Source: Halostagnicola kamekurae (GTDB lineage: Archaea; Halobacteriota; Halobacteria; Halobacteriales; Natrialbaceae). Taken from it: 64,000 bases of DNA. The translations under genes and the position numbers were made by a program. The stretch spans positions 434,001 to 498,000 of the forward strand of contig NZ_FOZS01000002.1 in the NCBI RefSeq assembly GCF_900116205.1, read 5' to 3'. Below the pieces are notes generated by a model. It saw nothing but the letters and a program-made list of their open reading frames with translations, was not told where the DNA came from and made no database searches. This document shows positions 1 through 64,000 of the stretch, one piece after another. Position 1 is the stretch's first letter, and each line of letters begins with the position of its first letter.

Positions 1-783
1 ACGCCACGGTCCGTGTTGTTGCTGGCCCATGGTTTCGGAATGGGACTAACGAGCGACCGCGGTGCCGTGCAGGCAATTACCACACAGGAGGGCTGGGAGG
101 ACATCGGTTACGAAGTACTCGAGGGCGACTTCCGTCGAACGGGTGAACCAGTATCCATCCGTCGCCCACAGGTACACTCGCCACACCCACTCTCTGATGA
201 CCCGGAGGCAAAACCGTTCGTCGGATTCGATACGTTCGAGCGGAAAGAAGACGAATTGAACGCCGTTGCTGATGCCATTGCGGTAGACGTAAAAGAGCAT
301 GGACTCGAACCCGAACACGTCCTCGCGATCCCACTTGGCTCGATTACCGATATCCGATCGATCGGGCAGCGACTAACCGATCTGCTCGCAGAACGCTCTG
401 TCGACGGCAATCTCGTTTGGGACGGCAACAAGAGCGTCTTCGCTGAACAGGGTGCAGTAACAATTTCCGGGATCAACCGTGCGAAAGGAAACGAAGCGGC
501 GTCCGTCTACTTGCTAAATCTCGAGTACCTGGAGAACCCTTACTGGCACGATAACCGTGTTAGCCCGCGAAACGAGGCGTTCGTTGGTTTGACCCGAACT
601 CGAGCGTGGTGCCAACTTACTGGAACTGGTAGCGGGAACGGAATATTCAGAGAACTCAACCAACTCATTACCGCTGTTACTGACGAAGACCCGGTGCTAA
701 CATTCCCTGCACCAAATCCGACCAATCTCGAGAACGAAATCGGAAATGACGAGACGATAGCAACGTCGTTCGACCAGTTCTAA
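1..783 (+). CDS. SF1 (UvrD-type) helicase, C-terminal part; 5' end outside window
   Basis: The open frame runs in from the window edge and stops at 781-783, so about 260 C-terminal residues are visible. The N-part carries LLLAHGFGMG. The C-part carries AVTISGINRAKGNEAASV followed by RNEAFVGLTRTRAW, which resembles motifs V and VI of the UvrD_C_2 half of superfamily 1 helicases; the second stretch contains the Thr-Arg of the ATP-contacting arginine finger region. The Walker A half must lie upstream. Codon and base use are visibly less GC-rich than in thrS just downstream, which suggests an accessory or transferred gene. Helicases of this kind are often fused to nuclease-related domains or sit in defence islands, but nothing here shows which. 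Confidence 0.6.
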   Translation, partial: TPRSVLLLAHGFGMGLTSDRGAVQAITTQEGWEDIGYEVLEGDFRRTGEPVSIRRPQVHSPHPLSDDPEAKPFVGFDTFERKEDELNAVADAIAVDVKEHGLEPEHVLAIPLGSITDIRSIGQRLTDLLAERSVDGNLVWDGNKSVFAEQGAVTISGINRAKGNEAASVYLLNLEYLENPYWHDNRVSPRNEAFVGLTRTRAWCQLTGTGSGNGIFRELNQLITAVTDEDPVLTFPAPNPTNLENEIGNDETIATSFDQF

Positions 784-806
784 CGGACCAACACACCATC
801 ACAACG

Positions 807-815
807 CTTTTATCC
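807..815 (+). promoter_or_regulatory. Promoter TATA-like element of thrS
   Basis: CTTTTATCC lies about 26 bases upstream of 838-840, the spacing expected between an archaeal TATA box and transcript start. This would start the thrS transcript at the foot of the leader hairpin described below. Confidence 0.45.
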
Positions 816-837
816 TGCTCGGGATAATCCGTATCTA

Positions 838-995
838 CGATGGTAGGTGTCCGCTTTACAGGGGCTTTCGCCCACTTCTAACCCTCACCTACCGCTCGCT
901 GTGTCGGCCTCACCTCACAGCAGAGCGGCACACGCGGATGCCCGACCGAACTTCTCGCAGTTACGGAAGTTCACCAGTCAACAATAGCCACAGCC
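838..995 (+). promoter_or_regulatory. Structured 5' leader of thrS
   Basis: The leader is about 158 nt, long for a haloarchaeon. It contains a perfect 8-bp inverted repeat, GGTAGGTG (842-849) with CACCTACC (886-893), enclosing GGGC-TTTC-GCCC (862-873). A second hairpin, CCGCTCGCTGTG (892-903), pairs with CACAGC-A-GAGCGG (916-928), giving 12 bp with one bulged A. The loop of the second hairpin contains another CACCT (911-915) that could pair with AGGTG (845-849), so two mutually exclusive folds are possible. This resembles attenuation or autoregulatory leaders of aminoacyl-tRNA synthetase genes. No such archaeal leader is known to me, and the function is inferred. Confidence 0.55.
840..881 (+). 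CDS. Possible 13-residue leader peptide of thrS
   Basis: The ATG at 840 lies where the leaderless transcript is expected to begin and opens MVGVRFTGAFAHF, ending at TAA (879-881). The frame runs through the first leader hairpin and ends just before its closing arm, so translation would open that hairpin. It has only one Thr codon, so it is not a classic Thr-rich attenuator peptide. It may be coincidental. Confidence 0.25.
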   Translation: MVGVRFTGAFAHF

Positions 996-2954
996 ATGTC
1001 AGAACCAGATCCACAATCACAGTCATCGGAACAGATCAGCGTCGTACTACCGGACGGGTCGGAACTCGAGGTCGACGCCGGCGCGACGGTCGAGGACTGC
1101 GCCTACGAGATCGGCCCCGGACTCGGCCGGGACACGGTCGCCGGAAAACTCGACGGCGACCTCGTCGCCAAGGAGGAACCTGCCTACGACGGCGCGGCAC
1201 TCGAGATCATCACCGAGGGATCGGACGAGTCCCTCCGGGTCATGCGCCACTCGGCGGCCCACTGTCTCGCACAGGCGGTCGAACGGCTCTACGACGAGCC
1301 GAAACTCGCCATCGGCCCGCCGACGGACGACGGCTTTTACTACGACTTCGACGACCTCGACGTCGACGAATCGGACTTAGCGGAGATCGAGGCGGAGATG
1401 GAGGCAATCGTCGACGCGGACTACGAGATCGAACGCGAGGAAGTCTCAGTCGAGGAGGCCCGAGAACGGCTTGCCGACCAGCCCTACAAACTCGAGCTCC
1501 TCTCCGAACTCGCCGAGGAGGGCGAGCGTGTCACTTTCTACAGTCAGGGCGAGTGGGAGGACCTCTGTGCCGGCCCCCACGTCGAGTCGACGGGCGAGAT
1601 CGGCGCGGTGAAACTGCTCGAGATCGCGGGCGCGTACTGGCGCGGCGACGAGGAGAACCCGATGCAGACCCGCATCTACGGCACCGCCTTCGAGGACGAG
1701 TCCGACCTCGAGGCGTACTTACAGCGCCTCGAGGAGGCCGAAGAGCGCGACCACCGCAAGATCGGCAACGAGATGAACCTCTTCTCGATTCAGGACGTGA
1801 CCGGCCCCGGCCTGCCGCTGTATCACCCGCCGGGGAAGACGATCCTGCGAGAGCTCGAGTCCTTCGTCGAAGACCTCAACGAGGACGCGGGCTACGACTA
1901 CGTCGAGACGCCCCACGTCTTCAAGACGGACCTCTGGCACCGCTCGGGCCATTACGAGAACTACGAGGACGACATGTTCATCTTCGACGTGGGCGACGAC
2001 GAGTTCGGCCTGAAGCCGATGAACTGTCCCGGCCACGCCGCCATCTTTCAGGACCAGTCCTGGAGTTATCGCGACATGCCGATCCGGTACGCGGAGAACG
2101 GGAAGGTGTATCGCAAGGAACAACGGGGCGAACTCTCCGGCCTGTCTCGCGTCTGGGCGTTCACCATCGACGACGGTCACCTGTTCGTCGAACCGGAAGG
2201 GATCGAACACGAGGTCGAGACGGTCATCGACATGATCACGGACGTCCTCGAGACGTTCGACCTCGAGTACGAGATGGCGCTTGCAACGCGTCCCGAAAAG
2301 AGCGTCGGCAGCGACGAAATCTGGGAGAAAGCCCAGTCTCAGCTCCGGTCGGTGCTTGAGCACCGAAACCTCGAGTACGACGTCGAGGAGGGCGACGGCG
2401 CGTTCTACGGCCCGAAGATCGACTTCGCGTTCGAGGACGCCATCGGCCGTCACTGGGACGGCCCGACGGTCCAGCTCGATTTCAACATGCCCGAGCGGTT
2501 CGACCTCTCCTACGTCGGCGAGGACAACGAGGAACACCGCCCGGTCATGATCCATCGGGCCCTCTACGGCTCGTACGAGCGCTTTTTCATGATGCTCATC
2601 GAGCACTACGAGGGCAACTTCCCGCTCTGGCTCGCCCCCGAACAGGTTCGCGTGCTTCCGATTTCGGATTCGAATCTCGGCTACGCCCACCGCGTCGCCA
2701 ACGAGTTCGACGAGTTCCGCGTCGAGGTCGACGACCGGGACTCGACGCTCGAGCGGAAGATCCGCGCGGCCCACGACGACCGGGTCCCCTACCAGATCAT
2801 CGTCGGCGACGACGAGGAGGAAGACGGGAACATCTCGGTTCGCGACCGCTTCGAGGACCAGGAGTACGACGTCGATGTCGACGCGTTCCGGGCCCACCTC
2901 GAGGCCGAACGCGGCGAGCAGCGGACGGAGCCGGATTTCCTGCAGGACGAGTAG
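996..2954 (+). CDS. thrS: Threonyl-tRNA synthetase
   Basis: A 652-residue class II synthetase that charges tRNA-Thr. It has the full bacterial-type architecture: an N-terminal TGS domain (about 14-75), an SAD editing domain with HxxxH (His85, His89), the class II catalytic core with MNCPGH (zinc-binding Cys near residue 344) and motif 2/3 segments, and a C-terminal anticodon-binding domain (from about 545). This bacterial-type form is usual in haloarchaea, unlike many other Euryarchaeota whose ThrRS has a different editing domain. The ATG at 996 gives the family's normal N-terminus. It is transcribed alone, behind the long structured leader, and converges with the lipoprotein gene downstream. 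Confidence 0.97.
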
Positions 2955-3007
2955 CGTCCCAGGCCGTACTGCAGCGACGACCTCGATCTGAATCTATGTG
3001 CGCGCGA

Positions 3008-3442
3008 TCAACAGCTGTGTACTTCATCCCTGTATGTCATACCACCATCATAATCATAGTAAAGATCGATTTTGCGTGACACACTCGGATGCGGTGGACA
3101 CTCCGGTTCGGCAGGGATTGAGACGACGCCGTTTTCACCGTCGTCGGTCCGGTACTCGATAGTGCGTACCTCATCGGGGATCGGATCAGAGGTGAACTCG
3201 TGACTTTTCGTCACTTCCCACTCGTCTTCGTAGATCACTGTGCCGTTCTTCGCTCTGGCTGTAAATTCGAACGTCGTCGTCTCGTTCTCGTAATACGAAT
3301 TGATAATCGTGATTCGGGCTTTGTTCTCGTATTTGTACTCCTCGTCACGAAGCACGTCCAGACAGCCGCCGGCCGTCGTGGATCCAACCACCAGTACTGT
3401 CCCGAGAAACTCACGCCGACGGTACGGTTTGGTATCAGTCAT
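3008..3442 (-). CDS. Tat-exported lipoprotein, hypothetical
   Basis: 144 residues. The N-terminus reads YRRREFLGTVLVVGSTTAGGC: a twin-arginine motif, a short hydrophobic stretch and a lipobox ending in Cys, so the protein should be exported folded by Tat and anchored outside the membrane by lipid. The mature part is rich in beta-forming Tyr, Thr and Glu residues and resembles the Ig-like folds common in haloarchaeal surface lipoproteins, but no named family is recognised. Base composition is lower in GC than in the flanking housekeeping genes. A 6-bp inverted repeat (ATAGGC 3441-3446, GCCTAT 3471-3476) overlaps the start region. ATG at 3442 is preferred over an in-frame GTG two codons upstream. 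Confidence 0.75.
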   Translation of the reverse strand: MTDTKPYRRREFLGTVLVVGSTTAGGCLDVLRDEEYKYENKARITIINSYYENETTTFEFTARAKNGTVIYEDEWEVTKSHEFTSDPIPDEVRTIEYRTDDGENGVVSIPAEPECPPHPSVSRKIDLYYDYDGGMTYRDEVHSC

Positions 3443-3564
3443 AGGCACCCAGTTGGTTGTCTCACAGTGCGCCTATCGGTCATTGTTAGTGGTGGTTTCC
3501 GAACGCAAATATACGTGTTGAAATAGATAACTGATTGAGACTAATTATTGACCGGGGCCACCGA

Positions 3565-3970
3565 TTACAGTACGTCTTCGGCCCGAATTTCGAACGTATC
3601 TCGTTCAGTGTCGTCCTCGCCTCGAGTTTGCTGGAACCGCTGATACGCTTCGAATCGCTCCGAATTCGGCGAGATACTGAACGATGGCGGATACCCGATA
3701 GATATTCCGGTTTCGTCCGTGTTCCTTTCCAAACGTACGTGAATATGGCAGAAAGCCGCGTATACTCGACGAATTCAGGTCCTTTTTCGAGCATGATTCC
3801 AGTCGTCGCAACCGGCGTCCGATCTGTTTCATCACCGGTTAGACCGTTATCGTATGCCATGTGGTATCCGTCAACCGCGATACTGGTCATCCCGAGTATC
3901 CGCAGGCGACTATTACGCCGTCGACTTGGGAGGTCGCGACAGACTCGCCCACCGCACGGGAACCACTCAC
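3565..3970 (-). pseudogene. Decayed hypothetical gene with two frameshifts
   Basis: Three reading frames on the minus strand join into one plausible protein. From 3970, VSGSRAVGESVATSQVDG continues to VIVACGYSG and a stop near 3888. The next frame then gives SIAVDGYHMAYDNGLTG and continues to KGTRTKPE near 3705. The third frame gives ISIGYPPSFSISPNSERFEA and ends in RAEDVL plus TAA at 3565-3567. Each segment has protein-like composition and ends exactly where the next begins, which random frames rarely do. The 5' end lacks a good start: an in-frame stop at 3986-3988 precedes a GTG at 3968-3970. Composition is similar to the neighbouring lipoprotein gene. The family is not recognised. Sequencing errors are the alternative explanation. 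Confidence 0.5.
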
Positions 3971-4008
3971 GTTCGTGATGGTCCACTACGGATATTCAAT
4001 CAAAATAC

Positions 4009-4016
4009 ACATATTT
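4009..4016 (+). promoter_or_regulatory. Promoter TATA-like element of gfcR
   Basis: ACATATTT lies about 26 bases upstream of the ATG at 4037. There is no ribosome binding site in the short gap, so the transcript is probably leaderless. Confidence 0.4.
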
Positions 4017-4036
4017 GTGGGATCGTGCATATCGGT

Positions 4037-4753
4037 ATGAACAGAGCCGAGAAAGCCGCTCTCCAGTTGCGCGCCGTCGACGTGTTGTGTATGCTCAAGG
4101 AAACCCGCACCTACGACGAACTCGAGGCCAAGACGGGCCTCCCCGCGGGCGATCTCAACCGGTACGTCAACGGCCACGTCCTGCCGGGGACCGATCGCGC
4201 TCGGGCGGTCGTCGAAGATCTCGGGAAGGACGCGATCGCCGAAGAACTCGAGGCGCGGATCCGCGTGGACGAGGAGGGATACGTCGACAACTCCGGCGTG
4301 GTCTTCGACCAGCCGTTTTTGAACCTCGCAGCGCCCGTCGTCGCCGACAGCTTCGGGTTCGATCGACCGGACGTGGTTCTGACGGCCGCCACCGACGGAA
4401 TCACGCTCGCGGCGTCGTTGGCGAGCTACTACGGAACGCGGTGTGCCTACGCGAAGAAACGAAAGGAGACGGCCGTCGAGGAGTTCATCGAGGCCCGCGA
4501 ACGCCTCGATTCGGGCATCGAGATCACCTACTACCTGCCCGAATCGTCGATCGACGAGGGCGAGTCGGTGCTGGTCGTCGACGATCTCATCCGCTCGGGC
4601 GAAACCCAAGAACTGCTGCTCGACATCGTCGAAACCGCCGGGGCGGAAGTCGCGGGCGTGTTCGCGCTGATCGCGGCCGGTGACGACGGCATTCGCCGGG
4701 TTCGCGGCCGGACCGAGGCAGTCGTCGACGCGCTGACCTCCGTCCACGCGTGA
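4037..4753 (+). CDS. gfcR: GfcR-type transcription regulator (HTH plus phosphoribosyltransferase-like domain)
   Basis: 238 residues. The N-terminal part (about 1-70) is a helix-turn-helix with the pattern RTYDELEAKTGLPAGDLNRY. The C-terminal part (about 80-238) is a phosphoribosyltransferase fold with the PRPP-binding signature SVLVVDDLIRSGET. In Haloferax this family activates genes of sugar catabolism; the phosphoribosyltransferase fold is used as a sensor domain rather than as an enzyme. The start is the ATG at 4037, giving MNRAEKAALQLR; longer in-frame extensions upstream run into AT-rich promoter DNA. It is transcribed alone. A GntP gluconate-type permease lies 39 kb downstream in the same window and could be a target, but that is speculation. 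Confidence 0.85.
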   Translation: MNRAEKAALQLRAVDVLCMLKETRTYDELEAKTGLPAGDLNRYVNGHVLPGTDRARAVVEDLGKDAIAEELEARIRVDEEGYVDNSGVVFDQPFLNLAAPVVADSFGFDRPDVVLTAATDGITLAASLASYYGTRCAYAKKRKETAVEEFIEARERLDSGIEITYYLPESSIDEGESVLVVDDLIRSGETQELLLDIVETAGAEVAGVFALIAAGDDGIRRVRGRTEAVVDALTSVHA

Positions 4754-4802
4754 GGGGCTCGGTCGACTCCCACTCCCGGAGTCCCACCTGGGAATAAACA
4801 AC

Positions 4803-4824
4803 ATGATGAATCATTAGGTTTATG
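4803..4824 (+). promoter_or_regulatory. Promoter and possible operator of glutamate mutase small subunit gene
   Basis: The palindrome ATGAT-GA-ATCAT (4803-4814) directly abuts TTAGGTTTAT (4815-4824), a TATA-like element. A regulator bound here would cover the promoter. A good Shine-Dalgarno GGAGG (4843-4847) follows, 7 bases before the ATG at 4855. Confidence 0.4.
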
Positions 4825-4854
4825 TGGTTCCCCGCAGACTGTGGAGGTACGACA

Positions 4855-5307
4855 ATGACGAAGACAGTTATCCTCGGCGTGATCGGCTCCGACGCCCACG
4901 TCGTCGGCATCACGATCCTCGAGCAGGCGCTGAACGCTGCCGGATTCGACGTCGTCAACCTCGGCGTCCAGAGCTCCCAACAGGAGTTCGTCGACGCGGC
5001 AACGGATCACGACGCCGAAGCTGTACTCGTCTCGTCGCTGTACGGCCACGCCGAGCAGGACTGTCAGGGCTTTCACGAACTGGTCGCCGAGGCGGACCTC
5101 GAGGACGTGACGACCTACATCGGCGGCAATCTCTCCGTCGGTCAGACCGATTTCGAGGAGACTCGAGAGAAGTTCCGCGCGATGGGGTTCGATCGCGTCT
5201 TCAACTCCGAAACCGACCCGGAAGATGCGATCGAGGCGCTGCGTGCCGATCTCGATATCCGGCCGCCCGAATCCGAACGCGAAGGAAGCCGAACCGTCTC
5301 GGTGTAG
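4855..5307 (+). CDS. mamA: Glutamate (methylaspartate) mutase, small B12-binding subunit
   Basis: 150 residues, the length normal for subunit S. The N-terminus carries the cobalamin lower-ligand motif D-x-H-x-x-G in GVIGSDAHVVGITILEQAL, followed by NLGVQSSQQEF and YIGGNLSVG, all typical of subunit S. With the large subunit it interconverts glutamate and 3-methylaspartate, a step of the methylaspartate cycle that haloarchaea use for acetyl-CoA assimilation. The large subunit and methylaspartate ammonia-lyase are normally neighbours but are not here: the next gene is a convergent uspA. The Arg/Glu-rich tail after residue 137 is probably a flexible halophilic extension. The ATG at 4855 has a GGAGG ribosome site. 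The alternative symbol is glmS, shared with an unrelated enzyme. Confidence 0.87.
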   Translation: MTKTVILGVIGSDAHVVGITILEQALNAAGFDVVNLGVQSSQQEFVDAATDHDAEAVLVSSLYGHAEQDCQGFHELVAEADLEDVTTYIGGNLSVGQTDFEETREKFRAMGFDRVFNSETDPEDAIEALRADLDIRPPESEREGSRTVSV

Positions 5308-5373
5308 AGTCACTGGAGAATCCGCTGTCGACTGCGTTCGCGTCGAGACACCGTTTTCAACGCGTCTCCGTCC

Positions 5374-5808
5374 TTACCTGACGATCGTTACGGGAACCGG
5401 CGAGCGCCGCGCGACGGTTTCGGCGACGCTTCCAAGCAGGATCCGACTCGCGCCGGTCCGGCCGTGGCTTCCGACGACGATCTGATCGGCGTCGTGTTCT
5501 TCGACGTAGTCGACGATCGACCGCGAGATGCCGCCGATGACGCGGTCCGTATCGATCTCGACGCCGCGGTCGGCGGCGAGGTCGACCGCGTCCTCGAGGA
5601 TCCGGTCTGCCTGCTGTTCGTGGCGCTCGTAGATCTGTTCGTAGTTGGCCATCGCGCCGCCGTCGACGCCGGTCGCCGCGTAGAAGTCCCCGGGATCGAG
5701 GACGTGCAGCGCCGTGATCTCGGCGTCGGGAAACTCGTCGACGGCGAACTCGAGTGCGTCGACCGAACGATCCGAGTCGTCAATCGGGACGACGATACGT
5801 TTGGACAT
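5374..5808 (-). CDS. Universal stress protein, UspA family
   Basis: 144 residues, one complete Usp domain. It begins MSKRIVVPIDDSDRSVDALE, with the conserved Val-Pro-x-Asp and Ser pair. Near the C-terminus it has VVGSHGRTGASRILLGSVAE, the G-2x-G-9x-G-S/T ATP-binding pattern, so it belongs to the nucleotide-binding branch. Haloarchaea carry dozens of such genes and their individual roles are mostly unknown. ATG at 5808 is preferred because a TATA-like ACTTATTT (about 5836-5843, minus strand) lies at leaderless spacing; longer frames upstream are non-coding in composition. It is monocistronic and convergent with the mutase subunit gene. Confidence 0.92.
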   Translation of the reverse strand: MSKRIVVPIDDSDRSVDALEFAVDEFPDAEITALHVLDPGDFYAATGVDGGAMANYEQIYERHEQQADRILEDAVDLAADRGVEIDTDRVIGGISRSIVDYVEEHDADQIVVGSHGRTGASRILLGSVAETVARRSPVPVTIVR

Positions 5809-6086
5809 ACGCGAGAGAACGCACGGGACCCAAATAAGTGTCGACCTGAATTCTCGCCCGGTGGGTAGATTCGAAACGACGCCGCACGTCGCGTCGCTCG
5901 TTCCTGAAATAGGCTCGAGGGTAGGTCGTGGCTCGAGGATTGCGTCGTGATAGAGGGCAGCGGCGCGACTCGAAATCGGCGGCGCGACTCGAAGGCGGCA
6001 TCGACAGGAGGGAATCGTCCACAGAGAGAATCGTCTGCCGGAAAGCGTCGTCTGCAACGAGAAATCTCGAAAAGCGCCCGCGACGG

Positions 6087-6677
6087 TTACTTCGCGCCGC
6101 CGCGACCGCCGTTGTTCGACGGGCGGACCTTCTCCGCGCCCTTGCCGCGAGTGTTGAGACCGCGGTTCGACGAGCCGGCGTTAGTGAGACCGCGGAACGC
6201 GCGGTTCGTGTGGTCGTCGTCGCAGATCCAACTGAGGTCGTCGTCGTTCTCGATCGCCGGGTGGTTCGGATCGATGAGGATCGCTTCGAACCACTTCTGG
6301 CTGCCGTCTTCCCCGACCCAGTAGCTGTTGAGCACCCGCAGGTTGGGGTACTTTCGGGAGACGCGCTCTTCGCCCATCCGCTGGATGTTCTTGCGGCGAC
6401 CGATCCGGTTGACGCCCTGGCGTTTCGTTCGTCGACCGGCCTTGTGTCGCTGCTTTCGGGCGGTTCCCTTTCGGACCGAGACGCGCGCGAGGACGACCCC
6501 CTGCTTGGCCTTGTAGCCGAGTTCGCGCGCCTTGTCCAGTCGCGTCGGGCGATCGATCCGCTCGATCGCGCCCTGCTCGCGCCAGTCCTGCTTGCGCTGC
6601 CACTGCAGTTCGCCGAGCTTTCCGTCGCCCGGGTTCTTCCATGCCTCCTTGATGTGGGAGTAGAAGCTTCGTGCCAT
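6087..6677 (-). CDS. rpl15e: 50S ribosomal protein L15e
   Basis: 196 residues, matching the family length. It begins MARSFYSHIKEAWKNPGDG and contains the conserved basic core RKGTARKQRHKAGRRTKRQG and NSYWVGEDGSQKWFEAI. L15e binds 23S rRNA in the large subunit of archaeal and eukaryotic ribosomes. It is unusually basic among the acidic proteins of this window, as expected for an rRNA-binding protein. It lies downstream of ftsZ on the same strand but has its own promoter and an approximately 110-nt leader. The ATG at 6677 is fixed by the family N-terminus. Confidence 0.97.
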   Translation of the reverse strand: MARSFYSHIKEAWKNPGDGKLGELQWQRKQDWREQGAIERIDRPTRLDKARELGYKAKQGVVLARVSVRKGTARKQRHKAGRRTKRQGVNRIGRRKNIQRMGEERVSRKYPNLRVLNSYWVGEDGSQKWFEAILIDPNHPAIENDDDLSWICDDDHTNRAFRGLTNAGSSNRGLNTRGKGAEKVRPSNNGGRGGAK

Positions 6678-6822
6678 TGTGTACCTGCGGGCGTTTCCTG
6701 GTTCAGAACTCGAGTCGATTCTCGCGTTCCACATCCCGACCTGTGACGTGCGTCGAACAGGTGCCCGCTGTCGCCCGCGGACCAGCGAGTCGTCTGCAAC
6801 TATCCAACTTGCGAGTATAAGG
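6678..6822 (-). promoter_or_regulatory. Promoter and structured leader of L15e gene
   Basis: A TATA-like CTTATACTCG sits near 6813-6822 on the minus strand, predicting a start near 6790 and a leader of about 110 nt with no good small ORF. The leader contains the inverted repeat ACCTGT (6739-6744) / ACAGGT (6757-6762) enclosing GACG / CGTC (6745-6754). Ribosomal protein genes are often autoregulated through such leaders; here that is inference only. Confidence 0.4.
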
Positions 6823-6900
6823 GCTTCGAACCGACACGGGACGTGCGACCCACTGAACTGCGAGTCGCGGGCTCGAGTCACGCGTCCGCGTTCGAAGAAA

Positions 6901-8040
6901 TCAGTCGACGAAGTCGATGTCTTCTTCCTCTGCGCCCTCCGGCTGGACGGCCTCGCCGTTGGGCCGGCCGTAGATCTGGGGCGATTCGACGCCGGTCACG
7001 ACGATCATGGTTCGCATGCTGCCCTCGAGGCTCTCGTCGATCGAGGTCCCCCAGATGATGCGCGCGTCGGGGTCGATCCGGTCGTAGATCTCCTCGACGA
7101 CGCCTTCGGCTTCTTCGATCGACATGTCGTTGCCGCCGGTGACGTTGACGAGCGCGGAGCTCGCTCCGGAAATATCGACGTCGAGCAGCGGCGAGCGCAG
7201 CGCGGTCTTGACCGAGTCCTCGGCCTTGGCTTCGGAGTCGGCCTCGCCGAGGCCGATCATCGCGACGCCGCCCCGTTCCATCACGGTGCGAACGTCGGCG
7301 AAGTCCAGGTTGACGAGCCCGGGTTTCGTGATGAGTTCCGTGATGCCCTTGACCGAGCGCATCAGGACCTCGTCGCTGACCTTGAACGCCTGTTTGACCG
7401 GCAGTTTGCCGACCGAATCGAGCAGGCGGTCGTTGGGGACGACGATGACCGTATCGGAAACGTCTCGAAGCCGCTCGAGGCCGGCTTCGGCGTTCGTTCG
7501 TCGGACTTCTCCCTCGGCGGTAAACGGCGTCGTGACGATCGAAATCGTGAGCGCGCCGGACTCTCGAGCCGCCTTCGCGACGACGGGAGCCGAACCGGTC
7601 CCGGTTCCGCCGCCCAGTCCCGCCGTGACGAACACCATGTCGGAGCCGTCGATCGCGTCGTAGATGTCCTGCTGGCTCTCGAGGGCGGCCTCTTCGCCGA
7701 CCTGCGGGAGCGAGCCGGCTCCGCGGCCGCCGGTCTTTTGCTCGCCCATCAGGATCTTCGTATCTGCGTCGATTTCGACGAGGTGCTGGACGTCGGTGTT
7801 TGCCGCAACCAGTTTCGCGCCGTGGATTCCCTCCTCCCCCATTCGATTGACGGTGTTGCCGCCAGCGCCGCCACAGCCGACGACCGTAATATCAGTCTGG
7901 AGATCGTCGAGTACGTCGAGCAGTTCGTCGTCGGTCATCGTCCCCGAAGTATTGGCGTCGACGGATTCGGCCTCGTCGGGGAGATGATCAGGCTCCCCGC
8001 CCTCGGCCTCGTCGATAGCATCGTCGATTATAGAGTCCAT
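6901..8040 (-). CDS. ftsZ1: Cell division protein FtsZ (FtsZ1-type)
   Basis: 379 residues. It has the tubulin/FtsZ nucleotide-binding core: [17 protein letters not shown] (51-67), the signature GGGTGTGS (143-150), and the synergy loop containing [13 protein letters not shown] (near 240). GTP-dependent polymers of this protein form the division ring at midcell. The N-terminal extension begins [13 protein letters not shown], which fits the FtsZ1 group of haloarchaeal paralogues rather than FtsZ2; nearby aroE and pab genes also match the neighbourhood I recall for FtsZ1 in Haloferax. The Asp/Glu-rich tail ends EEEDIDFVD and may serve as partner-binding peptide. A TATA-like TAATTATG (about 8066-8073, minus strand) gives a leaderless start at 8040. 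Confidence 0.93.
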
Positions 8041-8086
8041 CCTTGCCCTTGACTTAAGGACGGAGCATAATTACCTTTCCCCTACA

Positions 8087-8106
8087 CGTCAGCCGTCTGT
8101 CTGACG
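8087..8106. other. Small hairpin between dtdA and ftsZ
   Basis: CGTCAG (8087-8092) and CTGACG (8101-8106) form a 6-bp stem with an 8-base loop. It lies downstream of dtdA and upstream of the ftsZ promoter. No T-run follows on the minus strand, so a terminator role is uncertain. Confidence 0.25.
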
Positions 8107-8196
8107 CAGTAATCCGTCGTTACCTATCGCGTCGCTGATCGAGAAAGCGTCGCCTCAGTCGCGCTGTAGGGACATCGTACCGTCAGCGTACTCGAG

Positions 8197-9597
8197 TTAC
8201 ACCGGGAAGCGATCTGTTCGGTCAGTGCGAACTTCTTCAGGATTGATATCTTTCCCGTCGACGGTCACCGACGAGCCGTTCGCGAGCGCGCCGAACTTGG
8301 GCCCCTCCGGCACGCCGGCCTCGGCGGCGAGGTCCGGATCGAACGCGCGTTCCTCGGCGACGACCGCGTCGTCCTCGAGTCGAACCCGATCGTACTTCTC
8401 CTCGAGCACCTCGGCGAGCGAGTCGATCAGCGCCGGCGGGACCGTCTGCGACGGGACGGCCGCGGTCGAGCCGACTCGGCTTCCCCCGTTCTCGGTCGTG
8501 AACGCGACGGTGTTCGCCTCCACGCACCGTCGGACGCGCTCCGGATCGATGCTTTCGGCGGTATCGAGCAACGCCGTTGGGAGATCGACGACCGAGAACG
8601 CCTCGCCGTTCGCGTCGCCGTCTTCGCTGCCATTTCCGCAGCCGTCCTCGAGCGCTCCCTGCCTGTCGCCGAACCGGACTCCTTCCTCGACAGAGCCGAG
8701 TTCCGATTCGATCGCGCGGACGAGTTCGAGCGGCCGGTCGCCGACCTCTTGGAGCCACGTTTCGCTGACGATCTCGTAGCCCAACTCCTCGATGACGCGC
8801 TCGAGATCCGGCCACGTTCCCTCGAGGACGGCCAGGTCGGCCCCGCTGGCGTCGAAGGCGGCTTCGATCACGTCCTGGTGATGGTCGGGATCACCCATAT
8901 CCTCGAGCGCCCACGCCGAGGCGATGTGGCCGACCGCCCACGGAGTTCCCTCGACAATGCGCTGATAGCGCGGGACGTAGTGGTTGCCGCCAAAGCCGAC
9001 GACCTGTCGCTCGCGGTGGGGCGTGACGCCGCGCCGGTTGGTTCCGGAGCCTTCGGCGTCCCCGAGTTCGAGGATCGCTCGAGCGACGGCGCGGGCTCCG
9101 TCGGGGTCGTTCCACTGGGGTTCGTCGCTGCCAAGTTCGGCGAACAGCGACGGACAGCCGACGTCCGTCGGTCCGTGGTGGGTACACTCCATGCCAACAT
9201 CGTACTCTGCCGGAGCGTGCGTCTCGAACGCCTCGAGCAATCGCGCGAGCGCGTTCGGCGCTGTCTCGGCCAGCGCGTGGTCGTCGCCCCCGAACTCGGC
9301 GGGGCCGAAGTTCCCCGTGAAGTGGCCCGTCAGCAGCGCCCCGGTGTCGCCAGCGTGGCGCGAGGCGAACACGAGCAGGTCAGGATCGCCGTCGAAGGCG
9401 TCTGCGGGTCGCTCGAGGTCGATGTGTAGCTCGTCGAACGAACGCAGTTCGAAGCCGTCGGTCCGGTAGTAGGTGCCGCCGCCGTCTTCGTCCGGTCGGT
9501 CGTCGTCGATCAGTTCCGTCCAGTCGGCGCACTCACGGAGGTGCTGACAGATGTGCTCCGAGGCGCTGTCGGCTCGGCTTTCGACGATCGCGATCAC
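8197..9597 (-). CDS. dtdA: D-aminoacyl-tRNA deacylase, archaeal type
   Basis: 466 residues. It removes D-amino acids mischarged onto tRNA, mainly D-Tyr. The N-terminal catalytic part shows family hallmarks: SRHAGDTGALLTGHFTGNFG, MECTHHGPTDVGCPS and QVVGFGGNHYVPRYQ, with the conserved His residues thought to act at the Zn-dependent site. The haloarchaeal protein is longer than the approximately 270-residue archaeal core; the extra C-terminal 190 residues, from about residue 275, include a Gly/Asn/Asp-rich linker and an acidic domain of unknown role that ends GSSVTVDGKDINPEEVRTD. It has its own transcript, upstream of ftsZ in the same direction with a 156-base gap. Confidence 0.9.
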   Translation of the reverse strand: MIAIVESRADSASEHICQHLRECADWTELIDDDRPDEDGGGTYYRTDGFELRSFDELHIDLERPADAFDGDPDLLVFASRHAGDTGALLTGHFTGNFGPAEFGGDDHALAETAPNALARLLEAFETHAPAEYDVGMECTHHGPTDVGCPSLFAELGSDEPQWNDPDGARAVARAILELGDAEGSGTNRRGVTPHRERQVVGFGGNHYVPRYQRIVEGTPWAVGHIASAWALEDMGDPDHHQDVIEAAFDASGADLAVLEGTWPDLERVIEELGYEIVSETWLQEVGDRPLELVRAIESELGSVEEGVRFGDRQGALEDGCGNGSEDGDANGEAFSVVDLPTALLDTAESIDPERVRRCVEANTVAFTTENGGSRVGSTAAVPSQTVPPALIDSLAEVLEEKYDRVRLEDDAVVAEERAFDPDLAAEAGVPEGPKFGALANGSSVTVDGKDINPEEVRTDRTDRFPV

Positions 9598-9675
9598 GAA
9601 CTGGTCTCAGGCTCGAGACGACGAATAGGCTACGTTTTTGATGCGTCCGGAGTCGACGATCTTCCGGGTGAGAAG

Positions 9676-9852
9676 CTACGTTACTGAATTTCTATGTATA
9701 AAATTCCCAATCAGCGACGCTGTGCATACCGCAAATCCAATCCACCCGAGAATTTCACTCCAGTCGCGGAACATAACATCATGTTGGTGGGAGAATAGAG
9801 CGAATAGTATCATCGCGATCCCGTACAACATCAGGGAATCTATTTCTTTCAT
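9676..9852 (-). CDS. Small two-helix membrane protein, hypothetical
   Basis: 58 residues. The translation starts MKEIDSLMLYGIAMILFALF, a first hydrophobic helix. A polar loop with HQHDVMFRDW follows, then a second helix in GWIGFAVCTASLIGNFI, and it ends HRNSVT. The charge pattern suggests an inside-out hairpin in the membrane. The ATG at 9852 is preceded by a TATA-like TATAAAAAGA (about 9887-9896, minus strand) at promoter distance. The whole 390-base region is AT-rich compared with its neighbours, so it may be a young or transferred gene. No family is recognised; similar tiny membrane proteins are scattered in haloarchaea. Confidence 0.6.
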   Translation of the reverse strand: MKEIDSLMLYGIAMILFALFSHQHDVMFRDWSEILGWIGFAVCTASLIGNFIHRNSVT

Positions 9853-9989
9853 TGACTCCCAATTACTTCAGAGAGTGAAAAGTTATTCTTTTTATACTAC
9901 CTACTCGCCGAGATACTGCCGGTTCATCGGTTTTCGATCGTTGTTCTGTGCTGAACCAGAACGGATTACTGCAGGAGAACAGGACCAAA

Positions 9990-10940
9990 TCACTGCGCCA
10001 GGAAGTAGATGAACCCGGCGTATCCGGCGACGAGCACGAATCCGTCGAGTCGCGTGAGTTTCCGCCCGTAGCTCATCATCGCGACCAACACGAGGGTGAA
10101 AACGATGAGCGCGGGAAATTCGAACTGGATCGTGCTCGTCGCGATCTGAATCGGCGTGATGAGCGCGACGATGCCGAGGACGGCCAACACGTTGTAGATG
10201 TTCGACCCGACGACGTTGCCGATCGCGAACTCGGTCTCGCCTCGAGCCGCGCCGATCGCCGAGGCCGCCAGTTCGGGCAGCGAGGTCCCGATGGCGAGCA
10301 CCGTCAACCCGATGAACAGCTCCGAAAACCCGAAGGCAAACAGGAGTTCCGTCCCGCCCTCGATGAGCCACTGCGAGCCGACGACGAGCGTAATCAGTCC
10401 GACGAGGACTAACGCGACGTCTTTGAGCGCGATCCCGTCTCCTGCGCCGGGCTCGTCGACCGCCGGCGTCTGATCGGCGTTCGTCGTGTGAACGAGATAG
10501 ACGGTGAAGCCGGCGAGGACCGCGATCAGGAGCGCCCCCTCGAGCCGGCCGATGACTCCGTCCAGTCCGATGCCGACGAGCAAGACGGCGGCCAGGACCA
10601 TGAACGGGACGTGTCGCTTCATCGCGACCTCGCTGACCGAGAGCGGCTTGATCAGGGCGGAGACGCCCAGGACCAGCCCGATGTTCGCGACGTTCGACCC
10701 GAGGACGGTCCCGAGCCCGATGTCGGTCGAGACGTCGAACACCCCGGTGATCGCCACGAAGAGTTCGGGAGCGGTGGTCGCGAACGCGATGACGGTCACG
10801 CCGACCGTCGCGGCCCGGAGGCCGACTCCGAGCGCGAGTCGGCCCGCGCCGGCGACCAGTAGTTCGGCACCGGCGTAGAGGGCAACGATACCGACGACGA
10901 GTAGGGCGATCGGGACGAGAAGCTCCGAACCGGCGGGCAT
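9990..10940 (-). CDS. Sodium/calcium exchanger family membrane protein (CaCA, YrbG-like)
   Basis: 316 residues with about ten membrane helices in two inverted halves. Each half carries the alpha-repeat of cation/Ca2+ antiporters: TAPELFVAITG with GTVLGSNVANIGLVLG in the first, and GTSLPELAASAIGAARG with NVVGSNIYNVLAVLG in the second. The paired Glu residues in PEL are the ion-binding sites of this superfamily. The likely role is Na+-driven export of Ca2+ at the cytoplasmic membrane, which suits a high-sodium habitat. The acidic cytoplasmic loop (about 150-170) connects the two halves. It is monocistronic and divergent from aroE. Confidence 0.9.
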   Translation of the reverse strand: MPAGSELLVPIALLVVGIVALYAGAELLVAGAGRLALGVGLRAATVGVTVIAFATTAPELFVAITGVFDVSTDIGLGTVLGSNVANIGLVLGVSALIKPLSVSEVAMKRHVPFMVLAAVLLVGIGLDGVIGRLEGALLIAVLAGFTVYLVHTTNADQTPAVDEPGAGDGIALKDVALVLVGLITLVVGSQWLIEGGTELLFAFGFSELFIGLTVLAIGTSLPELAASAIGAARGETEFAIGNVVGSNIYNVLAVLGIVALITPIQIATSTIQFEFPALIVFTLVLVAMMSYGRKLTRLDGFVLVAGYAGFIYFLAQ

Positions 10941-10981
10941 ACCTCCGGCTTCTCAAGAATCCCGTATAAGCCGTCCGAAAT

Positions 10982-11017
10982 GCGACTGGTCCGACCGCCA
11001 GAAGAGCGACTGGTCCG
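10982..11017. repeat. Short tandem duplication in exchanger-aroE intergenic region
   Basis: The 12-mer GCGACTGGTCCG occurs at 10982-10993 and again at 11006-11017, a 24-base period. It lies between the divergent exchanger and aroE promoters. Confidence 0.6.
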
Positions 11018-11119
11018 GCGGTGCGGTGTCTTTTGGATGGGACAGCGCCGTTAGCGACTGTCAGACGACGGACGCGCCGAAGTCACACCCGTTATATCCC
11101 CGCCGTCACGAGAGTTGGT

Positions 11120-11938
11120 ATGCACGTCTTCGGTCTCATCGGCAACCCGGTCGGCCACTCGCTCTCGCCGCCCATGCACGAGGCGGCCTACGACGACCTC
11201 GACCTCGAGGGGCGATACGTCACCTTCGAACCCGACCCGAACGAACTCGAAACCGCGATCGACGGCGCGGACGCACTCGGCGTCCGCGGGCTGAACGTGA
11301 CGATCCCGTTCAAACGGGACGTCCTCGATCTCGTCGAACCGGACGACCTCGCGAGTCGCATCGGGGCCGTCAACACGATCGACTTCTCCGGAGCGACGCC
11401 GACGGGCCACAACACGGACGCCGTCGGCGCGATCAGGGCGCTCCGGGACCACGACGTCGCCCTCGAGGGCGCTCGAGCGGTGGTCGTCGGCGCCGGCGGC
11501 GCGGGACGCGCGATCGCGTTCGGACTGGCCGACGCCGGCGCGACCGTCGACATCGCGAACCGCACGGAGTCGACCGCTCGCGAATTGGCCGAGTCGGTTT
11601 CGGGTGCGACCGGCCACGGACTCGACGCGCTCGGCGATCTGCTTTCGAACGCCGACATCCTGATCAACGCCACGAGCGTCGGGATGGAGTCCGACGAGTC
11701 GCCGGTGCCGGCCGACGCGCTCCACGGCGAGCTGGCGGTCATGGACGCCGTCTACCGGCCGCTCGAGACGAGGCTCCTCCGGGATTCGGAAGCCGTCGGC
11801 GCGACGACGATCGATGGCGGGTGGATGCTCCTCTACCAAGGCGTCGAAGCGCTCGAGATCTGGACCGGCGAGGACGCTCCCGTCGCGGCGATGAACGAGG
11901 CGCTTCGTCGCCGCCTGTCGGTAGATTTCACTCCCTAG
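11120..11938 (+). CDS. aroE: Shikimate dehydrogenase
   Basis: 272 residues, normal length. It reduces 3-dehydroshikimate to shikimate with NADPH on the way to chorismate. The substrate domain has [17 protein letters not shown], with the two shikimate-binding Ser residues. The catalytic pair is Lys65 (in [10 protein letters not shown]) and Asp100 (in GHNTDAVGA). The NADP domain has the glycine-rich [16 protein letters not shown] and [11 protein letters not shown]. The C-terminal [19 protein letters not shown] is also typical. The ATG at 11120 gives the canonical N-terminus; the upstream extension is not conserved in character. The pabBAC operon, which consumes chorismate, follows after one gene. 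Confidence 0.96.
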
Positions 11939-11979
11939 ATCGAACGGGTTTAAGTGAGCGAGTCAACAATGATCGCACA

Positions 11980-12864
11980 ATGGGACTCCTGCAGAAGCTG
12001 AAGTCGGTGCTCGGTCTCGGTGACTCGGGATCCGAACGGTCGCGCTCTCGAGACGTCGGCGTCACGATCGAACGTGACCGAACCCAGACGGACGAGAGCT
12101 CCGAGGAGGCCGCGGCGGCGGACACGGCGGCCTCGAGTTCGACCGATTCGATGACCCAGTCACCGGAGTCGGCCGGCGAGGCGGCCGAACCGGCCGAAGC
12201 GACCGGCCCGACCGACGAGGACGCGACGCCGACGACCGAAAAGACACCCGAACAGGGCGACCGGGCACCGTCGCCTCCCGCCGACGCCGCCGAAGACGAC
12301 GATGAGGTTGCTGCCACGGACGACACCGAAGACGTCGCGGACGACGGCGAGGACGCAACCGTTGACGATAGCGATGCGGCGACCGTGGACGACAGCAGCG
12401 AGGCGGTCGAGGACGATGGCGACGCGGAGAGCGATTCGACTGCCGGAACCGACGACGACGGAACCGGCGACGAGGCCGCGGCGGCGGATACGGCGGCCTC
12501 GAGTTCGACCGGTTCGATGACCCAGTCGCCGGAGTCGGCCGACGAGGCGGCCGAACCGGCCGAAGCGACCGGTCCGACCGGCGCGGACGCGAAACCGACG
12601 ACGGACAAGACGCCATCGGACGGCGAGCCGGCGGACGACGCCGAACCGGGAGTCGACGAGGAGACGGCGACCGAGCCAGAAGTCGACGGCGAGCCGACCG
12701 ACTCGATCAAGGGGATCGGGCCGGCCTACGCGGACCGACTCCGCGAGGCGGGCGTCGAGACCGTCGACGACCTCGCGGCCGCCGACGCGAGTGACCTGGC
12801 CGCCGAGACGGACATCTCGGAGACGCGGTTGCAGGGCTGGATCGACAGAGCGGAAGTCCGATAG
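11980..12864 (+). CDS. Helix-hairpin-helix protein with long acidic low-complexity region
   Basis: 294 residues. A short N-terminal segment MGLLQKLKSVLGLGDSGS may be an amphipathic helix. Residues about 30-235 are a disordered Ala/Glu/Asp/Thr-rich region. The C-terminal 55 residues hold a helix-hairpin-helix motif (DSIKGIGPAYADRLREAGV, then VDDLAAADASDLA) of the kind that binds DNA or other proteins in the 'helix-hairpin-helix domain-containing' family. Two copies of a 48-residue segment, starting EAAAADTAASSSTDSMTQSP, lie within the disordered part and are nearly identical in DNA. It follows aroE by 41 bases and may be co-transcribed. The function is unknown; a DNA-tethering role is a guess. 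Confidence 0.75.
   Translation: MGLLQKLKSVLGLGDSGSERSRSRDVGVTIERDRTQTDESSEEAAAADTAASSSTDSMTQSPESAGEAAEPAEATGPTDEDATPTTEKTPEQGDRAPSPPADAAEDDDEVAATDDTEDVADDGEDATVDDSDAATVDDSSEAVEDDGDAESDSTAGTDDDGTGDEAAAADTAASSSTGSMTQSPESADEAAEPAEATGPTGADAKPTTDKTPSDGEPADDAEPGVDEETATEPEVDGEPTDSIKGIGPAYADRLREAGVETVDDLAAADASDLAAETDISETRLQGWIDRAEVR
12106..12249 (+). repeat. Intragenic direct repeat, copy 1
   Basis: A 144-bp (48-codon) segment within the HhH protein gene, repeated at 12472-12615 with only scattered mismatches. Both copies begin GAGGCCGCGGCGGCGGA and encode EAAAADTAASSSTxSMTQSP. Confidence 0.9.
12472..12615 (+). repeat. Intragenic direct repeat, copy 2
   Basis: Second copy of the 144-bp segment at 12106-12249, in the same frame, separated by 222 bases of acidic low-complexity coding sequence. 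Confidence 0.9.
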
Positions 12865-13073
12865 TCCCCGAGCGGCGGTCCGGTGACGGATCGAAAGCCA
12901 CCGCCGCGTGTACGTGGGTAGCTGCTCAACCGCCCGCCGCTCCCCGCACCGATTTCTTCGCTGTGTCGGCGCTGTATCGCGCGCCGACTCGAAACGTCGC
13001 TCTCCCGCGTTCTCGCGACCGTCGTCGGTTCGAAACCGCAAAATGATTAGCTGGGGGGCTCCTCTTCGTTTCC

Positions 13074-14768
13074 ATGACTGAACCGCGGGTCGTGACCTCC
13101 CTCGAGTCCGTTCGAGACACCGTCAGGGCCGCGGAAACACGCCTCGAGGGCGGATCGGACTCTCCCGAGCACGTTCGCGTGCCAATCGAAGTTCGCGTTC
13201 CCGTCGACGACCCGTTTCTGGCGTACCGACGCGCTCGCGACGGTGCCGGCGGCGCGTTCCTCGAGACGACCGGCGGCCAGCCGGGCTGGGGCTACTTCGG
13301 CGTCGATCCGATCGATCGACTCACCGTTCGGTCCGACGCCGTCGCCCGCGGGAGCGATCGATCGTCTGCACCCACGCTCGCCGCCCTCGAGGGACTGCTC
13401 GAGGCCGACCGCCTCGTCCGCGGTGACTGTGACGTGCCCTGTCCCTGCGGAGCGATCGGCTGGCTCTCCTACGACGTCGCCAGAGAACTCGAGGACCTCC
13501 CCGCGTCCGCCGTCGACGACAGGGGCTTGCCGCGACTCGAGGTGGCGGTCTACGATTGCCTCGCAGCGTGGGAGGAACCGCTCGAGGGCGAACGCGAACT
13601 CCGCGTCACCGCCTGTCCACGGATCGATTTCGGGGACGATGGCGCTTCCGATCGGCGGACGGACTTGGGCGGGACATCGGATACGAACGCCCGCCACCGA
13701 GAAGTCACGGACGCCGCCGTCGAAGCCGCATACGAACGCGGTCGCTCGCGCGCGCTGGAACTGGCGCGGGAGACTCTCGAGGGCGAGGGCGACCCCCTCG
13801 GCCCGCCCGTCTCGGCGTCGTCGGTGACCTTCGAGAGCGACTGCGGTCGCGACGCCTTCGCAGACCGCGTGCGGCGGGTCAAGCGGTACGTCCGCGACGG
13901 CGAGACGTTTCAGGCGAACGTCTCGCAGCGACTCACCGCGCCCGCCGCCGTTCATCCCGTCGCGGCGTACGACGCGCTCCGGGACGTCAATCCCGCGCCG
14001 TACTCCTGTCTGCTCGAGTACCGGGCCGCCGAGCTGGTGAGTGCGAGCCCGGAGCTACTGCTCGAGCGCGAGGGATCGGACGTTCGAACCGAACCCATCG
14101 CGGGCACCCGCCCGCGCGGTGAGACTCCCGACGAAGATCGAGCCCTTGAGGCGGACATCCGGGCGGACGAGAAAGAGCGCGCCGAGCACGCGATGCTGGT
14201 CGATCTCGAGCGAAACGATCTCGGAAAGGTCTGTGTGTACGGCTCCGTCGACGTCGCCGAGTACCGCCGAGTGGATCGCTATTCTGAAGTCATGCATCTC
14301 GTCTCGGACGTCACCGGACGGCTTCGGGAGGGGGCGACGCTCGCGGACGCGATCGCCGCGGTCTTTCCCGGCGGCACGATCACCGGCGCGCCCAAGCCCC
14401 GGACGATGGGGATCATCGACGAACTTGAGGCGACCCGCCGCGGCCCCTACACCGGAAGCGTCGGTATCTTCGGCTTCGACGGCCGCGCCACGCTAAATAT
14501 CGTGATTCGAACGCTCGTTCGCCACGGCGACGAGTATCACCTCCGGGTCGGAGCCGGTATCGTCGAGGATTCGGTTCCCGACCGGGAGTACGACGAAACG
14601 CTCGACAAGGCGCGGGCGCTGGTGACCGCCGTCAATGAGGCGCTGGGAGAGCGAGCCGAACTGGAAGTCGAAGGCGGCCCCGAAGCCGAAGGCGGTACTG
14701 AAGTCGAGAGCGACATCGAAGCCGAGCGCGGCGACGAATCCGACGCGGAGGAGGAGCAAGATGGGTGA
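13074..14768 (+). CDS. pabB: Aminodeoxychorismate synthase component I (PabB-like chorismate-binding enzyme)
   Basis: 564 residues. The C-terminal half is a chorismate-binding domain: [72 protein letters not shown] and [19 protein letters not shown]. With PabA it aminates chorismate to aminodeoxychorismate. The motif is PIAGT, with Ala where E. coli PabB has a nucleophilic Lys (PIKGT); Ala is the TrpE-type residue. The operon with an aminodeoxychorismate-lyase-type enzyme nevertheless argues for PABA synthesis. After about residue 530 there is an acidic tail with [16 protein letters not shown] repeats. It starts at ATG 13074 and overlaps pabA by 8 bases. Confidence 0.88.
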
Positions 14769-15438
14769 GCGAACGACGATTCTGGTCGTCGACAACTACG
14801 ATTCGTTCGCCTACAACCTCGTCCAGTACGTCGGCGAAGTCGCCGACGAGGTGGTCGTCCGGCGAAACGACGAGATCGACCTCGAGGACGTCGCGGATCT
14901 CGCGCCGACCGGAATCGTCGTCTCGCCGGGGCCGGGAACGCCGGCGGAGGCGGGGATTTCGATCCCGCTGTTCGCGGAGACGAGCTATCCGATCCTCGGG
15001 GTCTGTCTGGGCCATCAGGCCCTCTGTGCGGCAAACGGCGCGCCGGTCGTCCACGCGCCCGAGGTCGTCCACGGGAAACCGTCGCTTCTCGCCCACGACG
15101 GAGCGGGGATCTTCGCCGACGTGCCCGACCCCGTCCGGGTCGGCCGCTATCACTCCCTCGCCGTCGAAGGCGACGCGCTCCCCGATTCGCTCGAGGCGGT
15201 CGCCCGGACGGCAGACGAGCGCGCGGTGTTGATGGCCGTTCGCCACCGCGAGCGCCCGCACGTCGGCGTGCAGTTTCACCCCGAGAGCATCCTCACCCGA
15301 GCGCCCGCCGTCTCGGAGGTGGGCAAGCGAACCGATTCGAACCACCGGAACGCGCGAGGCGACTCCATCTCGCTTTCGGTCGGCAAACGTCTGATCCGAA
15401 ACTTCTGTGAACTGGCGGCCGAGTACGACTCGAGGTAA
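14761..15438 (+). CDS. pabA: Aminodeoxychorismate synthase, glutamine amidotransferase component
   Basis: 225 residues, a class I glutamine amidotransferase that supplies ammonia to PabB. It begins with [20 protein letters not shown], has the oxyanion strand VVSPGPGTP, the nucleophile elbow [10 protein letters not shown] (catalytic Cys), and the His-Glu pair in [10 protein letters not shown]. An insert near the C-terminus ([18 protein letters not shown]) precedes the final helix and is not seen in typical enzymes. The ATG at 14761 lies within the end of pabB, indicating translational coupling, and pabC follows after 8 bases. Confidence 0.93.
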
Positions 15439-15446
15439 CAGAACTC

Positions 15447-16400
15447 ATGTCCGAACACACAGCGGGCGACGCCCGAGACGACGCCGACGGCGCTGGCCCG
15501 TCCGGCGAACCGTACTACCACGTCGACGGCGAACTCGTCCCCGCGTCCCGCGCGACCGTCCGCGTCGACGATCGGGGCTTTCGCTACGGCGACGCCGCCT
15601 TCGAGACGCTGCGAGCCTACGGCGGGACCACCTTCGAGTGGGACGCCCACGCGGCTCGCCTCGAGGCGACCTGCGACGCGCTCGAGCTAACTCACGGGCT
15701 CTCGCGGGCGGACCTGCTGTCGCGGATCGACGAGGCGCTTTCGGCGAACGACCTCGCGGACGCTTACGTCAGGCTGTCGATCACCCGCGGCGTCCAGCCG
15801 GGGAAGCTCACGCCAGACCCCGACGTCGAGCCGACCGTCGTCGTCTACGTCGGCTCGCTGCCGCGGGGCGGCCTCGAGGGGACTCCTGTCTGGGACGGTC
15901 CGGCGGCGCTCGAGACGGTCGAAACGCGCCGGATCCCGAACGACGCCGTGCCCGCCGCGGCGAAGACGCACAACTACCTCAACGGGATTCTGGCGCGCCA
16001 GGAACTCGAGGGCGGCGACGAGGCGCTCCTCCGAGACGAGGAGGGATACGTCGCCGAGGGGGCGACGAGCAACGTCTTCTTCGTCGAGGACGGCGTGCTG
16101 TACACGCCGACAATCGACGGCCCCGTTCTCCCCGGAATCACCCGCCGGCTCGTCCTCGAGTGCGCCGACGACGCCGGTATCCCCGTCGAGGAGGGACGGT
16201 ACCGGCCCGAGCGACTCCGGAACGCGGATTCGGTTTTCCTGACGAACACGACGTGGGAGCTGCGTCCGGTCGGCTCGATGGACGGCGTTACACTCGAGGA
16301 GGACGGCTTGATGCGAGACGACGATCCGACGGACGACGATCGGATTTTCGAGACGCTCTCGAGGATGTACGACGAGCGCGTCGAGGAACGGTGTTACTGA
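15447..16400 (+). CDS. pabC: Aminodeoxychorismate lyase / branched-chain aminotransferase-like (class IV PLP enzyme)
   Basis: 317 residues. Fold-type IV PLP enzyme: VDDRGFRYGDAAFETLRAYG near the N-terminus, the PLP lysine in AAAKTHNYLNGILARQE, then GYVAEGATSNVFFVEDG, and TPTIDGPVLPGITRRLVLE. In this operon it should split aminodeoxychorismate into p-aminobenzoate and pyruvate for folate synthesis. Sequence alone cannot exclude a branched-chain or D-amino acid aminotransferase activity. Eight bases separate it from pabA. The acidic first 25 residues look like a flexible extension. Confidence 0.85.
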   Translation: MSEHTAGDARDDADGAGPSGEPYYHVDGELVPASRATVRVDDRGFRYGDAAFETLRAYGGTTFEWDAHAARLEATCDALELTHGLSRADLLSRIDEALSANDLADAYVRLSITRGVQPGKLTPDPDVEPTVVVYVGSLPRGGLEGTPVWDGPAALETVETRRIPNDAVPAAAKTHNYLNGILARQELEGGDEALLRDEEGYVAEGATSNVFFVEDGVLYTPTIDGPVLPGITRRLVLECADDAGIPVEEGRYRPERLRNADSVFLTNTTWELRPVGSMDGVTLEEDGLMRDDDPTDDDRIFETLSRMYDERVEERCY

Positions 16401-16476
16401 CGCTCCTGAGTTTGCTCGTCCGATTCCGCGCGTCGATCGCCCGTACAGGTTCGATCCGAGCTTCCGCGTCCGAACG

Positions 16477-17571
16477 CTACTTTTCGAAGTCGGCGGCTGC
16501 GTTCGTCTCGAGCAGCTCCCGTTCGCTGTCGGAACACTCGAGGACGAAATCGGCGCCGAAGGCCGTCGCCGGCGTCTGCGCCCCCGCTGGGACGTCGCCC
16601 TCGAGCACCCGCGTTGCGGCCTCGACGGCCGATTCGGCGGTCAGCGCGTAGGGGTTCGGCGTTCGAATCCGCCCTCGAACGGTTTCCTCGCCGTCGTTGA
16701 CCTCGCCCCAGACGACGGTCCGGCCGGTCTCGAGGGTCGACTCGCCGGGGCCGTCGAGAAACGTATCGATCGCCAGGTTCGCGAGCGTTCGGATCGGGCG
16801 GCTCTCGAGCAGCCACCCGGCCGACTCGAGGACCGACAGTCCGGGGGCCAGCCAGGACGGCATCGCGACGTACACCGTGACGTTCTCGATGCCGGTCGTC
16901 TGCGAAGCGGTGACGACGTCGCCGAGCGGGACCGCCACGGCGTGTTGGGGACCGTCGCCGAAGTCGATCCGCCGGCGGCGAAGACCGGGCAGTCGGACGA
17001 GCGTCCCGTTCTTTCGGGCGACTGCGGTCGTTCCGGCCTGATTGACGAGCGTTTTCGCCGTCCCTCGCGAGACGCCCGACGGCGTGGGGAGACCCTCGCG
17101 CGAATCCATTCCCTGAACGCCGAGCGCGACCGAACTCGCGCTCGGGAGCCGTTCGGCCAGAAACGCCGCCAGACAGTCGGTGGGGACGACGTCGAACCCG
17201 ACGCCCGGAAGCAGCGTCACGCCGGCGTCTCGAGCGCGGTCGTCTCGGCGTCGAATCCGCTCGAACACGCGGAACTCTCCGGTGATGTCCAGGTAGTCGG
17301 TTCCGGTTTCGAGACACGCCTCGACCAGCGGCTCTGCGGTCTCGACGAACGGGCCCGCGCAGTTCAGCACGGCGTCGAACGCCGTGAGGTGGGACGCGAC
17401 ATCGTCTTCGAGGGAGAACGTCCGGGACTCGAGGCCGTGTTCGCGAGCCTGCGCGGTGACGCGCCCGCCATCCCGTCCGGCAACCGTCGGGGAATCGCCG
17501 CGCTCGACGGCTTCGCGGACGATCAGCCGACCGGTGTAGCCGTACGAGCCGTAGACGAGAAGCCGCTCCAT
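16477..17571 (-). CDS. Saccharopine dehydrogenase-like NAD(P)-binding protein (trans-acting enoyl reductase family)
   Basis: 364 residues. The N-terminal Rossmann fold begins LLVYGSYGYTGRLIVREAVE, followed by VLNCAGPFVETAEPLVEACL and GTDYLDITGEFRVFE, the pattern of saccharopine dehydrogenase-related proteins and of the trans-acting enoyl reductases of mycobacterial lipid synthesis. LLPGVGFDVVPTDCLA is also conserved in that group. The substrate is unknown: haloarchaea do not make lysine through saccharopine, so a lipid or isoprenoid reductase role is more likely. It converges with pabC and lies upstream of nothing on its own strand, so it is probably monocistronic. Confidence 0.75.
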   Translation of the reverse strand: MERLLVYGSYGYTGRLIVREAVERGDSPTVAGRDGGRVTAQAREHGLESRTFSLEDDVASHLTAFDAVLNCAGPFVETAEPLVEACLETGTDYLDITGEFRVFERIRRRDDRARDAGVTLLPGVGFDVVPTDCLAAFLAERLPSASSVALGVQGMDSREGLPTPSGVSRGTAKTLVNQAGTTAVARKNGTLVRLPGLRRRRIDFGDGPQHAVAVPLGDVVTASQTTGIENVTVYVAMPSWLAPGLSVLESAGWLLESRPIRTLANLAIDTFLDGPGESTLETGRTVVWGEVNDGEETVRGRIRTPNPYALTAESAVEAATRVLEGDVPAGAQTPATAFGADFVLECSDSERELLETNAAADFEK

Positions 17572-17618
17572 GCGGTTCGCATCGAGGTCGAGTCGTGTAA
17601 AGCTACGGCAGACGCGTG

Positions 17619-18125
17619 CTACTCCGTCTCGTACTCTACGTCGCGGTTCGTTGGCGGGCCGTTCGTCGAGGGGTCTTTACGACCGGAATTGTCTCCCGAG
17701 CCGCGGCGCTGCTCTATGTCCTCTATCGTTTCCGTCTCGAGCAGTCGCTCGAGTTTGCGCTCGAACTGCTCGTCGGTCAATTCGCCGGCGGCGTAGCGAG
17801 ACCGAAGCGTCTCGAGGGCCTCGCGATTGTTGGACTCCGGAGTCGTCGTCGGGTCGGAGCGGCTGTCCGATTCGGTTTCCGTGTCCGTACTCGTGTCCGA
17901 CTCCTCGCCCCAGGACCCGTCTCCCCACCACTCTTCTCGGTCCGTTTCGTCGCCGAACACCAGCGCGACGATCGGAATAACGACGACGTAACCGACTAAC
18001 AGAACCGCGAGCCAGAGTCCATTATCGACTCCCAAGAACATGAGCGCGAGCCACAATCCGGTAATGAGCAGCGTCGTGATTCCCGTGATGTTCTCACGGA
18101 CTCGCGTCGCCGGATCCTCACTCAT
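17619..18125 (-). CDS. SHOCT-domain membrane protein
   Basis: 168 residues. Two hydrophobic helices (about 13-32 and 36-56) are followed by a Ser/Thr/Glu/Asp-rich linker and a SHOCT motif: EALETLRSRYAAGELTDEQF with ERKLERLLETE. SHOCT is a short helical hairpin often found at the ends of membrane proteins and thought to mediate oligomerisation. This arrangement (two helices, linker, SHOCT) is very common in haloarchaea with no assigned role. ATG at 18125 is preferred over a GTG three codons upstream. Confidence 0.78.
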   Translation of the reverse strand: MSEDPATRVRENITGITTLLITGLWLALMFLGVDNGLWLAVLLVGYVVVIPIVALVFGDETDREEWWGDGSWGEESDTSTDTETESDSRSDPTTTPESNNREALETLRSRYAAGELTDEQFERKLERLLETETIEDIEQRRGSGDNSGRKDPSTNGPPTNRDVEYETE

Positions 18126-18200
18126 AGATGACACCTCATGGGCGACGATGAAAGATGTTTCTACCGATTTGAGAGCGAACGGCAGGACGAGCGATCCGAG

Positions 18201-20381
18201 TTAGGCGAGCGTCTCGCCGAGTGTCTCGAGTGCGGCCTCCTCGACGGCGTCGCGTTCGCCGACGAGGTACTCGATGTGGCCGTCGCGGCCGCCGACGGCC
18301 GAGACGCCGGCGTCGGGAACGCGCTCTGCGATTCCGGCCGCGAGATCGCGAACGTCGAGTTCTTCGGTCGCGCGGACGTGCAGTTCGGCGTCGCCGACGC
18401 CGAGCGTGACGAACGGCGGCTCGGTTCGCGTTCGTTCACGACGGTGGAGCGCGTCGAGCAGGAGGGTCGTCGTCGGGAAGTTATACCGGTGCGTGAACGA
18501 GCCGGTGTCGAGCACCGACACCGTCACGCCGTTGACGCCGCGGGCGGCGCAGTTCTCCGAGGCGGCCTCGAGTTCGGTCTCGAGTTTGTCGCGGAACTGC
18601 TCGGAGACGTGGGCCGCGAGATCGCCGTCGTCGTCGAACAGCAGGTCGGTGACGAGTTCGCGTTTGTCCTTGTAGGACTGGTAGAACGCCTCGAGCGCGA
18701 CGGCTTCGCGGCGTTCGGTGAGAGTCTCCTCGTCGTAACCCGCGTCGGTCGCGAGCTCGAGGTAGGACTCGGGAACGTCCTCCCAGTAGCTCACCGCCGG
18801 GAGGTGCTCTAGGTCGCCGCGAACGTCGTCGTTGACGGCGGCGGCGACGTTCGCCCCCAGCGCCGTCGACGTGAGATCGGAGACGTCGGCTCCGGCGAGC
18901 GATGGCGTCACCGAAAGCGAGACGGCGTCGGTTATCTCCTCGTCGGCGCGCGCATCGTCGATGACGATCGACTCGGTGTCGTACAGCGAGAGCAGATCGT
19001 AGCCGTCCGCGGACTCGGCGGTCGCGCCAGCGTCGACGAGGATCACGAGCGGCAGTTGCTCGCCGTGGCGCTCGCGGGCCTCGAGCATCGAGGTGACGTC
19101 GTCGGTCGCGGCGTCCATGTCGTAGACGCGACCCTCGAGCGGCCGTCGCTCGAAGTAGTGATAGACGGCGTCGTCGCGGGTGTGTTTCTCACGGATTAGC
19201 GGCAGGACGGCCCGTTCGATGGCCGCGCCGGCGATGTAGCCGTCCGCGGTCGCCTGGTGGCGAACGACGATCGGACGCGACTCCATCACCGCGCGGCGGA
19301 TCTGCGTCGCGGCGTCGAACAGTTCATCCTCGACGGCCGACACCGCGTCGTGGTCGTCGATGAGTTCGAGGACCGACGGACGCGCTTCCTGTTCGATCGC
19401 CTCCTCGAGTCGCTCGAGGACGGTCGCGCGCTCGTCGTCGGTCAGGACCTCGAGCGCTTCCGTCTCGACCTGTAGGTCGCCGTGGTGGCGCTCGACCTCG
19501 CCCTCGAGTGCGACGACGTCGTCGATCTCCACGTCGGGGTAGGCCCGCACGCCAGCCTCTTCGAAGGCGGCACACTCGACGGTGGCACTCTCGTCGCTGA
19601 GTTCGAAGACGGTCGGACCGGACGTCTGTCGGATGCCGGTGATCTCGCCCTCGAGGCGAACGATACTCCCGACCTGGGAGTCGATGTCGTCGATCGTCGT
19701 TCGGTTCAGCGACGGTTCGGTTCCGAACTCGAAGTCGGAGTCCTCGCCGGCTTCGGCCTCCGACGTCGCGCCAGCTTGCTCGGCTGTCCCGGCGGCTTCG
19801 GCCGTCTCCGGCGAGTCGGTCGTTTCGGTCGAACTGGTCGTCTCCGTCGAACTCGAGGTCGTCCCAGTCGAGTCGGTCGCGGTCGACCCGCTGCCGTTGG
19901 CGGCGACGTCGGAACTCGAGTCGGCTGTCGACGCCGCGGGCTCGGATCGATCGTCTGAACCGGCCGTTCCGTCGGTGGATTCGTCCGAATCGCCCTCGAA
20001 CTCATCCGGGTGACGCTCGTCGTCAGCGGTTTCGATCAGCTTGCCGCGGAAGTCTCGGTCGTCCTGTCTGATCGACCAGCCGAGGTCGATGTTTCCGTTG
20101 TCTCGGACGTCGAGAACCTGGACGTAGACGCTGTCTCCCGGTTCCCAGTCGAGACTCTCGAGTCGCTGGTCCAGTTCGCTTCTGTGCAACAGTCCGGTGA
20201 CGTGGTCGCCGACGTCGACGAAGACGCCGAAGTCGGCGTAGCCGTCGACGGTACCCCGGTAAAACCGACCGGGCGAGAGCTGTGAGGCGGCGGTGCCTTC
20301 GAACTCGAAGGCGACATCCTCCTCGTGGACCTCACAGACCAAGCCGTCGACGGGCTTGCCGCAGATGATACAGTTACCCAT
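18201..20381 (-). CDS. Archaeal RecJ-like DHH-fold protein with zinc finger, S1 and OB domains (COG1107 type), degenerate active site
   Basis: 726 residues. The N-terminus MGNCIICGKPVDGLVCEVH is a C4/CCCH zinc site. An S1 RNA-binding domain follows (about 35-110), then a Ser/Thr/Glu-rich linker (about 125-215), an OB-fold (RLEGEITGIRQTSGPTVFEL, about 235-315), and a DHH/DHHA1-like region (about 345-726). In active family members motif I is H-x-D-x-D-G and motif III is D-H-H. Here they read RHQATADGY and VIDDARAD, so metal ligands appear to be missing; the VILVDAG strand keeps one Asp. It may therefore bind nucleic acid without cutting it. It is transcribed alone, from a start at 20381. Confidence 0.82.
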   Translation of the reverse strand: MGNCIICGKPVDGLVCEVHEEDVAFEFEGTAASQLSPGRFYRGTVDGYADFGVFVDVGDHVTGLLHRSELDQRLESLDWEPGDSVYVQVLDVRDNGNIDLGWSIRQDDRDFRGKLIETADDERHPDEFEGDSDESTDGTAGSDDRSEPAASTADSSSDVAANGSGSTATDSTGTTSSSTETTSSTETTDSPETAEAAGTAEQAGATSEAEAGEDSDFEFGTEPSLNRTTIDDIDSQVGSIVRLEGEITGIRQTSGPTVFELSDESATVECAAFEEAGVRAYPDVEIDDVVALEGEVERHHGDLQVETEALEVLTDDERATVLERLEEAIEQEARPSVLELIDDHDAVSAVEDELFDAATQIRRAVMESRPIVVRHQATADGYIAGAAIERAVLPLIREKHTRDDAVYHYFERRPLEGRVYDMDAATDDVTSMLEARERHGEQLPLVILVDAGATAESADGYDLLSLYDTESIVIDDARADEEITDAVSLSVTPSLAGADVSDLTSTALGANVAAAVNDDVRGDLEHLPAVSYWEDVPESYLELATDAGYDEETLTERREAVALEAFYQSYKDKRELVTDLLFDDDGDLAAHVSEQFRDKLETELEAASENCAARGVNGVTVSVLDTGSFTHRYNFPTTTLLLDALHRRERTRTEPPFVTLGVGDAELHVRATEELDVRDLAAGIAERVPDAGVSAVGGRDGHIEYLVGERDAVEEAALETLGETLA

Positions 20382-20577
20382 CTACTCGCACCAAGCAGGT
20401 TCGGACTAAAACTGTTGTCGAAATGCGTCCGTGACGGTCACCGCCAGCGGTCGCGATATCGATCTTCCGAATACCGCCGTTTCCCGGACTTTCGAGCTAC
20501 TGTTCGGGACTTACGTCGAACCAGAAGCGGCTCGGTCTTGTCCAGTTCGAACTCCGTTCGTTTACTCGAGATCGGAC

Positions 20578-20841
20578 TCACTCGAAAACCGTCGAGTTCT
20601 CCTCGAGTTCCTCGATGTCGCTCGTGAGGCTCCGAACCTGTTCGGGAAAGAGCGAGACCTGCACTTCGTTGCCGTCGTCGTCCTCGAGGACGAGTTTGAC
20701 CCGCTTGTCGCCGAACTCGCGCGCCTCGGCGGATTCGACTTCGAAGAGTTTGACCGTCGCGGATTTGTTCGACGCGCCGACGTTCTCGATCGATCCCTCG
20801 TTCAACTCTATCATGAACTCCTCGAGGTTCAGCGTGAGCAT
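20578..20841 (-). CDS. Small conserved-looking haloarchaeal protein, function unknown
   Basis: 87 residues starting MLTLNLEEFMIELNEG. The sequence alternates short charged strands (ATVKLFEVESAEAREFGDKR, VKLVLEDDDGNEVQVSLFP) and ends in a helix, EQVRSLTSDIEELEENSTVFE. It looks like a small beta-barrel or PH-like fold, but no family is recognised. The ATG at 20841 is chosen because the upstream in-frame extension (MPRRFLPRARSAT) is basic, out of character with the rest. It diverges from the MBL hydrolase gene, and 196 bases without other coding signal separate it from the upstream RecJ-like gene. Confidence 0.65.
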   Translation of the reverse strand: MLTLNLEEFMIELNEGSIENVGASNKSATVKLFEVESAEAREFGDKRVKLVLEDDDGNEVQVSLFPEQVRSLTSDIEELEENSTVFE

Positions 20842-20999
20842 GGTCGCGCTACGAGCGCGGGGTAAAAAACGCCTCGGCATCGCACCCGCGGATCGAGGGA
20901 GGCTGTACCAACCGGCCGATCGCTCTGGCGTGTGGCTGAGCCGGCGTTCGGGCGCTGTCCTCCGGTTTTAAGTTCTCCTCAGACGATAGCCCGAACGCT

Positions 21000-21728
21000 A
21001 TGCAAGTCACCTGGCACGGCCATTCGACGTGGCACGTCACCGTTGGAGAGACGGACCTGCTGATCGATCCGTTCTTCGACAACCCGAAGACCGACCTCGA
21101 GCCCGCGGATCTCGAGACGCCGGATTACGTGCTGTTGACGCACGGACACGCGGACCACATCGCGGATGCGGGCGCGTTCTCGGACGCGACGCTCGTCGCG
21201 ACGCCGGAACTCGTGTCCTACGCCGAAGACGAGTTCGGCTTCGAGGACGCCGTCGGCGGGATGGGGATGAACATCGGCGGCACCGTCGAGTGCGGCGACG
21301 CCTACGTGACGATGCACCGGGCGGACCACACCAACGGCGTGATGACCGACTACGAGTACGACGTGGGGATGCCCGGTGGCTTCGTGATCTCCGATACGAA
21401 GCCGACGCAGGTCAGCGACGAGGAGTCGACGACCTTCTACGCCGCGGGCGACACCGGGCTCATGACCGAGATGCGCGAGGTGATCGGCCCGTATCTCGAG
21501 CCCGACGCCGCGGCGCTCCCGATCGGCGATCACTTCACGATGGGGCCGATGCAGGCCGCGATCGCCGTCGACTGGCTCGACGTCGATCACGCCTTCCCGC
21601 AGCACTACGATACGTTCCCGCCCATCGAACGGGACCCCGAGGACTTCGCCGGCGAGGTCGCCGCGACCGGAAGCGACGCCGAGGTCCACGCGCTCGAGGC
21701 CGACGAGCCGTTCGAGCTGAATCCGTAG
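21000..21728 (+). CDS. MBL-fold metal-dependent hydrolase (UPF0173 type)
   Basis: 242 residues. It begins [20 protein letters not shown] and has [14 protein letters not shown], the zinc-binding [12 protein letters not shown] (HxHxDH), [21 protein letters not shown] and [11 protein letters not shown]. This compact arrangement without extra domains fits the UPF0173 metal-dependent hydrolases, whose substrates are unknown. The last 27 bases, including the stop codon, are duplicated immediately downstream (21707-21757). Confidence 0.88.
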
Positions 21729-21757
21729 CGCGGGCCGTTCGGGTTGAATCCGTAGCG
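21707..21757 (+). repeat. 27-base tandem duplication across a stop codon
   Basis: GCCGTTCGAGCTGAATCC and following GTAGCG (21707-21730) recur at 21734-21757 with two mismatches; the period is 27. The first copy contains the stop codon of the MBL gene, so the second copy is untranslated. Confidence 0.85.
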
Positions 21758-21872
21758 CCCATCGATTCCACGCGAGCGCCGGTGTAGACGCGTCGAGTTC
21801 TGTACCGGCGTCGAACGTGTTCGATGGGCGAGAATAACGTTTACACGCTCGGCTGTTGTTCGTCCCAGTGCA

Positions 21873-22268
21873 ATGACAAAGGAAGTCACCACGACGTCCG
21901 AGGAAGGCTTCAGCGCGACGAACGACATTCGCGACTTCGAGACGACCATCGACTCGACCGGCGAGGACGCCCCGGACACGCTCGAGAGCCTGTTGGCCGC
22001 CTACGGCTCGTGTTACGTACCCGCGCTCCGCGTCGCGGGACAGCAACGCGGCGTCGACGACATGGGCCGGATCGAGATCGAGACCAGCGGCGAGTTGAAC
22101 GACGACGACAAACTCGAGTCGATTCGGTTCGACATCCGGGCGGAAGCCGAGGTCGACGACGACACCGCCGAGGACGTCCTCGATCGGGCGGATCAACTCT
22201 GTAAGGTCCACGACGCGCTCAAGGGCGATCTCCACGCGGATCGATCGCTCGAGGGCGACGCGTTCTAG
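21873..22268 (+). CDS. OsmC family protein
   Basis: 131 residues. OsmC/Ohr-type proteins reduce organic peroxides through two cysteines. The first is in LLAAYGSCYVPALRVAG and the second in DRADQLCKVHDALKG, both at family-typical spots. The strand-rich start EEGFSATNDIRDFETTIDS and the middle VDDMGRIEIETSGELN fit the fold. The specific substrate is unknown; it may be a general thiol peroxidase under oxidative stress. Transcription is probably from the AT-rich stretch around 21830-21845 (AATAACGTTTACAC). Confidence 0.85.
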   Translation: MTKEVTTTSEEGFSATNDIRDFETTIDSTGEDAPDTLESLLAAYGSCYVPALRVAGQQRGVDDMGRIEIETSGELNDDDKLESIRFDIRAEAEVDDDTAEDVLDRADQLCKVHDALKGDLHADRSLEGDAF

Positions 22269-22340
22269 GCGGGTTCGACGTCGTTTCGCTCGGTCTCTCG
22301 CGGCCCGAACGACCATGCGCGTCCGGTCCGTGGATCCGAT

Positions 22341-23312
22341 ATGATCGATCGGAAGCGGCTGTTGCTCGTCGTCGCCGTTGCGGCGATGCTCGTCCTCGCG
22401 GGGTGTGTTAGCACGCCGGGAGCGAGTGACAGCGCCTCGGGAGTAGGTGACGGCACCTCGCCGTCCCCATCGACCGTCGACGGCGAACTCGAACTCCACC
22501 ACATAGACGTCGGGCAGGCCGACGCCACGCTCTTGGTGACGCCCGAAAACGAGACGATCCTGATCGATACCGGCGACTGGCGATCGAACGGTTCGGAGGT
22601 CATCGACTACCTCGAGTCCCGGAATGTCGACCGGATCGACCATCTGGTTGCGACCCACGCCCACGCCGATCACGTCGGCGGGCACGCCGCGGTCATCGAG
22701 CACTTCGAGGAGCACGGCGACGGCGTCGGCGCGGCCTACGATTCGGGCGTCGCACACACGAGCCAAACCTACGAGAACTACCTCGACGCGGTCGAGGGGT
22801 ACGACGTCCAGTTGTACAATGTCACCGCCGGCGACCGACTCCCGCTCGAGGACGAGCAGGTGAACGCCACGGTGTTGAACCCGCCCGCGGGCGAATCGGA
22901 GACCGACCTCCACGATAACAGCGTCGTCCTGTCGATCGAGTTCGGCGCGTTTTCGTACCTCACCACCGGCGACGCGGAGGCGGGGACCGAGCAACGACTG
23001 GTCGAAGAGTGGAGTGACCGCCTCGAGAGCGACGTCTATCAGGCCGGCCACCACGGGTCGTCCACCTCCTCGACCGATCCGAAACTCGACGCGTCGACGC
23101 CCGAAATCGCCGTGATCTCGAGCGCGCAGGCGTCCCAGTACGACCACCCGAGCGCGGAGGTGCTCGAGTCCTTCGACGATCGCGGGATCGAAACCTACTG
23201 GACCGCGGTCCACGGCGACGTCGTCGTGACGGCCGACGGCGACTCGAGTTCCGTCGCCACCGAACACGAGGCCCCGACCGATCCCGAGGAACTGATCGAA
23301 CTGAAAGAATGA
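22341..23312 (+). CDS. Extracellular MBL-fold lipoprotein (ComEC C-terminal domain-like)
   Basis: 323 residues. A Sec signal with lipobox (AAMLVLAGC) is followed by a Ser/Gly linker, so the enzyme is anchored on the outer face of the membrane. The catalytic part reads ELHHIDVGQADATLLVTP, ILIDTGDW, VATHAHADHVGGHAAVIEHF, DLHDNSVVLSIEFG, YLTTGDAEAGTE and QAGHHGSSTSS. This is the pattern of the ComEC/Rec2-type MBL domain, thought to act as a nuclease or phosphodiesterase on DNA at the cell surface. The following DUF3006 gene is a frequent companion, so the two may work together in using extracellular DNA. Confidence 0.87.
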   Translation: MIDRKRLLLVVAVAAMLVLAGCVSTPGASDSASGVGDGTSPSPSTVDGELELHHIDVGQADATLLVTPENETILIDTGDWRSNGSEVIDYLESRNVDRIDHLVATHAHADHVGGHAAVIEHFEEHGDGVGAAYDSGVAHTSQTYENYLDAVEGYDVQLYNVTAGDRLPLEDEQVNATVLNPPAGESETDLHDNSVVLSIEFGAFSYLTTGDAEAGTEQRLVEEWSDRLESDVYQAGHHGSSTSSTDPKLDASTPEIAVISSAQASQYDHPSAEVLESFDDRGIETYWTAVHGDVVVTADGDSSSVATEHEAPTDPEELIELKE

Positions 23313-23348
23313 CCGTCGATTGATATCACTGGAGGCCCGATAACCGAT

Positions 23349-23612
23349 ATGGCGACGCTCTACACGGCCGTCCTCGATCGGATCGTCGACGGCGAAACGG
23401 CGGTGTTGCTCCTCGAGGAAGACGATTCAGTGCGCGAAGAGCGGACCGTCCCGGCCGCGGACCTCCCCGAGGAAGGCAGACACGAGGGGGCCGTCTTCGA
23501 ACTCGAGGTGACCGAGGACTCGATCCTCGAGGCGACCTACCGACCCGAGACCGAACGAGAGCGGCGGGAACGCATGCAGGACCGGTTCGACGACCTCTCC
23601 GAGCGGCTGTGA
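23349..23612 (+). CDS. DUF3006 family protein
   Basis: 87 residues. LYTAVLDRIVDGETAVLLLE followed by a short barrel (RTVPAADLPEEGRHEGAVFE) matches DUF3006, a small beta-rich family often encoded beside ComEC-like MBL proteins. It ends in a basic and acidic helix, ETERERRERMQDRFDDLSERL. It begins 36 bases after the MBL lipoprotein gene and is probably in the same transcript. There is no signal peptide, so it is cytoplasmic unless carried by a partner. The biochemical role is unknown. Confidence 0.82.
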   Translation: MATLYTAVLDRIVDGETAVLLLEEDDSVREERTVPAADLPEEGRHEGAVFELEVTEDSILEATYRPETERERRERMQDRFDDLSERL

Positions 23613-23707
23613 GCGGGCGTCGACGGCGTTGAATCCGCTGGCTGATACCCCGACACCGACGAGACCGAAGGGGCAGGTTCAAACCCGCGTCTCGAGACAG
23701 TCCTGAC

Positions 23708-24208
23708 ATGATACGCTCGTTCGACGGAACGGAGCCACAGATCGCGGAATCGGCCTACGTGGACGACGCGGCGGTCGTCATCGGCGACGTCGTCATCGAA
23801 CCCGACGCCAGCGTCTGGCCGAACACGACCCTTCGCGGCGATCACGGCACCATCGTCGTCGGCGAGGGCGCGAACGTTCAGGACAACGCGGTGCTCCACG
23901 AGGACGCCGAACTCGAGCCCTACTCGACGGTCGGCCACAGCGCCATCGTCCACGACGCGACGGTCGCCGAGCGCGCGCTCGTCGGGATGAACGCGGTGGT
24001 GCTCGACGGATCGCACGTCGGCGAGCGGGCCGTCGTCGCTGCCGGCAGCGTCGTCACCGAGGGAACGGAGATCCCGCCGTCTACGCTCGTTGCCGGATCG
24101 CCGGCCGAGCCGAAAACCGAACTCGAGGGCGATCGACTCGCCGAGACGGCCGATCGGTACGTCTCGCTCTCGAAGGAACACGCCGAGCGTAGCGAGCGTC
24201 TGGAGTAG
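23708..24208 (+). CDS. Gamma-carbonic anhydrase-like hexapeptide-repeat protein (YrdA/PaaY type)
   Basis: 166 residues of left-handed beta-helix. Hexapeptide turns are visible throughout (SAYVDDAAVVIGDVVIEPDA, VWPNTTLRGDHGTIVVGEGA, VQDNAVLHEDAELEPYSTVG, HSAIVHDATV). The Zn-site histidines of the family lie in LRGDHG, VGHSAIVH and nearby. The protein could hydrate CO2 or be an inactive structural homologue. It ends in a helical cap after LVAGSPAEPKTELEGDRLAE. The last bases, including the stop codon, are tandemly duplicated (24196-24249). Confidence 0.85.
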   Translation: MIRSFDGTEPQIAESAYVDDAAVVIGDVVIEPDASVWPNTTLRGDHGTIVVGEGANVQDNAVLHEDAELEPYSTVGHSAIVHDATVAERALVGMNAVVLDGSHVGERAVVAAGSVVTEGTEIPPSTLVAGSPAEPKTELEGDRLAETADRYVSLSKEHAERSERLE

Positions 24209-24249
24209 GAGTGCCCCGGACGGCGTCTGGAGTAAGAGCGCCCCGACGT
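24196..24249 (+). repeat. 27-base tandem duplication across a stop codon
   Basis: GCGTCTGGAGTAGGAGTG and following CCCCGGACG (24196-24222) recur from 24223 as GCGTCTGGAGTAAGAGCG and following CCCCGACG. The period is again 27 bases and the stop codon TAG/TAA is inside the unit. Confidence 0.85.
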
Positions 24250-24266
24250 GTCGTCGCCGCGTGAGG

Positions 24267-25049
24267 TCAACAGATCTGCCAGCCGCCGTCGACGTGGAGC
24301 AACTCGCCCGCGACGTACGCCGCGTCGTCGCTCGCCAGGAAGAGGTAGGCTCCGGCGACGTCTTCGGGCGTTCCGGCCCGACCCAGCGGAACCGGTTTGA
24401 GCAACTCGTCGTTTGCTGCCTGCTCTCGAGCGCGCTCGCTCCAGCCCTCGGTGAACTCGGTCGCGATCTGACCCGGCGCGACGCCGTTGACTCTGATCCC
24501 CTCCTCCGCGTACTCGAGGGCGCTGCCGCGGGTGATCATCCGGACCGAGCCCTTGGTCGAGTCGTACTGGACCTGCCCGAACTGGGCGAGGTTCGAACTG
24601 ATCGACGCGGTGTTGATGATCGCGCCGGGGTCGTCCCGCTCGATCATGTCCTCGGCGGCGACCTGCGTGCCGAAAAACGCGCCCCTCGAGTTGACCGCGT
24701 GGATGCGGTCGAACTCCTCGGGGGTCACCTCGGCCATCGGCTTCGGGATCTGGAGGCCCGCGTTGTTGATCATCACGTCGACGCCGCCGCGCTCTCGGGC
24801 CGCGTCGACGAGCGCCTCGAGGTCCCCGCGGTCGGTGACGTCGGTCTCGACGTAGACGCCGTCCCCGGGGCCGTCCTCGAGCAACTCGTCCGTCGGAACG
24901 TCGGCGTCTTTGGGCTCTCGCTCGAGGTCGCCGTTTATCACCGTCGCGCCGCACTCGCCGAACCGACGCGCGATCTCGCGGCCGATTCCCGAACTGGCGC
25001 CCGTGATGACGACCGTCGTCTGCTCGTAGTCGTAGCGTGGACTGGCCAT
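24267..25049 (-). CDS. Short-chain dehydrogenase/reductase (glucose 1-dehydrogenase-like)
   Basis: 260 residues, classical SDR. Cofactor site TVVITGASSGIGREIARRFG, NAG motif in INNAGLQIPKPMAEVTPEEF, catalytic Ser in INTASISSNLAQFGQ and the Tyr-x-x-x-Lys in VQYDSTKGSVRM. GIRVNGVAPGQIATEF and AYVAGELLHVDGGW are typical C-terminal motifs. The substrate is unknown; sugar or 3-oxoacyl reductases share this pattern. ATG at 25049 is chosen because a TATA-like TTTATAC lies at leaderless distance on the minus strand (about 25074-25080). It is convergent with the carbonic-anhydrase-like gene. Confidence 0.9.
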   Translation of the reverse strand: MASPRYDYEQTTVVITGASSGIGREIARRFGECGATVINGDLEREPKDADVPTDELLEDGPGDGVYVETDVTDRGDLEALVDAARERGGVDVMINNAGLQIPKPMAEVTPEEFDRIHAVNSRGAFFGTQVAAEDMIERDDPGAIINTASISSNLAQFGQVQYDSTKGSVRMITRGSALEYAEEGIRVNGVAPGQIATEFTEGWSERAREQAANDELLKPVPLGRAGTPEDVAGAYLFLASDDAAYVAGELLHVDGGWQIC

Positions 25050-25256
25050 ACTAGATAGTGACACACAGAGTGTATAAATCACGGTGTGGAATCTCAACCT
25101 GGTACTGAGCGGTCGATCCGAGGGGAGGATCGACCAGATCCGCGGGGCGATCGCCGTCGATTCCGGCAGGGCGGCGTCGAAAACGGCGGACGGTAGACAG
25201 GTCCGTGCTCCTTTCGTCAAGTTGATAGCGCGAGAGTCCGTCACGTCGACGTGACT

Positions 25257-26297
25257 ATGTCGTCTCTCCCCGCGACGGGTTCGCTATCGGCCGGCGCGCT
25301 CGACCCGAGCGGGTCGCTCGCCGCCGGGACCCCGGCTGCGATCACGTCGCCGATCACGGAACTCGCCCAGACGACGGTCGTCGGATCGTTCACCGTCGTC
25401 AATCTCCTCGCGTGGGTCTCGATCGGTATCTTCGTGCTCGCGTTCGCCCTCGAGTGGCTCGGAGAGATCGATCCGGCCCGGTACGTCGCCGCTGGCGCGT
25501 GGGTGCTATTCGGGCTGTTCTGGCTGTTGATGGCACCGCACTACTACGCGGACGTCCAGAGTCCGTTACAGACGCTGCTCTCGCTCGCCGCCCTCCCGCT
25601 GTGTACCTACGCCGCGTACCTGCTCGTCAACGGTCGAGCGTCGTTGCTCGTGCTCTCGAAGGCGGTCGCGATCATGGGGATCATCTACCTCCCCGCGGAG
25701 ACGATCCCGTTCGTGCGCCGGTGGTTGATCGAGACGACCGCCGCACAGACTCACTACGGGATGGAACTGCTCGGACACAGTCCGGGACTCATCGAGGGGA
25801 GCGCCGGCTACGAGAGCAAGTTCGGTTTCGACCCCGACGAAACCGTCACCGGGCGGACGACCTACATCATCATGGCCTGTACCGGGATCGGGAGCATGGC
25901 GATCTTCGGCGGGCTCATCGGGGCCGTGAAAGCGCCACTCAAACGGAAGGTCGCGGCCTTCGCCGTCGCGATCGGCGTCATCTGGTTCCTCAACCTGATC
26001 CGCAACGTCTTCATCGGCCTCGCCTCGCCGTGGGGCTGGTTCCAGCACGACCCCATCGTCCACGTCATGACGACGTATCTAGGTACCCAACCGGATCGCG
26101 TCTCGTACCTCGTCGCGCACAACTACATCTCCCAACTGGGCTCTGTCATCGCCCTCCTGGGGATCGCCTACCTTCTCATGAAGATTCTCCCCGAGATCCT
26201 CGAGCCGCTCGAGGAGGTCCTGTTTATCATCTCGGGAACCGAGTACGACCTCGAGGAGGCCATCGATGCGGAGAAGCCAGCAGATGCCGACGACTGA
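25257..26297 (+). CDS. artA: Archaeosortase A
   Basis: 346 residues with about eight membrane helices. It contains the archaeosortase/exosortase active site: the nucleophilic Cys208 in YIIMACTGIGS, Arg249 in LNLIRNVFIG, and a downstream His in LVAHNYISQLGS. In Haloferax, ArtA cleaves PGF-CTERM proteins, including the S-layer glycoprotein, and attaches the new C-terminus to a lipid at the outer membrane face. No PGF-CTERM substrate is encoded in this window. The approximately 45-residue N-terminal extension is Ser/Ala/Thr-rich. The ATG at 25257 is two codons inside a GTG start at 25251. The gene overlaps the following phosphoesterase gene. Confidence 0.93.
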   Translation: MSSLPATGSLSAGALDPSGSLAAGTPAAITSPITELAQTTVVGSFTVVNLLAWVSIGIFVLAFALEWLGEIDPARYVAAGAWVLFGLFWLLMAPHYYADVQSPLQTLLSLAALPLCTYAAYLLVNGRASLLVLSKAVAIMGIIYLPAETIPFVRRWLIETTAAQTHYGMELLGHSPGLIEGSAGYESKFGFDPDETVTGRTTYIIMACTGIGSMAIFGGLIGAVKAPLKRKVAAFAVAIGVIWFLNLIRNVFIGLASPWGWFQHDPIVHVMTTYLGTQPDRVSYLVAHNYISQLGSVIALLGIAYLLMKILPEILEPLEEVLFIISGTEYDLEEAIDAEKPADADD

Positions 26298-26985
26298 GTT
26301 CTCGCTCGCCTCGCGGTCGGTGTTCGTACCGGACGCGGACGCTCTTGTCCTCGCGGACGTTCACCTCGGAAAAGGCGCGGCCTCGAGCGTCGACGCGCCC
26401 CTCGAAGCCGCCGAGGACAGCATTTCGCGGCTGAAACTTCGCCTCGAGAGCCGCGAGCCGTCGACGGTCGTCATCGCTGGCGACCTGCTGGATTCGTTCG
26501 ATAGCGTTCCGCGCGGCGTCGAAGCCGATCTCGCCGAGCTCCGCGACCTCGTCGCGGACGCCGGCGCGTCGCTCGTCGTGACGCCAGGGAACCACGACAC
26601 GATGCTCGAGGACGTCTTCGATGGAACCGTAGCCGACGAATACCGACTCGCGGACGGCGAGACGGTGGTCTGTCACGGCCACGACGCGCCCGAGTCGACC
26701 GCCGAGCGGTACATCGTCGGCCACGATCACCCCGCGTTGTCGGTCGACGGGCGGAAACTGCCCTGTTTCCTCTACGGTCCCGGCGCGTACGACGGCGCGG
26801 ACGTGCTCGTCTGCCCGGCGTTCACGCGGCTCGCCCGCGGCGCGACGGTAAACGACATGTACGGGCGGCATTTTCAGTCGCCGCTGATTCGCGACAGCGA
26901 CGGGTTTCACCCCGCCATCCGGGACGAGCCAGGCGCGGAGACGCTCTGGTTCCCGCCGCTGGGAGAGTGTCGGCGACTCCTCTGA
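26284..26985 (+). CDS. Calcineurin-like metallophosphoesterase
   Basis: 233 residues. Five metal-binding motifs are visible in order: VLADVHLGKG (DxH), VIAGDLLDSFD (GD), VVTPGNHDTML (GNHD), VCHGHDAP (GH) and IVGHDHPALS (GHDH). The C-terminal part, PCFLYGPGAYDGADVLVCPA, matches archaeal UDP-sugar diphosphatase-like phosphoesterases. The gene starts inside artA (14-base overlap from ATG 26284; ATG 26266 would overlap by 32), so translation is coupled. This pairing with artA is what I recall from other haloarchaea, but no joint function is known. Confidence 0.87.
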   Translation: MPTTEFSLASRSVFVPDADALVLADVHLGKGAASSVDAPLEAAEDSISRLKLRLESREPSTVVIAGDLLDSFDSVPRGVEADLAELRDLVADAGASLVVTPGNHDTMLEDVFDGTVADEYRLADGETVVCHGHDAPESTAERYIVGHDHPALSVDGRKLPCFLYGPGAYDGADVLVCPAFTRLARGATVNDMYGRHFQSPLIRDSDGFHPAIRDEPGAETLWFPPLGECRRLL

Positions 26986-27157
26986 CCGTCTCTTTCCTCG
27001 TCTCGCCCTTCGATCGACCAGAGATTATTTCGTTGACGCGCACACACGCCGCGAAAATCGGCTGCCGTCCTCGCGTTTGCCTGCCGTTTCTCTCGCGTTC
27101 CTTGACTCCCTGCTTTCGCTGACGTCCGCACTCTACCTATCGCCCTCGAGATTCGAG

Positions 27158-27736
27158 TCAGTCGCTCGTCTCGGATCGATCGTCGTCGGTCGATTCGCCC
27201 TCGGGTGTCGATCCGTCTTCGGTCGCGATCTCGCCGACCTTCTCGTCGACGGTTTCCTCGACCTTCCGCTCGACTTTTTCGTCGACGGTTTCCTCGACTT
27301 TCTCCTCGACCGTCTCGTCCACCGTCTGCTCGACCTTCTGTTCGACCGTTTCGTCGACGGTCTCGTCGACCGTGTCGTCGACTTTATCGACGACGGTCTC
27401 GTCTACTTTCTCGCCGACCTTCTCGTCGACCGTCTCTTCGACTTCTTCCGTTCTGGGCCGTCGATCGACGCGCTCGTTGACGGTCTCGAGCTTGTCGATG
27501 ACCTCGTCGACCTCTCGAGTGAGCGTGTCTTCGACGTTCTGTGTGACCTCCTTGGTCATCCACTCGGGATCGAATCGCGCCATCTTCCAGACCACGTGGA
27601 TCACGTAGGAGACCATCACGCCGAGCCCGAACGCGATACCGACACGGGTCCCGACGAAGTTAAAGAGCACGACCGAAACGAAGATCATCGCGCCGTAGGC
27701 GAGGTCGACCAGAAAATCGACTCGAGACGGGTTCAC
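27158..27736 (-). CDS. Membrane protein with strict valine tetrapeptide repeat
   Basis: 192 residues. Two hydrophobic segments (about 8-30 and 32-50) are followed by a charged helix (60-98) and then a repeat in which valine falls at every fourth position from Val99 to Val167 (18 valines). The repeat unit is D/E-E/x-T/K-V, for example DETV, DEKV and EEKV. A 12-base period underlies it. The tail (170-192) is acidic. Such a strict tetrad is not a heptad or hendecad coiled coil. It may form a right-handed helical bundle or another fibrous structure extending into the cytoplasm. The start codon is GTG (27734-27736). The family is not recognised. Confidence 0.7.
   Translation of the reverse strand: MNPSRVDFLVDLAYGAMIFVSVVLFNFVGTRVGIAFGLGVMVSYVIHVVWKMARFDPEWMTKEVTQNVEDTLTREVDEVIDKLETVNERVDRRPRTEEVEETVDEKVGEKVDETVVDKVDDTVDETVDETVEQKVEQTVDETVEEKVEETVDEKVERKVEETVDEKVGEIATEDGSTPEGESTDDDRSETSD
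27236..27442 (-). repeat. 12-base period coding repeat (tetrapeptide repeat)
   Basis: About seventeen units of 12 bases with the pattern GAG-ACC/AAG-GTC-GAC on the minus strand. They encode the D/E-E-T/K-V tetrads of the membrane protein at 27158-27736. Confidence 0.85.
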
Positions 27737-27947
27737 GCGCTACCACCGTGGGTCGAAACGCTGCGTATCATATTCACGAAAATACCCCTTCTCGCTAGTT
27801 ACTCCGCGAGCGGTTAATAGTCATGCGTTCGGCGGCGACGGTGGGAGAGTCGACCGCTCCGTGACGACCGCCTTCGCACCGTCGACTCGAGTCGTTCGGA
27901 CGAGCCGACACGCCCACGTATTTCAGCCCGGCTCCCGTCCTCTGGGT

Positions 27948-28742
27948 ATGGTCGACGCGAACGTTCACCTGCTCGAGCGCGGCACGATCACGACCGACGT
28001 CAACAACGTCCTCGAGGGTCACACGCTCGGTTCGGCGGCCAAACCCGATCCCGAGACGGTGATGGTCGACGGCCCGGTGTACAACCTCGTCATCGAACAT
28101 CCCGAGGGGACGATCCTCTGGGACACGGGCTCACATCCCGACGCGGATTCGGGCCACTGGCCCGCCGAGATGTACGCGGCGTTCGAACACACCGGAGTAC
28201 GCCCGCTCGAGGACGATCTCGAGACGGCCGGGTTTTCCGTCGACGACATCGACTACGTGATTCAGACGCACTTGCACCTCGATCACGCCGGGGGACTCTA
28301 CGCCTTCGAGGGGACTGACACGCCGATTTTCGTCCACGAGCGCGAACTCAAGTTCGCCTACTACAGCGCCAAGACGGACGCGGGAGACGAGGCCTACCTC
28401 GCCGGCGACTTCGACCGAGACCTCGACTGGCGAGTCGTCCACGGTGACCGCGAACAGCACTTTGCCGACCTCGAGTTCCTCCACTTGCCCGGCCACACGC
28501 CAGGTTTGCTCGGTGTTCGTCTCGACCTCGAGGAAGCCGGCACCGTGATCCTCGCGGGCGATCAGGCCTACACTCGAGAGAACTACGACGACGCCCACCC
28601 GATGGGCGGCGAACTCCTCTGGAGCAAACGCGCGTGGACCGAGAGCCGTCGATTCCTCGCGGACGAACAGCGCCGAAGCGACGCGACGGTTCTCTGCGGG
28701 CACGACGAACGGGACCTCGAGACGATCCGTGAGGAAATATAA
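27948..28742 (+). CDS. MBL-fold hydrolase, N-acyl homoserine lactonase-like
   Basis: 264 residues. It has the lactonase-type order: VYNLVIEHPEGTILWDTGSH, the zinc motif VIQTHLHLDHAGGLYAFEG (HxHxDH), IFVHERELKFAYY, LEFLHLPGHTPGLLGVRLDL and VILAGDQAYTRENYDDAHPM. AHL lactonases open the ring of homoserine lactone signals; whether this one does is unknown, and many relatives act on other lactones or esters. The start is ATG 27948 (MVDANVHLLERG). An AT-rich stretch containing TATATTTTAAATATT follows the stop codon and probably forms the promoter of the chemoreceptor pair. Confidence 0.85.
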   Translation: MVDANVHLLERGTITTDVNNVLEGHTLGSAAKPDPETVMVDGPVYNLVIEHPEGTILWDTGSHPDADSGHWPAEMYAAFEHTGVRPLEDDLETAGFSVDDIDYVIQTHLHLDHAGGLYAFEGTDTPIFVHERELKFAYYSAKTDAGDEAYLAGDFDRDLDWRVVHGDREQHFADLEFLHLPGHTPGLLGVRLDLEEAGTVILAGDQAYTRENYDDAHPMGGELLWSKRAWTESRRFLADEQRRSDATVLCGHDERDLETIREEI

Positions 28743-28913
28743 TATATTTTAAATATTGAGTTACGGAATTGTGTTGTTGGTCTGGTGTGATCTAATACCG
28801 TGGTAGAAGGTTTCTCACACCTCATTTGGCCACAATGTTGAAACGAGATACGGCGAACAACTACGCATGTACTGTCGGCTGGGTGCCAAAATCGAACCGA
28901 GCGGTGAAAACGA

Positions 28914-30173
28914 ATGACGAGGGGGATCGGACGCCGAGCATACCTCTCGGCGACGACCGTGGGGGCGGCCGTCGTTCTCGGCGGGTGTGTGGCCACCGGC
29001 GTCTTGAACAACGGCGAGAACGACGAGCGACCTTCGCTGTCAGATCGGACACTGCGGTACGGCGCGGTGCTTCCGCTGTCGGGCGAACTCGAGTCGATGG
29101 GCGAATCGCTCTCGAACGCCGTTTCCCTCCCTACTGCCGAACTCGAGGCGTCGGATCTCGACGTGACGACCGAAACGGAGACCGCCGACTCCGAAACGCT
29201 GCCGGCGTCGGCGGTCGACGCTGCGGCGGCGCTCGTCGAAGACGGATATCCGGCGCTCGTCGGTGCGGCGGCGTCGGGCGTTTCCTTGCAAATGACACAG
29301 CAAGTGACGATTCCCGCTGAGGTCGTGACCTGCTCGCCGGCGAGTACGTCGCCGACGATGTCGATTCTCAACGATCGCGGCTACTCGTTTCGAACCGCGC
29401 CGGACGACTCGCTTCAGGCCGTCGTCGCGGCACAGCTGGCGGCCTCCGAACACGACGCGGCAACCGCTGCGACGCTTTACACGGCCGGCGATTACGGGCG
29501 GCAACTCTCCGGTGCGTTCTCGGCTTCGTTCGACGGCGCGATTCAGCGACAGGTGTCCATTACCGGAGAGCGCGATTCCTACGGCGAACCGCTCGGTCAG
29601 GCGCTTGCCGACGAGCCGGATATCCTCTTTCTCATCTGCTATCCCGAGACAGGGATCGACCTGCTCGAGGAGTATTACGCCGATCATCAGGGAGAGGAGA
29701 CCGTGTTCGTCAGCGATGCGTTACAGGAAAAGACCGTTGTCGAGACCGTCGACGATCCGATGGCCAACGTTTTCGGCACCGCGCCGATGTCGTCCGGGCC
29801 GGGACAGGGCGCGTTCGAATCGCTCTATCGAGAGACGTACGAGACCGATCCGGCGGTGTTCGCGGCGAACACGTACGATGCGGCCGCGACGCTGTTGCTG
29901 GCCAACGCCGCCGCGGGCGAAAACGACGGATCGGCGATCGCAGAACAGATGCGCGAAGTGACCGACGGTGACGGAACGGAAATCATGCCGGGGGAACTCG
30001 CGGACGGAATCGAGCTCGCGGCCACCGGTGACCCGGTTCGGTATCGAGGCGCGGCCGGCGAAATCGAGTTCGACGAAAACGGCAATGGCGGGTCCACCCA
30101 GTACGAGTACTTCCGCTTCGACGACGACGGGATTACCGTTCTCGAGGAGCGGAGCCCGGAGGTATCAGAATGA
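28914..30173 (+). CDS. Tat lipoprotein, periplasmic-binding fold type I (BasB-like chemotaxis binding protein)
   Basis: 419 residues. The signal sequence has IGRRAYLSATTVGAAVVLGGC: twin arginine plus lipobox, so it is Tat-exported and lipid-anchored outside. The mature part has the fold of branched-chain amino acid binding proteins: RYGAVLPLSGELESMGESLS, VGAAASGVSLQ, the ligand-contacting TCSPASTSPTMSI, and TYDAAATLLLANAA. The stop overlaps the start of a transducer gene (ATGA), so the two proteins should be made in equal amounts. In Halobacterium, the BasB/BasT and CosB/CosT pairs sense amino acids and osmolytes in just this layout. The ligand here is unknown, but the Ser/Thr-rich pocket fits an amino acid. 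Confidence 0.85.
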   Translation: MTRGIGRRAYLSATTVGAAVVLGGCVATGVLNNGENDERPSLSDRTLRYGAVLPLSGELESMGESLSNAVSLPTAELEASDLDVTTETETADSETLPASAVDAAAALVEDGYPALVGAAASGVSLQMTQQVTIPAEVVTCSPASTSPTMSILNDRGYSFRTAPDDSLQAVVAAQLAASEHDAATAATLYTAGDYGRQLSGAFSASFDGAIQRQVSITGERDSYGEPLGQALADEPDILFLICYPETGIDLLEEYYADHQGEETVFVSDALQEKTVVETVDDPMANVFGTAPMSSGPGQGAFESLYRETYETDPAVFAANTYDAAATLLLANAAAGENDGSAIAEQMREVTDGDGTEIMPGELADGIELAATGDPVRYRGAAGEIEFDENGNGGSTQYEYFRFDDDGITVLEERSPEVSE

Positions 30174-32647
30174 TCGATACTGCGGACACTGCAGACTCGA
30201 GCAATACTGCCGATTCCGACGGCTCGAGCGGTGCTGCCGAAGATGATCCGAGCGGGATCGTCGGCTCGATCACGAACCAACTCTCGAGTGTCGTTCCGTC
30301 GGCGGTTCGCGGGAATTTCGTCCCTTCGATGATCCGCGGGAGTTTCCGGACGAAGTTCGTCGTCTCGATCCTGTTGATCGTGGTCGTGCTTTCGATCGTC
30401 GGCGGACTGGGATACGTCGACGCCGAGCAAACCGTCGAGAACGACGCCAAGGAGCAACTCACGGCGATGGTGGACATGCACGCGGACTCGATCAACGAGT
30501 GGATGATCTCGATGGAGTCGCACACGCGGTCGGTCTCCTCGTCGTCCGAACTGGCCGGAACCGAGGCCGAGGAGGCCGAGGCGCAGGTAATTCAGCAGCA
30601 GGCGACGCTCCCGGTCGACGTCAGAGGGGTGCACGTAATAGACACCAACGAGAACGAGATCCTGACGAGCACGAACGGAGAGCTTCGGTCGGAGCCGCTA
30701 TCAGCGGTCGACGAACCCTGGACCGAGATCGAACCCGGGGTCGACCTGACGGCAGCAAACGACGTGTGGCACTCGGAGAGCGCCTATCAGTCGGGGACGC
30801 TCGACGATCAGGTGATGTCCTTTGCGAGCCCAGTCGAAGGTGACGAGGCGCGGATCGCCGTCGTCGTCGGCACTATCGAGTACCGCGTGGACGGCCTGAA
30901 ACAGCTCCACGACGATCAGGAGACGATGATCCTCGACACGGACGGCCAGACGGTCCTCGCGAGCGACGACCTCGGCGGCGATCCCGACGAGGACATCATC
31001 GCGGAACTCGGAGCGAAACGCGACGGGACCGAGTTCGACCGCGGCGGCGACGGACTGGTCACCGCCTACGCCGCGACTGCGGACAACAACTGGGTCGCCG
31101 TGACCACCGTTCCCGAGGAGCAGGCGTTCGCGGCGAGTAACGCGGTCGGCTGGGCCGTGCTCTTCGTTATCGGCGCGGCGCTGATATCGCTGCTCGTTGG
31201 GGGATACTTGCTCGCCCGACAGACCGTGACGCCGCTGGAGGACCTTCGGGATCGCGCCGAGCGGATGAAAAACGGCGACCTATCGGTCGATCTGGAGACG
31301 GATCGGATCGACGAGGTGGGCCAACTCTACCGGGCGTTCGACGAGATGCGGGACACGCTCAGGGCACAGATCACCGAAGCCGAGGAGGCACAGGCCGAGG
31401 CCGAAGCGGCGAAAGTCGAGGCCGAGGAAGCACAGGCCGAAGCCGAAGCAGAACGCGAGCGCGTCAAGAACGTGATGAACGAACTCCGGCGCGCGGCGGA
31501 TCGGTACGGGACGACGATGCGCGCGGCAGCCGAGGGCGACCTTACCGTCCGAGCCGACGTTCGGACCGACAACGAGCAGATGGCGGCGATCGGCCGCGAG
31601 TTCAACGAGATGTTAGCGGAGATCGATCGCGCCGTCGCGGAGGTCAAACGGTTCGCCGAGGACGTGCGCGCGGCCAGCGAGCAGGTCGACGCCTCCAGCG
31701 CGGAGGTCAAGCGAGCCAGCGAACAGGTCGCCGAATCGATTCAGGAGATCTCCGACAGCTCCGAGCGACAGAGCGAGAAGCTCCAGACCGTCGAATCGGA
31801 GCTTGCAGGCCTCTCCGCAAGTACCGAAGAGATCGCCTCGACGGCCACCCAGGTCGAAGGTGTCGCAGAGCGAACCGTCGACTCGAGTCACCGGGGCCGA
31901 GAAGCGGCCGAGGAGGCGATTTCGGAGATGGAAGACGTCGAGACGGAGGCCGACCGAGCCGTCGAGACGATCCGGTCGCTCGAGGCCGAAGTCGAACAGA
32001 TAGACGAACTCGTCGAGGCGATCTCCGACGTGGCAGACCAGACCAACTTGCTCGCGCTGAACGCGAGCATCGAGGCGGCTCGAGCCGGTAACGGCGGCAA
32101 TTCCGACGGGTTCGGAACCGTCGCCCAGGAGATCAAGAGTCTCTCGGCAGACGCCAAGGAGACGGCGGCCGAAATCGACGCGCGCATCGAGTCGATCCGC
32201 GAAAAGACCGACGAGTCCGTCGGCGTCGTCGAGAAAACGAGGGATCGCGTCGAACAGGGGACAGCGGCCGTCGAGCCGGCGGTCGAATCGCTAACTGAAA
32301 TCGCCGAGTACGCCGAAGAGACGAACGACGGCGTGCAGGAAATCTCGGCCGCGACCGACCAGCAGGCCGACGCCACGGAGCAGATAGTCACCGCGGTCGA
32401 CGAAATCGCGACGAGCAGCGAGGACGCCGCGGCGGAAGCCGGCAACGTCTCCGCGGCCGCCGAAGAGCAGACGGCCTCGCTCACGGGCGTCACCGAGAAC
32501 GTAAACAGCCTCGCAGAGCAGGCCGCTGAGTTGTCGGAGACCCTCGAGCGCTTCGAGACGGCGGCCGGAACGCCCGACGGCGATCGCGACGGTCACTCGA
32601 GGCCGTCGGCGGCGACGGACGGAGGGGACGGCACGCTCGGCAGGTAA
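30170..32647 (+). CDS. Methyl-accepting chemotaxis transducer (BasT/CosT-like)
   Basis: 825 residues. An acidic N-terminal stretch leads to a membrane helix (KFVVSILLIVVVLSIVGGLG), then an extracellular double-Cache-like sensor domain (about 90-315). A second helix (VLFVIGAALISLLVGGYLLA) is followed by a HAMP domain (EDLRDRAERMKNGDLSVDLE), an Ala/Glu coiled coil, a second HAMP (RAAAEGDLTVRADV), and the cytoplasmic signalling hairpin with the tip DQTNLLALNASIEAARAG. It should signal to CheA/CheW and the archaellum. Paired by a 4-base overlap with the binding lipoprotein, it probably reads that protein's occupancy. Confidence 0.92.
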   Translation: MIDTADTADSSNTADSDGSSGAAEDDPSGIVGSITNQLSSVVPSAVRGNFVPSMIRGSFRTKFVVSILLIVVVLSIVGGLGYVDAEQTVENDAKEQLTAMVDMHADSINEWMISMESHTRSVSSSSELAGTEAEEAEAQVIQQQATLPVDVRGVHVIDTNENEILTSTNGELRSEPLSAVDEPWTEIEPGVDLTAANDVWHSESAYQSGTLDDQVMSFASPVEGDEARIAVVVGTIEYRVDGLKQLHDDQETMILDTDGQTVLASDDLGGDPDEDIIAELGAKRDGTEFDRGGDGLVTAYAATADNNWVAVTTVPEEQAFAASNAVGWAVLFVIGAALISLLVGGYLLARQTVTPLEDLRDRAERMKNGDLSVDLETDRIDEVGQLYRAFDEMRDTLRAQITEAEEAQAEAEAAKVEAEEAQAEAEAERERVKNVMNELRRAADRYGTTMRAAAEGDLTVRADVRTDNEQMAAIGREFNEMLAEIDRAVAEVKRFAEDVRAASEQVDASSAEVKRASEQVAESIQEISDSSERQSEKLQTVESELAGLSASTEEIASTATQVEGVAERTVDSSHRGREAAEEAISEMEDVETEADRAVETIRSLEAEVEQIDELVEAISDVADQTNLLALNASIEAARAGNGGNSDGFGTVAQEIKSLSADAKETAAEIDARIESIREKTDESVGVVEKTRDRVEQGTAAVEPAVESLTEIAEYAEETNDGVQEISAATDQQADATEQIVTAVDEIATSSEDAAAEAGNVSAAAEEQTASLTGVTENVNSLAEQAAELSETLERFETAAGTPDGDRDGHSRPSAATDGGDGTLGR

Positions 32648-32672
32648 AAGTCCGCTGGTTCTCGTCTCATAA

Positions 32673-33653
32673 CTACGGCGTTCGAGACGGTGCGACGACC
32701 GACTCGAGATCCGCGTCGCCGTCGACGAGTCGATACTGGCCGTCCTCGACCGAAGCCACCCCTTCGTGGACGAGGTGATCGAGGTGGGCGAACGCCTCGC
32801 CGGGGCCGTGGACGATGTGAATCCCCTCGAGTTCGCCGAAGAGGTCAGCGCTGACGGTCCAGGGGTCCGCGGGGCCGTGTTCTTCGAGGGCGGTGACGAC
32901 GCGCTCCGTTCGTTCGCGGTGGTGGTCGACGATGGTCAGCGCCCGCTCGCTCGGCTCCTCGATCGGATCGCGGTGACCTGGCCAGACGCGGTCGTAGTCC
33001 CGGTCGGCGAGCGCTCGGAGGGTCTCGAGGTACGTTTCGAGCGGCCGCTCGACACGGACGTCCGCGCCGCCGACGTTGGGCGTGTAGACGGGGAGGATCA
33101 CGTCGCCGACGAACGCCTGGTTACGGCCGGCGATCTCGAACCAGCACAGCCCCAGCGCGTGGCCGGGCGCATGGACCGTCTCGAGGGTGTGCCCGCCGAC
33201 CTCGAGGGTGTCGCCGTCCTCGATCGGCGTCACGGTCGGGTTCGTTTCGCTCAACCCGGTGACCGACTCGACGACGCCCAGTAGCTCCTCGCGTTTCGCG
33301 GGGGGGATTCCCCACGCCTCGAGGTACTCCCGTCGGCGCTCGTCCAGCGCGGCGGTCGCCGCCTCGTCGCCTTCGACGAGCGGGGCGTCGGCCTCGTGAA
33401 CGTAGACGGTCGCGTCGCTCTCGGACTGCACTTCGCCCGCCAGTCCGGCGTGGTCGGGATGAAAGTGCGTGAGCACGATGTCGTCGACGTCAGCGAACTC
33501 GTAGCCGTACTCGGCCAGTCCCTCCCGGAGGTCGTCGCGAACGTCGGTCGTCGCGATCCCCGTGTCGACGAGCGCGAGAGAGTCCCCCTCGTGTAGAACG
33601 TAGGCGTTGTTCTCCCCCTCGAACTCGTCGTTTCCCAGTATGATCCGATCCAT
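32673..33653 (-). CDS. MBL-fold metallohydrolase
   Basis: 326 residues. The zinc site is VLTHFHPDHAGLAGEVQS (HxHxDH). VHAPGHALGLCWFEI, FVGDVILPVYTPNVGG and RVWPGHRDPIEEPSERALT complete the ligand set. The C-terminal region (about 240-326) is a winged-helix-like domain, as in lactamase-related hydrolases of the LACTB2 type (RLVDGDADLESVV at the end). The substrate is unknown; LACTB2-like enzymes include endoribonucleases, and others are thioesterases or glyoxalases. It converges with the transducer gene 25 bases away. Confidence 0.85.
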   Translation of the reverse strand: MDRIILGNDEFEGENNAYVLHEGDSLALVDTGIATTDVRDDLREGLAEYGYEFADVDDIVLTHFHPDHAGLAGEVQSESDATVYVHEADAPLVEGDEAATAALDERRREYLEAWGIPPAKREELLGVVESVTGLSETNPTVTPIEDGDTLEVGGHTLETVHAPGHALGLCWFEIAGRNQAFVGDVILPVYTPNVGGADVRVERPLETYLETLRALADRDYDRVWPGHRDPIEEPSERALTIVDHHRERTERVVTALEEHGPADPWTVSADLFGELEGIHIVHGPGEAFAHLDHLVHEGVASVEDGQYRLVDGDADLESVVAPSRTP

Positions 33654-33784
33654 GGTGCAAAGTCACACTGTCTCGGCTCTTAACCGACGCGATTGCGGAA
33701 CTGGGGTTCCGCGAACTCGAGCGCCCGCGGAATCGACGAATTCGCGAAAATAACCTGTGAGGTCTGAAAGCAGCCCCGAGACAG

Positions 33785-35269
33785 TCAGTCCTCGAGTTCC
33801 GCGCGCAACAGCTGGTTCACGTCGCCCGGATCGGCGCTGCCGCCGGTCTTTTGCATGACCTGCCCGACGAGGAAGTTGATCGCGCCGTCGTCGCCGCTCT
33901 CGTAGTCTGCGACGGCGTCCGGGTTCTCCTCGATGGCCTCGACGACCGCCGACTGCACCTCGTCGTCGTCTGTCTTGCCGAGTCCGGCCTCCTCGACGAT
34001 CGTATCCGGGTCCTTCCCCTCGTCGAGCATGTCTCGAAGCACCGTCTCGCGCGCGTTTTTCGCCGTGATCTCGTCTTCGGCGACCAGTTCGACGAGTCGG
34101 GTGACCTCCTCGAGGCGATCCGCGATGTCCGTGATCTCCATGTCGCGGTAGTTCAGTTCGCCGAGCAGGTTGTCCGCGACCCAGGTCGCCGCGAGGTCGG
34201 GATCGAACTCGCCGGCGACCGACTCGTAGAAGTCCGCGACCTGCTTGGTCGAGGTGAGCTTCGAGGCCGCCTCCTCGCTCAGACCGTACTCGGACTGGAA
34301 CCGTTCGCGTCGAGCGGTCGGCAGCTCGGGGATCGAGATCTCGTCCTTCCAGTGGGAGACCCGAAGCGGCGGGAGGTCTGCCTCCTCGAAGTAGCGGTAG
34401 TCCTTCTCCTCTTCTTTCGAGCGCATCGAGACCGTGATCCCGCGGCTCTCGTCCCAGTGGCGGGTCTCCTGTTCGACGACGCGGCCGCGCTCGATGGCGT
34501 TTTTCTGTCGGGTCTCCTCGTAGGCTAAGGCCTTCTCCGCGCCCTTGTGACTCGAGATGTTCTTGACCTCCGTCCGGTTTGCGGCCTCGAGCGCGTCGAC
34601 GCCGATCTCGCCGTTCTCGTCGGCTTCCTCGCTCTCGATGATCGAGAGGTTGGCGTCGATTCGCAGGCTGCCGTCCCGGCCGGCGTCGAAGACGCCGAGG
34701 TACTCGAGCACCTCCTCGAGTTCGGCGAGGAAGGCCCGAACCTCCGAGGCGCTCCGGAAGTCGGGTGCCGTGACGATCTCCATGAGCGGCGTTCCAGCGC
34801 GGTTGTAGTCGACGAGGGTGTAGTCTGCGGTGTCGATGCTGCCGCCGACGTGCTGGAGGCTGCCGGGGTCTTCCTCGAGGTGTGCCCGCTCGATGCGAAC
34901 GTCGCGGCGCTCACCCTCGACCGCGATCTCGAGTTCGCCCTCCTGGCAGATCGGCTCGTCGTACTGCGTGATCTGGAAGTTCTTCGGCAGGTCGGGGTAG
35001 TAGTAGTTCTTCCGGTGGAAGCGGGTCTCCTCGGGGATGTCGGCGTCGATGGCTTTCCCGATCTTGACCGCGGCCTCGACGGCCCCCTCGTTCAGCACCG
35101 GCAACGCGCCGGGGAGTCCGAGACAGACGGGACAGACGTTCTCGTTGGGGTCGTCGGCCGGCTCGGTCGAACAGCGACAGAAGATCTTCGTGTCGGTTTC
35201 CAGCTGGACGTGGACCTCGAGGCCGATGACGGTGACGAGGTCGCCCCGCTGGGCGGTCTGGGCAGTCAT
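33785..35269 (-). CDS. gatB: Aspartyl/glutamyl-tRNA amidotransferase subunit B
   Basis: 494 residues. Archaea make Asn-tRNA and in some species Gln-tRNA by amidating Asp- or Glu-charged tRNA; GatB binds the tRNA and the ATP-dependent kinase step. Family motifs: TVIGLEVHVQLETDTKIFCR, the zinc cysteines around CRCST and CPVCLGLPGALPV, FHRKNYYYPDLPKNFQITQY, HLEEDPGSLQH, VDYNRAGTPLMEIVT, and the C-terminal YqeY-like domain ending NQLLRAELED. GatA and GatC are elsewhere. The ATG at 35269 gives MTAQTAQRGDLVTV. It shares its direction with the acyl-CoA synthetase gene upstream, 58 bases away. Confidence 0.96.
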   Translation of the reverse strand: MTAQTAQRGDLVTVIGLEVHVQLETDTKIFCRCSTEPADDPNENVCPVCLGLPGALPVLNEGAVEAAVKIGKAIDADIPEETRFHRKNYYYPDLPKNFQITQYDEPICQEGELEIAVEGERRDVRIERAHLEEDPGSLQHVGGSIDTADYTLVDYNRAGTPLMEIVTAPDFRSASEVRAFLAELEEVLEYLGVFDAGRDGSLRIDANLSIIESEEADENGEIGVDALEAANRTEVKNISSHKGAEKALAYEETRQKNAIERGRVVEQETRHWDESRGITVSMRSKEEEKDYRYFEEADLPPLRVSHWKDEISIPELPTARRERFQSEYGLSEEAASKLTSTKQVADFYESVAGEFDPDLAATWVADNLLGELNYRDMEITDIADRLEEVTRLVELVAEDEITAKNARETVLRDMLDEGKDPDTIVEEAGLGKTDDDEVQSAVVEAIEENPDAVADYESGDDGAINFLVGQVMQKTGGSADPGDVNQLLRAELED

Positions 35270-35327
35270 TGCTCCTCGATTCGGCCCGGCGGGGGTAAAG
35301 CGTAACGGGATCTGGACGACGATTCTC

Positions 35328-37352
35328 CTACCGCGCTTGCTCGAGTTGCTCGAGCGCTTCCGGATTCTCGATGCTGTCCATGTCGCCGAGCTCTTCGCCC
35401 GCATAGGTCGCCTCGATGGCTCGGCGGATGATCTTCCCCGACTGGGTTTTGGGGAAGTCGTCGACGAAGAGAATTTCTCTGGGTCGGAAGGGCTTCCCGA
35501 GTTCGTTGCCGACCCGCTCGCGAAGCCGGTCGCGCAACTCGTCGCTCTCCGCCACGCCGTCGCCGACGATGACGTACGCGACGACGGCGGTCCCAGTTGT
35601 CTCGTCGGGGACGCCCACCGCGGCGGCCTGGGTAACCGCCTCGTGGTCGATGAGCGCGCCTTCGACTTCCGCGGGGCCGACCTTCCGGCCGGCGACATTC
35701 AGCGCGTCGTCGGCCCGGCCGTGGAGGAACCAGAACCCCTCGTCGTCCACCTGCGCCCAGTCGCCGTGGTTCCACAGCGGCGGGTCCGCGAACGTCGACC
35801 AGTACTCCTCAAGGTAGCGGTCGTCGCCCGACCAGAGCGACTTCGTCATCGAGGGACAGGAGTCTCGAGCGACCAAAAAGCCGCGCTCGTGGTCGTCTCT
35901 GACCGACTCACCCGTGGCGTCGACGACGTCGATGTCCATCCCGAGTCCCGGCCCGCCGAGCGTGCAGGGTTTCAGGGGCTCGGTCGGCATGGGCATCAGG
36001 AAGCAGCCGCAGATCTCGGTGCCGCCGGAGATGTTGATGATCGGGCACTCGCCGCCGCCGACGTTCTCGTAGAACCAGCGCCAGGACTCGGGATCCCACG
36101 GCTCGCCCGTCGACCCCAGAATTCGCAGCGAGGAGAGGTCGTGGCCCTCGAGCCAGCTATCCCCGTGCTCTCGCAGTGCCCGTATCGCGGTCGGCGAGAT
36201 GCCAAAGCGGGTGATCTCGTGGCGGTCGATCAGCTCCCAGAACCGGTCGGGATTCGGGTAGTCGGGTGCCCCCTCGTACATGAAGACGGTGCCGCCGAAC
36301 GTGTGGACGCCGATCAGCGACCACGGCCCCATCATCCAGCCGATGTCGCTCACCCAGAAGAACCGGTCCGCGGGCTCGAGGTCGAACCCGAAGTGTAGTT
36401 CCTTCGCACACTGCACCTGAACGCCCGCGTGGGTGTGGACGATCCCCTTCGGCGTCCCCGTCGTCCCCGAGGAGTACAGTAGCATCGACTCACGACTCGA
36501 CTCGAGCGATTTCGTCTCGTACTCGTCGTCGGCGGTTTCGACGGCGTCGGCCCACCACTCGTCGCGCCCGTCGGTCCACGGAATCTCGCGTTCGCTCGTC
36601 GGGTCGCTCGAGCCGAGGCGGTCGAAGACGATCGTCCGCTCGACGTGTCCGACCTGGTCGATCGCCGTGTCGGCCGTGGACTTGAGAAAGACCGGCCTCC
36701 CCCGCCTGAGAAAGCCGTCGCCGGTGAACAGGACCGAACACGCGGCGTCGTCGATTCGCGTCGCGACGGCGTCGACGCCGAACCCGGAAAAGATCGGCAC
36801 CGCGATCGCGCCGACCTTGAAACAGCCGTAGAGGATCGGGACGACCTCGGGCACCATCGGCATGTACAGTCCGACCGTGTCGCCGGTCTCGATCCCCGAG
36901 TCCTCGAGCGCGTTGGCGACCTGATTCGACCGCCGCCGGAGTTCCCGGTAGGTCATCTGCCGACACTCGCCGTCCTCACCCTCCCAGATCGTCGCGACTC
37001 GGTTTCTGGCGGGCTCGCTGACCGCCGCGTGGCGGTCGACCGTGTTGTGGGCGATATTTAGCTCGCCGCCCGGATACCACTCCGTGAACTGCGGTCCGTC
37101 GCTGTCGTCTCTGACCGCGTCGTAAGGTTCGAAAAACTCGATACCGAGGTAGTCGACGAGTTCGTCCCAGAACCAGTCGACGCCGCTTTCCTCGACCCCC
37201 TCGAGGTCGGTCGTCGTCCGGTCGATCAACTCGTCGTAGTCGTCGATTCCGTACGTCTGCATGAACTCGGAGACGTTCGTGGACTCGACGAACTCCTGGC
37301 CGGGTTCGTGGACGACGTCGTCGACGTCCTCGAGGGCGGGCTCCTCTGGCAT
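35328..37352 (-). CDS. AMP-dependent acyl-CoA (acetyl-CoA-like) synthetase
   Basis: 674 residues, the length and order of ACS-family enzymes. They activate a carboxylic acid to acyl-AMP and then acyl-CoA. N-terminal ACS domain, P-loop LLYSSGTTGTPKGIVHTH, acyl pocket region DIGWMMGPWSLIGVHTFGG, adenine-binding ISGGTEICGCF, hinge GRADDALNVAGRKVGPAEVE, and catalytic Lys in PKTQSGKIIRRAI. The substrate is probably acetate, propionate or a medium acid. With the B12 mutase genes in this window it fits acetate/propionate use, but that link is inference. ATG at 37352 is used; a GTG two codons earlier is possible. Confidence 0.9.
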   Translation of the reverse strand: MPEEPALEDVDDVVHEPGQEFVESTNVSEFMQTYGIDDYDELIDRTTTDLEGVEESGVDWFWDELVDYLGIEFFEPYDAVRDDSDGPQFTEWYPGGELNIAHNTVDRHAAVSEPARNRVATIWEGEDGECRQMTYRELRRRSNQVANALEDSGIETGDTVGLYMPMVPEVVPILYGCFKVGAIAVPIFSGFGVDAVATRIDDAACSVLFTGDGFLRRGRPVFLKSTADTAIDQVGHVERTIVFDRLGSSDPTSEREIPWTDGRDEWWADAVETADDEYETKSLESSRESMLLYSSGTTGTPKGIVHTHAGVQVQCAKELHFGFDLEPADRFFWVSDIGWMMGPWSLIGVHTFGGTVFMYEGAPDYPNPDRFWELIDRHEITRFGISPTAIRALREHGDSWLEGHDLSSLRILGSTGEPWDPESWRWFYENVGGGECPIINISGGTEICGCFLMPMPTEPLKPCTLGGPGLGMDIDVVDATGESVRDDHERGFLVARDSCPSMTKSLWSGDDRYLEEYWSTFADPPLWNHGDWAQVDDEGFWFLHGRADDALNVAGRKVGPAEVEGALIDHEAVTQAAAVGVPDETTGTAVVAYVIVGDGVAESDELRDRLRERVGNELGKPFRPREILFVDDFPKTQSGKIIRRAIEATYAGEELGDMDSIENPEALEQLEQAR

Positions 37353-37516
37353 AGTCACTCGAACATACGAGTCATGTTATCATGAAACTGGAGGTCGACT
37401 CGGGACTCGGCTACGACGAGACATTTTTCCAGCGAGGTCCGACGGCGTGTGCGAACGCCGAGCTAAACCGTTCGACGAGGATTTAGAAGCCAGTATAGTC
37501 AGACTTCTTCGGGAAT

Positions 37517-37699
37517 TTACGTGGTCGCGAGGAACCGAAGCGTAATCGTCGAAGCGATGAAAAAACTCGTGACCGCGATCACAACCAGTACGATACCGGG
37601 CCACCCGTCCAATAGAATCGCACCGAAGAATCCGAGTGTAAAGGTACACACCGAGAGTACCAGCAGGGGTGTGTTTTCGTTCGTCTCTTCGTCAGCCAT
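37517..37699 (-). CDS. Small two-helix membrane protein, hypothetical
   Basis: 60 residues. The acidic N-terminus MADEETNENT is followed by two hydrophobic helices (PLLVLSVCTFTLGFFGAILL and GIVLVVIAVTSFFIASTITL). TATA-like CTATATCC (about 37723-37730, minus strand) lies at promoter distance from the ATG at 37699. A four-codon upstream extension to another ATG is possible. No family is recognised. It is downstream of the divergent coiled-coil/smc cluster, with its own promoter. Confidence 0.65.
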   Translation of the reverse strand: MADEETNENTPLLVLSVCTFTLGFFGAILLDGWPGIVLVVIAVTSFFIASTITLRFLATT

Positions 37700-37896
37700 G
37701 GCGGATATCATTACTACTTGTTGGATATAGTTATTCCAACTTCGGGCGAGGGAGCGACGAAGACGCAAATCTTCGCATATTGGGATTTCGAATCTGAGTG
37801 CAGAACGCGCCCGATTCACGCGCGCTCGAGTTACCTAACAAAAAGAGTATCATTGTCTGACGTACGTTTATGTGTCCGGACCGACCGCTAGGTGGT

Positions 37897-38226
37897 ATGT
37901 CGAAAAACCGCGTCGAGAAGCTGGAATCGACGGTTGCGGAACTCGAGTCGACGGTCGAAGGGCTCACCGAGGAACTGGTCGAATCGAAAGAGCGCATCCG
38001 CATTCTCGAGGCCGAACTGGACACGGAGACGCCGACGCGAGCGGCCTCGAGACGCTCGAGTTCATCGGGAGAGTCGTCGGCCTCGGAGATGATCGACGCC
38101 GAGGCAGAAGCCGACACCGAGAGCGGCTCGGATCAGGCGACCGAAGGCGACCTCGAGGAGGAGACGGCCGATTCGAGCGAGGACGAAGCGGAAGACTCAG
38201 GGACCGACGACATTATTGTCGCATAA
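37897..38226 (+). CDS. Coiled-coil protein upstream of smc
   Basis: 109 residues. A leucine-heptad coiled coil occupies the first half (KNRVEKLESTVAELESTVEG then LTEELVESKERIRILEAELD), followed by a Ser/Glu/Asp-rich tail ending DDIIVA. The gene lies just upstream of smc on the same strand with a 122-base gap; such a coiled-coil protein next to smc is common in haloarchaea, to my knowledge without an assigned role. It may be a partner of the Smc complex, but only position supports this. ATG at 37897 (MSKNRVEKLE) is preferred over 37870. Confidence 0.7.
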   Translation: MSKNRVEKLESTVAELESTVEGLTEELVESKERIRILEAELDTETPTRAASRRSSSSGESSASEMIDAEAEADTESGSDQATEGDLEEETADSSEDEAEDSGTDDIIVA

Positions 38227-38348
38227 CAGCAGATTCCCGCGACCGCTCGCGCTGTGATCTCGTGATGCGATCGATCGTCCCCGCGATCGGTTGACAGTCG
38301 CGTTGCCGGTCGCCGGGAGCGGTCAACTGACGGAGGTCTCACAAGACG

Positions 38349-41300
38349 ATGTACATCAAGGCGCTCGTTCTGGATGGGTTCAAGAGCTTCGGCCGCAAGA
38401 CGAAAATTCCGTTTTACGAGGACTTTACGGTTATCACCGGCCCGAACGGCTCCGGGAAATCGAACATCATCGACGCCGTTCTGTTCGCACTCGGGCTCGC
38501 CCGAACCCGCGGGATCCGCGCCGAGAAGCTCACCGATCTGATCTACAACCCCGGCCACGACGACGGCGATAACAGCGGTGGGCCGCGCGAGGCGACGGTC
38601 GAGGTCGTTCTGGACAACTCCGACGGCACCCTCGAGCGCTCGCAGGTGGTCAACGCGGCGGGCAGCGACGATGTCGGCGACTGCGAGGAGGTTCGGATCC
38701 GCCGGCGGGTCAAGGAAACCGAGGACAACTACTACTCGTATTACTACCTGAACGACCGCTCGGTCAATCTCTCTGACATTCAGGACCTGCTCGCACAGGC
38801 CGGCGTCACCCCGGAGGGATACAACGTCGTCATGCAGGGCGACGTCACCGAGATTATCAACATGACCCCCTACAACCGGCGGGGGATCATCGACGAGATC
38901 GCTGGCGTCGCCGAGTTCGACGCGAAAAAGGAAGACGCCTTCGAGGAACTCGAGGTCGTTCAAGAGCGAATCGACGAGGCCGAACTCCGGATCGAGGAGA
39001 AACGCGAACGATTGTCTCAGCTCGAGGACGAGCGCCAGACAGCACTGCGCTACCGACGGCTCCGCCGCGAGAAAGAGGAGTACGAGGGCTACCGGAAGGC
39101 GAGTGAACTCGAGGAGAAACGCGAGGAACTCGAGACCGTCGAGGAGCGGGTCGAGGGACTGGAAGAGGACCTCGAGGATCTCCAGCGCGAACTCGACGAA
39201 CGCCAGGGGAAAGTCGTCCGCCTGCAGGAGGATCTCGAGGATCTGAACGCCGAGATCGAGCGCAAGGGCGAGGACGAGCAGTTGCGCATCAAAAGCGAGA
39301 TCGAGGAGGTCAAAGGCGACATCTCCCGGCTCGAGGACAAGATCGAATCCAGCGAGGAACAGATCGAGTCCGCCGAGTCCGATCGCCGCGAGGCGTTCGT
39401 CCAGATCGACCGCAAGCAAGAACAGGTAGAGGACTTGACGAGCGAGATGCGCGAGCACAAACTCGAGAAGGCCTCGCTCAAGTCCGAAATTCAGGAACGC
39501 GAGACAGAACGCGAGGAGCTACAGGCCGAGATCGACGCCGTCGACACGGAGTACGACGAGGTCAAAGCCGAACTGCAGGAGCGAAAGGAAACCCTCGAGG
39601 CGGAAAAAACCGAGAAGAACGACCTCCAGCGCGAGCAGGACCGCCTGCTCGACGAGGCGCGTCGGCGCTCGAACGCGATCAGCGAGAAAGAGGAGACGAT
39701 CGAGGAGACCGAGGCCGAACTCCCCGAACTCGAGAGCCAGCGCTCGGACCTCGAACGCGAACTCGAGAAGGCCGAAAAGAATCGTCAGAGCATCGACGAC
39801 GTCGTCGAGGACCTCAAAGGTGAGAAACGACGCCTGCAGGAGGAGTTAGACGACTTAGACGACGACATTCAGGCCAAGCAAGCCGAGTACGCGGAACTCG
39901 AGGCCAACGCGGGCGAGAGCGGCGACTCGTCGTTCGGGCGCGCCGTCACGACGATCCTCAATTCGGGGATCGACGGCTTGCACGGGGCGGTCGCCCAGTT
40001 AGGGACGGTCCCGGGCGAGTACGCGACGGCCTGCGAGACCGCCGCTGGCGGCCGGCTCGCGAACGTGGTCGTCGACGACGACGTGATCGGCCAACAGTGT
40101 ATCGAGTACCTGAAATCGCGCAACGCGGGTCGGGCGACGTTCCTCCCGATCACGAAGATGCGCGAGCGCAACCTGCCGAGCGCGCCCTCGGATCCCGGAA
40201 TCGTCGGGTTCGCGTACGACCTCGTCGACTTCGACGACCAGTACGCCGGCATCTTTTCGTACGTCCTCGGCGACACGCTCGTCGTCGAAGACATCGAGAC
40301 GGCCCGCTCGTACATGGGCGACTACCGGATGGTCACCCTCGACGGCGACTTAGTCGAGAAAAGCGGTGCGATGACCGGCGGTTCGCGGAAGGGCTCGCGA
40401 TACTCCTTCTCCGGCGGCGGCAAGGGCCAACTCGAGCGCGTCGCGACGGAGATCACCGAGTTGCAGGACGAACGCGAATCGGTTCGCGAGGAGCTTCGCG
40501 GCGTCGAGGATCGACTCGACGACGCGCGGGACCGCCAGACCGACGCCGCCGACGAGGTGCGCTCGATCGAGTCGGAACTCGACTCGATCGAGGAACGGCG
40601 AGCGGACCTCGAGGACGAGATCGATCGACTCGAGGACGAACTCGAGGAGCTACGTGAGGAGCGCGAATCCGTCGACGAGCGGATGACCGAGATCTCGGGC
40701 GACATCGAGGACAAGCAAGCGGAAATCGAGGCGATCGAAGCTGACATCGACGAGCTCGAGGCCGAACTCGCGGATTCGAAGATCCCGGAACTCACCGCGC
40801 AGATCGACGAGTTGAACGAGGAGATCGACGAGCGCGAGGACAAGATCGACGACCTTGACGGCAAGCTCAACGAACTCGAACTCGAGAAGCAGTACGCCGA
40901 GGACGCGATCGAGGACCTCCACGACGACATCGAGGCGGCCCAGAACCGCAAGGCCGAACACGAGGAGAAGATCGAGTCGTTCGAGGACTCGATCGAGGAC
41001 AAACGCGACGTTCTCGCGGACAAACGCGAGGCGGTCGAGGAGCTCGAAGAAGAGCTCACGGAGCTGAAAGAAGACCGCCGCGAACTCAAAGACGAGCTCG
41101 CCGACGCGAAAACGGCCCGCGATCAGCAACAGGACCGGGTCAAAACCGTCGAGAGCAAACTCGAGGACAACCGCGAGCGGGCCGGCGACCTCGAGTGGGA
41201 ACTCGAAGCGCTCGAGGAGGAGGTCGGCGACTACGATCCCGAGGACGTTCCGGACCACGAGACCGTCCTCGAGATGATCGAGCTGCTTGAGGCCGACATG

Positions 41301-41921
41301 GAGGCCTTAGAGCCCGTGAATATGCTCGCGATCGACGAGTACGACGAGGTTCGGAGCGATCTCGAGGACATCGAGGAGGGCAGGGACACGCTGGTCGAGG
41401 AGGCGGATGGCATCCGCGAGCGGATCGATCAGTACGAGTCCCAGAAGAAACAGACGTTCATGGACGCCTACGAGTCGATCGCCGAGCACTTCACGGACAT
41501 CTTCGAGAAGCTCTCGGAGGGGACCGGCTCCCTGCACCTCGAGAACGAGGAGGACCCGTTCGAGGACGGACTGACGATGAAAGCCCAACCGGGCGACAAG
41601 CCGATCCAGCGCCTGGACGCGATGTCCGGCGGGGAGAAGTCTCTGACCGCGCTGGCGTTTATCTTCGCGATCCAGCGGCACAACCCCGCGCCGTTCTACG
41701 CGCTCGACGAGATCGACGCCTTCCTCGACGCGGTCAACGCGGAACGCGTCGGCCAGATGGTCGACGAACTCGCGGGCGACGCCCAGTTCGTCGTCGTCTC
41801 TCACCGCTCGGCGATGCTCGATCGCTCCGAGCGGGCGATCGGCGTGACGATGCAACAGGACAACGTCAGCGCGGTGACCGGCATCGACCTGAGCAGCGAG
41901 GGGGTGCCGGCCGATGACTGA
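38349..41921 (+). CDS. smc: Chromosome segregation ATPase Smc
   Basis: 1190 residues. Walker A (GPNGSGKSNI, 31-40) near the N-terminus; two long coiled-coil arms (about 170-510 and 690-1020); a hinge domain (about 520-660) with FGRAVTTILNSGIDGLHGAV and GGRLANVVVDDDVIGQQC; ABC signature MSGGEKS at about 1092; and Walker B FYALDEIDAFLD. The dimer with ScpA holds and organises chromosomal DNA. Length and motif order are normal. The gene overlaps scpA by 8 bases. Confidence 0.97.
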   Translation: MYIKALVLDGFKSFGRKTKIPFYEDFTVITGPNGSGKSNIIDAVLFALGLARTRGIRAEKLTDLIYNPGHDDGDNSGGPREATVEVVLDNSDGTLERSQVVNAAGSDDVGDCEEVRIRRRVKETEDNYYSYYYLNDRSVNLSDIQDLLAQAGVTPEGYNVVMQGDVTEIINMTPYNRRGIIDEIAGVAEFDAKKEDAFEELEVVQERIDEAELRIEEKRERLSQLEDERQTALRYRRLRREKEEYEGYRKASELEEKREELETVEERVEGLEEDLEDLQRELDERQGKVVRLQEDLEDLNAEIERKGEDEQLRIKSEIEEVKGDISRLEDKIESSEEQIESAESDRREAFVQIDRKQEQVEDLTSEMREHKLEKASLKSEIQERETEREELQAEIDAVDTEYDEVKAELQERKETLEAEKTEKNDLQREQDRLLDEARRRSNAISEKEETIEETEAELPELESQRSDLERELEKAEKNRQSIDDVVEDLKGEKRRLQEELDDLDDDIQAKQAEYAELEANAGESGDSSFGRAVTTILNSGIDGLHGAVAQLGTVPGEYATACETAAGGRLANVVVDDDVIGQQCIEYLKSRNAGRATFLPITKMRERNLPSAPSDPGIVGFAYDLVDFDDQYAGIFSYVLGDTLVVEDIETARSYMGDYRMVTLDGDLVEKSGAMTGGSRKGSRYSFSGGGKGQLERVATEITELQDERESVREELRGVEDRLDDARDRQTDAADEVRSIESELDSIEERRADLEDEIDRLEDELEELREERESVDERMTEISGDIEDKQAEIEAIEADIDELEAELADSKIPELTAQIDELNEEIDEREDKIDDLDGKLNELELEKQYAEDAIEDLHDDIEAAQNRKAEHEEKIESFEDSIEDKRDVLADKREAVEELEEELTELKEDRRELKDELADAKTARDQQQDRVKTVESKLEDNRERAGDLEWELEALEEEVGDYDPEDVPDHETVLEMIELLEADMEALEPVNMLAIDEYDEVRSDLEDIEEGRDTLVEEADGIRERIDQYESQKKQTFMDAYESIAEHFTDIFEKLSEGTGSLHLENEEDPFEDGLTMKAQPGDKPIQRLDAMSGGEKSLTALAFIFAIQRHNPAPFYALDEIDAFLDAVNAERVGQMVDELAGDAQFVVVSHRSAMLDRSERAIGVTMQQDNVSAVTGIDLSSEGVPADD

Positions 41922-42921
41922 AAACGGGCCCGGGGGACGCGACGACGAGTCGGAATCGACCGACGACATTCCGCTGCAGATCGCGGGCCACGAGGACCGC
42001 GACCGCTCGAGCGGCCCCGGAGACGACGTGTTCTCCTTCAGCGAGGCGGGGGCGGACGGTTCCGATGACGACGAGCGCGCCGCGGTCGATACGTCCGCCG
42101 CCGTCGAGGGCGGTGTGGACTCCGACGACGGTGAGGTCGAACCCGTCGAACTGCTCGTCCAGCTCGCCAAGGACGGCGAGATCGACCCGTGGGACATCGA
42201 CGTCGTTCGGGTGACCGACAAGTTCCTCGAGGTGTTAGACGAGGCGGACCTGCGAACGTCGGGTCGGGCGCTGTTCTACGCGAGCGTCCTCCTGCGGATG
42301 AAAAGCGACGAACTGTTCGCGCCCGACGAGCCAGAGGAGGAAGAACTGCCGCCGTGGGAGGCTCCCTTCGCCGACGAGGGACCAGCCGAGGACCACGAGC
42401 CGGGCTTTGACCCCATCGAGAGCCTCGAGGCCGAGATGGACCGTCGCCTCGAGCGAAAGTCCGCTCGCGGCAAGCCGGAGACGCTCGACGAACTGGTGCG
42501 CGAACTCCGCGACGCAGAGCGTGGCACCTGGTGGAAAGAGTCCCGGAGCTACGACACCAGCGACTCGCCGAGCGGCTACGGCCGCGGGATGCAGGAGCTG
42601 AGCTACCACTCGGGCGACGACTTCCGCGTCGACGACGAACCGACCGCTGGCGACGTGACCCACACGACCCACGAGGAAGACATCGAGGACGTGATCGAAG
42701 ACGTCGAAAGGGCGCTCGAGACCCAGTACGAAAACGGCCGGGAGGAAGTGCTCTACGCCGAAATCGACGAGACCGGCGGCTCTCGAGTCATGACCTATCT
42801 CGCACTGCTATTTCTGGCCCATCGGGGGGCAGTGGTGCTCGAGCAGGACGAACTGTTCGGCGACCTCTGGATCCAGCGGGCGGGCGTCGAGGCGGAGCCG
42901 AGCGAAGCGATCGCTGATTGA
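41914..42921 (+). CDS. scpA: Segregation and condensation protein A (kleisin)
   Basis: 335 residues. Kleisin partner of Smc. The N-terminal region after an acidic extension has EVEPVELLVQLAKDGEIDPW and IDVVRVTDKFLEVLD, the ScpA signature; the C-terminal winged helix ends with MTYLALLFLAHRGAVVLEQD and ELFGDLWIQ. The first 70 residues form an acidic, disordered extension longer than in bacteria. It overlaps the smc stop by 8 bases, so both should be made together. ScpB is not encoded here. Confidence 0.93.
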   Translation: MTENGPGGRDDESESTDDIPLQIAGHEDRDRSSGPGDDVFSFSEAGADGSDDDERAAVDTSAAVEGGVDSDDGEVEPVELLVQLAKDGEIDPWDIDVVRVTDKFLEVLDEADLRTSGRALFYASVLLRMKSDELFAPDEPEEEELPPWEAPFADEGPAEDHEPGFDPIESLEAEMDRRLERKSARGKPETLDELVRELRDAERGTWWKESRSYDTSDSPSGYGRGMQELSYHSGDDFRVDDEPTAGDVTHTTHEEDIEDVIEDVERALETQYENGREEVLYAEIDETGGSRVMTYLALLFLAHRGAVVLEQDELFGDLWIQRAGVEAEPSEAIAD

Positions 42922-43210
42922 GTGTTCGACGTAGTTTTCGTGACATTGGCTACACTCTGTCAGTCACATCAGAGTCGATTCACACAGGTAGAAAATATTT
43001 CACTATTGTGCGTTATCGCGAGGATCCTTCCGATAACTTGCACGGGACTGCATTCAGGCCGAAAGATGTAGAAATACTGCATCGGGAATACTACGCGTAT
43101 TCTAGGGAAATATGGGTGATACTGCGATCGAATAGTAGTACCGGATTATATAATGACTGCACGAAAAAATCAAAATTATGCATAGTAAATCCACATTCAA
43201 TTACTCTATC
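42922..43210. other. AT-rich intergenic region, no gene seen
   Basis: About 290 bases between scpA and the gntP operator. The composition is strongly AT-rich compared with its neighbours. One open frame (42918-43214, plus) has protein-unlike composition and is rejected. No RNA structure is evident. Confidence 0.5.
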
Positions 43211-43245
43211 ATGATGTTCAACCATCATAAATATTAATAATATCA
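43211..43245 (+). promoter_or_regulatory. Palindromic operator and promoter of GntP permease gene
   Basis: ATGATG (43211-43216), TTCAAC spacer, CATCAT (43223-43228): a perfect 6-bp inverted repeat immediately before the AT-rich AAATATTAATAATATC (43230-43245), which should contain the TATA box. The start codon follows 24 bases later at 43270. The palindrome touches the promoter core, as expected of a transcription factor site, and the gene encodes a sugar-acid transporter, so a substrate-responsive regulator is plausible. Confidence 0.55.
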
Positions 43246-43269
43246 AGTTATTGCGTCCCATTCGGAGAG

Positions 43270-44679
43270 ATGTTGCATACGCCGCTCCAAGTTGTCGATG
43301 TCGCGCATAGTCCGCTGATAACCTTTCTTGTAGGCCTTCTCACAGTAGTGGCGTTATTAGTGTGGTTGGATCTGCCCGCCTTTATCGGCTTGATTGTCTC
43401 GGCGTTCACCGTTGGGGTGGTGAATACGGTATTCGTCGAAGATTTCGCTCCGGCAGATGCCGGCTCACAGGTTGCGACCGCCTTCGGGAACAATATGGCG
43501 GGTATCGGGATTCCTATCCTGATGGCAGCCGTCATCGGGAAGTCGATGCTCGAAAGCGGGGCTGCACAGCGTATCATCCGAGGGTTTCAAAACGTCCTCG
43601 GAAAGGAGAACTCCGACGTATCGCTACTGGGGAGTAGCTCCTTCCTCGCGATTCCCGTCTTCTTCGACAGCGTCTTTTACCTAATCGCGCCTCTCGCACG
43701 ATCGATGCGCGCTCGCTTGGGGCGTGATTACACGCTCTTCATCGTCGTCGTCGGGGCGGGTGCAGCGACGGCGCACGTGTTCGTTCCTCCGACGCCGGGC
43801 CCGCTAGCTGTCGCCGCGGATCTAGAGGCTGATCTGGGTACGACGATCGCCCTCGGTCTCGTGACTGCGACTCCCGTGCTCCTTGTAGGGCTTCTCTACG
43901 GGCGGTGGATCAACGCTCGGCTGGATATCCCGCTCCGTGACACAATGTCGACGACTACCGAGGAACTCGAAGAGGTCGCGAACAAATCGACCAGCAACCT
44001 CCCGGGTATCCTCGAGTCGTCCGCTCCGGTTCTCCTCGCAGTCGTCCTCATCGCTTCGCTGACGATCGTCGATGGCTTTCAGGAAGCGATTCCGGCGCTC
44101 GGAGTCATCGAACCGGTCGCCGTCTTCCTCGGGAACAAGAACGTCGCACTCACGATCGCCGCGATCGCGGCGACGTACACCTTCATGCGACAAAACGATC
44201 TGTCCCGCAACGAGTGGTCCGAAGAACTGACGGAAGCGCTCAAAAGCGGCGGGAACATCGCAGCGATTACCGCCGCCGGCGGTGCTTTCGGGGCACTCCT
44301 CGCAGACTCTGGTATCGGTGACTACCTCGCGAACGGACTGGAGGGTATCGGGATCGGCCTCCTGGTCACCGCGTGGTTGATCGCCGCGATCGTTCGCATC
44401 GCACAGGGATCGGCGACGGCCGCAATGCTGACCGCCGCCGGCATCATGGCACCGCTGACGGGGCAGCTACAGGTCCACACGGCCTATCTGGTGATGGTCA
44501 TCGGTGCCGGTGCCAACATCTTCTCGTGGTACAACGACTCCGGCTTCTGGCTGGTGAAAGAAATCGGCGGACTCACGCAGGTAGAGACGCTCAAAACGTG
44601 GACCGTCTTGACGACGTTAATATCCGTGTCCGGCCTGTTGATCTCGCTGGTCCTATCGACGCTCTTCCCACTCACATAA
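43270..44679 (+). CDS. GntP family permease (gluconate/sugar-acid symporter)
   Basis: 469 residues, about twelve membrane helices. The family signature AATAHVFVPPTPGPLAVAAD is present, with FGNNMAGIGIPILMAAVIG near the start and RIAQGSATAAMLTAAGIM and SWYNDSGFWLVKEIGG near the end. GntP proteins import gluconate and related hydroxyacids with protons. Neither a gluconate kinase nor a dehydratase is nearby. The preceding promoter has a clean palindrome, suggesting induction. Composition is slightly less GC-rich than the adjacent smc/scpA genes. Confidence 0.9.
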   Translation: MLHTPLQVVDVAHSPLITFLVGLLTVVALLVWLDLPAFIGLIVSAFTVGVVNTVFVEDFAPADAGSQVATAFGNNMAGIGIPILMAAVIGKSMLESGAAQRIIRGFQNVLGKENSDVSLLGSSSFLAIPVFFDSVFYLIAPLARSMRARLGRDYTLFIVVVGAGAATAHVFVPPTPGPLAVAADLEADLGTTIALGLVTATPVLLVGLLYGRWINARLDIPLRDTMSTTTEELEEVANKSTSNLPGILESSAPVLLAVVLIASLTIVDGFQEAIPALGVIEPVAVFLGNKNVALTIAAIAATYTFMRQNDLSRNEWSEELTEALKSGGNIAAITAAGGAFGALLADSGIGDYLANGLEGIGIGLLVTAWLIAAIVRIAQGSATAAMLTAAGIMAPLTGQLQVHTAYLVMVIGAGANIFSWYNDSGFWLVKEIGGLTQVETLKTWTVLTTLISVSGLLISLVLSTLFPLT

Positions 44680-45214
44680 CGCCCGCGAAACGTTTTTCGA
44701 CACCGAACGGCGGAACCGCACCATACCGGCGGGACTATCCGCGGTGGCGCGCGCTCGAGAGCGGGTCGCGAACCGCGACCCGCGAGTAAAACTGCGCGAG
44801 GGATGAGCGAGTGAGTGTGCGAACGAGCGAATCGGCTGGGGAGGGTGTGGAAATCAGTGTTGCCAGCAGTAGTATTCTCGAGCACTCGAGCGACCTGTAC
44901 TGTCGCAGTCCGGCGACTCCACACAGTACTCAGGCACACATTATTCCCGGCCAAAAACAGTAGTTATATGACACTACAGGACGTTGGATCAAACGGAAGC
45001 CACACACTCCGCGACAGGGGCGTTTCGCATTGAAATGCCCCGGGTGCTAGAGCCACCCGAGACGTGGCTTCCGAACCCTTGAAGGATCGGTTGCCATGAT
45101 TGGATATCTTCTCCGCGGGCTTAAACATCCCGTCCGACAGACGAATCGAAGTCGACTACCACTACTGACCACACCACCAACCAGAGCGCACGCACTCGAG
45201 GGTGAACCAGACCG
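44680..45214. ncRNA. Hairpin-rich stretch without a gene; possible structured RNA or mobile-element remnant
   Basis: 535 bases with no convincing gene but four strong inverted repeats. 44761-44783: a 10-bp perfect stem GCGGGTCGCG-AAC-CGCGACCCGC. 44897-44929: GTACTGT / ACAGTAC with inner AGTC-CGGC-GACT. 45017-45041: GGGGCGTTTC-GCATT-GAAATGCCCC (10 bp with one G-T). 45051-45069: AGCCAC-CCGAGAC-GTGGCT. A TATA-like TAGTTATATG (44961-44970) precedes the last two by about 50-80 bases, so they could be transcribed together. The pattern recalls right-end/guide RNA segments of IS1341-type TnpB elements, but no TnpB coding remnant can be confirmed. Confidence 0.35.
44761..44783. repeat. Perfect 10-bp inverted repeat downstream of gntP
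   Basis: GCGGGTCGCG-AAC-CGCGACCCGC lies 82 bases after the GntP stop. It could be a terminator hairpin or an element end. GAGTAAAAC follows, not a T-run. Confidence 0.8.
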
Positions 45215-45553
45215 ATGAGCCCGCCGACGGACAGTCTGGTCCTCGATATCGTCCGCACCCTCGAGAAACAGGGCGTCCCTCGAGACTCCTACCAACTCGG
45301 CCGGGAGTTCGACCCCGAAGCACTCGCCCGGTTGCTCGAGACCGGCGGCGATTCGGTCGAGGTCCGCCTCGAGATCCGCGACGTGTCGCTGGTCGTGACG
45401 AATCTGGGCGCTCGAGTCGCCGAGTCGGGCCTCTCCTCTCAGCCCGAGTGTCCCCACTGCGGGCTCCCGGTGACCGCCGTCGTCCAACTCGTTCCGAGCC
45501 ACCACACCGCCTATCCCTGCGGGTGTCGAGTTCGGGGCGATTTGCTCGAGTAG
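45215..45553 (+). CDS. Small protein with HalOD1-like domain and C-terminal zinc ribbon
   Basis: 112 residues. The N-terminal half (DSLVLDIVRTLEKQGVPRDS, LGREFDPEALARLLE) resembles the haloarchaeal output domain HalOD1. The C-terminal half has CPHCG and a later CGC, giving a possible four-cysteine zinc site (about residues 79-106). HalOD proteins are thought to act in signalling or transcription in haloarchaea, though no mechanism is known. ATG at 45215; the next gene is convergent. Confidence 0.6.
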   Translation: MSPPTDSLVLDIVRTLEKQGVPRDSYQLGREFDPEALARLLETGGDSVEVRLEIRDVSLVVTNLGARVAESGLSSQPECPHCGLPVTAVVQLVPSHHTAYPCGCRVRGDLLE

Positions 45554-45578
45554 TGTCGTCGCCGCTGGGGTAGAATCG

Positions 45579-45758
45579 TTACCCCGTAAAATGCGGCCAC
45601 TCTTTCTCGGGTATCAGGTCCGTTCCGCCACAACAGCCACACTCCGCGGGCGCCTCGTACTGGTGGCCGCTATCGGTCCGTTTGGAGACCGTGCCGGCGT
45701 GCATCGTCTGGCAGGCTGTGCAAACGTACTTCTCCGGGGGTTCCGGGGCGTGAGCCAT
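45579..45758 (-). CDS. Zinc-ribbon micro-protein
   Basis: 59 residues with two cysteine knuckles, YVCTACQTMHAG and ECGCCGGTDLIPE, so one zinc site. Haloarchaea encode many such CxxC micro-proteins; some are needed for swarming or stress survival in Haloferax, but this one is not identified. ATG at 45758 (MAHAPEPPEKYVC) is chosen; a longer in-frame extension is out of character. It is convergent with the HalOD1-like gene, 25 bases away. Confidence 0.65.
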   Translation of the reverse strand: MAHAPEPPEKYVCTACQTMHAGTVSKRTDSGHQYEAPAECGCCGGTDLIPEKEWPHFTG

Positions 45759-45963
45759 GTGAGTGGTACCCGCGCCAGCGACATATAGCCGGGGCCCGGG
45801 ACACAGCCAGAATAGTCGTCCGACGAAGCGACCCGAATTCCCTCTATCGCATGAGCCTCCGTACCGTTTGCGCGACTCCTCGAGTCTTTGACTTGCTTGC
45901 TCGCTCCGATCGCTCGCGGTGGGTGTGCTCACTCGACTGCCAGAATTGAACGAGTAAACGCGA

Positions 45964-47625
45964 TTAGGAGACTGTATACTGGCGGAACCGTTTCACGGCA
46001 GTGGTATAACTCCATCTGGCTATCACCAATCCAATACAGAGTCCGCCCGTGACGCCACCCGCTCGCAGTACCTCGGTAGAAACACCACTGACGATCCTGA
46101 TTTGAGGGAAACGTGTTGGCGCTAACACTGCGAAGACGAGAGCGCTCCCGAGTACCCAGATTACGAGCGAATACACGACGAATGCGGTCATGCTCGGCGG
46201 TACAACATCACTGCTCTGGCCGATGGTCGTCGCGCTAAACCTGGGAAACAGCATGCCGACCGCTGGCGCAAGGCAAACCGAAACCACCGTCAGCACCGCA
46301 CCAATTACGACGAGCCACGCCTGGACACGGATCGGGTAAGGGCTTACAACGGCCCCGATGAGCGTAGACAGTATCGTCAGCGCCAGCCCATACAGTAGTC
46401 CCGGAACCAGTAGACCGCGGACGAACTGCCGCCCAGAAATCGAGGACGTAAGCGTGGCAGGGAGAACGTTCCCTTCGTCGCCGAGCGGATTCAACCCGAC
46501 TACCGCCCCCGCAAACCAGGGGACCAACAAGACACAGATGACCGGTACAACTGACATCGGGGCGTTGGATTGAATCGAAAGAACGCTAAGAGAGATTCCG
46601 AGGGAGAGACCGGCCGTGACGAGAAGTGACAACCGTCGAGGTGCTCGCCGCAGCCGGAGCACTGTCATTTGCGCCACGCGCTGTGATGGCCGTCCCACAA
46701 GCTGAGGAATAACAACCGGTGAAATAGCGGCAGCTAACGTCCCGTTCTCGTGGTTTTGATGCTCCTGTGGGCCAGTATTCGTCCCACCGGCAGTACTGAT
46801 TGGACGGGCGACCCAGTATTCGCGAGCGAGTCGTTCGACGAGCAGACCACCGCCACCGACCACTAACAGACAGCCACTCACGCCCGCAAGCGCGCGAATC
46901 GGAGCGGGCGTAACGGGTGTCCCGAAGACGGCGATATCGATGAACCAACTCGTCGGAAGCCACTCGAGCGACACTAGCTCCCAGATCACGGGTATGTCGG
47001 TACTGAGGATCGCCACGACGTACCCAACCGCGATGAGCGACACGGCATGGACGATCAGTTGACCATGTCGGTTGCGCTGCCAACGAGAGCGAGCGGAGAC
47101 AGTCATATAGGTGAAGCCAGCGACGTAACCCGTAACAATCGCGCTTGCTGTGAACAGCCCGACAGCGAGCGGAACTAACAGCAGGCTTTCAGGCGAGAGA
47201 AATCCGTATCCGACGATACCGGCGAGTAAGATCGTCAGGGGAGCGAGAGCCAGACAGGCGGATAGAAACTCAGTGAGCAACATCCCGACGGTGGCCGTTC
47301 GGATTGAGACGGTCGTCAGGACGAACGATTTCGCTCTCGGGGTTCGCCAGTGTAAGAGCGCCCGCTGCGCGAGAAACCAGACAGCGAATATCCACAGCGC
47401 ACTCACACCCACCCGAACTGAACCGGGAACAGAGAGCGGACCTGAAAGCGATCGCAAGAGGAGCGCATAGAGGATTCCCATCCCGCCAAACCAGATTCCC
47501 ATTCCGACGGCGGTCATTCCAAACAAGTAGAGCCGGTACCGATTCCGCCGAAGTCCACGAATCGTTCGGCGGGTTCCGACAATCCCCAACTGAACGCCAT
47601 GATGCAGCCAATTCGGTTCAGTCAT
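45964..47625 (-). CDS. ABC transporter membrane protein
   Basis: 553 residues, about twelve membrane helices in two similar halves with a cytoplasmic loop near residues 285-330. It follows the ATPase with an 8-base overlap (ATG at 47625 inside the ATPase's final codons), so the two form one transporter. Neither half has a large extracellular domain and there is no substrate-binding protein gene nearby, so it is probably an exporter or permease of ABC-2-like type. The substrate is unknown. Confidence 0.78.
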   Translation of the reverse strand: MTEPNWLHHGVQLGIVGTRRTIRGLRRNRYRLYLFGMTAVGMGIWFGGMGILYALLLRSLSGPLSVPGSVRVGVSALWIFAVWFLAQRALLHWRTPRAKSFVLTTVSIRTATVGMLLTEFLSACLALAPLTILLAGIVGYGFLSPESLLLVPLAVGLFTASAIVTGYVAGFTYMTVSARSRWQRNRHGQLIVHAVSLIAVGYVVAILSTDIPVIWELVSLEWLPTSWFIDIAVFGTPVTPAPIRALAGVSGCLLVVGGGGLLVERLAREYWVARPISTAGGTNTGPQEHQNHENGTLAAAISPVVIPQLVGRPSQRVAQMTVLRLRRAPRRLSLLVTAGLSLGISLSVLSIQSNAPMSVVPVICVLLVPWFAGAVVGLNPLGDEGNVLPATLTSSISGRQFVRGLLVPGLLYGLALTILSTLIGAVVSPYPIRVQAWLVVIGAVLTVVSVCLAPAVGMLFPRFSATTIGQSSDVVPPSMTAFVVYSLVIWVLGSALVFAVLAPTRFPQIRIVSGVSTEVLRAGGVTGGLCIGLVIARWSYTTAVKRFRQYTVS

Positions 47626-48370
47626 TTGCTGCTTGCTCTGTGTTGGGTTCCTCACTCGTTAGCTCGAGGAATGCCGCCTCGAGTGTCTGATGATCTCCGG
47701 TCTCGGCGCGATGTGTGAGATCGCTCGGCGTGTCCTCTGCTACGAGTCGTCCATCGTATAAGACACCAACTGTATCGGCTATCTCCTCGACGACAGAGAG
47801 GATATGCGTCGACAGAAACACCGTCGTTCCGCTGGCTGCATGTTCGACGATCAATTCACGGAGTGTGCGAGCGGCTCGTGGATCGAGTCCGGCCGTCGGT
47901 TCGTCCAAGAATAGGACAGCAGGGTCGTGGAGGATGGCCTGAATAAATCCAGTCTTCTGTCGCATGCCCCTCGAGAAGTCCGCGATTTTGGTCTGCGCGT
48001 CCTCGCGGAGATCGAGACGGTCGAGTAACGATGTGATTCGCTCGGACGACTGGGATGGTGAAAGATCTCGCAAGCCAGCCGCGAGGTCGAGTTGCTCGAA
48101 CGCGGTAAGCTCAGCGTAGAGTGGCGGTACTTCCGGGAGATAACCGATATGACGCGTTACCGCCGTTCGGTCGGAAATCGGTGTTCCGTTGATAGTGGCA
48201 CTGCCGCTCGTCGGTTGGGTTAGTGTCGTCAGTATTCGCATCGTCGTCGTTTTTCCGGCCCCGTTCGGTCCGAGAAACCCGTAGACGACTCCGTCTGGGA
48301 CACTGAGGTCGAGTGACTCGATAGCGACCGTCTGTCCGTAGTGTTTCGTCAACCCAGTCGCCTCTATCAT
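47618..48370 (-). CDS. ABC transporter ATP-binding protein (NatA/DrrA type)
   Basis: 250 residues. Walker A FLGPNGAGKTTTMRIL, Q-loop region IGYLPEVPPLYAELTAFEQL, ABC signature FSRGMRQKTGF (a departure from LSGGQ that is common in the NatA/DrrA group), Walker B AVLFLDEPTAGLDP, and switch His in FLSTHILSVVEE. Drug, lipid and sodium exporters use this type. It begins at ATG 48370, just before an AT-rich promoter-like stretch TAGTAAGTAATTG (plus 48371-48383). Confidence 0.92.
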   Translation of the reverse strand: MIEATGLTKHYGQTVAIESLDLSVPDGVVYGFLGPNGAGKTTTMRILTTLTQPTSGSATINGTPISDRTAVTRHIGYLPEVPPLYAELTAFEQLDLAAGLRDLSPSQSSERITSLLDRLDLREDAQTKIADFSRGMRQKTGFIQAILHDPAVLFLDEPTAGLDPRAARTLRELIVEHAASGTTVFLSTHILSVVEEIADTVGVLYDGRLVAEDTPSDLTHRAETGDHQTLEAAFLELTSEEPNTEQAAND

Positions 48371-48447
48371 TAGTAAGTAATTGTGAACGTGTTCGGTAAA
48401 TCCATCGCCTCTAGTGGACTAGACCAACGCGAGGAAAACAGATAATT

Positions 48448-48840
48448 CTACTCGTCTCGAGTCGCCGCCTCGAGCAACATGATCGCTCCCCCGAGCAGAG
48501 CCATGTTCTTCAGGAAGTTGATCTTGTTCGCCTGGCGCTGCTCGCCTTCCATAGTCCAGAAGTCGTGGATCGACGGCGTCGTCCCGAGGAAGAAGACGAT
48601 CACTGCGCCGGCCGAGGCCCGCGGGAACTTCCAGAGCAGGATTCCCAGGTTCGCCACGAACAGCATGCCGGTGACGAACGGCACGAGGAGGTCCGGGACC
48701 GGAACGCCCTTCTCTCGAGCGGCCGCGACGCGCTTGTCGTTGTTCTCGAAGCCGTCGATGGCCATGTACGCGAGGATGCCGCCGTAGAGCGCTCGGCCGA
48801 GGGTCGACGGCGGCTCGCTCGCGCGGTTGGAATCGGTCAC
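48448..48840 (-). CDS. DoxX family membrane protein
   Basis: 130 residues with four hydrophobic helices and the DoxX-type start RALYGGILAYMAIDGFENND followed by LVPFVTGMLFVANLGILLWK. DoxX-like proteins are small integral membrane proteins associated with quinone or redox reactions. The GTG start (48838-48840) abuts the stop codon of the upstream Asp-box gene with no gap, so it is in that operon and probably shares its operator-controlled promoter. Confidence 0.75.
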   Translation of the reverse strand: MTDSNRASEPPSTLGRALYGGILAYMAIDGFENNDKRVAAAREKGVPVPDLLVPFVTGMLFVANLGILLWKFPRASAGAVIVFFLGTTPSIHDFWTMEGEQRQANKINFLKNMALLGGAIMLLEAATRDE

Positions 48841-49887
48841 TTAGACCACCTCGAGGCGGCTGACGTTCGCCTCGACGCGCCCGACCGTGTGGTACTCGCC
48901 GTCGTCGTCTCGGCGCATGAGCCGCCCCTCGACGTCGTCGCGCTGGTCGGGCACGTCGAACAGGCCCGACCCGCAGATAACGTCGCCGTCGTAGACGCCC
49001 CAGGTTTCGACGATCTCGTGCGGTTCGCCGGGGTAGGACACGCGATCGAAATCGCGTCCGAAGTTCGTCGACTCGAACAGCGCCGCCTCGTGGTCGTCTT
49101 CGACCCACGCCGGCGGGGCCTCCTCTCCGCCGCAGAAGAAGACGGTGCCGTCGTGGACGAACACGCGCCTGATGTAGGAGAAGTCGTTGCCGTCGTCCAG
49201 ACGCGTCCAGGTGTCGCCGGCGTCGGTCGTCCGGTAGAGCCCGCCCGCGCCGACGGCGTGGCCGAGTCCGAGGTTCTCGAGTTCGTGGTCGAGGTATCCC
49301 GTTGTCGCGAGCCAGACGGCTTCGGAGATCGGGAGGATCTGGTGAACGTCATCGACGATGGCATCCCGCCGGTCGCGCCACGTTTGGCCCCCGTCGTCGC
49401 TCAGGTGGATGCCGCCGGCCTCGACGCCGGCGATCAACCGCTCCGGGCGGCCGGGGACGGCCTCGAGCGCTCGCAGTCGAGCGTAGTGGGGATCGATGGG
49501 GGATTCCCAGTGGCCTCGAGACGGCAGGTCGCGAAAGCCCTTCAGTTCGGTCCAGCTCTCGCCGTCGTCGACCGAGCGATAGAGGTACGGATCGTTCGTG
49601 CCGGCGTAGAGCGCCCCGTCGGCCGTGGCCAGAATCGACCACACCTCGCTCTCGCCGGCGTGCCAAAACCGGTCTCCGAGTGGCACCTCGAGGTCGACCC
49701 ATGTCTCCCCGCCGTCGCGCGAGCGGTACGCGCCGGTCGCGGACGCGACGAAGACGCCCTCGGCGTGATCCCACGATTTCACGGCCGTGACCACGCCACA
49801 CTCGAGCACTCGCTCCGGCTCTCCCCGATCGAACGGGAGGCCGTCGACCCGGAACAGCCCGTCGTCTGTGCCGATCAATACTGACAT
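48841..49887 (-). CDS. Asp-box (BNR-type) beta-propeller protein
   Basis: 348 residues without a signal peptide. Asp-box motifs S-x-D-x-G-x-x-W recur: YRSRDGGETW, YRSVDDGESW, HLSDDGGQTW, YRTTDAGDTW and FESTNFGRDF, spaced as in a seven-bladed propeller related to the photosystem II assembly factor Ycf48 and to sialidase propellers. The catalytic residues of sialidases are not evident, so a binding or scaffold role is likely. It begins MSVLIGTDDGLFR (ATG 49887), 31 bases downstream of a perfect 20-base operator palindrome, and is followed without gap by DoxX. Confidence 0.75.
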   Translation of the reverse strand: MSVLIGTDDGLFRVDGLPFDRGEPERVLECGVVTAVKSWDHAEGVFVASATGAYRSRDGGETWVDLEVPLGDRFWHAGESEVWSILATADGALYAGTNDPYLYRSVDDGESWTELKGFRDLPSRGHWESPIDPHYARLRALEAVPGRPERLIAGVEAGGIHLSDDGGQTWRDRRDAIVDDVHQILPISEAVWLATTGYLDHELENLGLGHAVGAGGLYRTTDAGDTWTRLDDGNDFSYIRRVFVHDGTVFFCGGEEAPPAWVEDDHEAALFESTNFGRDFDRVSYPGEPHEIVETWGVYDGDVICGSGLFDVPDQRDDVEGRLMRRDDDGEYHTVGRVEANVSRLEVV

Positions 49888-49918
49888 ACGACGTGTGTGG
49901 GTCAGACACACAAATAAA

Positions 49919-49938
49919 GTTTTACCAGCCCGTAAAAC
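49919..49938. promoter_or_regulatory. Palindromic operator between Asp-box and TatD genes
   Basis: GTTTTAC (49919-49925), CAGCCC spacer, GTAAAAC (49932-49938): a perfect 7-bp inverted repeat. On the minus strand it is followed directly by ACTTTATTTG, the likely TATA box of the Asp-box gene, so a bound protein would control that promoter. The same core TTTAC-N6-GTAAA occurs at 53476-53491. Confidence 0.75.
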
Positions 49939-50049
49939 ACTACGTGCCGGCGACCGAAAGCCTACGCGACGAGACTGTGTTCGACTGAATCGTCGCCGAC
50001 CGAATCGCATCTGACCGAACCCGATCGATAGACCCGACGAATCGACCGC

Positions 50050-50087
50050 CAAGCCGGTCAACCGACTGTCAAGCCCGTCAACCGACC
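50050..50087 (+). repeat. 20-base tandem duplication before TatD gene
   Basis: CAAGCCGGTCAACCGACT (50050-50067) recurs as CAAGCCCGTCAACCGACC (50070-50087), a 20-base period, just before the TatD start codon. Confidence 0.8.
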
Positions 50088-50099
50088 ACCCACGCATCC

Positions 50100-51101
50100 A
50101 TGACACAACCAGACCCGACGAAGCGACCGACCGACGCGACGCATCTCGAGGAAGGGCCCGACCTCCCAACGGAACTGCTCAATCTTCCCTGGCTCGACAT
50201 TCACAACCATGCACACACGCTCTCGTGGGAGGACAGGGAGCGCTACGCGCTCTCTGGGTGCGAGTCGATGGTGATGGTCGCCTCCGGCTACCATTGGACG
50301 CCTTACAAGCCGGTCAGAGCCAGCGATGTCCGCTTTCTCTGGGACGACGCGGTGAACCGTCGGGCTGCCATCGAGCGCGATCACTTCTTCGAGGCGAACC
50401 TCGGGCTGGGCATCCACACGGGCGTCCGCATCGAGAATCCCGACGAACTGCTCGAGGCGATGGCCGACTACTGCGCCCTCGATGAGGTCGTCGCCGTCGG
50501 CGAAACGGGCGTGACGCCCGCCCAGCACGTCGAGGCCTGGGACGTGGCCGAACAGCGAGCCGTCGTGCAGGCCCAGATGGAACTCGCGGACGCCCACGAC
50601 CTTCCAGTACTCTTGCACACCCCGAATCAGTCCAGCGGTTCGAGTCGGTCCTACCGGTCCGGCATCGGCGTTCCGGGCTACGAGAAGAACGCGGAACTGG
50701 GAGCGGAGCCGGTTCTCGAGGGCGAGAACCCGGCGCTCGAGGCGGTCAAACTCGACGTCGAGGCCATGCGCGACGCGGGAATCGACGACGATCGCGTGGT
50801 CGCCTCGCACGCGGATCGGAACAACACCGCCTACCTCATGGAGAACACGGACTGTTACCTGAGCTACACCATCGGCCACTCGTGGCTAATCGGCGTCGAC
50901 GCCGCGGACGTCGCGGACGCCATCGACGAGTACGGCCCCGAGCGGATCATGATCGACACCGACTGCGCGAACGTGCTCCGGACGGACCCGTTCGCGCTCA
51001 AGCGAGCGATATTCGAACTCTACCGGTACGGCATCGACGCGGACGCGATCCGAACAGTCGTGCTCGAGAACCCGCGCGAGGTGTTCGGTATCGGCGGCTG
51101 A
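50100..51101 (+). CDS. TatD family metal-dependent hydrolase
   Basis: 333 residues. HxH metal site in PWLDIHNHAHTLSW, the Glu in VVAVGETGVTPAQHVEAW, His in LPVLLHTPNQSSG, then VVASHADRNN and RIMIDTDCANVLR for the rest of the site. The TatD group includes metal nucleases and deacylases, and the long form here resembles a deacetylase-type branch more than the DNase. It is convergent with the FAH gene and divergent from the Asp-box gene, whose operator lies 160 bases upstream. Both ends carry 20-base tandem duplications. Confidence 0.8.
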   Translation: MTQPDPTKRPTDATHLEEGPDLPTELLNLPWLDIHNHAHTLSWEDRERYALSGCESMVMVASGYHWTPYKPVRASDVRFLWDDAVNRRAAIERDHFFEANLGLGIHTGVRIENPDELLEAMADYCALDEVVAVGETGVTPAQHVEAWDVAEQRAVVQAQMELADAHDLPVLLHTPNQSSGSSRSYRSGIGVPGYEKNAELGAEPVLEGENPALEAVKLDVEAMRDAGIDDDRVVASHADRNNTAYLMENTDCYLSYTIGHSWLIGVDAADVADAIDEYGPERIMIDTDCANVLRTDPFALKRAIFELYRYGIDADAIRTVVLENPREVFGIGG

Positions 51102-51121
51102 GGCTCGGCATCGGCGGCTGA
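51085..51121 (+). repeat. 20-base tandem duplication across the TatD stop codon
   Basis: TCGGTATCGGCGGCTGA (51085-51101) recurs as TCGGCATCGGCGGCTGA (51105-51121), with one mismatch. Both units end in the stop codon TGA, and a shorter CGGCTGA follows at 51125-51131. Confidence 0.85.
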
Positions 51122-51151
51122 AACGGCTGATTTCCGAATCCGGACTCCTCG

Positions 51152-52039
51152 CTATAGATACGCGCAGGTGTTCGTCAGCTCCCCCACGCCCTCGACGCCG
51201 ACGGTCACGCTGTCTCCCTCCTCGAGCAACACCGGTGGCTCCCGGTAGACGCCTACCCCCGGCGGCGTGCCGGTGAAGATCAGGTCGCCCGGTTCGAGCG
51301 TGAACGCCCGACTGCAAAACGCGACCAGTTCGTCGACGCCGAAGATCAAGTTCCCTGTCGTCGACTCCTGCAGTCGCTCGCCGTTTACCTCGGCCCAGAT
51401 CTCGAGATCGTGGGGGTCGTCGACCTCGTCGGCCGTCACGAGTTCCGGGCCGATCGGCGCGAACGTATCGAGGCTCTTCCCGCGGACCCACTGGCCGTCG
51501 CCGTGCTGGAGGTCCCGCGCCGACACGTCGTTGCCGACGAGGTAGCCCGCGACGTGCTCGAGCGCCTCGTCCGCGCTGACTCGACGCGCTTGGCGCCCGA
51601 TCACGGCGACCAGCTCCGCCTCGTAGTCGACCTTCTCGGTGAGGGCCGGATCCCAGGAAACGGTGCTCTCGGGTCCCGTAACCGATGTCGGAAACTTCGA
51701 GAAGAGCACCGGTTCGTCCGGGATCGGGTTGTCCCCCTCCTCGGCGTGATCGCGGTAGTTTAGGCCGACGCAGACGATCTTGTTCGGATCGCCGACCGGC
51801 TCGAGTCGCGTCACTTCGTCGGCGTCGTACGCGCCCGCTCCCTTCTCCGCCGCGTACTCGAGGGCGAGTTCGGCCTTCCGTCGCCACTCCCAGTCGGCAA
51901 GGAGATCCGTCGTCGCTCGCGGAATCTCGATGCCGGTACCCGATCCCGCTTCGGGGAGGCTGATTACGGTCCCGTCGGTCGTCGATACGCCGCACCACGG
52001 TCGGTTCGCGTCCGTCGTTCGATATTGTCCGATTCTCAT
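51152..52039 (-). CDS. Fumarylacetoacetate hydrolase (FAH) family protein
   Basis: 295 residues. FAH fold with metal ligands: IVCVGLNYRDHAEEGDNPIP, KVDYEAELVAVIGRQARRV, VAGYLVGNDVSARDLQ, KSLDTFAPIGPELV, and LIFTGTPPGVGVYREPPVLL. Family members hydrolyse or isomerise acylpyruvates and related ring-cleavage products. As the second gene after an amidohydrolase under a TetR-type operator, it may act late in the same degradation pathway. It starts at ATG 52039, 43 bases after the amidohydrolase stop. Confidence 0.87.
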   Translation of the reverse strand: MRIGQYRTTDANRPWCGVSTTDGTVISLPEAGSGTGIEIPRATTDLLADWEWRRKAELALEYAAEKGAGAYDADEVTRLEPVGDPNKIVCVGLNYRDHAEEGDNPIPDEPVLFSKFPTSVTGPESTVSWDPALTEKVDYEAELVAVIGRQARRVSADEALEHVAGYLVGNDVSARDLQHGDGQWVRGKSLDTFAPIGPELVTADEVDDPHDLEIWAEVNGERLQESTTGNLIFGVDELVAFCSRAFTLEPGDLIFTGTPPGVGVYREPPVLLEEGDSVTVGVEGVGELTNTCAYL

Positions 52040-52082
52040 GTGTGGATCTCCGTGATCGATGTTCGAGTTCGGCAGGCAGGCA

Positions 52083-53441
52083 TTACAGATCCAGCCCCGC
52101 CTCGTCGATCAACCGCCGGCCGGACGCTACGAACCGGTCGAACTCCTCGTTCACCGCGGGATTGAGCAGTTCGCCGTCGCGTTTGACCGGTTCGCCGTCG
52201 ACGAGCACCGTGTCGATATGGGACGGATCCGACTGGAAGACGACGGTCTGGATCGGCGAATGAGACGGCGCGGTCGTGAAGTCGTCCGTCCGGATCGTGA
52301 CGATGTCGGCCCGTTTGCCGGGCGTGAGCGTTCCGATCTCGTCTTCCATGCCGAGCGCCCTCGCGCCCTCGATGGTCGCCATCTCGAGGGTGTCTCGGCA
52401 GGTAAGACTCACGCTCGTGACCTCCTCGTCGGTCTCGAGGATCCGCTGGTTGTCGAGCATCCGCTGAACCTGCAGCCCCACTCGCATCTGTGCCCCCATG
52501 TCGCCGCTGATGTTCGAACAGACGTCGACGCCCCAGGTCGGACGCCCGCCTGCCTCGAGTACCTTCCCCGTGACGGGGATGCCGTGGGCCATCTGCATCT
52601 CGACTTCCGGCGTCGCGGAGAAGGAGACGCCCTGGTCGACGGCGTGGTCGATATCCTCTTGGGAGAAGTGGTTCGCGTGGGCGACGTTCACGTCGGAGCC
52701 GAGCATGTCCGAAATCGCGCCGAAGCCCTGGTAGTCCTCCCCGTAGATCGAGGAGGGCCAGCACGCGGCACCCATGTGAATCGTCGCGACGACGCCCAGT
52801 TCCCGCGCGAGCTCGAGGTCGCTCCGGGCGACCTCCTCGGTGGTGAAGTCGGGACCGCGAAGCGCGAGCCCGAGCGAGAGCAGGTCGTCGTCCGCTATCT
52901 TTTCGTCGCGAAGCTTTCGGACGGCGTCGTCCGGGTGCCCTTCAGTGCTGTCGAACCACCACGTCGCCGCGTCGTCTCCCGGCGGCCCGTACGCGTACAG
53001 CGTCCGCAGTCCGGCGTCTTTTAGCCCGTCAACTGCGCGTTCTGCGTGCTCGGGCGTGTTGATCGCGTGCGACCAGTCGAGCGCCGTCGTCGTCCCCGTG
53101 TGCAGTTTCTCGAGCGCTCCGAAGAGGTTCCCGAGGTACATGTCCTCCGGCTGGTAGAGCCCGGCGATGTTCCCGAGCATGTCGTCGAAGTAATCGCCCA
53201 TGAGCGACCAGTCGCCGGCGATCCCCCGTACCTGGGTCTGCCAGAGGTGAATGTGCGAGTCGACGAATCCCGGGAGGACGATCCGATCCGTCGCGTCGAT
53301 CGCGTCCGCGTTCGACGCGCTCAGCCCGTGACCGATATCGACGATCTCTCCGCTCTCGACCAGTATATCCGCCTCCTCGAGCGTTCCGATCTCCGGGTCG
53401 AGCGAGACCACCGTCCCGTTCTGAATTATCGTTTGTGACAT
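52083..53441 (-). CDS. Amidohydrolase (cytosine deaminase/chlorohydrolase-like)
   Basis: 452 residues. Subtype III amidohydrolase: the metal-binding H-x-H in FVDSHIHLWQTQV, the His in GVVATIHMGAAC and AHANHFSQEDI, and the Asp in RPTWGVDVCSNIS. Ends with a beta-sandwich segment (LTPGKRADIVTIRTDDF) usual for cytosine deaminase, SsnA and AtzA relatives. A deaminase or hydrolytic dechlorinase on a nitrogen heterocycle is likely, but the substrate is unknown. ATG at 53441 lies just after a palindromic operator and TATA box. It is transcribed with the downstream FAH gene. Confidence 0.85.
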   Translation of the reverse strand: MSQTIIQNGTVVSLDPEIGTLEEADILVESGEIVDIGHGLSASNADAIDATDRIVLPGFVDSHIHLWQTQVRGIAGDWSLMGDYFDDMLGNIAGLYQPEDMYLGNLFGALEKLHTGTTTALDWSHAINTPEHAERAVDGLKDAGLRTLYAYGPPGDDAATWWFDSTEGHPDDAVRKLRDEKIADDDLLSLGLALRGPDFTTEEVARSDLELARELGVVATIHMGAACWPSSIYGEDYQGFGAISDMLGSDVNVAHANHFSQEDIDHAVDQGVSFSATPEVEMQMAHGIPVTGKVLEAGGRPTWGVDVCSNISGDMGAQMRVGLQVQRMLDNQRILETDEEVTSVSLTCRDTLEMATIEGARALGMEDEIGTLTPGKRADIVTIRTDDFTTAPSHSPIQTVVFQSDPSHIDTVLVDGEPVKRDGELLNPAVNEEFDRFVASGRRLIDEAGLDL

Positions 53442-53473
53442 GTGCACGTGTCTAGTCTTACCACTGGGATAAA

Positions 53474-53493
53474 AATTTACTGTGCGGTAAACT
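53474..53493. promoter_or_regulatory. Palindromic operator between amidohydrolase and TetR genes
   Basis: TTTAC (53476-53480), TGTGCG spacer, GTAAA (53487-53491), the same core and spacing as the site at 49919-49938. On the minus strand it is followed directly by AATTTTTATCCC, the likely TATA box of the amidohydrolase gene. On the plus strand it lies about 50 bases ahead of the tetR promoter. A weaker half-match (TTAC-N6-GATAA, 53458-53472) lies alongside. Confidence 0.7.
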
Positions 53494-53556
53494 TCGACCG
53501 ACATCGCGGCGCTCCCGAGCAATCGAATTATATGGCGTTCCCCCCAGAGTACGCGT

Positions 53557-54171
53557 ATGAGCGAGTCGGACGGGAAGGTGTCCGCCAAGGACACCGAGGA
53601 GGTGATCATGGAGGCGACGTTCCGGGCGCTGAGCGAGCACGGGTACTCGGAGCTTCGAATGCGCGATATCGGAGACGAGATGGAGTTGACTCGGCAGGTC
53701 ATCCACTACCACTACGACGGGAAATACGACCTGCTCTCCTCGTTTTTAGAGTACGTCATCGATCAGTACGAAGGCAGCGTCGAGGTGAAAGCGGATGCGG
53801 ACCTCCGAACGGAACTCGACGCCCGGATCGACCAGTGTCTGTTCGGCCCGGAGTTTGGCGAGTTTACCCACTGGGACCGCATGAAGGTGTACCACGAACT
53901 CTACGCCCAGGCCCAGAACGACGACCGACACCGGGAGATCTTCAACGAACACTACGAGCGACTCCGCGGGAGCGTCGTCGAGGTCATCGAAGCGGGCGTC
54001 GAAGCGGGCGTCTTTCGTGAGGTCGACGCCAAGCAGATGGGCCAACTCATCACCGACGTCATCCACGCCGCGCGGGGACGACGAATCTCTTTGGGTCACG
54101 AGGACGCCCCCGAGCAGGCCCGCAGAGCCATCGACGACTTCGTTCTCGACTCGCTCGAGGTCGAGGACTGA
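53557..54171 (+). CDS. TetR family transcription regulator
   Basis: 204 residues. The N-terminal DNA-binding domain reads EEVIMEATFRALSEHGYSEL, RMRDIGDEMELTRQVIHYHY, with the Tyr-His-Tyr end of the recognition helix typical of TetR proteins. The C-terminal helical part (about 65-204) binds an unknown ligand and dimerises. It diverges from the amidohydrolase gene across a shared palindrome and is the obvious candidate to bind that site and the identical one at 49919. Its own TATA box (AATTATATGG, 53525-53534) gives a leaderless start. Confidence 0.9.
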   Translation: MSESDGKVSAKDTEEVIMEATFRALSEHGYSELRMRDIGDEMELTRQVIHYHYDGKYDLLSSFLEYVIDQYEGSVEVKADADLRTELDARIDQCLFGPEFGEFTHWDRMKVYHELYAQAQNDDRHREIFNEHYERLRGSVVEVIEAGVEAGVFREVDAKQMGQLITDVIHAARGRRISLGHEDAPEQARRAIDDFVLDSLEVED

Positions 54172-54192
54172 GCGCGAATCGGCTGCCGGCGA

Positions 54193-55131
54193 TCACTCCT
54201 CGAGAGCGGGCAGTTCCGCGGTGAGGTACTCGACGAACTTCTCGGGGTGTTCGGCGTGGGGCAACAGCGTCGAGTAGTCGACGACGACCAGATCCAGATC
54301 GGCCGCTTCGGCCATGTTTCGGCCGTCGCGCAGAGGGACTAACTCCGCATCTCGGCCCCAGACGAGCGTCGTCGGCGTCTCGAGGGCGGCGAGTTCGGTC
54401 TGGAGGTCGAACGATTCGTCCGGATCGAGCGTTCCCGCCGCGAAGGAGCCGGGCGCGTACCGCGCGCCCGGCTGGTGGGCGCTCTGCCAGGCGTAGGAGA
54501 CCTGCTGTTCGTCGATGTTCACTGGATCGTAGTAGCCGTCGCGGTCGTAGAAGTATCGGATCGAGGGCTTGCTCGAGAGCAGGTTAAAGAGCGTCGTGCC
54601 GACGACCGGCGTTCGAAACAGCGTCCGGAGCCACGGGCGTTCGGTGCCGGTATCGGCCGTCGGGCAGATGAGGACGAGTCGGTCGAAATCGCCGCCATCG
54701 GCCGCCTGCACCGCGAACGAGCCGGTCAGCGACGACGCCACGACGACCGGGGAGTCGGTCACGTCGGCCGCGAACTCGCGGACGAAATCGCCGTACAGCC
54801 GGGCCGAGTACTCGAGCGGCGGCCGATCCGATCGGCCGAACCCGGGGAGGTCCACGGCGAAGACGTGGTAGCTCTCCGCGAGTCGCTCGAAGATCGGCTC
54901 GAACTCGTTCGCGCTCCCGGCCGCGTGAACGCCGTGACAGAGGAGCATGTCCGGCGCGTCCGGGTCGCCGGCGACGGTGTAGGAGACATCCATTCCGCGC
55001 CACCGGTAGGTGCGTTCGACCCCCGGCAGCGGGTTCTCGAGGTCGCCCGCCCGCCTCCTGAGCAGGCGGTTTCCGAGGACGGCTGCGCCAGCGGTTCCCA
55101 GCGCTCCGGCGGCTGCTGTTCGAAGCTTCAT
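54193..55131 (-). CDS. Alpha/beta hydrolase, membrane-anchored or exported
   Basis: 312 residues. The N-terminus MKLRTAAAGALGTAGAAVLG is a hydrophobic segment without lipobox, perhaps a membrane anchor. The hydrolase part has DMLLCHGVHAAGSANEFEPI (oxyanion), FAVDLPGFGRSDRPPLEYSA, the nucleophile elbow VVASSLTGSFAV (Ser in an S-x-T-G context rather than G-x-S-x-G), the acid in WGRDAELVPL, and the His in LLPHAEHPEKFVEYL. The substrate is unknown. It converges with the tetR gene, 21 bases away, and is not clearly part of the regulon. Confidence 0.82.
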   Translation of the reverse strand: MKLRTAAAGALGTAGAAVLGNRLLRRRAGDLENPLPGVERTYRWRGMDVSYTVAGDPDAPDMLLCHGVHAAGSANEFEPIFERLAESYHVFAVDLPGFGRSDRPPLEYSARLYGDFVREFAADVTDSPVVVASSLTGSFAVQAADGGDFDRLVLICPTADTGTERPWLRTLFRTPVVGTTLFNLLSSKPSIRYFYDRDGYYDPVNIDEQQVSYAWQSAHQPGARYAPGSFAAGTLDPDESFDLQTELAALETPTTLVWGRDAELVPLRDGRNMAEAADLDLVVVDYSTLLPHAEHPEKFVEYLTAELPALEE

Positions 55132-55241
55132 AGCCGGCAATTCGTCGTCGACGCCCTTCAACCTGCGGCCGTCGCGGGAGCCGTCTCGAAGGCGTCACTA
55201 CGGCCGCCACCGTCGAGATCGCCGCGGCGGCCACGGAGCAG

Positions 55242-56339
55242 CTACCGTGATCGGTTCCCCGCCATCCGCTCGGTCTCGAGGCGCTCGAGGCAGTCCTCGA
55301 CCGGCTCGAGGAGTTCGTCGGCGACAGCGTACGGGTCCGTCTCGCCGGTTCGAACCGCCTCGGCGACCGCTTCGATCCCGCCGGCGCGTTGCAGTTCGTC
55401 CTCGAGCAGCGAGTTCGCGTCCTCCCTGAGCAGGGTCCGGATCTCTTCGGCGTAGCGCTTGCGGGCGTGTTCGGCCCGCTCGCCGGACTCCTCGAGGTAC
55501 GTCTGGTGATTTCGAAACTCGCTCAGCAGGTCGTCGATACCCTCGCCCTTCGTCGCGACGGTCTCGACGATCGGCGGTCGCCAGGTCGTCTCGCCGCTCG
55601 ATTCGTCGTCCGCCGGTTCACCGCTCCCGTGGTCGGTCGCGCTCCCGGCGTCCGGCCCGTGGTGGCCGTCTCCGCCGCCGAACCCGCTCCCCTCGCCGAG
55701 GTCGATCATCTCTCTGAGCTCTTTGACGGTGCGATCGGCGCCCGGTCGGTCGGCCTTGTTGACGACGAAGACGTCCGCGATCTCGAGGATGCCGGCTTTC
55801 AGCGTCTGGATCGAGTCGCCCGACCCCGGCGGGACGAGCACGCCGACGGTGTCGGCGGTGCGGACGATGTCGATCTCGTTTTGGCCCGCGCCGACGGTCT
55901 CGATGATGATCTTGTCCTTGCCGAAGGCGTCCATGGCCTTGACGGCGTCCGCCGTCGCGGTCGAGAGCCCGCCGAGCGTGCCCCGAGCGCTCATCGAGCG
56001 CACGAAGACGTCCATGTCGCCGACCGTCGAGGCCATTCGGATGCGGTCGCCGAGGACGGCACCGCCGGTAAACGGTGAGGAGGGATCGATCGCGATGATG
56101 CCGACCGTTTCGCCGCGATCGCGGTACGTTTCGGCGAGTTTATCGACCAGCGTCGATTTGCCGGCGCCGGGGCTCCCCGTGATACCGATCACGTCCGCCT
56201 CGCCCGTGTGCGCGTACAGTTCCGAGACGAGGTCTCGGTAGCCCGGCGATCGGTTTTCGATCTTCGAGATCGTTCGCGCGAGCGCACGATGTTTCCCCGA
56301 CAGCAGCCCCTCGAGCAGTTGCTCGTCCGGCTCGGTCAT
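55242..56339 (-). CDS. meaB: Methylmalonyl-CoA mutase-associated GTPase MeaB
   Basis: 365 residues. The G-protein chaperone that loads B12 and protects methylmalonyl-CoA mutase. Walker A IGITGSPGAGKSTLVDKLAE, IIAIDPSSPFTGGAVLGDR, RSMSARGTLGGLSTATADAV, IIIETVGAGQNE and NKADRPGADRT are all family motifs. A Gly/His/Asp-rich insertion (FGGGDGHHGPDAGSATDHGS) interrupts the C-terminal half. It overlaps the mutase B12 subunit gene by four bases (ATGA), so the pair is translationally coupled. Confidence 0.94.
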   Translation of the reverse strand: MTEPDEQLLEGLLSGKHRALARTISKIENRSPGYRDLVSELYAHTGEADVIGITGSPGAGKSTLVDKLAETYRDRGETVGIIAIDPSSPFTGGAVLGDRIRMASTVGDMDVFVRSMSARGTLGGLSTATADAVKAMDAFGKDKIIIETVGAGQNEIDIVRTADTVGVLVPPGSGDSIQTLKAGILEIADVFVVNKADRPGADRTVKELREMIDLGEGSGFGGGDGHHGPDAGSATDHGSGEPADDESSGETTWRPPIVETVATKGEGIDDLLSEFRNHQTYLEESGERAEHARKRYAEEIRTLLREDANSLLEDELQRAGGIEAVAEAVRTGETDPYAVADELLEPVEDCLERLETERMAGNRSR

Positions 56340-56752
56340 CGTTGCGGGGCGTTCTCCCGGACGAAGTCGATCGTCTCCTCGATCGAGGTGCCGGGGCCGA
56401 AGATGGCGGCGACGCCTTCTTCCTCGAGTTCCGGCCGGTCCTCGTCGGGGATCACGCCGCCGACCAGCACGAGCGTGTCGTCCTTGGCGTCGTACTCCTC
56501 GAGACCGTCCATGATCTTCGGGACGAGCGTGTTGTGAGCGCCCGACAGAATAGAGATCCCGAGCACGTCGACGTCCTCTTGGACCGCAGCCTGGACGATC
56601 TCGTCCGGGGCCTTGTGCAGTCCGGAGTAGATGACCTCGAATCCGGCGTCGCGGAACGCCCGGGCGATGACGTGTGCTCCGCGGTCGTGTCCGTCGAGTC
56701 CGACTTTCGAGACGAGACACCGAATCGACTCCGCTTCCTGTTCGCTGCTCAT
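56336..56752 (-). CDS. mcmA2: Methylmalonyl-CoA mutase, cobalamin-binding subunit
   Basis: 138 residues. The B12 lower-ligand signature D-x-H-x-x-G is in LVSKVGLDGHDRGAHVIARA, followed by FEVIYSGLHKAPDEIVQAAV, VLGISILSGAHNTLVP and VLVGGVIPDEDRPELEEEGV. Haloarchaea encode the large subunit separately; it is not here. The enzyme converts succinyl-CoA and methylmalonyl-CoA, used in propionate metabolism and in the methylaspartate cycle. The ATG at 56752 gives the family length. Confidence 0.93.
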   Translation of the reverse strand: MSSEQEAESIRCLVSKVGLDGHDRGAHVIARAFRDAGFEVIYSGLHKAPDEIVQAAVQEDVDVLGISILSGAHNTLVPKIMDGLEEYDAKDDTLVLVGGVIPDEDRPELEEEGVAAIFGPGTSIEETIDFVRENAPQR

Positions 56753-56977
56753 GCCAGTACGTTTCCCGGCCGCCTGTTTGACTTTAACGGTCGTTCCTGA
56801 GGATGTGTCAATCTCTAGCCCACGAGTGGCGCGGAGCCGACGAACCCCCCGCCGTCCCGCCGTTGGCCGATCGGGCCCATCGCTCGCTACGAAACTGGAC
56901 CGAACCAAAGGCTAAAGAGCGAAACGACCATATATTTCGGTAATGATTAGCATTCGTTTACTGCGGAGGGATCTCTC

Positions 56978-57652
56978 GTGGGCGTCGAAATAAAAGAAAC
57001 CAGGGTCACCGACGCCGAGTTCGAGTCGATGAAGCGGTTCGTCTTCGAGTATCTGGCGGCCAGCGTCGCGAAAGAAGACGAGGGCGGCCGGATGCGGTGG
57101 TACCCCTGGCACTCGGCGGAGTACCGTCACAACCACATCCTCAACGTGGTCGCACTCGCCGAGGAGATCGCGGAGAAAGAGGGCGCGGACGTCGACGTCA
57201 CGCGCGTCGCCGGCCTGTTCCACGACGTGGCCAAACTCGAGACCGATCAGGAACTCCACGCCGAGGCCGGCGCTCGCGTCGCTCGAGAGTACCTCGAATC
57301 GCGCGGCGAGTACCCCGAATCGTTCGTCTCGCAGGTGTGTCGAGCCATCGAGTACCACTCCTATCAGGGGGACTTAGACGACCTCGCACTCGAGACCCAG
57401 TGTCTCATCGAGGCCGATCTGCTCGATAAGGTCGGCGCGAACGGAATCGCGCTGATGCTCCTGCGCATGGGCTACGAGGCTCGAACCCACATGGACTCCG
57501 AGGAGATGGTCGACCGCGTCTTAGAGCGCGGACTCGAGGCCGCAAACCGCGTCGAGAGCGACGCCGCGGAGAGCATCGCCCACCAGCGACTCAAGCGCGT
57601 CCGCTGGTTCAGCGACTGGCTCGAGGACGAAATCGCGGCGATCGGCAACTAG
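56978..57652 (+). CDS. HD domain protein (metal-dependent phosphohydrolase)
   Basis: 224 residues. HD motif His and His-Asp pair: SAEYRHNHILNVVALAEEIA and AGLFHDVAKLETDQELHAEA, with further ligands in AIEYHSYQGD and IEADLLDKVGANG. HD proteins hydrolyse phosphate esters of nucleotides. The GTG start at 56978 has a good ribosome site (GGAGG, 56967-56971). The substrate is not known. Confidence 0.83.
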   Translation: MGVEIKETRVTDAEFESMKRFVFEYLAASVAKEDEGGRMRWYPWHSAEYRHNHILNVVALAEEIAEKEGADVDVTRVAGLFHDVAKLETDQELHAEAGARVAREYLESRGEYPESFVSQVCRAIEYHSYQGDLDDLALETQCLIEADLLDKVGANGIALMLLRMGYEARTHMDSEEMVDRVLERGLEAANRVESDAAESIAHQRLKRVRWFSDWLEDEIAAIGN

Positions 57653-57837
57653 CGCCGCCGTTTCTCGGACGTTTTTCGACCGGTAGGAGACCCGTCTAGG
57701 GATTCCGCCGCGGATCGCTCCCGGCGAACCGACCTGATTCCCAGCGAGTAGGAATCCGCCGCTCGCACTTACCTACCGAACCGAATGTGCTAGTCGATTA
57801 CAACCGCTCGGGCTCGCGAGCGAAGCCCTGGAAATCC

Positions 57838-58818
57838 ATGCACGAGATACGTACCAGCCCGTCCGAAACCGTCGATGCGCGCGACGCCGCGGAACGACAG
57901 GAATCAGTCGATTCGCGGACCGAATGCCCAGAGTGTGGCGGCGACCTCCGCCGCGACGGCGAGCGGGGCGAAACCGCCTGTCGAGAGTGCGGGCTCGTCG
58001 TCGACGAACGCACGATCGATCGCGGGCCGGAGTGGCGCGCGTTCACTAGCGACGAGCGCGAGTCCCGCAGCCGCGTCGGCGCGCCGATGAGCGAACTCAG
58101 ACACGACAACGGCCTCAGCACGCGGATCGACTGGCGAAACCGGGACGGCTACGGGAAGGAACTCTCCGCGCGAAAACGAAAGCTGTTCCAGCGATTGCGG
58201 ACCTGGGACGAACGGTTCGTCACGAAAGACGCTCAGGAGCGAAACCTGAAGCAGGCGTTCGGCGAGATCGACCGGATGGCCTCGGCGCTCGGCCTCGCGG
58301 AACCCTGCCGGGAAACCGCGGGTGTCATCTATCGACAGGCGGTCGAACGCGACCTGCTGCCCGGTCGGTCGATAGAGGGGATGGCGACGGCCAGTCTGTA
58401 CGCCGGCGCGCGAAAACAGGGGACCCCGCGGACCCTCGTGGAGTTCGAGACGGTGAGTCGCGTCGAAAAGCTCCGCATCCAGCGGGCCTATCGCTACCTC
58501 TCGCAGGAACTCGACCTCCGTCTCGAGCCCGCCGACCCGCTCCAGTACGTCCCGCAGTTTTCCTCCGCGCTCGAGTTGAGCGACGAGGCCAAACAGCGCA
58601 CGCGCGAACTGCTCGAGGCGGCCAAATCCGACGGCCTCCACAGCGGACGAAGCCCCGCCAGCATCGCCGCGGCGGCGCTGTACGCAGCGGGCCGATTGAC
58701 GAACGAGGAGATCACGCAGGACGCCGTCAGCGACGCCGCGCACGTGAGCTGTGTAACTATTCGAAAACGCTACACTGAGATACTCGATGTCTACGAAGCA
58801 CACCGGAACGGCCGATGA
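57838..58818 (+). CDS. tfb: Transcription initiation factor TFB
   Basis: 326 residues. The N-terminal zinc ribbon (CPECGGDLRRDG ... CRECGLVVDE) is followed by the B-reader region (RGPEWRAFTSDERESRSRVG, PMSELRHDNGLSTRID) and two cyclin-fold repeats (LKQAFGEIDRMASALGLAEP and SALELSDEAKQRTRELLEAA). TFB recruits RNA polymerase to TBP-bound promoters. Haloarchaea carry several TFBs with partly specialised roles; which one this is cannot be told. The ATG at 57838 gives a plausible N-terminus; an upstream GTG at 57787 is less likely. Confidence 0.92.
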   Translation: MHEIRTSPSETVDARDAAERQESVDSRTECPECGGDLRRDGERGETACRECGLVVDERTIDRGPEWRAFTSDERESRSRVGAPMSELRHDNGLSTRIDWRNRDGYGKELSARKRKLFQRLRTWDERFVTKDAQERNLKQAFGEIDRMASALGLAEPCRETAGVIYRQAVERDLLPGRSIEGMATASLYAGARKQGTPRTLVEFETVSRVEKLRIQRAYRYLSQELDLRLEPADPLQYVPQFSSALELSDEAKQRTRELLEAAKSDGLHSGRSPASIAAAALYAAGRLTNEEITQDAVSDAAHVSCVTIRKRYTEILDVYEAHRNGR

Positions 58819-58840
58819 AAGCGATCTCGGGGAGCATCGA

Positions 58841-59086
58841 ATGACGACTGAACGCCGAATACTCCGACACCTCACAGAGCGGGGACCGCTCGACGTGGTC
58901 GAGCTCGCGACAGCGCTCGAGACACATCCGACGACGGTCGAACTCGCCTGCGAGCGCCTCCGCGACAGGGAACGCGTTCGGCTCGTCGGCTCGAGTCGGT
59001 ACCGGCTCGTCGACGGCGAGCGCGCCGGCGGAGTCGAGATCGACTCGGAGCCCGACGACGATATCGAGGGCGACCCCGAGCGGTGA
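58841..59086 (+). CDS. Small winged-helix DNA-binding protein
   Basis: 81 residues. A single winged-helix domain: TERRILRHLTERGPLDVVEL, ATALETHPTTVELACERLRD, then RVRLVGSSRYRLVDGER, ending in an acidic tail. The ATG at 58841 is 22 bases after the TFB stop; an earlier ATG at 58787 would overlap TFB by 32 bases. Co-transcription with tfb is likely, so it could modulate that factor or its promoters. It matches the general MarR/ArsR-type winged-helix shape, not a named family. Repeated GCGGTGA-like units follow the stop codon. Confidence 0.68.
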   Translation: MTTERRILRHLTERGPLDVVELATALETHPTTVELACERLRDRERVRLVGSSRYRLVDGERAGGVEIDSEPDDDIEGDPER

Positions 59087-59237
59087 CGGGTGCTGCTCGG
59101 TGGTAACGGTACGAACGGTCAGCGGTGATGTGAGCGGTCGGCAGTGATAGTCCGCACGGCCGGCGGGCATCGTGGTCGGCGACGGCCGAACGGGCAGCCG
59201 GCGGTGACATTATGGGCGGGCGGTCCCGAGTACGCGT

Positions 59238-60143
59238 ATGCGCGTTGCAATTCTGGGCTGTGGATACGTCGGCTGCGAACTGGGCCGGCAACTCCGCGAG
59301 CGCGGCCACGACGTGATCGGCGTGCGGCGCTCCGAGTCGGGCATCGAGACGATCGAATCCCTCGGCCTCGAGGCCGTTCGAGCGGATATCACCGACGCCG
59401 ACGACCTCGAGTCGGTCCCGTCGGTCGACGCCGTCGTCTTCGCCGCGAGCAGCGGCGGTCGGGACGCGAGCGCCGCTCGATCTGTGTACGTCGACGGGCT
59501 CGAAACGGCGATCGAGTCGTTCGGCTCGCGTGCTGACCCGCCTGATCGGCTGGTCTACACCTCCTCGACGGGCGTTCACGGTGACCACGACGGCGACTGG
59601 GTCGACGAGGAGACGCCGATCGATCCGACTACCGAGAAGACGGCAGTGCTCGCCGAGGCCGAACGCGTCGCCCTCGAGACGCCCCCCGAGTACGGGTTCG
59701 AGGGGACCGTCGCCCGGTACGCGGGGCTGTACGGGCCGGACCGGTACCGACTCGAGCGCTACCTCGAGGGACCGGTTACGGCGGGCTACCTGAACATGGT
59801 CCACCGCGACGACGCGGCGGGCGCAGTCGGATACCTGCTCGAGGAGGATTTGGCACGCGGGGAGGTCGTACAGGTCGTCGACGACGAACCGGCCGACAAG
59901 TGGGAATTCGCGGATTGGCTCGCGAACGAAGCGGGGGTCGACGAACCGGCCAAGCGGACGAAAGCCGAACGTCTCGAGGACGGCGACCTCTCGGCGGCCG
60001 CCCGGCGTCGGATTCGAACGAGCAAGCGGTGCTCGAACGAGAAGCTTCGCGGGCTCGGCTACGAGTTCGCGTATCCGACGTTTCGAACGGGGTATCGCGA
60101 CGCGATAGAGGAATATATTGCCGGCACCTCGTCGAACGGCTGA
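59238..60143 (+). CDS. NAD(P)-dependent epimerase/dehydratase-like protein (YeeZ-type)
   Basis: 301 residues. The N-terminus MRVAILGCGYVGCELGRQLR is a Rossmann dinucleotide site; VVFAASSGGRDASAARSVYV and RLVYTSSTGVHGDHDGDWVD follow. YGFEGTVARYAGLYGPDRYR and NMVHRDDAAGAVGYLLEEDL fit the extended SDR type. The classical Tyr-x-x-x-Lys is replaced by TTEKTAVLAEAE, as in atypical SDRs of the YeeZ group, so a catalytic role is uncertain. A leaderless promoter is not obvious in the repeat-rich DNA upstream. Confidence 0.75.
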   Translation: MRVAILGCGYVGCELGRQLRERGHDVIGVRRSESGIETIESLGLEAVRADITDADDLESVPSVDAVVFAASSGGRDASAARSVYVDGLETAIESFGSRADPPDRLVYTSSTGVHGDHDGDWVDEETPIDPTTEKTAVLAEAERVALETPPEYGFEGTVARYAGLYGPDRYRLERYLEGPVTAGYLNMVHRDDAAGAVGYLLEEDLARGEVVQVVDDEPADKWEFADWLANEAGVDEPAKRTKAERLEDGDLSAAARRRIRTSKRCSNEKLRGLGYEFAYPTFRTGYRDAIEEYIAGTSSNG

Positions 60144-60217
60144 TATTTCTGGTATGTTTTGCCTTCGTACCAGTCGGAGGGGGGAAAATTCTTGGTGGCT
60201 CGATTTAACAGTGGGGT

Positions 60218-61423
60218 ATGAGCTATCAGGGAGTCCGTTCGGTGGGAAACGCGCTCGGTGGTGACCGCGCGTTGGTGATCGACGACGCCGTGGATCTCGC
60301 CGTCTCGACGGACCCGCTCGTCCTCTCGCTCGTGGTTCTCGCCGTTCTCGGTGCCGTCTTCGGTGGGTGGTGGCTCGTCCGCTGGGTTCGGCGACCGCCC
60401 GGAACGCGTCTCAAGCGCGTCCTCGCCTCCTACGACGACGTGGCGGTGTTGATGCATCCGAACCCCGACCCCGACGCGATGGCGTGTGCGATGGGCGTCG
60501 CCGAGATCGCGGACGCGGTCGACACCGACGCGACCCTCCAGTACTCCGGCGAAATCCGACACCAGGAAAACCGGGCGTTCAGGACCGTTCTGGACCTCGA
60601 CCTCGAGACGGTCGAATCGAGTTCCGATCTGGCCGCAGACGCCGTGGTACTGGTCGATCACAACACGCCGCGAGGATTTACCGGCGCACAGACCGTCGAA
60701 CCGGTGGTCGTCGTCGACCACCACCCCGGAAACGGAGCCGGAACGGCGTTTACGGACGTTCGGCCCGACTACGGCGCGGCGTCGACGATCATCGTCGAGT
60801 ACCTAGAGGACATGGGCGCGACGATGGCCGATGACGACGACGATGAGTCGGAAGGTGGGTTCGAAATATCGTCGGACCTCGCGACTGGATTGCTCTACGG
60901 CATCCAGTCCGATACGAACAACCTGACGAAAGGCTGCTCGAAAGCGGAGTTCGACGCCTGTGCGTTTCTCTTTCCCGGCATCGACGAGGACGATCTCGAC
61001 CGAATCGCCAACCCGCAGGTTAGCGACGACGTGTTACAGATCAAAGCCAAAGCGATCACCGAAAAGCGCGTCGAGGGCTCGTTCGCCACTTGCGACGTCG
61101 GCACGATCAACAACGTCGACGCGATTCCGCAAGCGGCGGACGAACTCATGCACCTCGAGGGAGTGACGGCCGTGGTGGTCTACGGCGAAAACGACGGCAC
61201 GTTGCACCTCTCGGGGCGGTCGCGCGACGACCGCGTCCACATGGGCGAAACGCTGCGTCATGTTGTCAGCGACATTCCGATGGCGAACGCCGGCGGCCAC
61301 GCCCGGATGGGCGGCGGCCAGCTGTCGGTCGAGCACATGCGCGGGATCGGCCCCTCGGACGGGCTCACCTGCGTCGAACTCGAGGATCGGCTGTTCGCCG
61401 CGATGGCTGGCGATCGGTCCTGA
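60218..61423 (+). CDS. Membrane-anchored DHH phosphoesterase
   Basis: 401 residues. One membrane helix (about 32-55, VLSLVVLAVLGAVFGGWWLV) is followed by a DHH domain with intact motifs: VLMHPNPDPDAMACAMG (motif I), VVLVDHNTPRGF (II), and VVVDHHPGNGAGT (III, DHH), plus the DHHA1 end ANAGGHARMGGGQLS. An acidic insert (ADDDDDESEGGF) lies in the middle. Relatives of this type hydrolyse nanoRNA, pAp or cyclic dinucleotides; the haloarchaeal substrate is unknown. In contrast to the RecJ-like protein at 18-20 kb, all catalytic ligands are present. Confidence 0.85.
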   Translation: MSYQGVRSVGNALGGDRALVIDDAVDLAVSTDPLVLSLVVLAVLGAVFGGWWLVRWVRRPPGTRLKRVLASYDDVAVLMHPNPDPDAMACAMGVAEIADAVDTDATLQYSGEIRHQENRAFRTVLDLDLETVESSSDLAADAVVLVDHNTPRGFTGAQTVEPVVVVDHHPGNGAGTAFTDVRPDYGAASTIIVEYLEDMGATMADDDDDESEGGFEISSDLATGLLYGIQSDTNNLTKGCSKAEFDACAFLFPGIDEDDLDRIANPQVSDDVLQIKAKAITEKRVEGSFATCDVGTINNVDAIPQAADELMHLEGVTAVVVYGENDGTLHLSGRSRDDRVHMGETLRHVVSDIPMANAGGHARMGGGQLSVEHMRGIGPSDGLTCVELEDRLFAAMAGDRS

Positions 61424-61486
61424 TCGGTATAATCGGCGGCGTTCGGAGAAAATACGTCGGCGGAGGGCGGACGAACGGAGACGAGC

Positions 61487-61496
61487 GGGGGGGGGG
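61487..61496 (+). repeat. G10 homopolymer between convergent stop codons
   Basis: Ten consecutive G residues lie between the DHH gene and the convergent zinc micro-protein gene, four bases from the stop of the latter. It may be a replication-slippage hotspot or read as C10 in the micro-protein's transcript. Confidence 0.85.
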
Positions 61497-61500
61497 TCGG

Positions 61501-61671
61501 TCAGCGAATCTCTTTCCACTTCGTATCGCAGTCGGGGCAGATGCGGATCGTCTCGATCGAGTCCGGATCGTTCTCCGTCTTGAGGGGTTTCTCGCAGTCA
61601 GCACAGACCACTCGCTCGTAGGTGTCCTTGTCGAGGTCTCCCGTTCGAAGCGCCTTCCGGATTGATTGCAT
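61501..61671 (-). CDS. Zinc-finger micro-protein (HVO_0758-like)
   Basis: 56 residues: MQSIRKALRTGDLDKDTYER, then CADC and CPDC knuckles separated by 20 residues, ending TKWKEIR. The length, the start and the two knuckles match what I recall of the HVO_0758 zinc-finger micro-protein family of Haloferax. Its molecular role is not known; it may be a small regulator. ATG at 61671 is used; longer extensions are not of coding character. It converges with the DHH gene. Confidence 0.75.
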   Translation of the reverse strand: MQSIRKALRTGDLDKDTYERVVCADCEKPLKTENDPDSIETIRICPDCDTKWKEIR

Positions 61672-61784
61672 AGACGCCCCTACGGCGGTCGGGGAGAAAA
61701 AGACACGGGCTGTTATTGTCTCTATCGCTGTCAGGTACCGTTTCGATTCGAAAGCGTGACTTGGAAGCGACCAACAGATTGCGT

Positions 61785-63002
61785 ATGAACTTCCCGGTGA
61801 CTCGGCGCGTCGGCGGTCGGACGGCGGTCTTCGGGTCACTGTGCGGGCTCGTCTTTCTGGTCAACCTCGGGCGGATGATCTACGCGCCCTTGCTCGAGCC
61901 GTTCAAGGCCGAATTCGCCGCGAGCACGGGAGCCATCGGCCTGCTGGCGACGCTCGCCTGGGCAGGCAGCGCGGCTCCGCGTCTGCCGACGGGGTACCTG
62001 CTGACGAAGGTGCCGCGACGGTGGGTGGTACTCGGAACCGGACTCGTCCTCGCGGGCGGTTCGGCGTTCGCGTCCACCGCGGACTCGCTCGGCGTCCTCT
62101 ACGTCGGTGCGCTGTTGATGGGGATCGCCAGCGGCGTCTACTACGTTTCCGCGATGCCGCTGGTCAGCGAACTCTTTCCCGAGCGACCGGGTCGAGCGAT
62201 CGGCGTCAACGGCATGGCGAGCCAGCTCGCGGCCGTCGCCGCTCCGCTGCTGGTCGCCGGCTTCTACGCCGTAACGGCGCTCCCGATCGAGCCCTGGCGA
62301 CTGCTCTTTCGCCTGCTGTCAGGCGGGGCGGTCCTCTCTGCGGTCGCGTTCTACCTGACCGCTCGCCGGGTCGACCTTCCGGGCGGGGAGCGCGAGGACC
62401 TGAACCTCACCGAGGCGCTGTCCGCCCAGTGGCGAGTCATACTCACGGGAATCGTCGTCGCCGGCCTCGCGGGACTGGTCTGGAACGGCGTGTTCAACAT
62501 GTACGTCACCTATCTCAACGAATCGAAGGAGTTCTCCCAGGGACTCGCACAGATCATGCTCACGGTGGTCTTCGCGACCGGCGTTCCCGCGTTCTGGCTC
62601 ACCGGCGTCATCGCCGACCGGGTTCCGTTCGTCCCCCTCATGCTCGCCGTGCTGGGCAGCTTCGTCGTCTGTCTCGTCGGGTTGATCCTCGCCGAGAGCG
62701 TCGTCGCCGTCTTCCTCGTCTCGGCGGTGACGGGGTACGTCATGCACAGCCTGTTTCCCGCGACCGACACCTACATCCTGGCGTCGCTTCCCAACACCCA
62801 TCGCGGGAGCGGCTACGCCATCTTCAGCAGCGCGATGATGCCGCTCCAGGCCATCGGCAGCGTCTTCGTCGGCGGCCTCGTCGATGTCGGCTTCAGCTTC
62901 GATACGATCTTCGCCGGGCTCGCGGCCGGGCTCGTCGTCCTGCTCGTCGTCCTGCTCGCGCTCTGGTCGGCCGGGGTGCTCCCGGACAGTCAGGCGCGGT
63001 GA
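61785..63002 (+). CDS. Major facilitator superfamily transporter
   Basis: 405 residues with twelve predicted membrane helices. The MFS-type loop after helix 2 reads PTGYLLTKVPRRWVVLGTG, and the sixth helix is followed by a short central loop (ARRVDLPGGEREDLNLTEAL). No substrate signature is recognised; sugar, nitrate and drug carriers share this architecture. The start is ATG 61785 (MNFPVTRRVGG). It is divergent from the zinc micro-protein gene. Confidence 0.85.
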   Translation: MNFPVTRRVGGRTAVFGSLCGLVFLVNLGRMIYAPLLEPFKAEFAASTGAIGLLATLAWAGSAAPRLPTGYLLTKVPRRWVVLGTGLVLAGGSAFASTADSLGVLYVGALLMGIASGVYYVSAMPLVSELFPERPGRAIGVNGMASQLAAVAAPLLVAGFYAVTALPIEPWRLLFRLLSGGAVLSAVAFYLTARRVDLPGGEREDLNLTEALSAQWRVILTGIVVAGLAGLVWNGVFNMYVTYLNESKEFSQGLAQIMLTVVFATGVPAFWLTGVIADRVPFVPLMLAVLGSFVVCLVGLILAESVVAVFLVSAVTGYVMHSLFPATDTYILASLPNTHRGSGYAIFSSAMMPLQAIGSVFVGGLVDVGFSFDTIFAGLAAGLVVLLVVLLALWSAGVLPDSQAR

Positions 63003-63147
63003 GTTCTCTCACCGACCGGCGAGTCGGTTTCGACGACGACTCACCCACTCGCCGGTCGCCGACTCGAGCCGATCGACAGCCGGCTCCCGTTCGGCGCGAC
63101 TCGCCGGAGTCGTGGCCGTTTTGAGGGTTCGCTCGAAGTATCCATCG

Positions 63148-64000
63148 ATGGAATACGTCCAGGAGCGAATCGCCACGCTCCACGAGTTCGGCTCGACGCC
63201 GCAGGTCGAGGACGTCGAGGCCGCGCTCGCGGAGACGGCCGTCGTCGTTCCGATGACCGCTCGAGAACACGGTCGTCCCGCCGCCGAGCGCGTCTTCTCG
63301 GAACTCGAGGCCGTCGATCCGGCCGCCGTCTTCGTTCCGGTTCGTGCGCCGGCGGACCGGATTGGCTCCGTTCGAACCTGGCTCGAGTCGTTCGACCTCG
63401 AGCTGTCCGTTCTCTGGTGTAACGCCCCCGCCGTCGACGAGCTGTTGGCGACCGTCGGACTCGACGACGGCTTCGGCAAGGGGCGCGACGTCTGGCTGGC
63501 GCTCGGGCCGGCGGCCCAGGCCCACGAGTACGTCGTCGTCCACGACGCTGACGCCCGGAGTTACGAGGGAGAGCACGTCGCGCGCCTGCTGGCGCCGCTG
63601 ACCGACGGCTTCGAGTTCGCGAAGGGCTACTACGCTCGCGTCGAGGACGACACCCTCTACGGGCGGCTGTTCCGGCTGTTTTACGAACCGCTCGTTCGCG
63701 CGATAGCGCGCCGCCACGACGAGCCGATCGTCTCGTACCTCGAGTCGTTCCGGTACGCGCTAGCCGGCGAGTTCGCCGCGTCGGCCGACCTGATAAACCG
63801 CCTTCGACCCCCGCGGGCCTGGGGGCTCGAGGTCGGCACGCTGGGCGACGCGTTCGAGTACGCGGGCTTTACGGGGACCGCACAGGTCGACCTCGGCCGG
63901 CACGAACACGACCACCGGTCGGTCGCCGGCGACGACGGGCTCGAGGGGATGAGCCGGGAAGTGGCCGCCGAACTGCTGCGCGTGTTCGAAGAGCGCGGCG
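63148..64000 (+). CDS. Glucosyl-3-phosphoglycerate synthase-like glycosyltransferase, 3' end outside window
   Basis: 284 residues are visible and the frame is open to the window edge. The sequence begins MEYVQERIATLHEFGSTPQV, which fits GpgS-type (GT81/GT2-like) enzymes. The GT-A sugar-nucleotide site includes the D-x-D in VVVHDADARSYEGEHVARLL. FAKGYYARVEDDTLYGRLFR and the later RPPRAWGLEVGTLGDAFEYA are typical of this group. It would transfer glucose to 3-phosphoglycerate, the first step toward the compatible solute glucosylglycerate (or a mannose analogue). The ATG is at 63148; the end is outside the window, so full length cannot be judged. Confidence 0.75.
   Translation, partial: MEYVQERIATLHEFGSTPQVEDVEAALAETAVVVPMTAREHGRPAAERVFSELEAVDPAAVFVPVRAPADRIGSVRTWLESFDLELSVLWCNAPAVDELLATVGLDDGFGKGRDVWLALGPAAQAHEYVVVHDADARSYEGEHVARLLAPLTDGFEFAKGYYARVEDDTLYGRLFRLFYEPLVRAIARRHDEPIVSYLESFRYALAGEFAASADLINRLRPPRAWGLEVGTLGDAFEYAGFTGTAQVDLGRHEHDHRSVAGDDGLEGMSREVAAELLRVFEERG

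What the first reader, a model, noticed from the sequence alone, without database searches (positions are those of the whole stretch)
27158..27736. Strict valine-every-fourth-residue repeat in a membrane protein
Eighteen valines lie exactly four residues apart (Val99-Val167) with the consensus D/E-E-T/K-V, encoded by a 12-base period. Coiled coils have periods of 7, 11 or 15; a strict 4-residue period implies a hydrophobic stripe that winds around an alpha helix or a different fibrous fold. It follows two membrane helices, so it would project as a charged stalk from the membrane. I know of no named family with this repeat.
Basis: seen in the sequence. Interest (0 to 1): 0.57.

Follow-up and report, generated by a model that had tools for sequence, protein, structure and literature searches.

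The report
Valine-every-fourth stalk in haloarchaeal proteins
Salt-loving archaea carry an unnamed membrane protein whose tail places a valine at exactly every fourth position, a spacing no known helical fibre is thought to tolerate, and the gene usually sits beside a phosphate transporter.

Summary
The minus-strand gene at 27158-27736 encodes 192 aa: a two-helix membrane hairpin, a linker with ordinary helix period (3.65), then 18 valines exactly four apart (Val99-Val167). In 20,000 shuffles the longest run was 7. It is a family trait, not a local minisatellite. The conserved hairpin was found in 207 of 292 haloarchaeal genomes, and 62 of 71 inspected protein rows have at least 8 hydrophobics at spacing 4, up to 56 in a row. 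Valine is kept while its codons vary. Repeat number varies by whole tetrads, and spacing 3 is tolerated but 5 is not. A period of 4.0 lies outside the range a coiled-coil paper calls accessible. AlphaFold gives no confident fold. No Pfam or NCBIfam model matches above cut-off; RefSeq says 'hypothetical protein'. New lead: a PiT phosphate-transporter gene lies beside the family's gene in 48 of 67 loci, in three arrangements, though not in the window. Best reading: a membrane-anchored accessory protein, usually PiT-linked, with a cytoplasmic tail of variable length, probably helical. A disordered chain with evenly spaced valine stickers is nearly as likely.

The parts
27158..27736 (-). whole gene, 192 aa, GTG start, stop at 27158-27160
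   Evidence: relatives in 47 of 61 genomes and 207 of 292 genomes
27554..27736 (-). conserved N-terminal domain, residues 1-61: two membrane helices and the motif WKMARFDPEWMT
   Evidence: 15 invariant columns in 48 sequences; helices 3-27 and 30-54 in AlphaFold; hydropathy
27443..27553 (-). linker, residues 62-98, ordinary helical period (3.65 over residues 62-95)
   Evidence: Fourier; AlphaFold helix 65-91 at low confidence
27452..27475 (-). ERVDRRPR motif, residues 88-95; before the longest array here, after it in most relatives that have it
   Evidence: before the array in 9, after it in 27, absent in 32 of 68
27236..27442 (-). tetrad array, Val99-Val167, 18 valines at exact spacing 4, 12-base DNA period
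27161..27235 (-). acidic tail after the array, residues 168-192

Best explanation
The gene encodes a member of an undescribed, apparently haloarchaea-restricted family of small membrane proteins. SHOWN: a conserved hairpin of two membrane helices with a fixed motif (WKMARFDPxWMT), followed by a hydrophobic array at period 4 whose length changes by whole tetrads while valine is held by purifying selection; in most loci examined the gene stands beside a PiT-type phosphate transporter. INFERRED: the hairpin anchors the protein, probably next to a PiT permease, with both ends in the cytoplasm. The tail is an alpha-helical stalk or tether of variable length that associates with copies of itself or with a cytoplasmic partner. 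Its valine stripe drifts about 37 degrees per tetrad and wraps the helix every 9-10 tetrads, so it cannot form a long regular coiled coil of known kind. Either the helices wrap in an unusually tight right-handed way, or each helix makes contacts on changing sides and so builds a bundle or mesh. The likely role is accessory: clustering or regulating the transporter. For the window's own copy, which is not beside PiT, the role is inferred from the family alone.
For: Conservation of period: after a Val in the tail, +4 is V/I/L/M in 89.7% of cases, +3 in 6.0%, +5 in 0.6% (68 proteins). Selection: from one Val to position +4 the codon is identical 1145 times, a synonymous Val codon 603 times, a different residue 346 times. 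Helix-like tolerance: spacing 3 occurs 201 times against 8 for spacing 5, and all eight 5-spacings look to lie outside the regular arrays by their printed contexts. One relative, L129, has a unit of spacings 4,4,3,4 and period 3.75, others lie between 3.85 and 4.0, and the window's linker has period 3.65. Register kept: the distance from the WMT motif to the RRPR motif runs from 27 to 190 aa and is 3 modulo 4 in 19 of 27. L034 and L037 have identical N-termini and differ by exactly 16 aa. PiT link: PiT within 730 bp in 48 of 67 loci, in three arrangements (23 same strand downstream, 20 divergent upstream, 5 opposite strand downstream), against 19, 9, 8, 8 and 7 for the next neighbours tested. 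PiT identity: PF01384 in 7 of 7 scanned; RefSeq names it in 3 of 3 annotated plasmid regions opened, of 8 plasmid records matched.
Against: AlphaFold gives low confidence and much coil in the arrays of two members, with only 10 and 8 sequences in the alignments. Mean helix propensity of the arrays is poor: median 0.52 kcal/mol per residue, against 0.41 for the cytoplasmic body and 0.29 for one coil of the Htr transducer in the same window. Beta-branched Val and Thr dominate two of the four positions, and Gly stands at 17% of one. A Crick calculation gives a helix curvature radius of 12-18 Angstrom for a regular 4.0 coil, against 74-111 for heptads. The PiT neighbour is absent in 19 of 67 loci, among them the window and three close relatives, L031, L070 and L071. 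All 292 genomes have PiT but only 207 have a match to this family, so PiT does not need it. The N-terminal tree is poorly resolved.
Confidence: 0.42

Rival explanations
1. The array is an intrinsically disordered, acidic cytoplasmic tether in which evenly spaced valines act as weak stickers and charged residues as spacers. In molar KCl it collapses or condenses, holding transporters or partners together.
For: AlphaFold pLDDT about 34-47 in the arrays; low helix propensity; Gly, Ser and Thr frequent; length varies freely between close relatives; net acidic tail, 51 D+E against 17 K+R in the window.
Against: A disordered sticker chain has no reason to accept spacing 3 (201 cases, 116 of them near the RRPR motif) and reject spacing 5 (8 cases), nor to include a relative with a 15-residue pattern (L129) and a linker of helix period 3.65. 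AlphaFold had few sequences.
Confidence: 0.33
2. The array is a new regular fold set by the 4-residue period itself: a very tightly wound right-handed helix assembly, a helix underwound to about 4 residues per turn, or a non-helical tetrapeptide fibre.
For: Exact period 4.0 over up to 56 tetrads, Fourier 4.0. Valine tetrads recur in an unrelated phage family next to DUF6745. A solved chain, 9ikm, is a tetrapeptide repeat.
Against: Geometry is severe for a regular alpha-helical version. The 9ikm repeat has a different composition. No solved structure clearly of a Val tetrad array was found by sequence; whether the P230 stretch is ordered in its entries was not checked.
Confidence: 0.17
3. The period is only a neutral 12-base minisatellite in DNA; the protein pattern has no function.
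For: The DNA array is a tandem repeat, and copy number varies.
Against: Synonymous changes at Val outnumber replacements 603 to 346, whereas adjacent-tetrad comparisons at the other three positions show 1076-1372 replacements against 192-409 synonymous changes (which looked only inside runs already chosen as hydrophobic). Mean identity of neighbouring 12-mers in the window's tail is only 0.55.
Confidence: 0.05

Closest known systems
Right-handed alpha-helical coiled coils: hendecad 11/3, pentadecad 15/4, YadA 19/5
   Same: Hydrophobic positions spaced 4 and 3; relative L129 has a 15-residue unit of spacings 4,4,3,4 and Fourier period 3.75
   Different: Here the period is 4.0. PMC4786415 (passages) puts the expected upper limit near 3.9, the most extreme known case at 3.8, and says 4.0 is not in the accessible range
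Alpha/beta coiled coils with beta-layers (PMC4786415)
   Same: A periodicity outside the alpha-helical range in a fibrous protein
   Different: Those arise from insertions of 2 or 6 residues into heptads and form hexads or nonads (abstract start, passages); here the array spacings are all 4
PhoU_div / DUF47 / PitR-type PiT accessory proteins
   Same: Gene beside a PiT phosphate transporter (S. aureus pitR next to pitA, passages of PMC11705898)
   Different: PF01865 is not among the window protein's Pfam matches. PF01865 itself was found in 7 of 59 distinct haloarchaeal genomes, with no clear complement to this family
DUF6745 phage proteins (PF20530)
   Same: Strict valine tetrads such as VRDSVWDSVGAS upstream of the domain in L134, L141, L196
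   Different: Different domain, no membrane hairpin seen, W/R/G/D/S spacers; similarity is in the repeat only
Plasmodium P230 VGEE repeat and the TLP-4 tetrapeptide chain (9ikm)
   Same: Four-residue repeats; P230 has V-G-E-E tetrads
   Different: Unrelated proteins; the TLP-4 repeat is S-X-T-A with an unnamed residue X. Its source as a glycan-coated freshwater fibril is recalled; only a reference-list title was seen

Membership tests
alpha-helical coiled coil | hydrophobic period between about 3.33 and 3.9 residues per turn | tested here: not met
   array 4.0; the linker (3.65) and relatives L129 (3.75) and L038 (3.85) meet it; limits from passages of PMC4786415
alpha-helical coiled coil | confident helical prediction | tested here: inconclusive
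   pLDDT about 34-47 in the arrays, 10 and 8 sequences
alpha-helical coiled coil | oligomeric knobs-into-holes packing | not testable with these tools
   only monomers can be predicted here
PhoU_div (PF01865) PiT accessory protein | match to the family profile | tested here: not met
   not among the Pfam matches up to E 1
PhoU_div (PF01865) PiT accessory protein | gene beside a PiT gene | tested here: inconclusive
   met in 48 of 67 family loci, not in the window or its close relatives L031, L070, L071
MT0933-like antitoxin (PF14013) | Pfam gathering score 27 | tested here: not met
   24.3 bits, over residues 76-126
DUF445 (PF04286) | Pfam gathering score 33.8 | tested here: not met
   18.7 bits
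any named NCBIfam family | curated cut-off | tested here: not met
   best 15.6 bits against 100 for GvpQ

The most novel reading that the evidence does not exclude
The tails form a regular fold set by a true period of 4.0 (a right-handed helical assembly beyond the accepted limit for coiled coils, or a helix underwound to 4 residues per turn), made and lengthened tetrad by tetrad in most haloarchaea and arrived at independently in DUF6745 phage proteins.
Probability: 0.2. Interest if true: 0.82.

Novelty: new variant of a known kind. Interest (0 to 1): 0.58.

Why it matters
A published estimate puts the upper limit for hydrophobic periodicity in helical coiled coils near 3.9. Here is a conserved natural family with up to about 220 residues at exactly 4.0, and a relative at 3.75, so the limit can be tested with natural sequences. 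The family matched in about seven in ten haloarchaeal genomes sampled, is unnamed, and usually sits beside a phosphate transporter, which points to an undescribed transporter accessory protein.

Tried and rejected
Pfam, NCBIfam and PHROGs on the whole protein: only sub-threshold matches in Pfam and NCBIfam; PHROG 36210 (E 2.3e-10) matches the repeat alone, residues 96-129, a 54-aa profile of unknown function. PDB by sequence: the window protein's best match is a ribosomal bL17 C-terminal stretch at E 0.019; a profile of the N-terminal domain gives none. Window neighbours as functional clues: the window's own neighbours (metallophosphoesterase, metallo-beta-lactamase fold, Htr) recur almost only in close relatives. 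PhoU_div replacement idea: PF01865 was found in 2 of 21 and 5 of 40 genomes (two genomes shared, 59 distinct); it is in 2 of 20 genomes without a match to this family and 3 of 20 with one, so there is no complementary pattern and the idea is not supported. PiT co-occurrence: useless, since all 292 genomes have PiT. AlphaFold twice: no confident array structure, so no fold search was run. Literature: no paper found naming a 4-residue hydrophobic period or this family in searches; PiT searches gave nothing on it in their listings; DUF6745 none. The library lacks most subscription journals and all preprints.

Caveats on counts: one search used 71 rows, including two duplicate genomes (L031/L072 and L037/L087) and two second copies (L101_1, L118_1); its spacing totals leave out L072, L087 and L110. 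Searches use 68 rows (L031, L072, L087 dropped; L110 is the window's own copy). One search uses 67 loci (second copies and L072, L087 dropped). Loci L070-L129 were chosen by me from the listed hits to spread over genera, not at random. One search restricted itself to runs already hydrophobic, so one search is the unbiased version.

Full report
CHECK. The minus-strand ORF 27158-27736 gives 192 aa with valines at 99, 103 ... 167, eighteen at exact spacing 4; shuffling residues 61-192 20,000 times gave at most 7. Tandem Repeats Finder sees the 12-base array at 27229-27442. In the window's genome the GT-every-12-bases pattern matches in 7 overlapping places on one strand, as expected from this one run, and the reversed control gives none. 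A Fourier scan gives 4.0 for residues 96-170 and 3.65 for residues 62-95.

FAMILY. With the whole protein 47 of 61 genomes matched; with the first 79 residues 207 of 292 genomes of the class matched. With a profile of the N-terminal domain 20 of 157 genomes of the phylum matched, all 20 in the window's order. The closest named record is Halostagnicola sp. A56 (L031). Forty-eight N-termini share 15 invariant columns. RefSeq calls the protein 'hypothetical protein' in the three plasmid regions opened. Pfam and NCBIfam have no match above cut-off for the window protein, and Pfam gives none at E 0.1 for its first 62 residues, with only weak scattered matches among the 48 N-termini.

THE PERIOD IS THE CONSERVED THING. 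Of 71 rows, 62 have at least eight V/I/L/M/A at exact spacing 4; the median is 21 and the maximum 56, in L124, where Ala takes many of the positions. Among 2265 V/I/L/M spacings 1916 are 4, 199 are 3 and 8 are 5. Within the longest runs the register reads V (94%), then E/G/S/D, E/K, T (62%). From each Val to position +4 (68 proteins) the codon is the same 1145 times, synonymous 603 times and non-Val 346 times. Array length varies by whole tetrads: L034 and L037 share an identical N-terminus and differ by 16 aa; the WMT-to-RRPR distance ranges from 27 to 190 aa and is 3 modulo 4 in 19 of 27. The RRPR motif lies after the longest array in 27, before it in 9 and is absent in 32 of 68, so arrays have grown at different places.

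WHY IT IS ODD. The eLife paper on alpha/beta coiled coils (PMC4786415, passages) takes 3.63 residues per turn for the free helix, expects an upper limit near 3.9, gives 3.8 in YadA as the most extreme, and states that 4.0 is outside the accessible range. My Crick calculation for period 4.0 gives a right-handed superhelix of 39 residues per turn with helix curvature radius 12-18 Angstrom, against 74-111 for heptads and 51-77 for 19/5. On a straight helix the stripe drifts 36.7 degrees per tetrad and wraps in 9.8 tetrads.

HELIX OR NOT. For a helix: spacing 3 is tolerated and 5 is not, the linker is at 3.65 and relative L129 at 3.75. Against: AlphaFold confidence in the arrays is about 34-47, with coil predominant in the window and mixed coil and helix in L037; helix propensity is poor, and Val plus Thr dominate two of the four positions. 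I judge a helical stalk somewhat more likely than a disordered sticker chain, and a true new fold possible.

NEIGHBOURS. Within about 5 kb of 67 loci, a PiT phosphate transporter is found in 48, all within 730 bp: 23 downstream on the same strand, 20 divergent upstream, 5 downstream on the opposite strand (gaps are measured to the aligned part of PiT). A universal stress protein gene is found in 19; the next neighbours tested in 9, 8, 8 and 7. Seven of seven PiT neighbours scanned match PF01384, and three of three stress-protein neighbours match PF00582. The genomes searched mostly hold two to six PiT genes, so by my estimate a random gene would have one this close about 1% of the time or less; the loci are not independent, but the three arrangements and eight parsimony changes of the PiT state on a poorly resolved tree argue against one frozen inheritance. 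The window's copy and its close relatives L031, L070 and L071 have no PiT beside them. So the PiT role is a family inference.

RECURRENCE. Many other pattern hits are low-complexity or possibly alternate-frame sequence. A PDB search with one such array also brought up a V-G-E-E tetrad stretch in the Plasmodium P230 sequence.

VERDICT. Real, conserved, selected and unnamed; the structural reading is open and testable, and the transporter link is the best lead to function.

Noticed in passing
L134:1005-2261, L141:7912-9369, L196:6414-7685, L222:9957-10856: Phage contig proteins with strict valine tetrads (for example VRDSVWDSVGAS, VRSQVASQVESQ) upstream of DUF6745 (PF20530; matched in L134, L141 and L196, L222 not scanned); no paper with that name was found in the library.
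   Followed up: partly
L171:13283-14346: Five short ORFs in a row in a viral contig, each with V-x-S-A/S tetrads and similar endings such as SSNFERWIE; one of them was scanned and matched no Pfam family at E 0.01.
   Followed up: no
window 28914-32647: A periplasmic-binding-type protein (PF13458) overlapping the start of an Htr-like transducer (HAMP, MCPsignal); resembles the BasB/BasT pairing, which is recalled.
   Followed up: no
window 25251-26297: Polytopic membrane protein that looks to me like an archaeosortase from memory; no Pfam match at E 0.001.
   Followed up: no
L101 and L118: Two copies of the family in one genome: a short one between HisA and PiT genes, and a second copy with a long array a few kb away.
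   Followed up: partly
window residues 96-129 of the gene (27350-27451): PHROG 36210, a 54-aa family of unknown function, matches the repeat at E 2.3e-10; a virus protein with tetrads may exist.
   Followed up: no
G047:C1:133259-133414: A distant second match to the N-terminal profile (E 5.3e-5) with an open frame of 326 aa; possible divergent paralogue.
   Followed up: no
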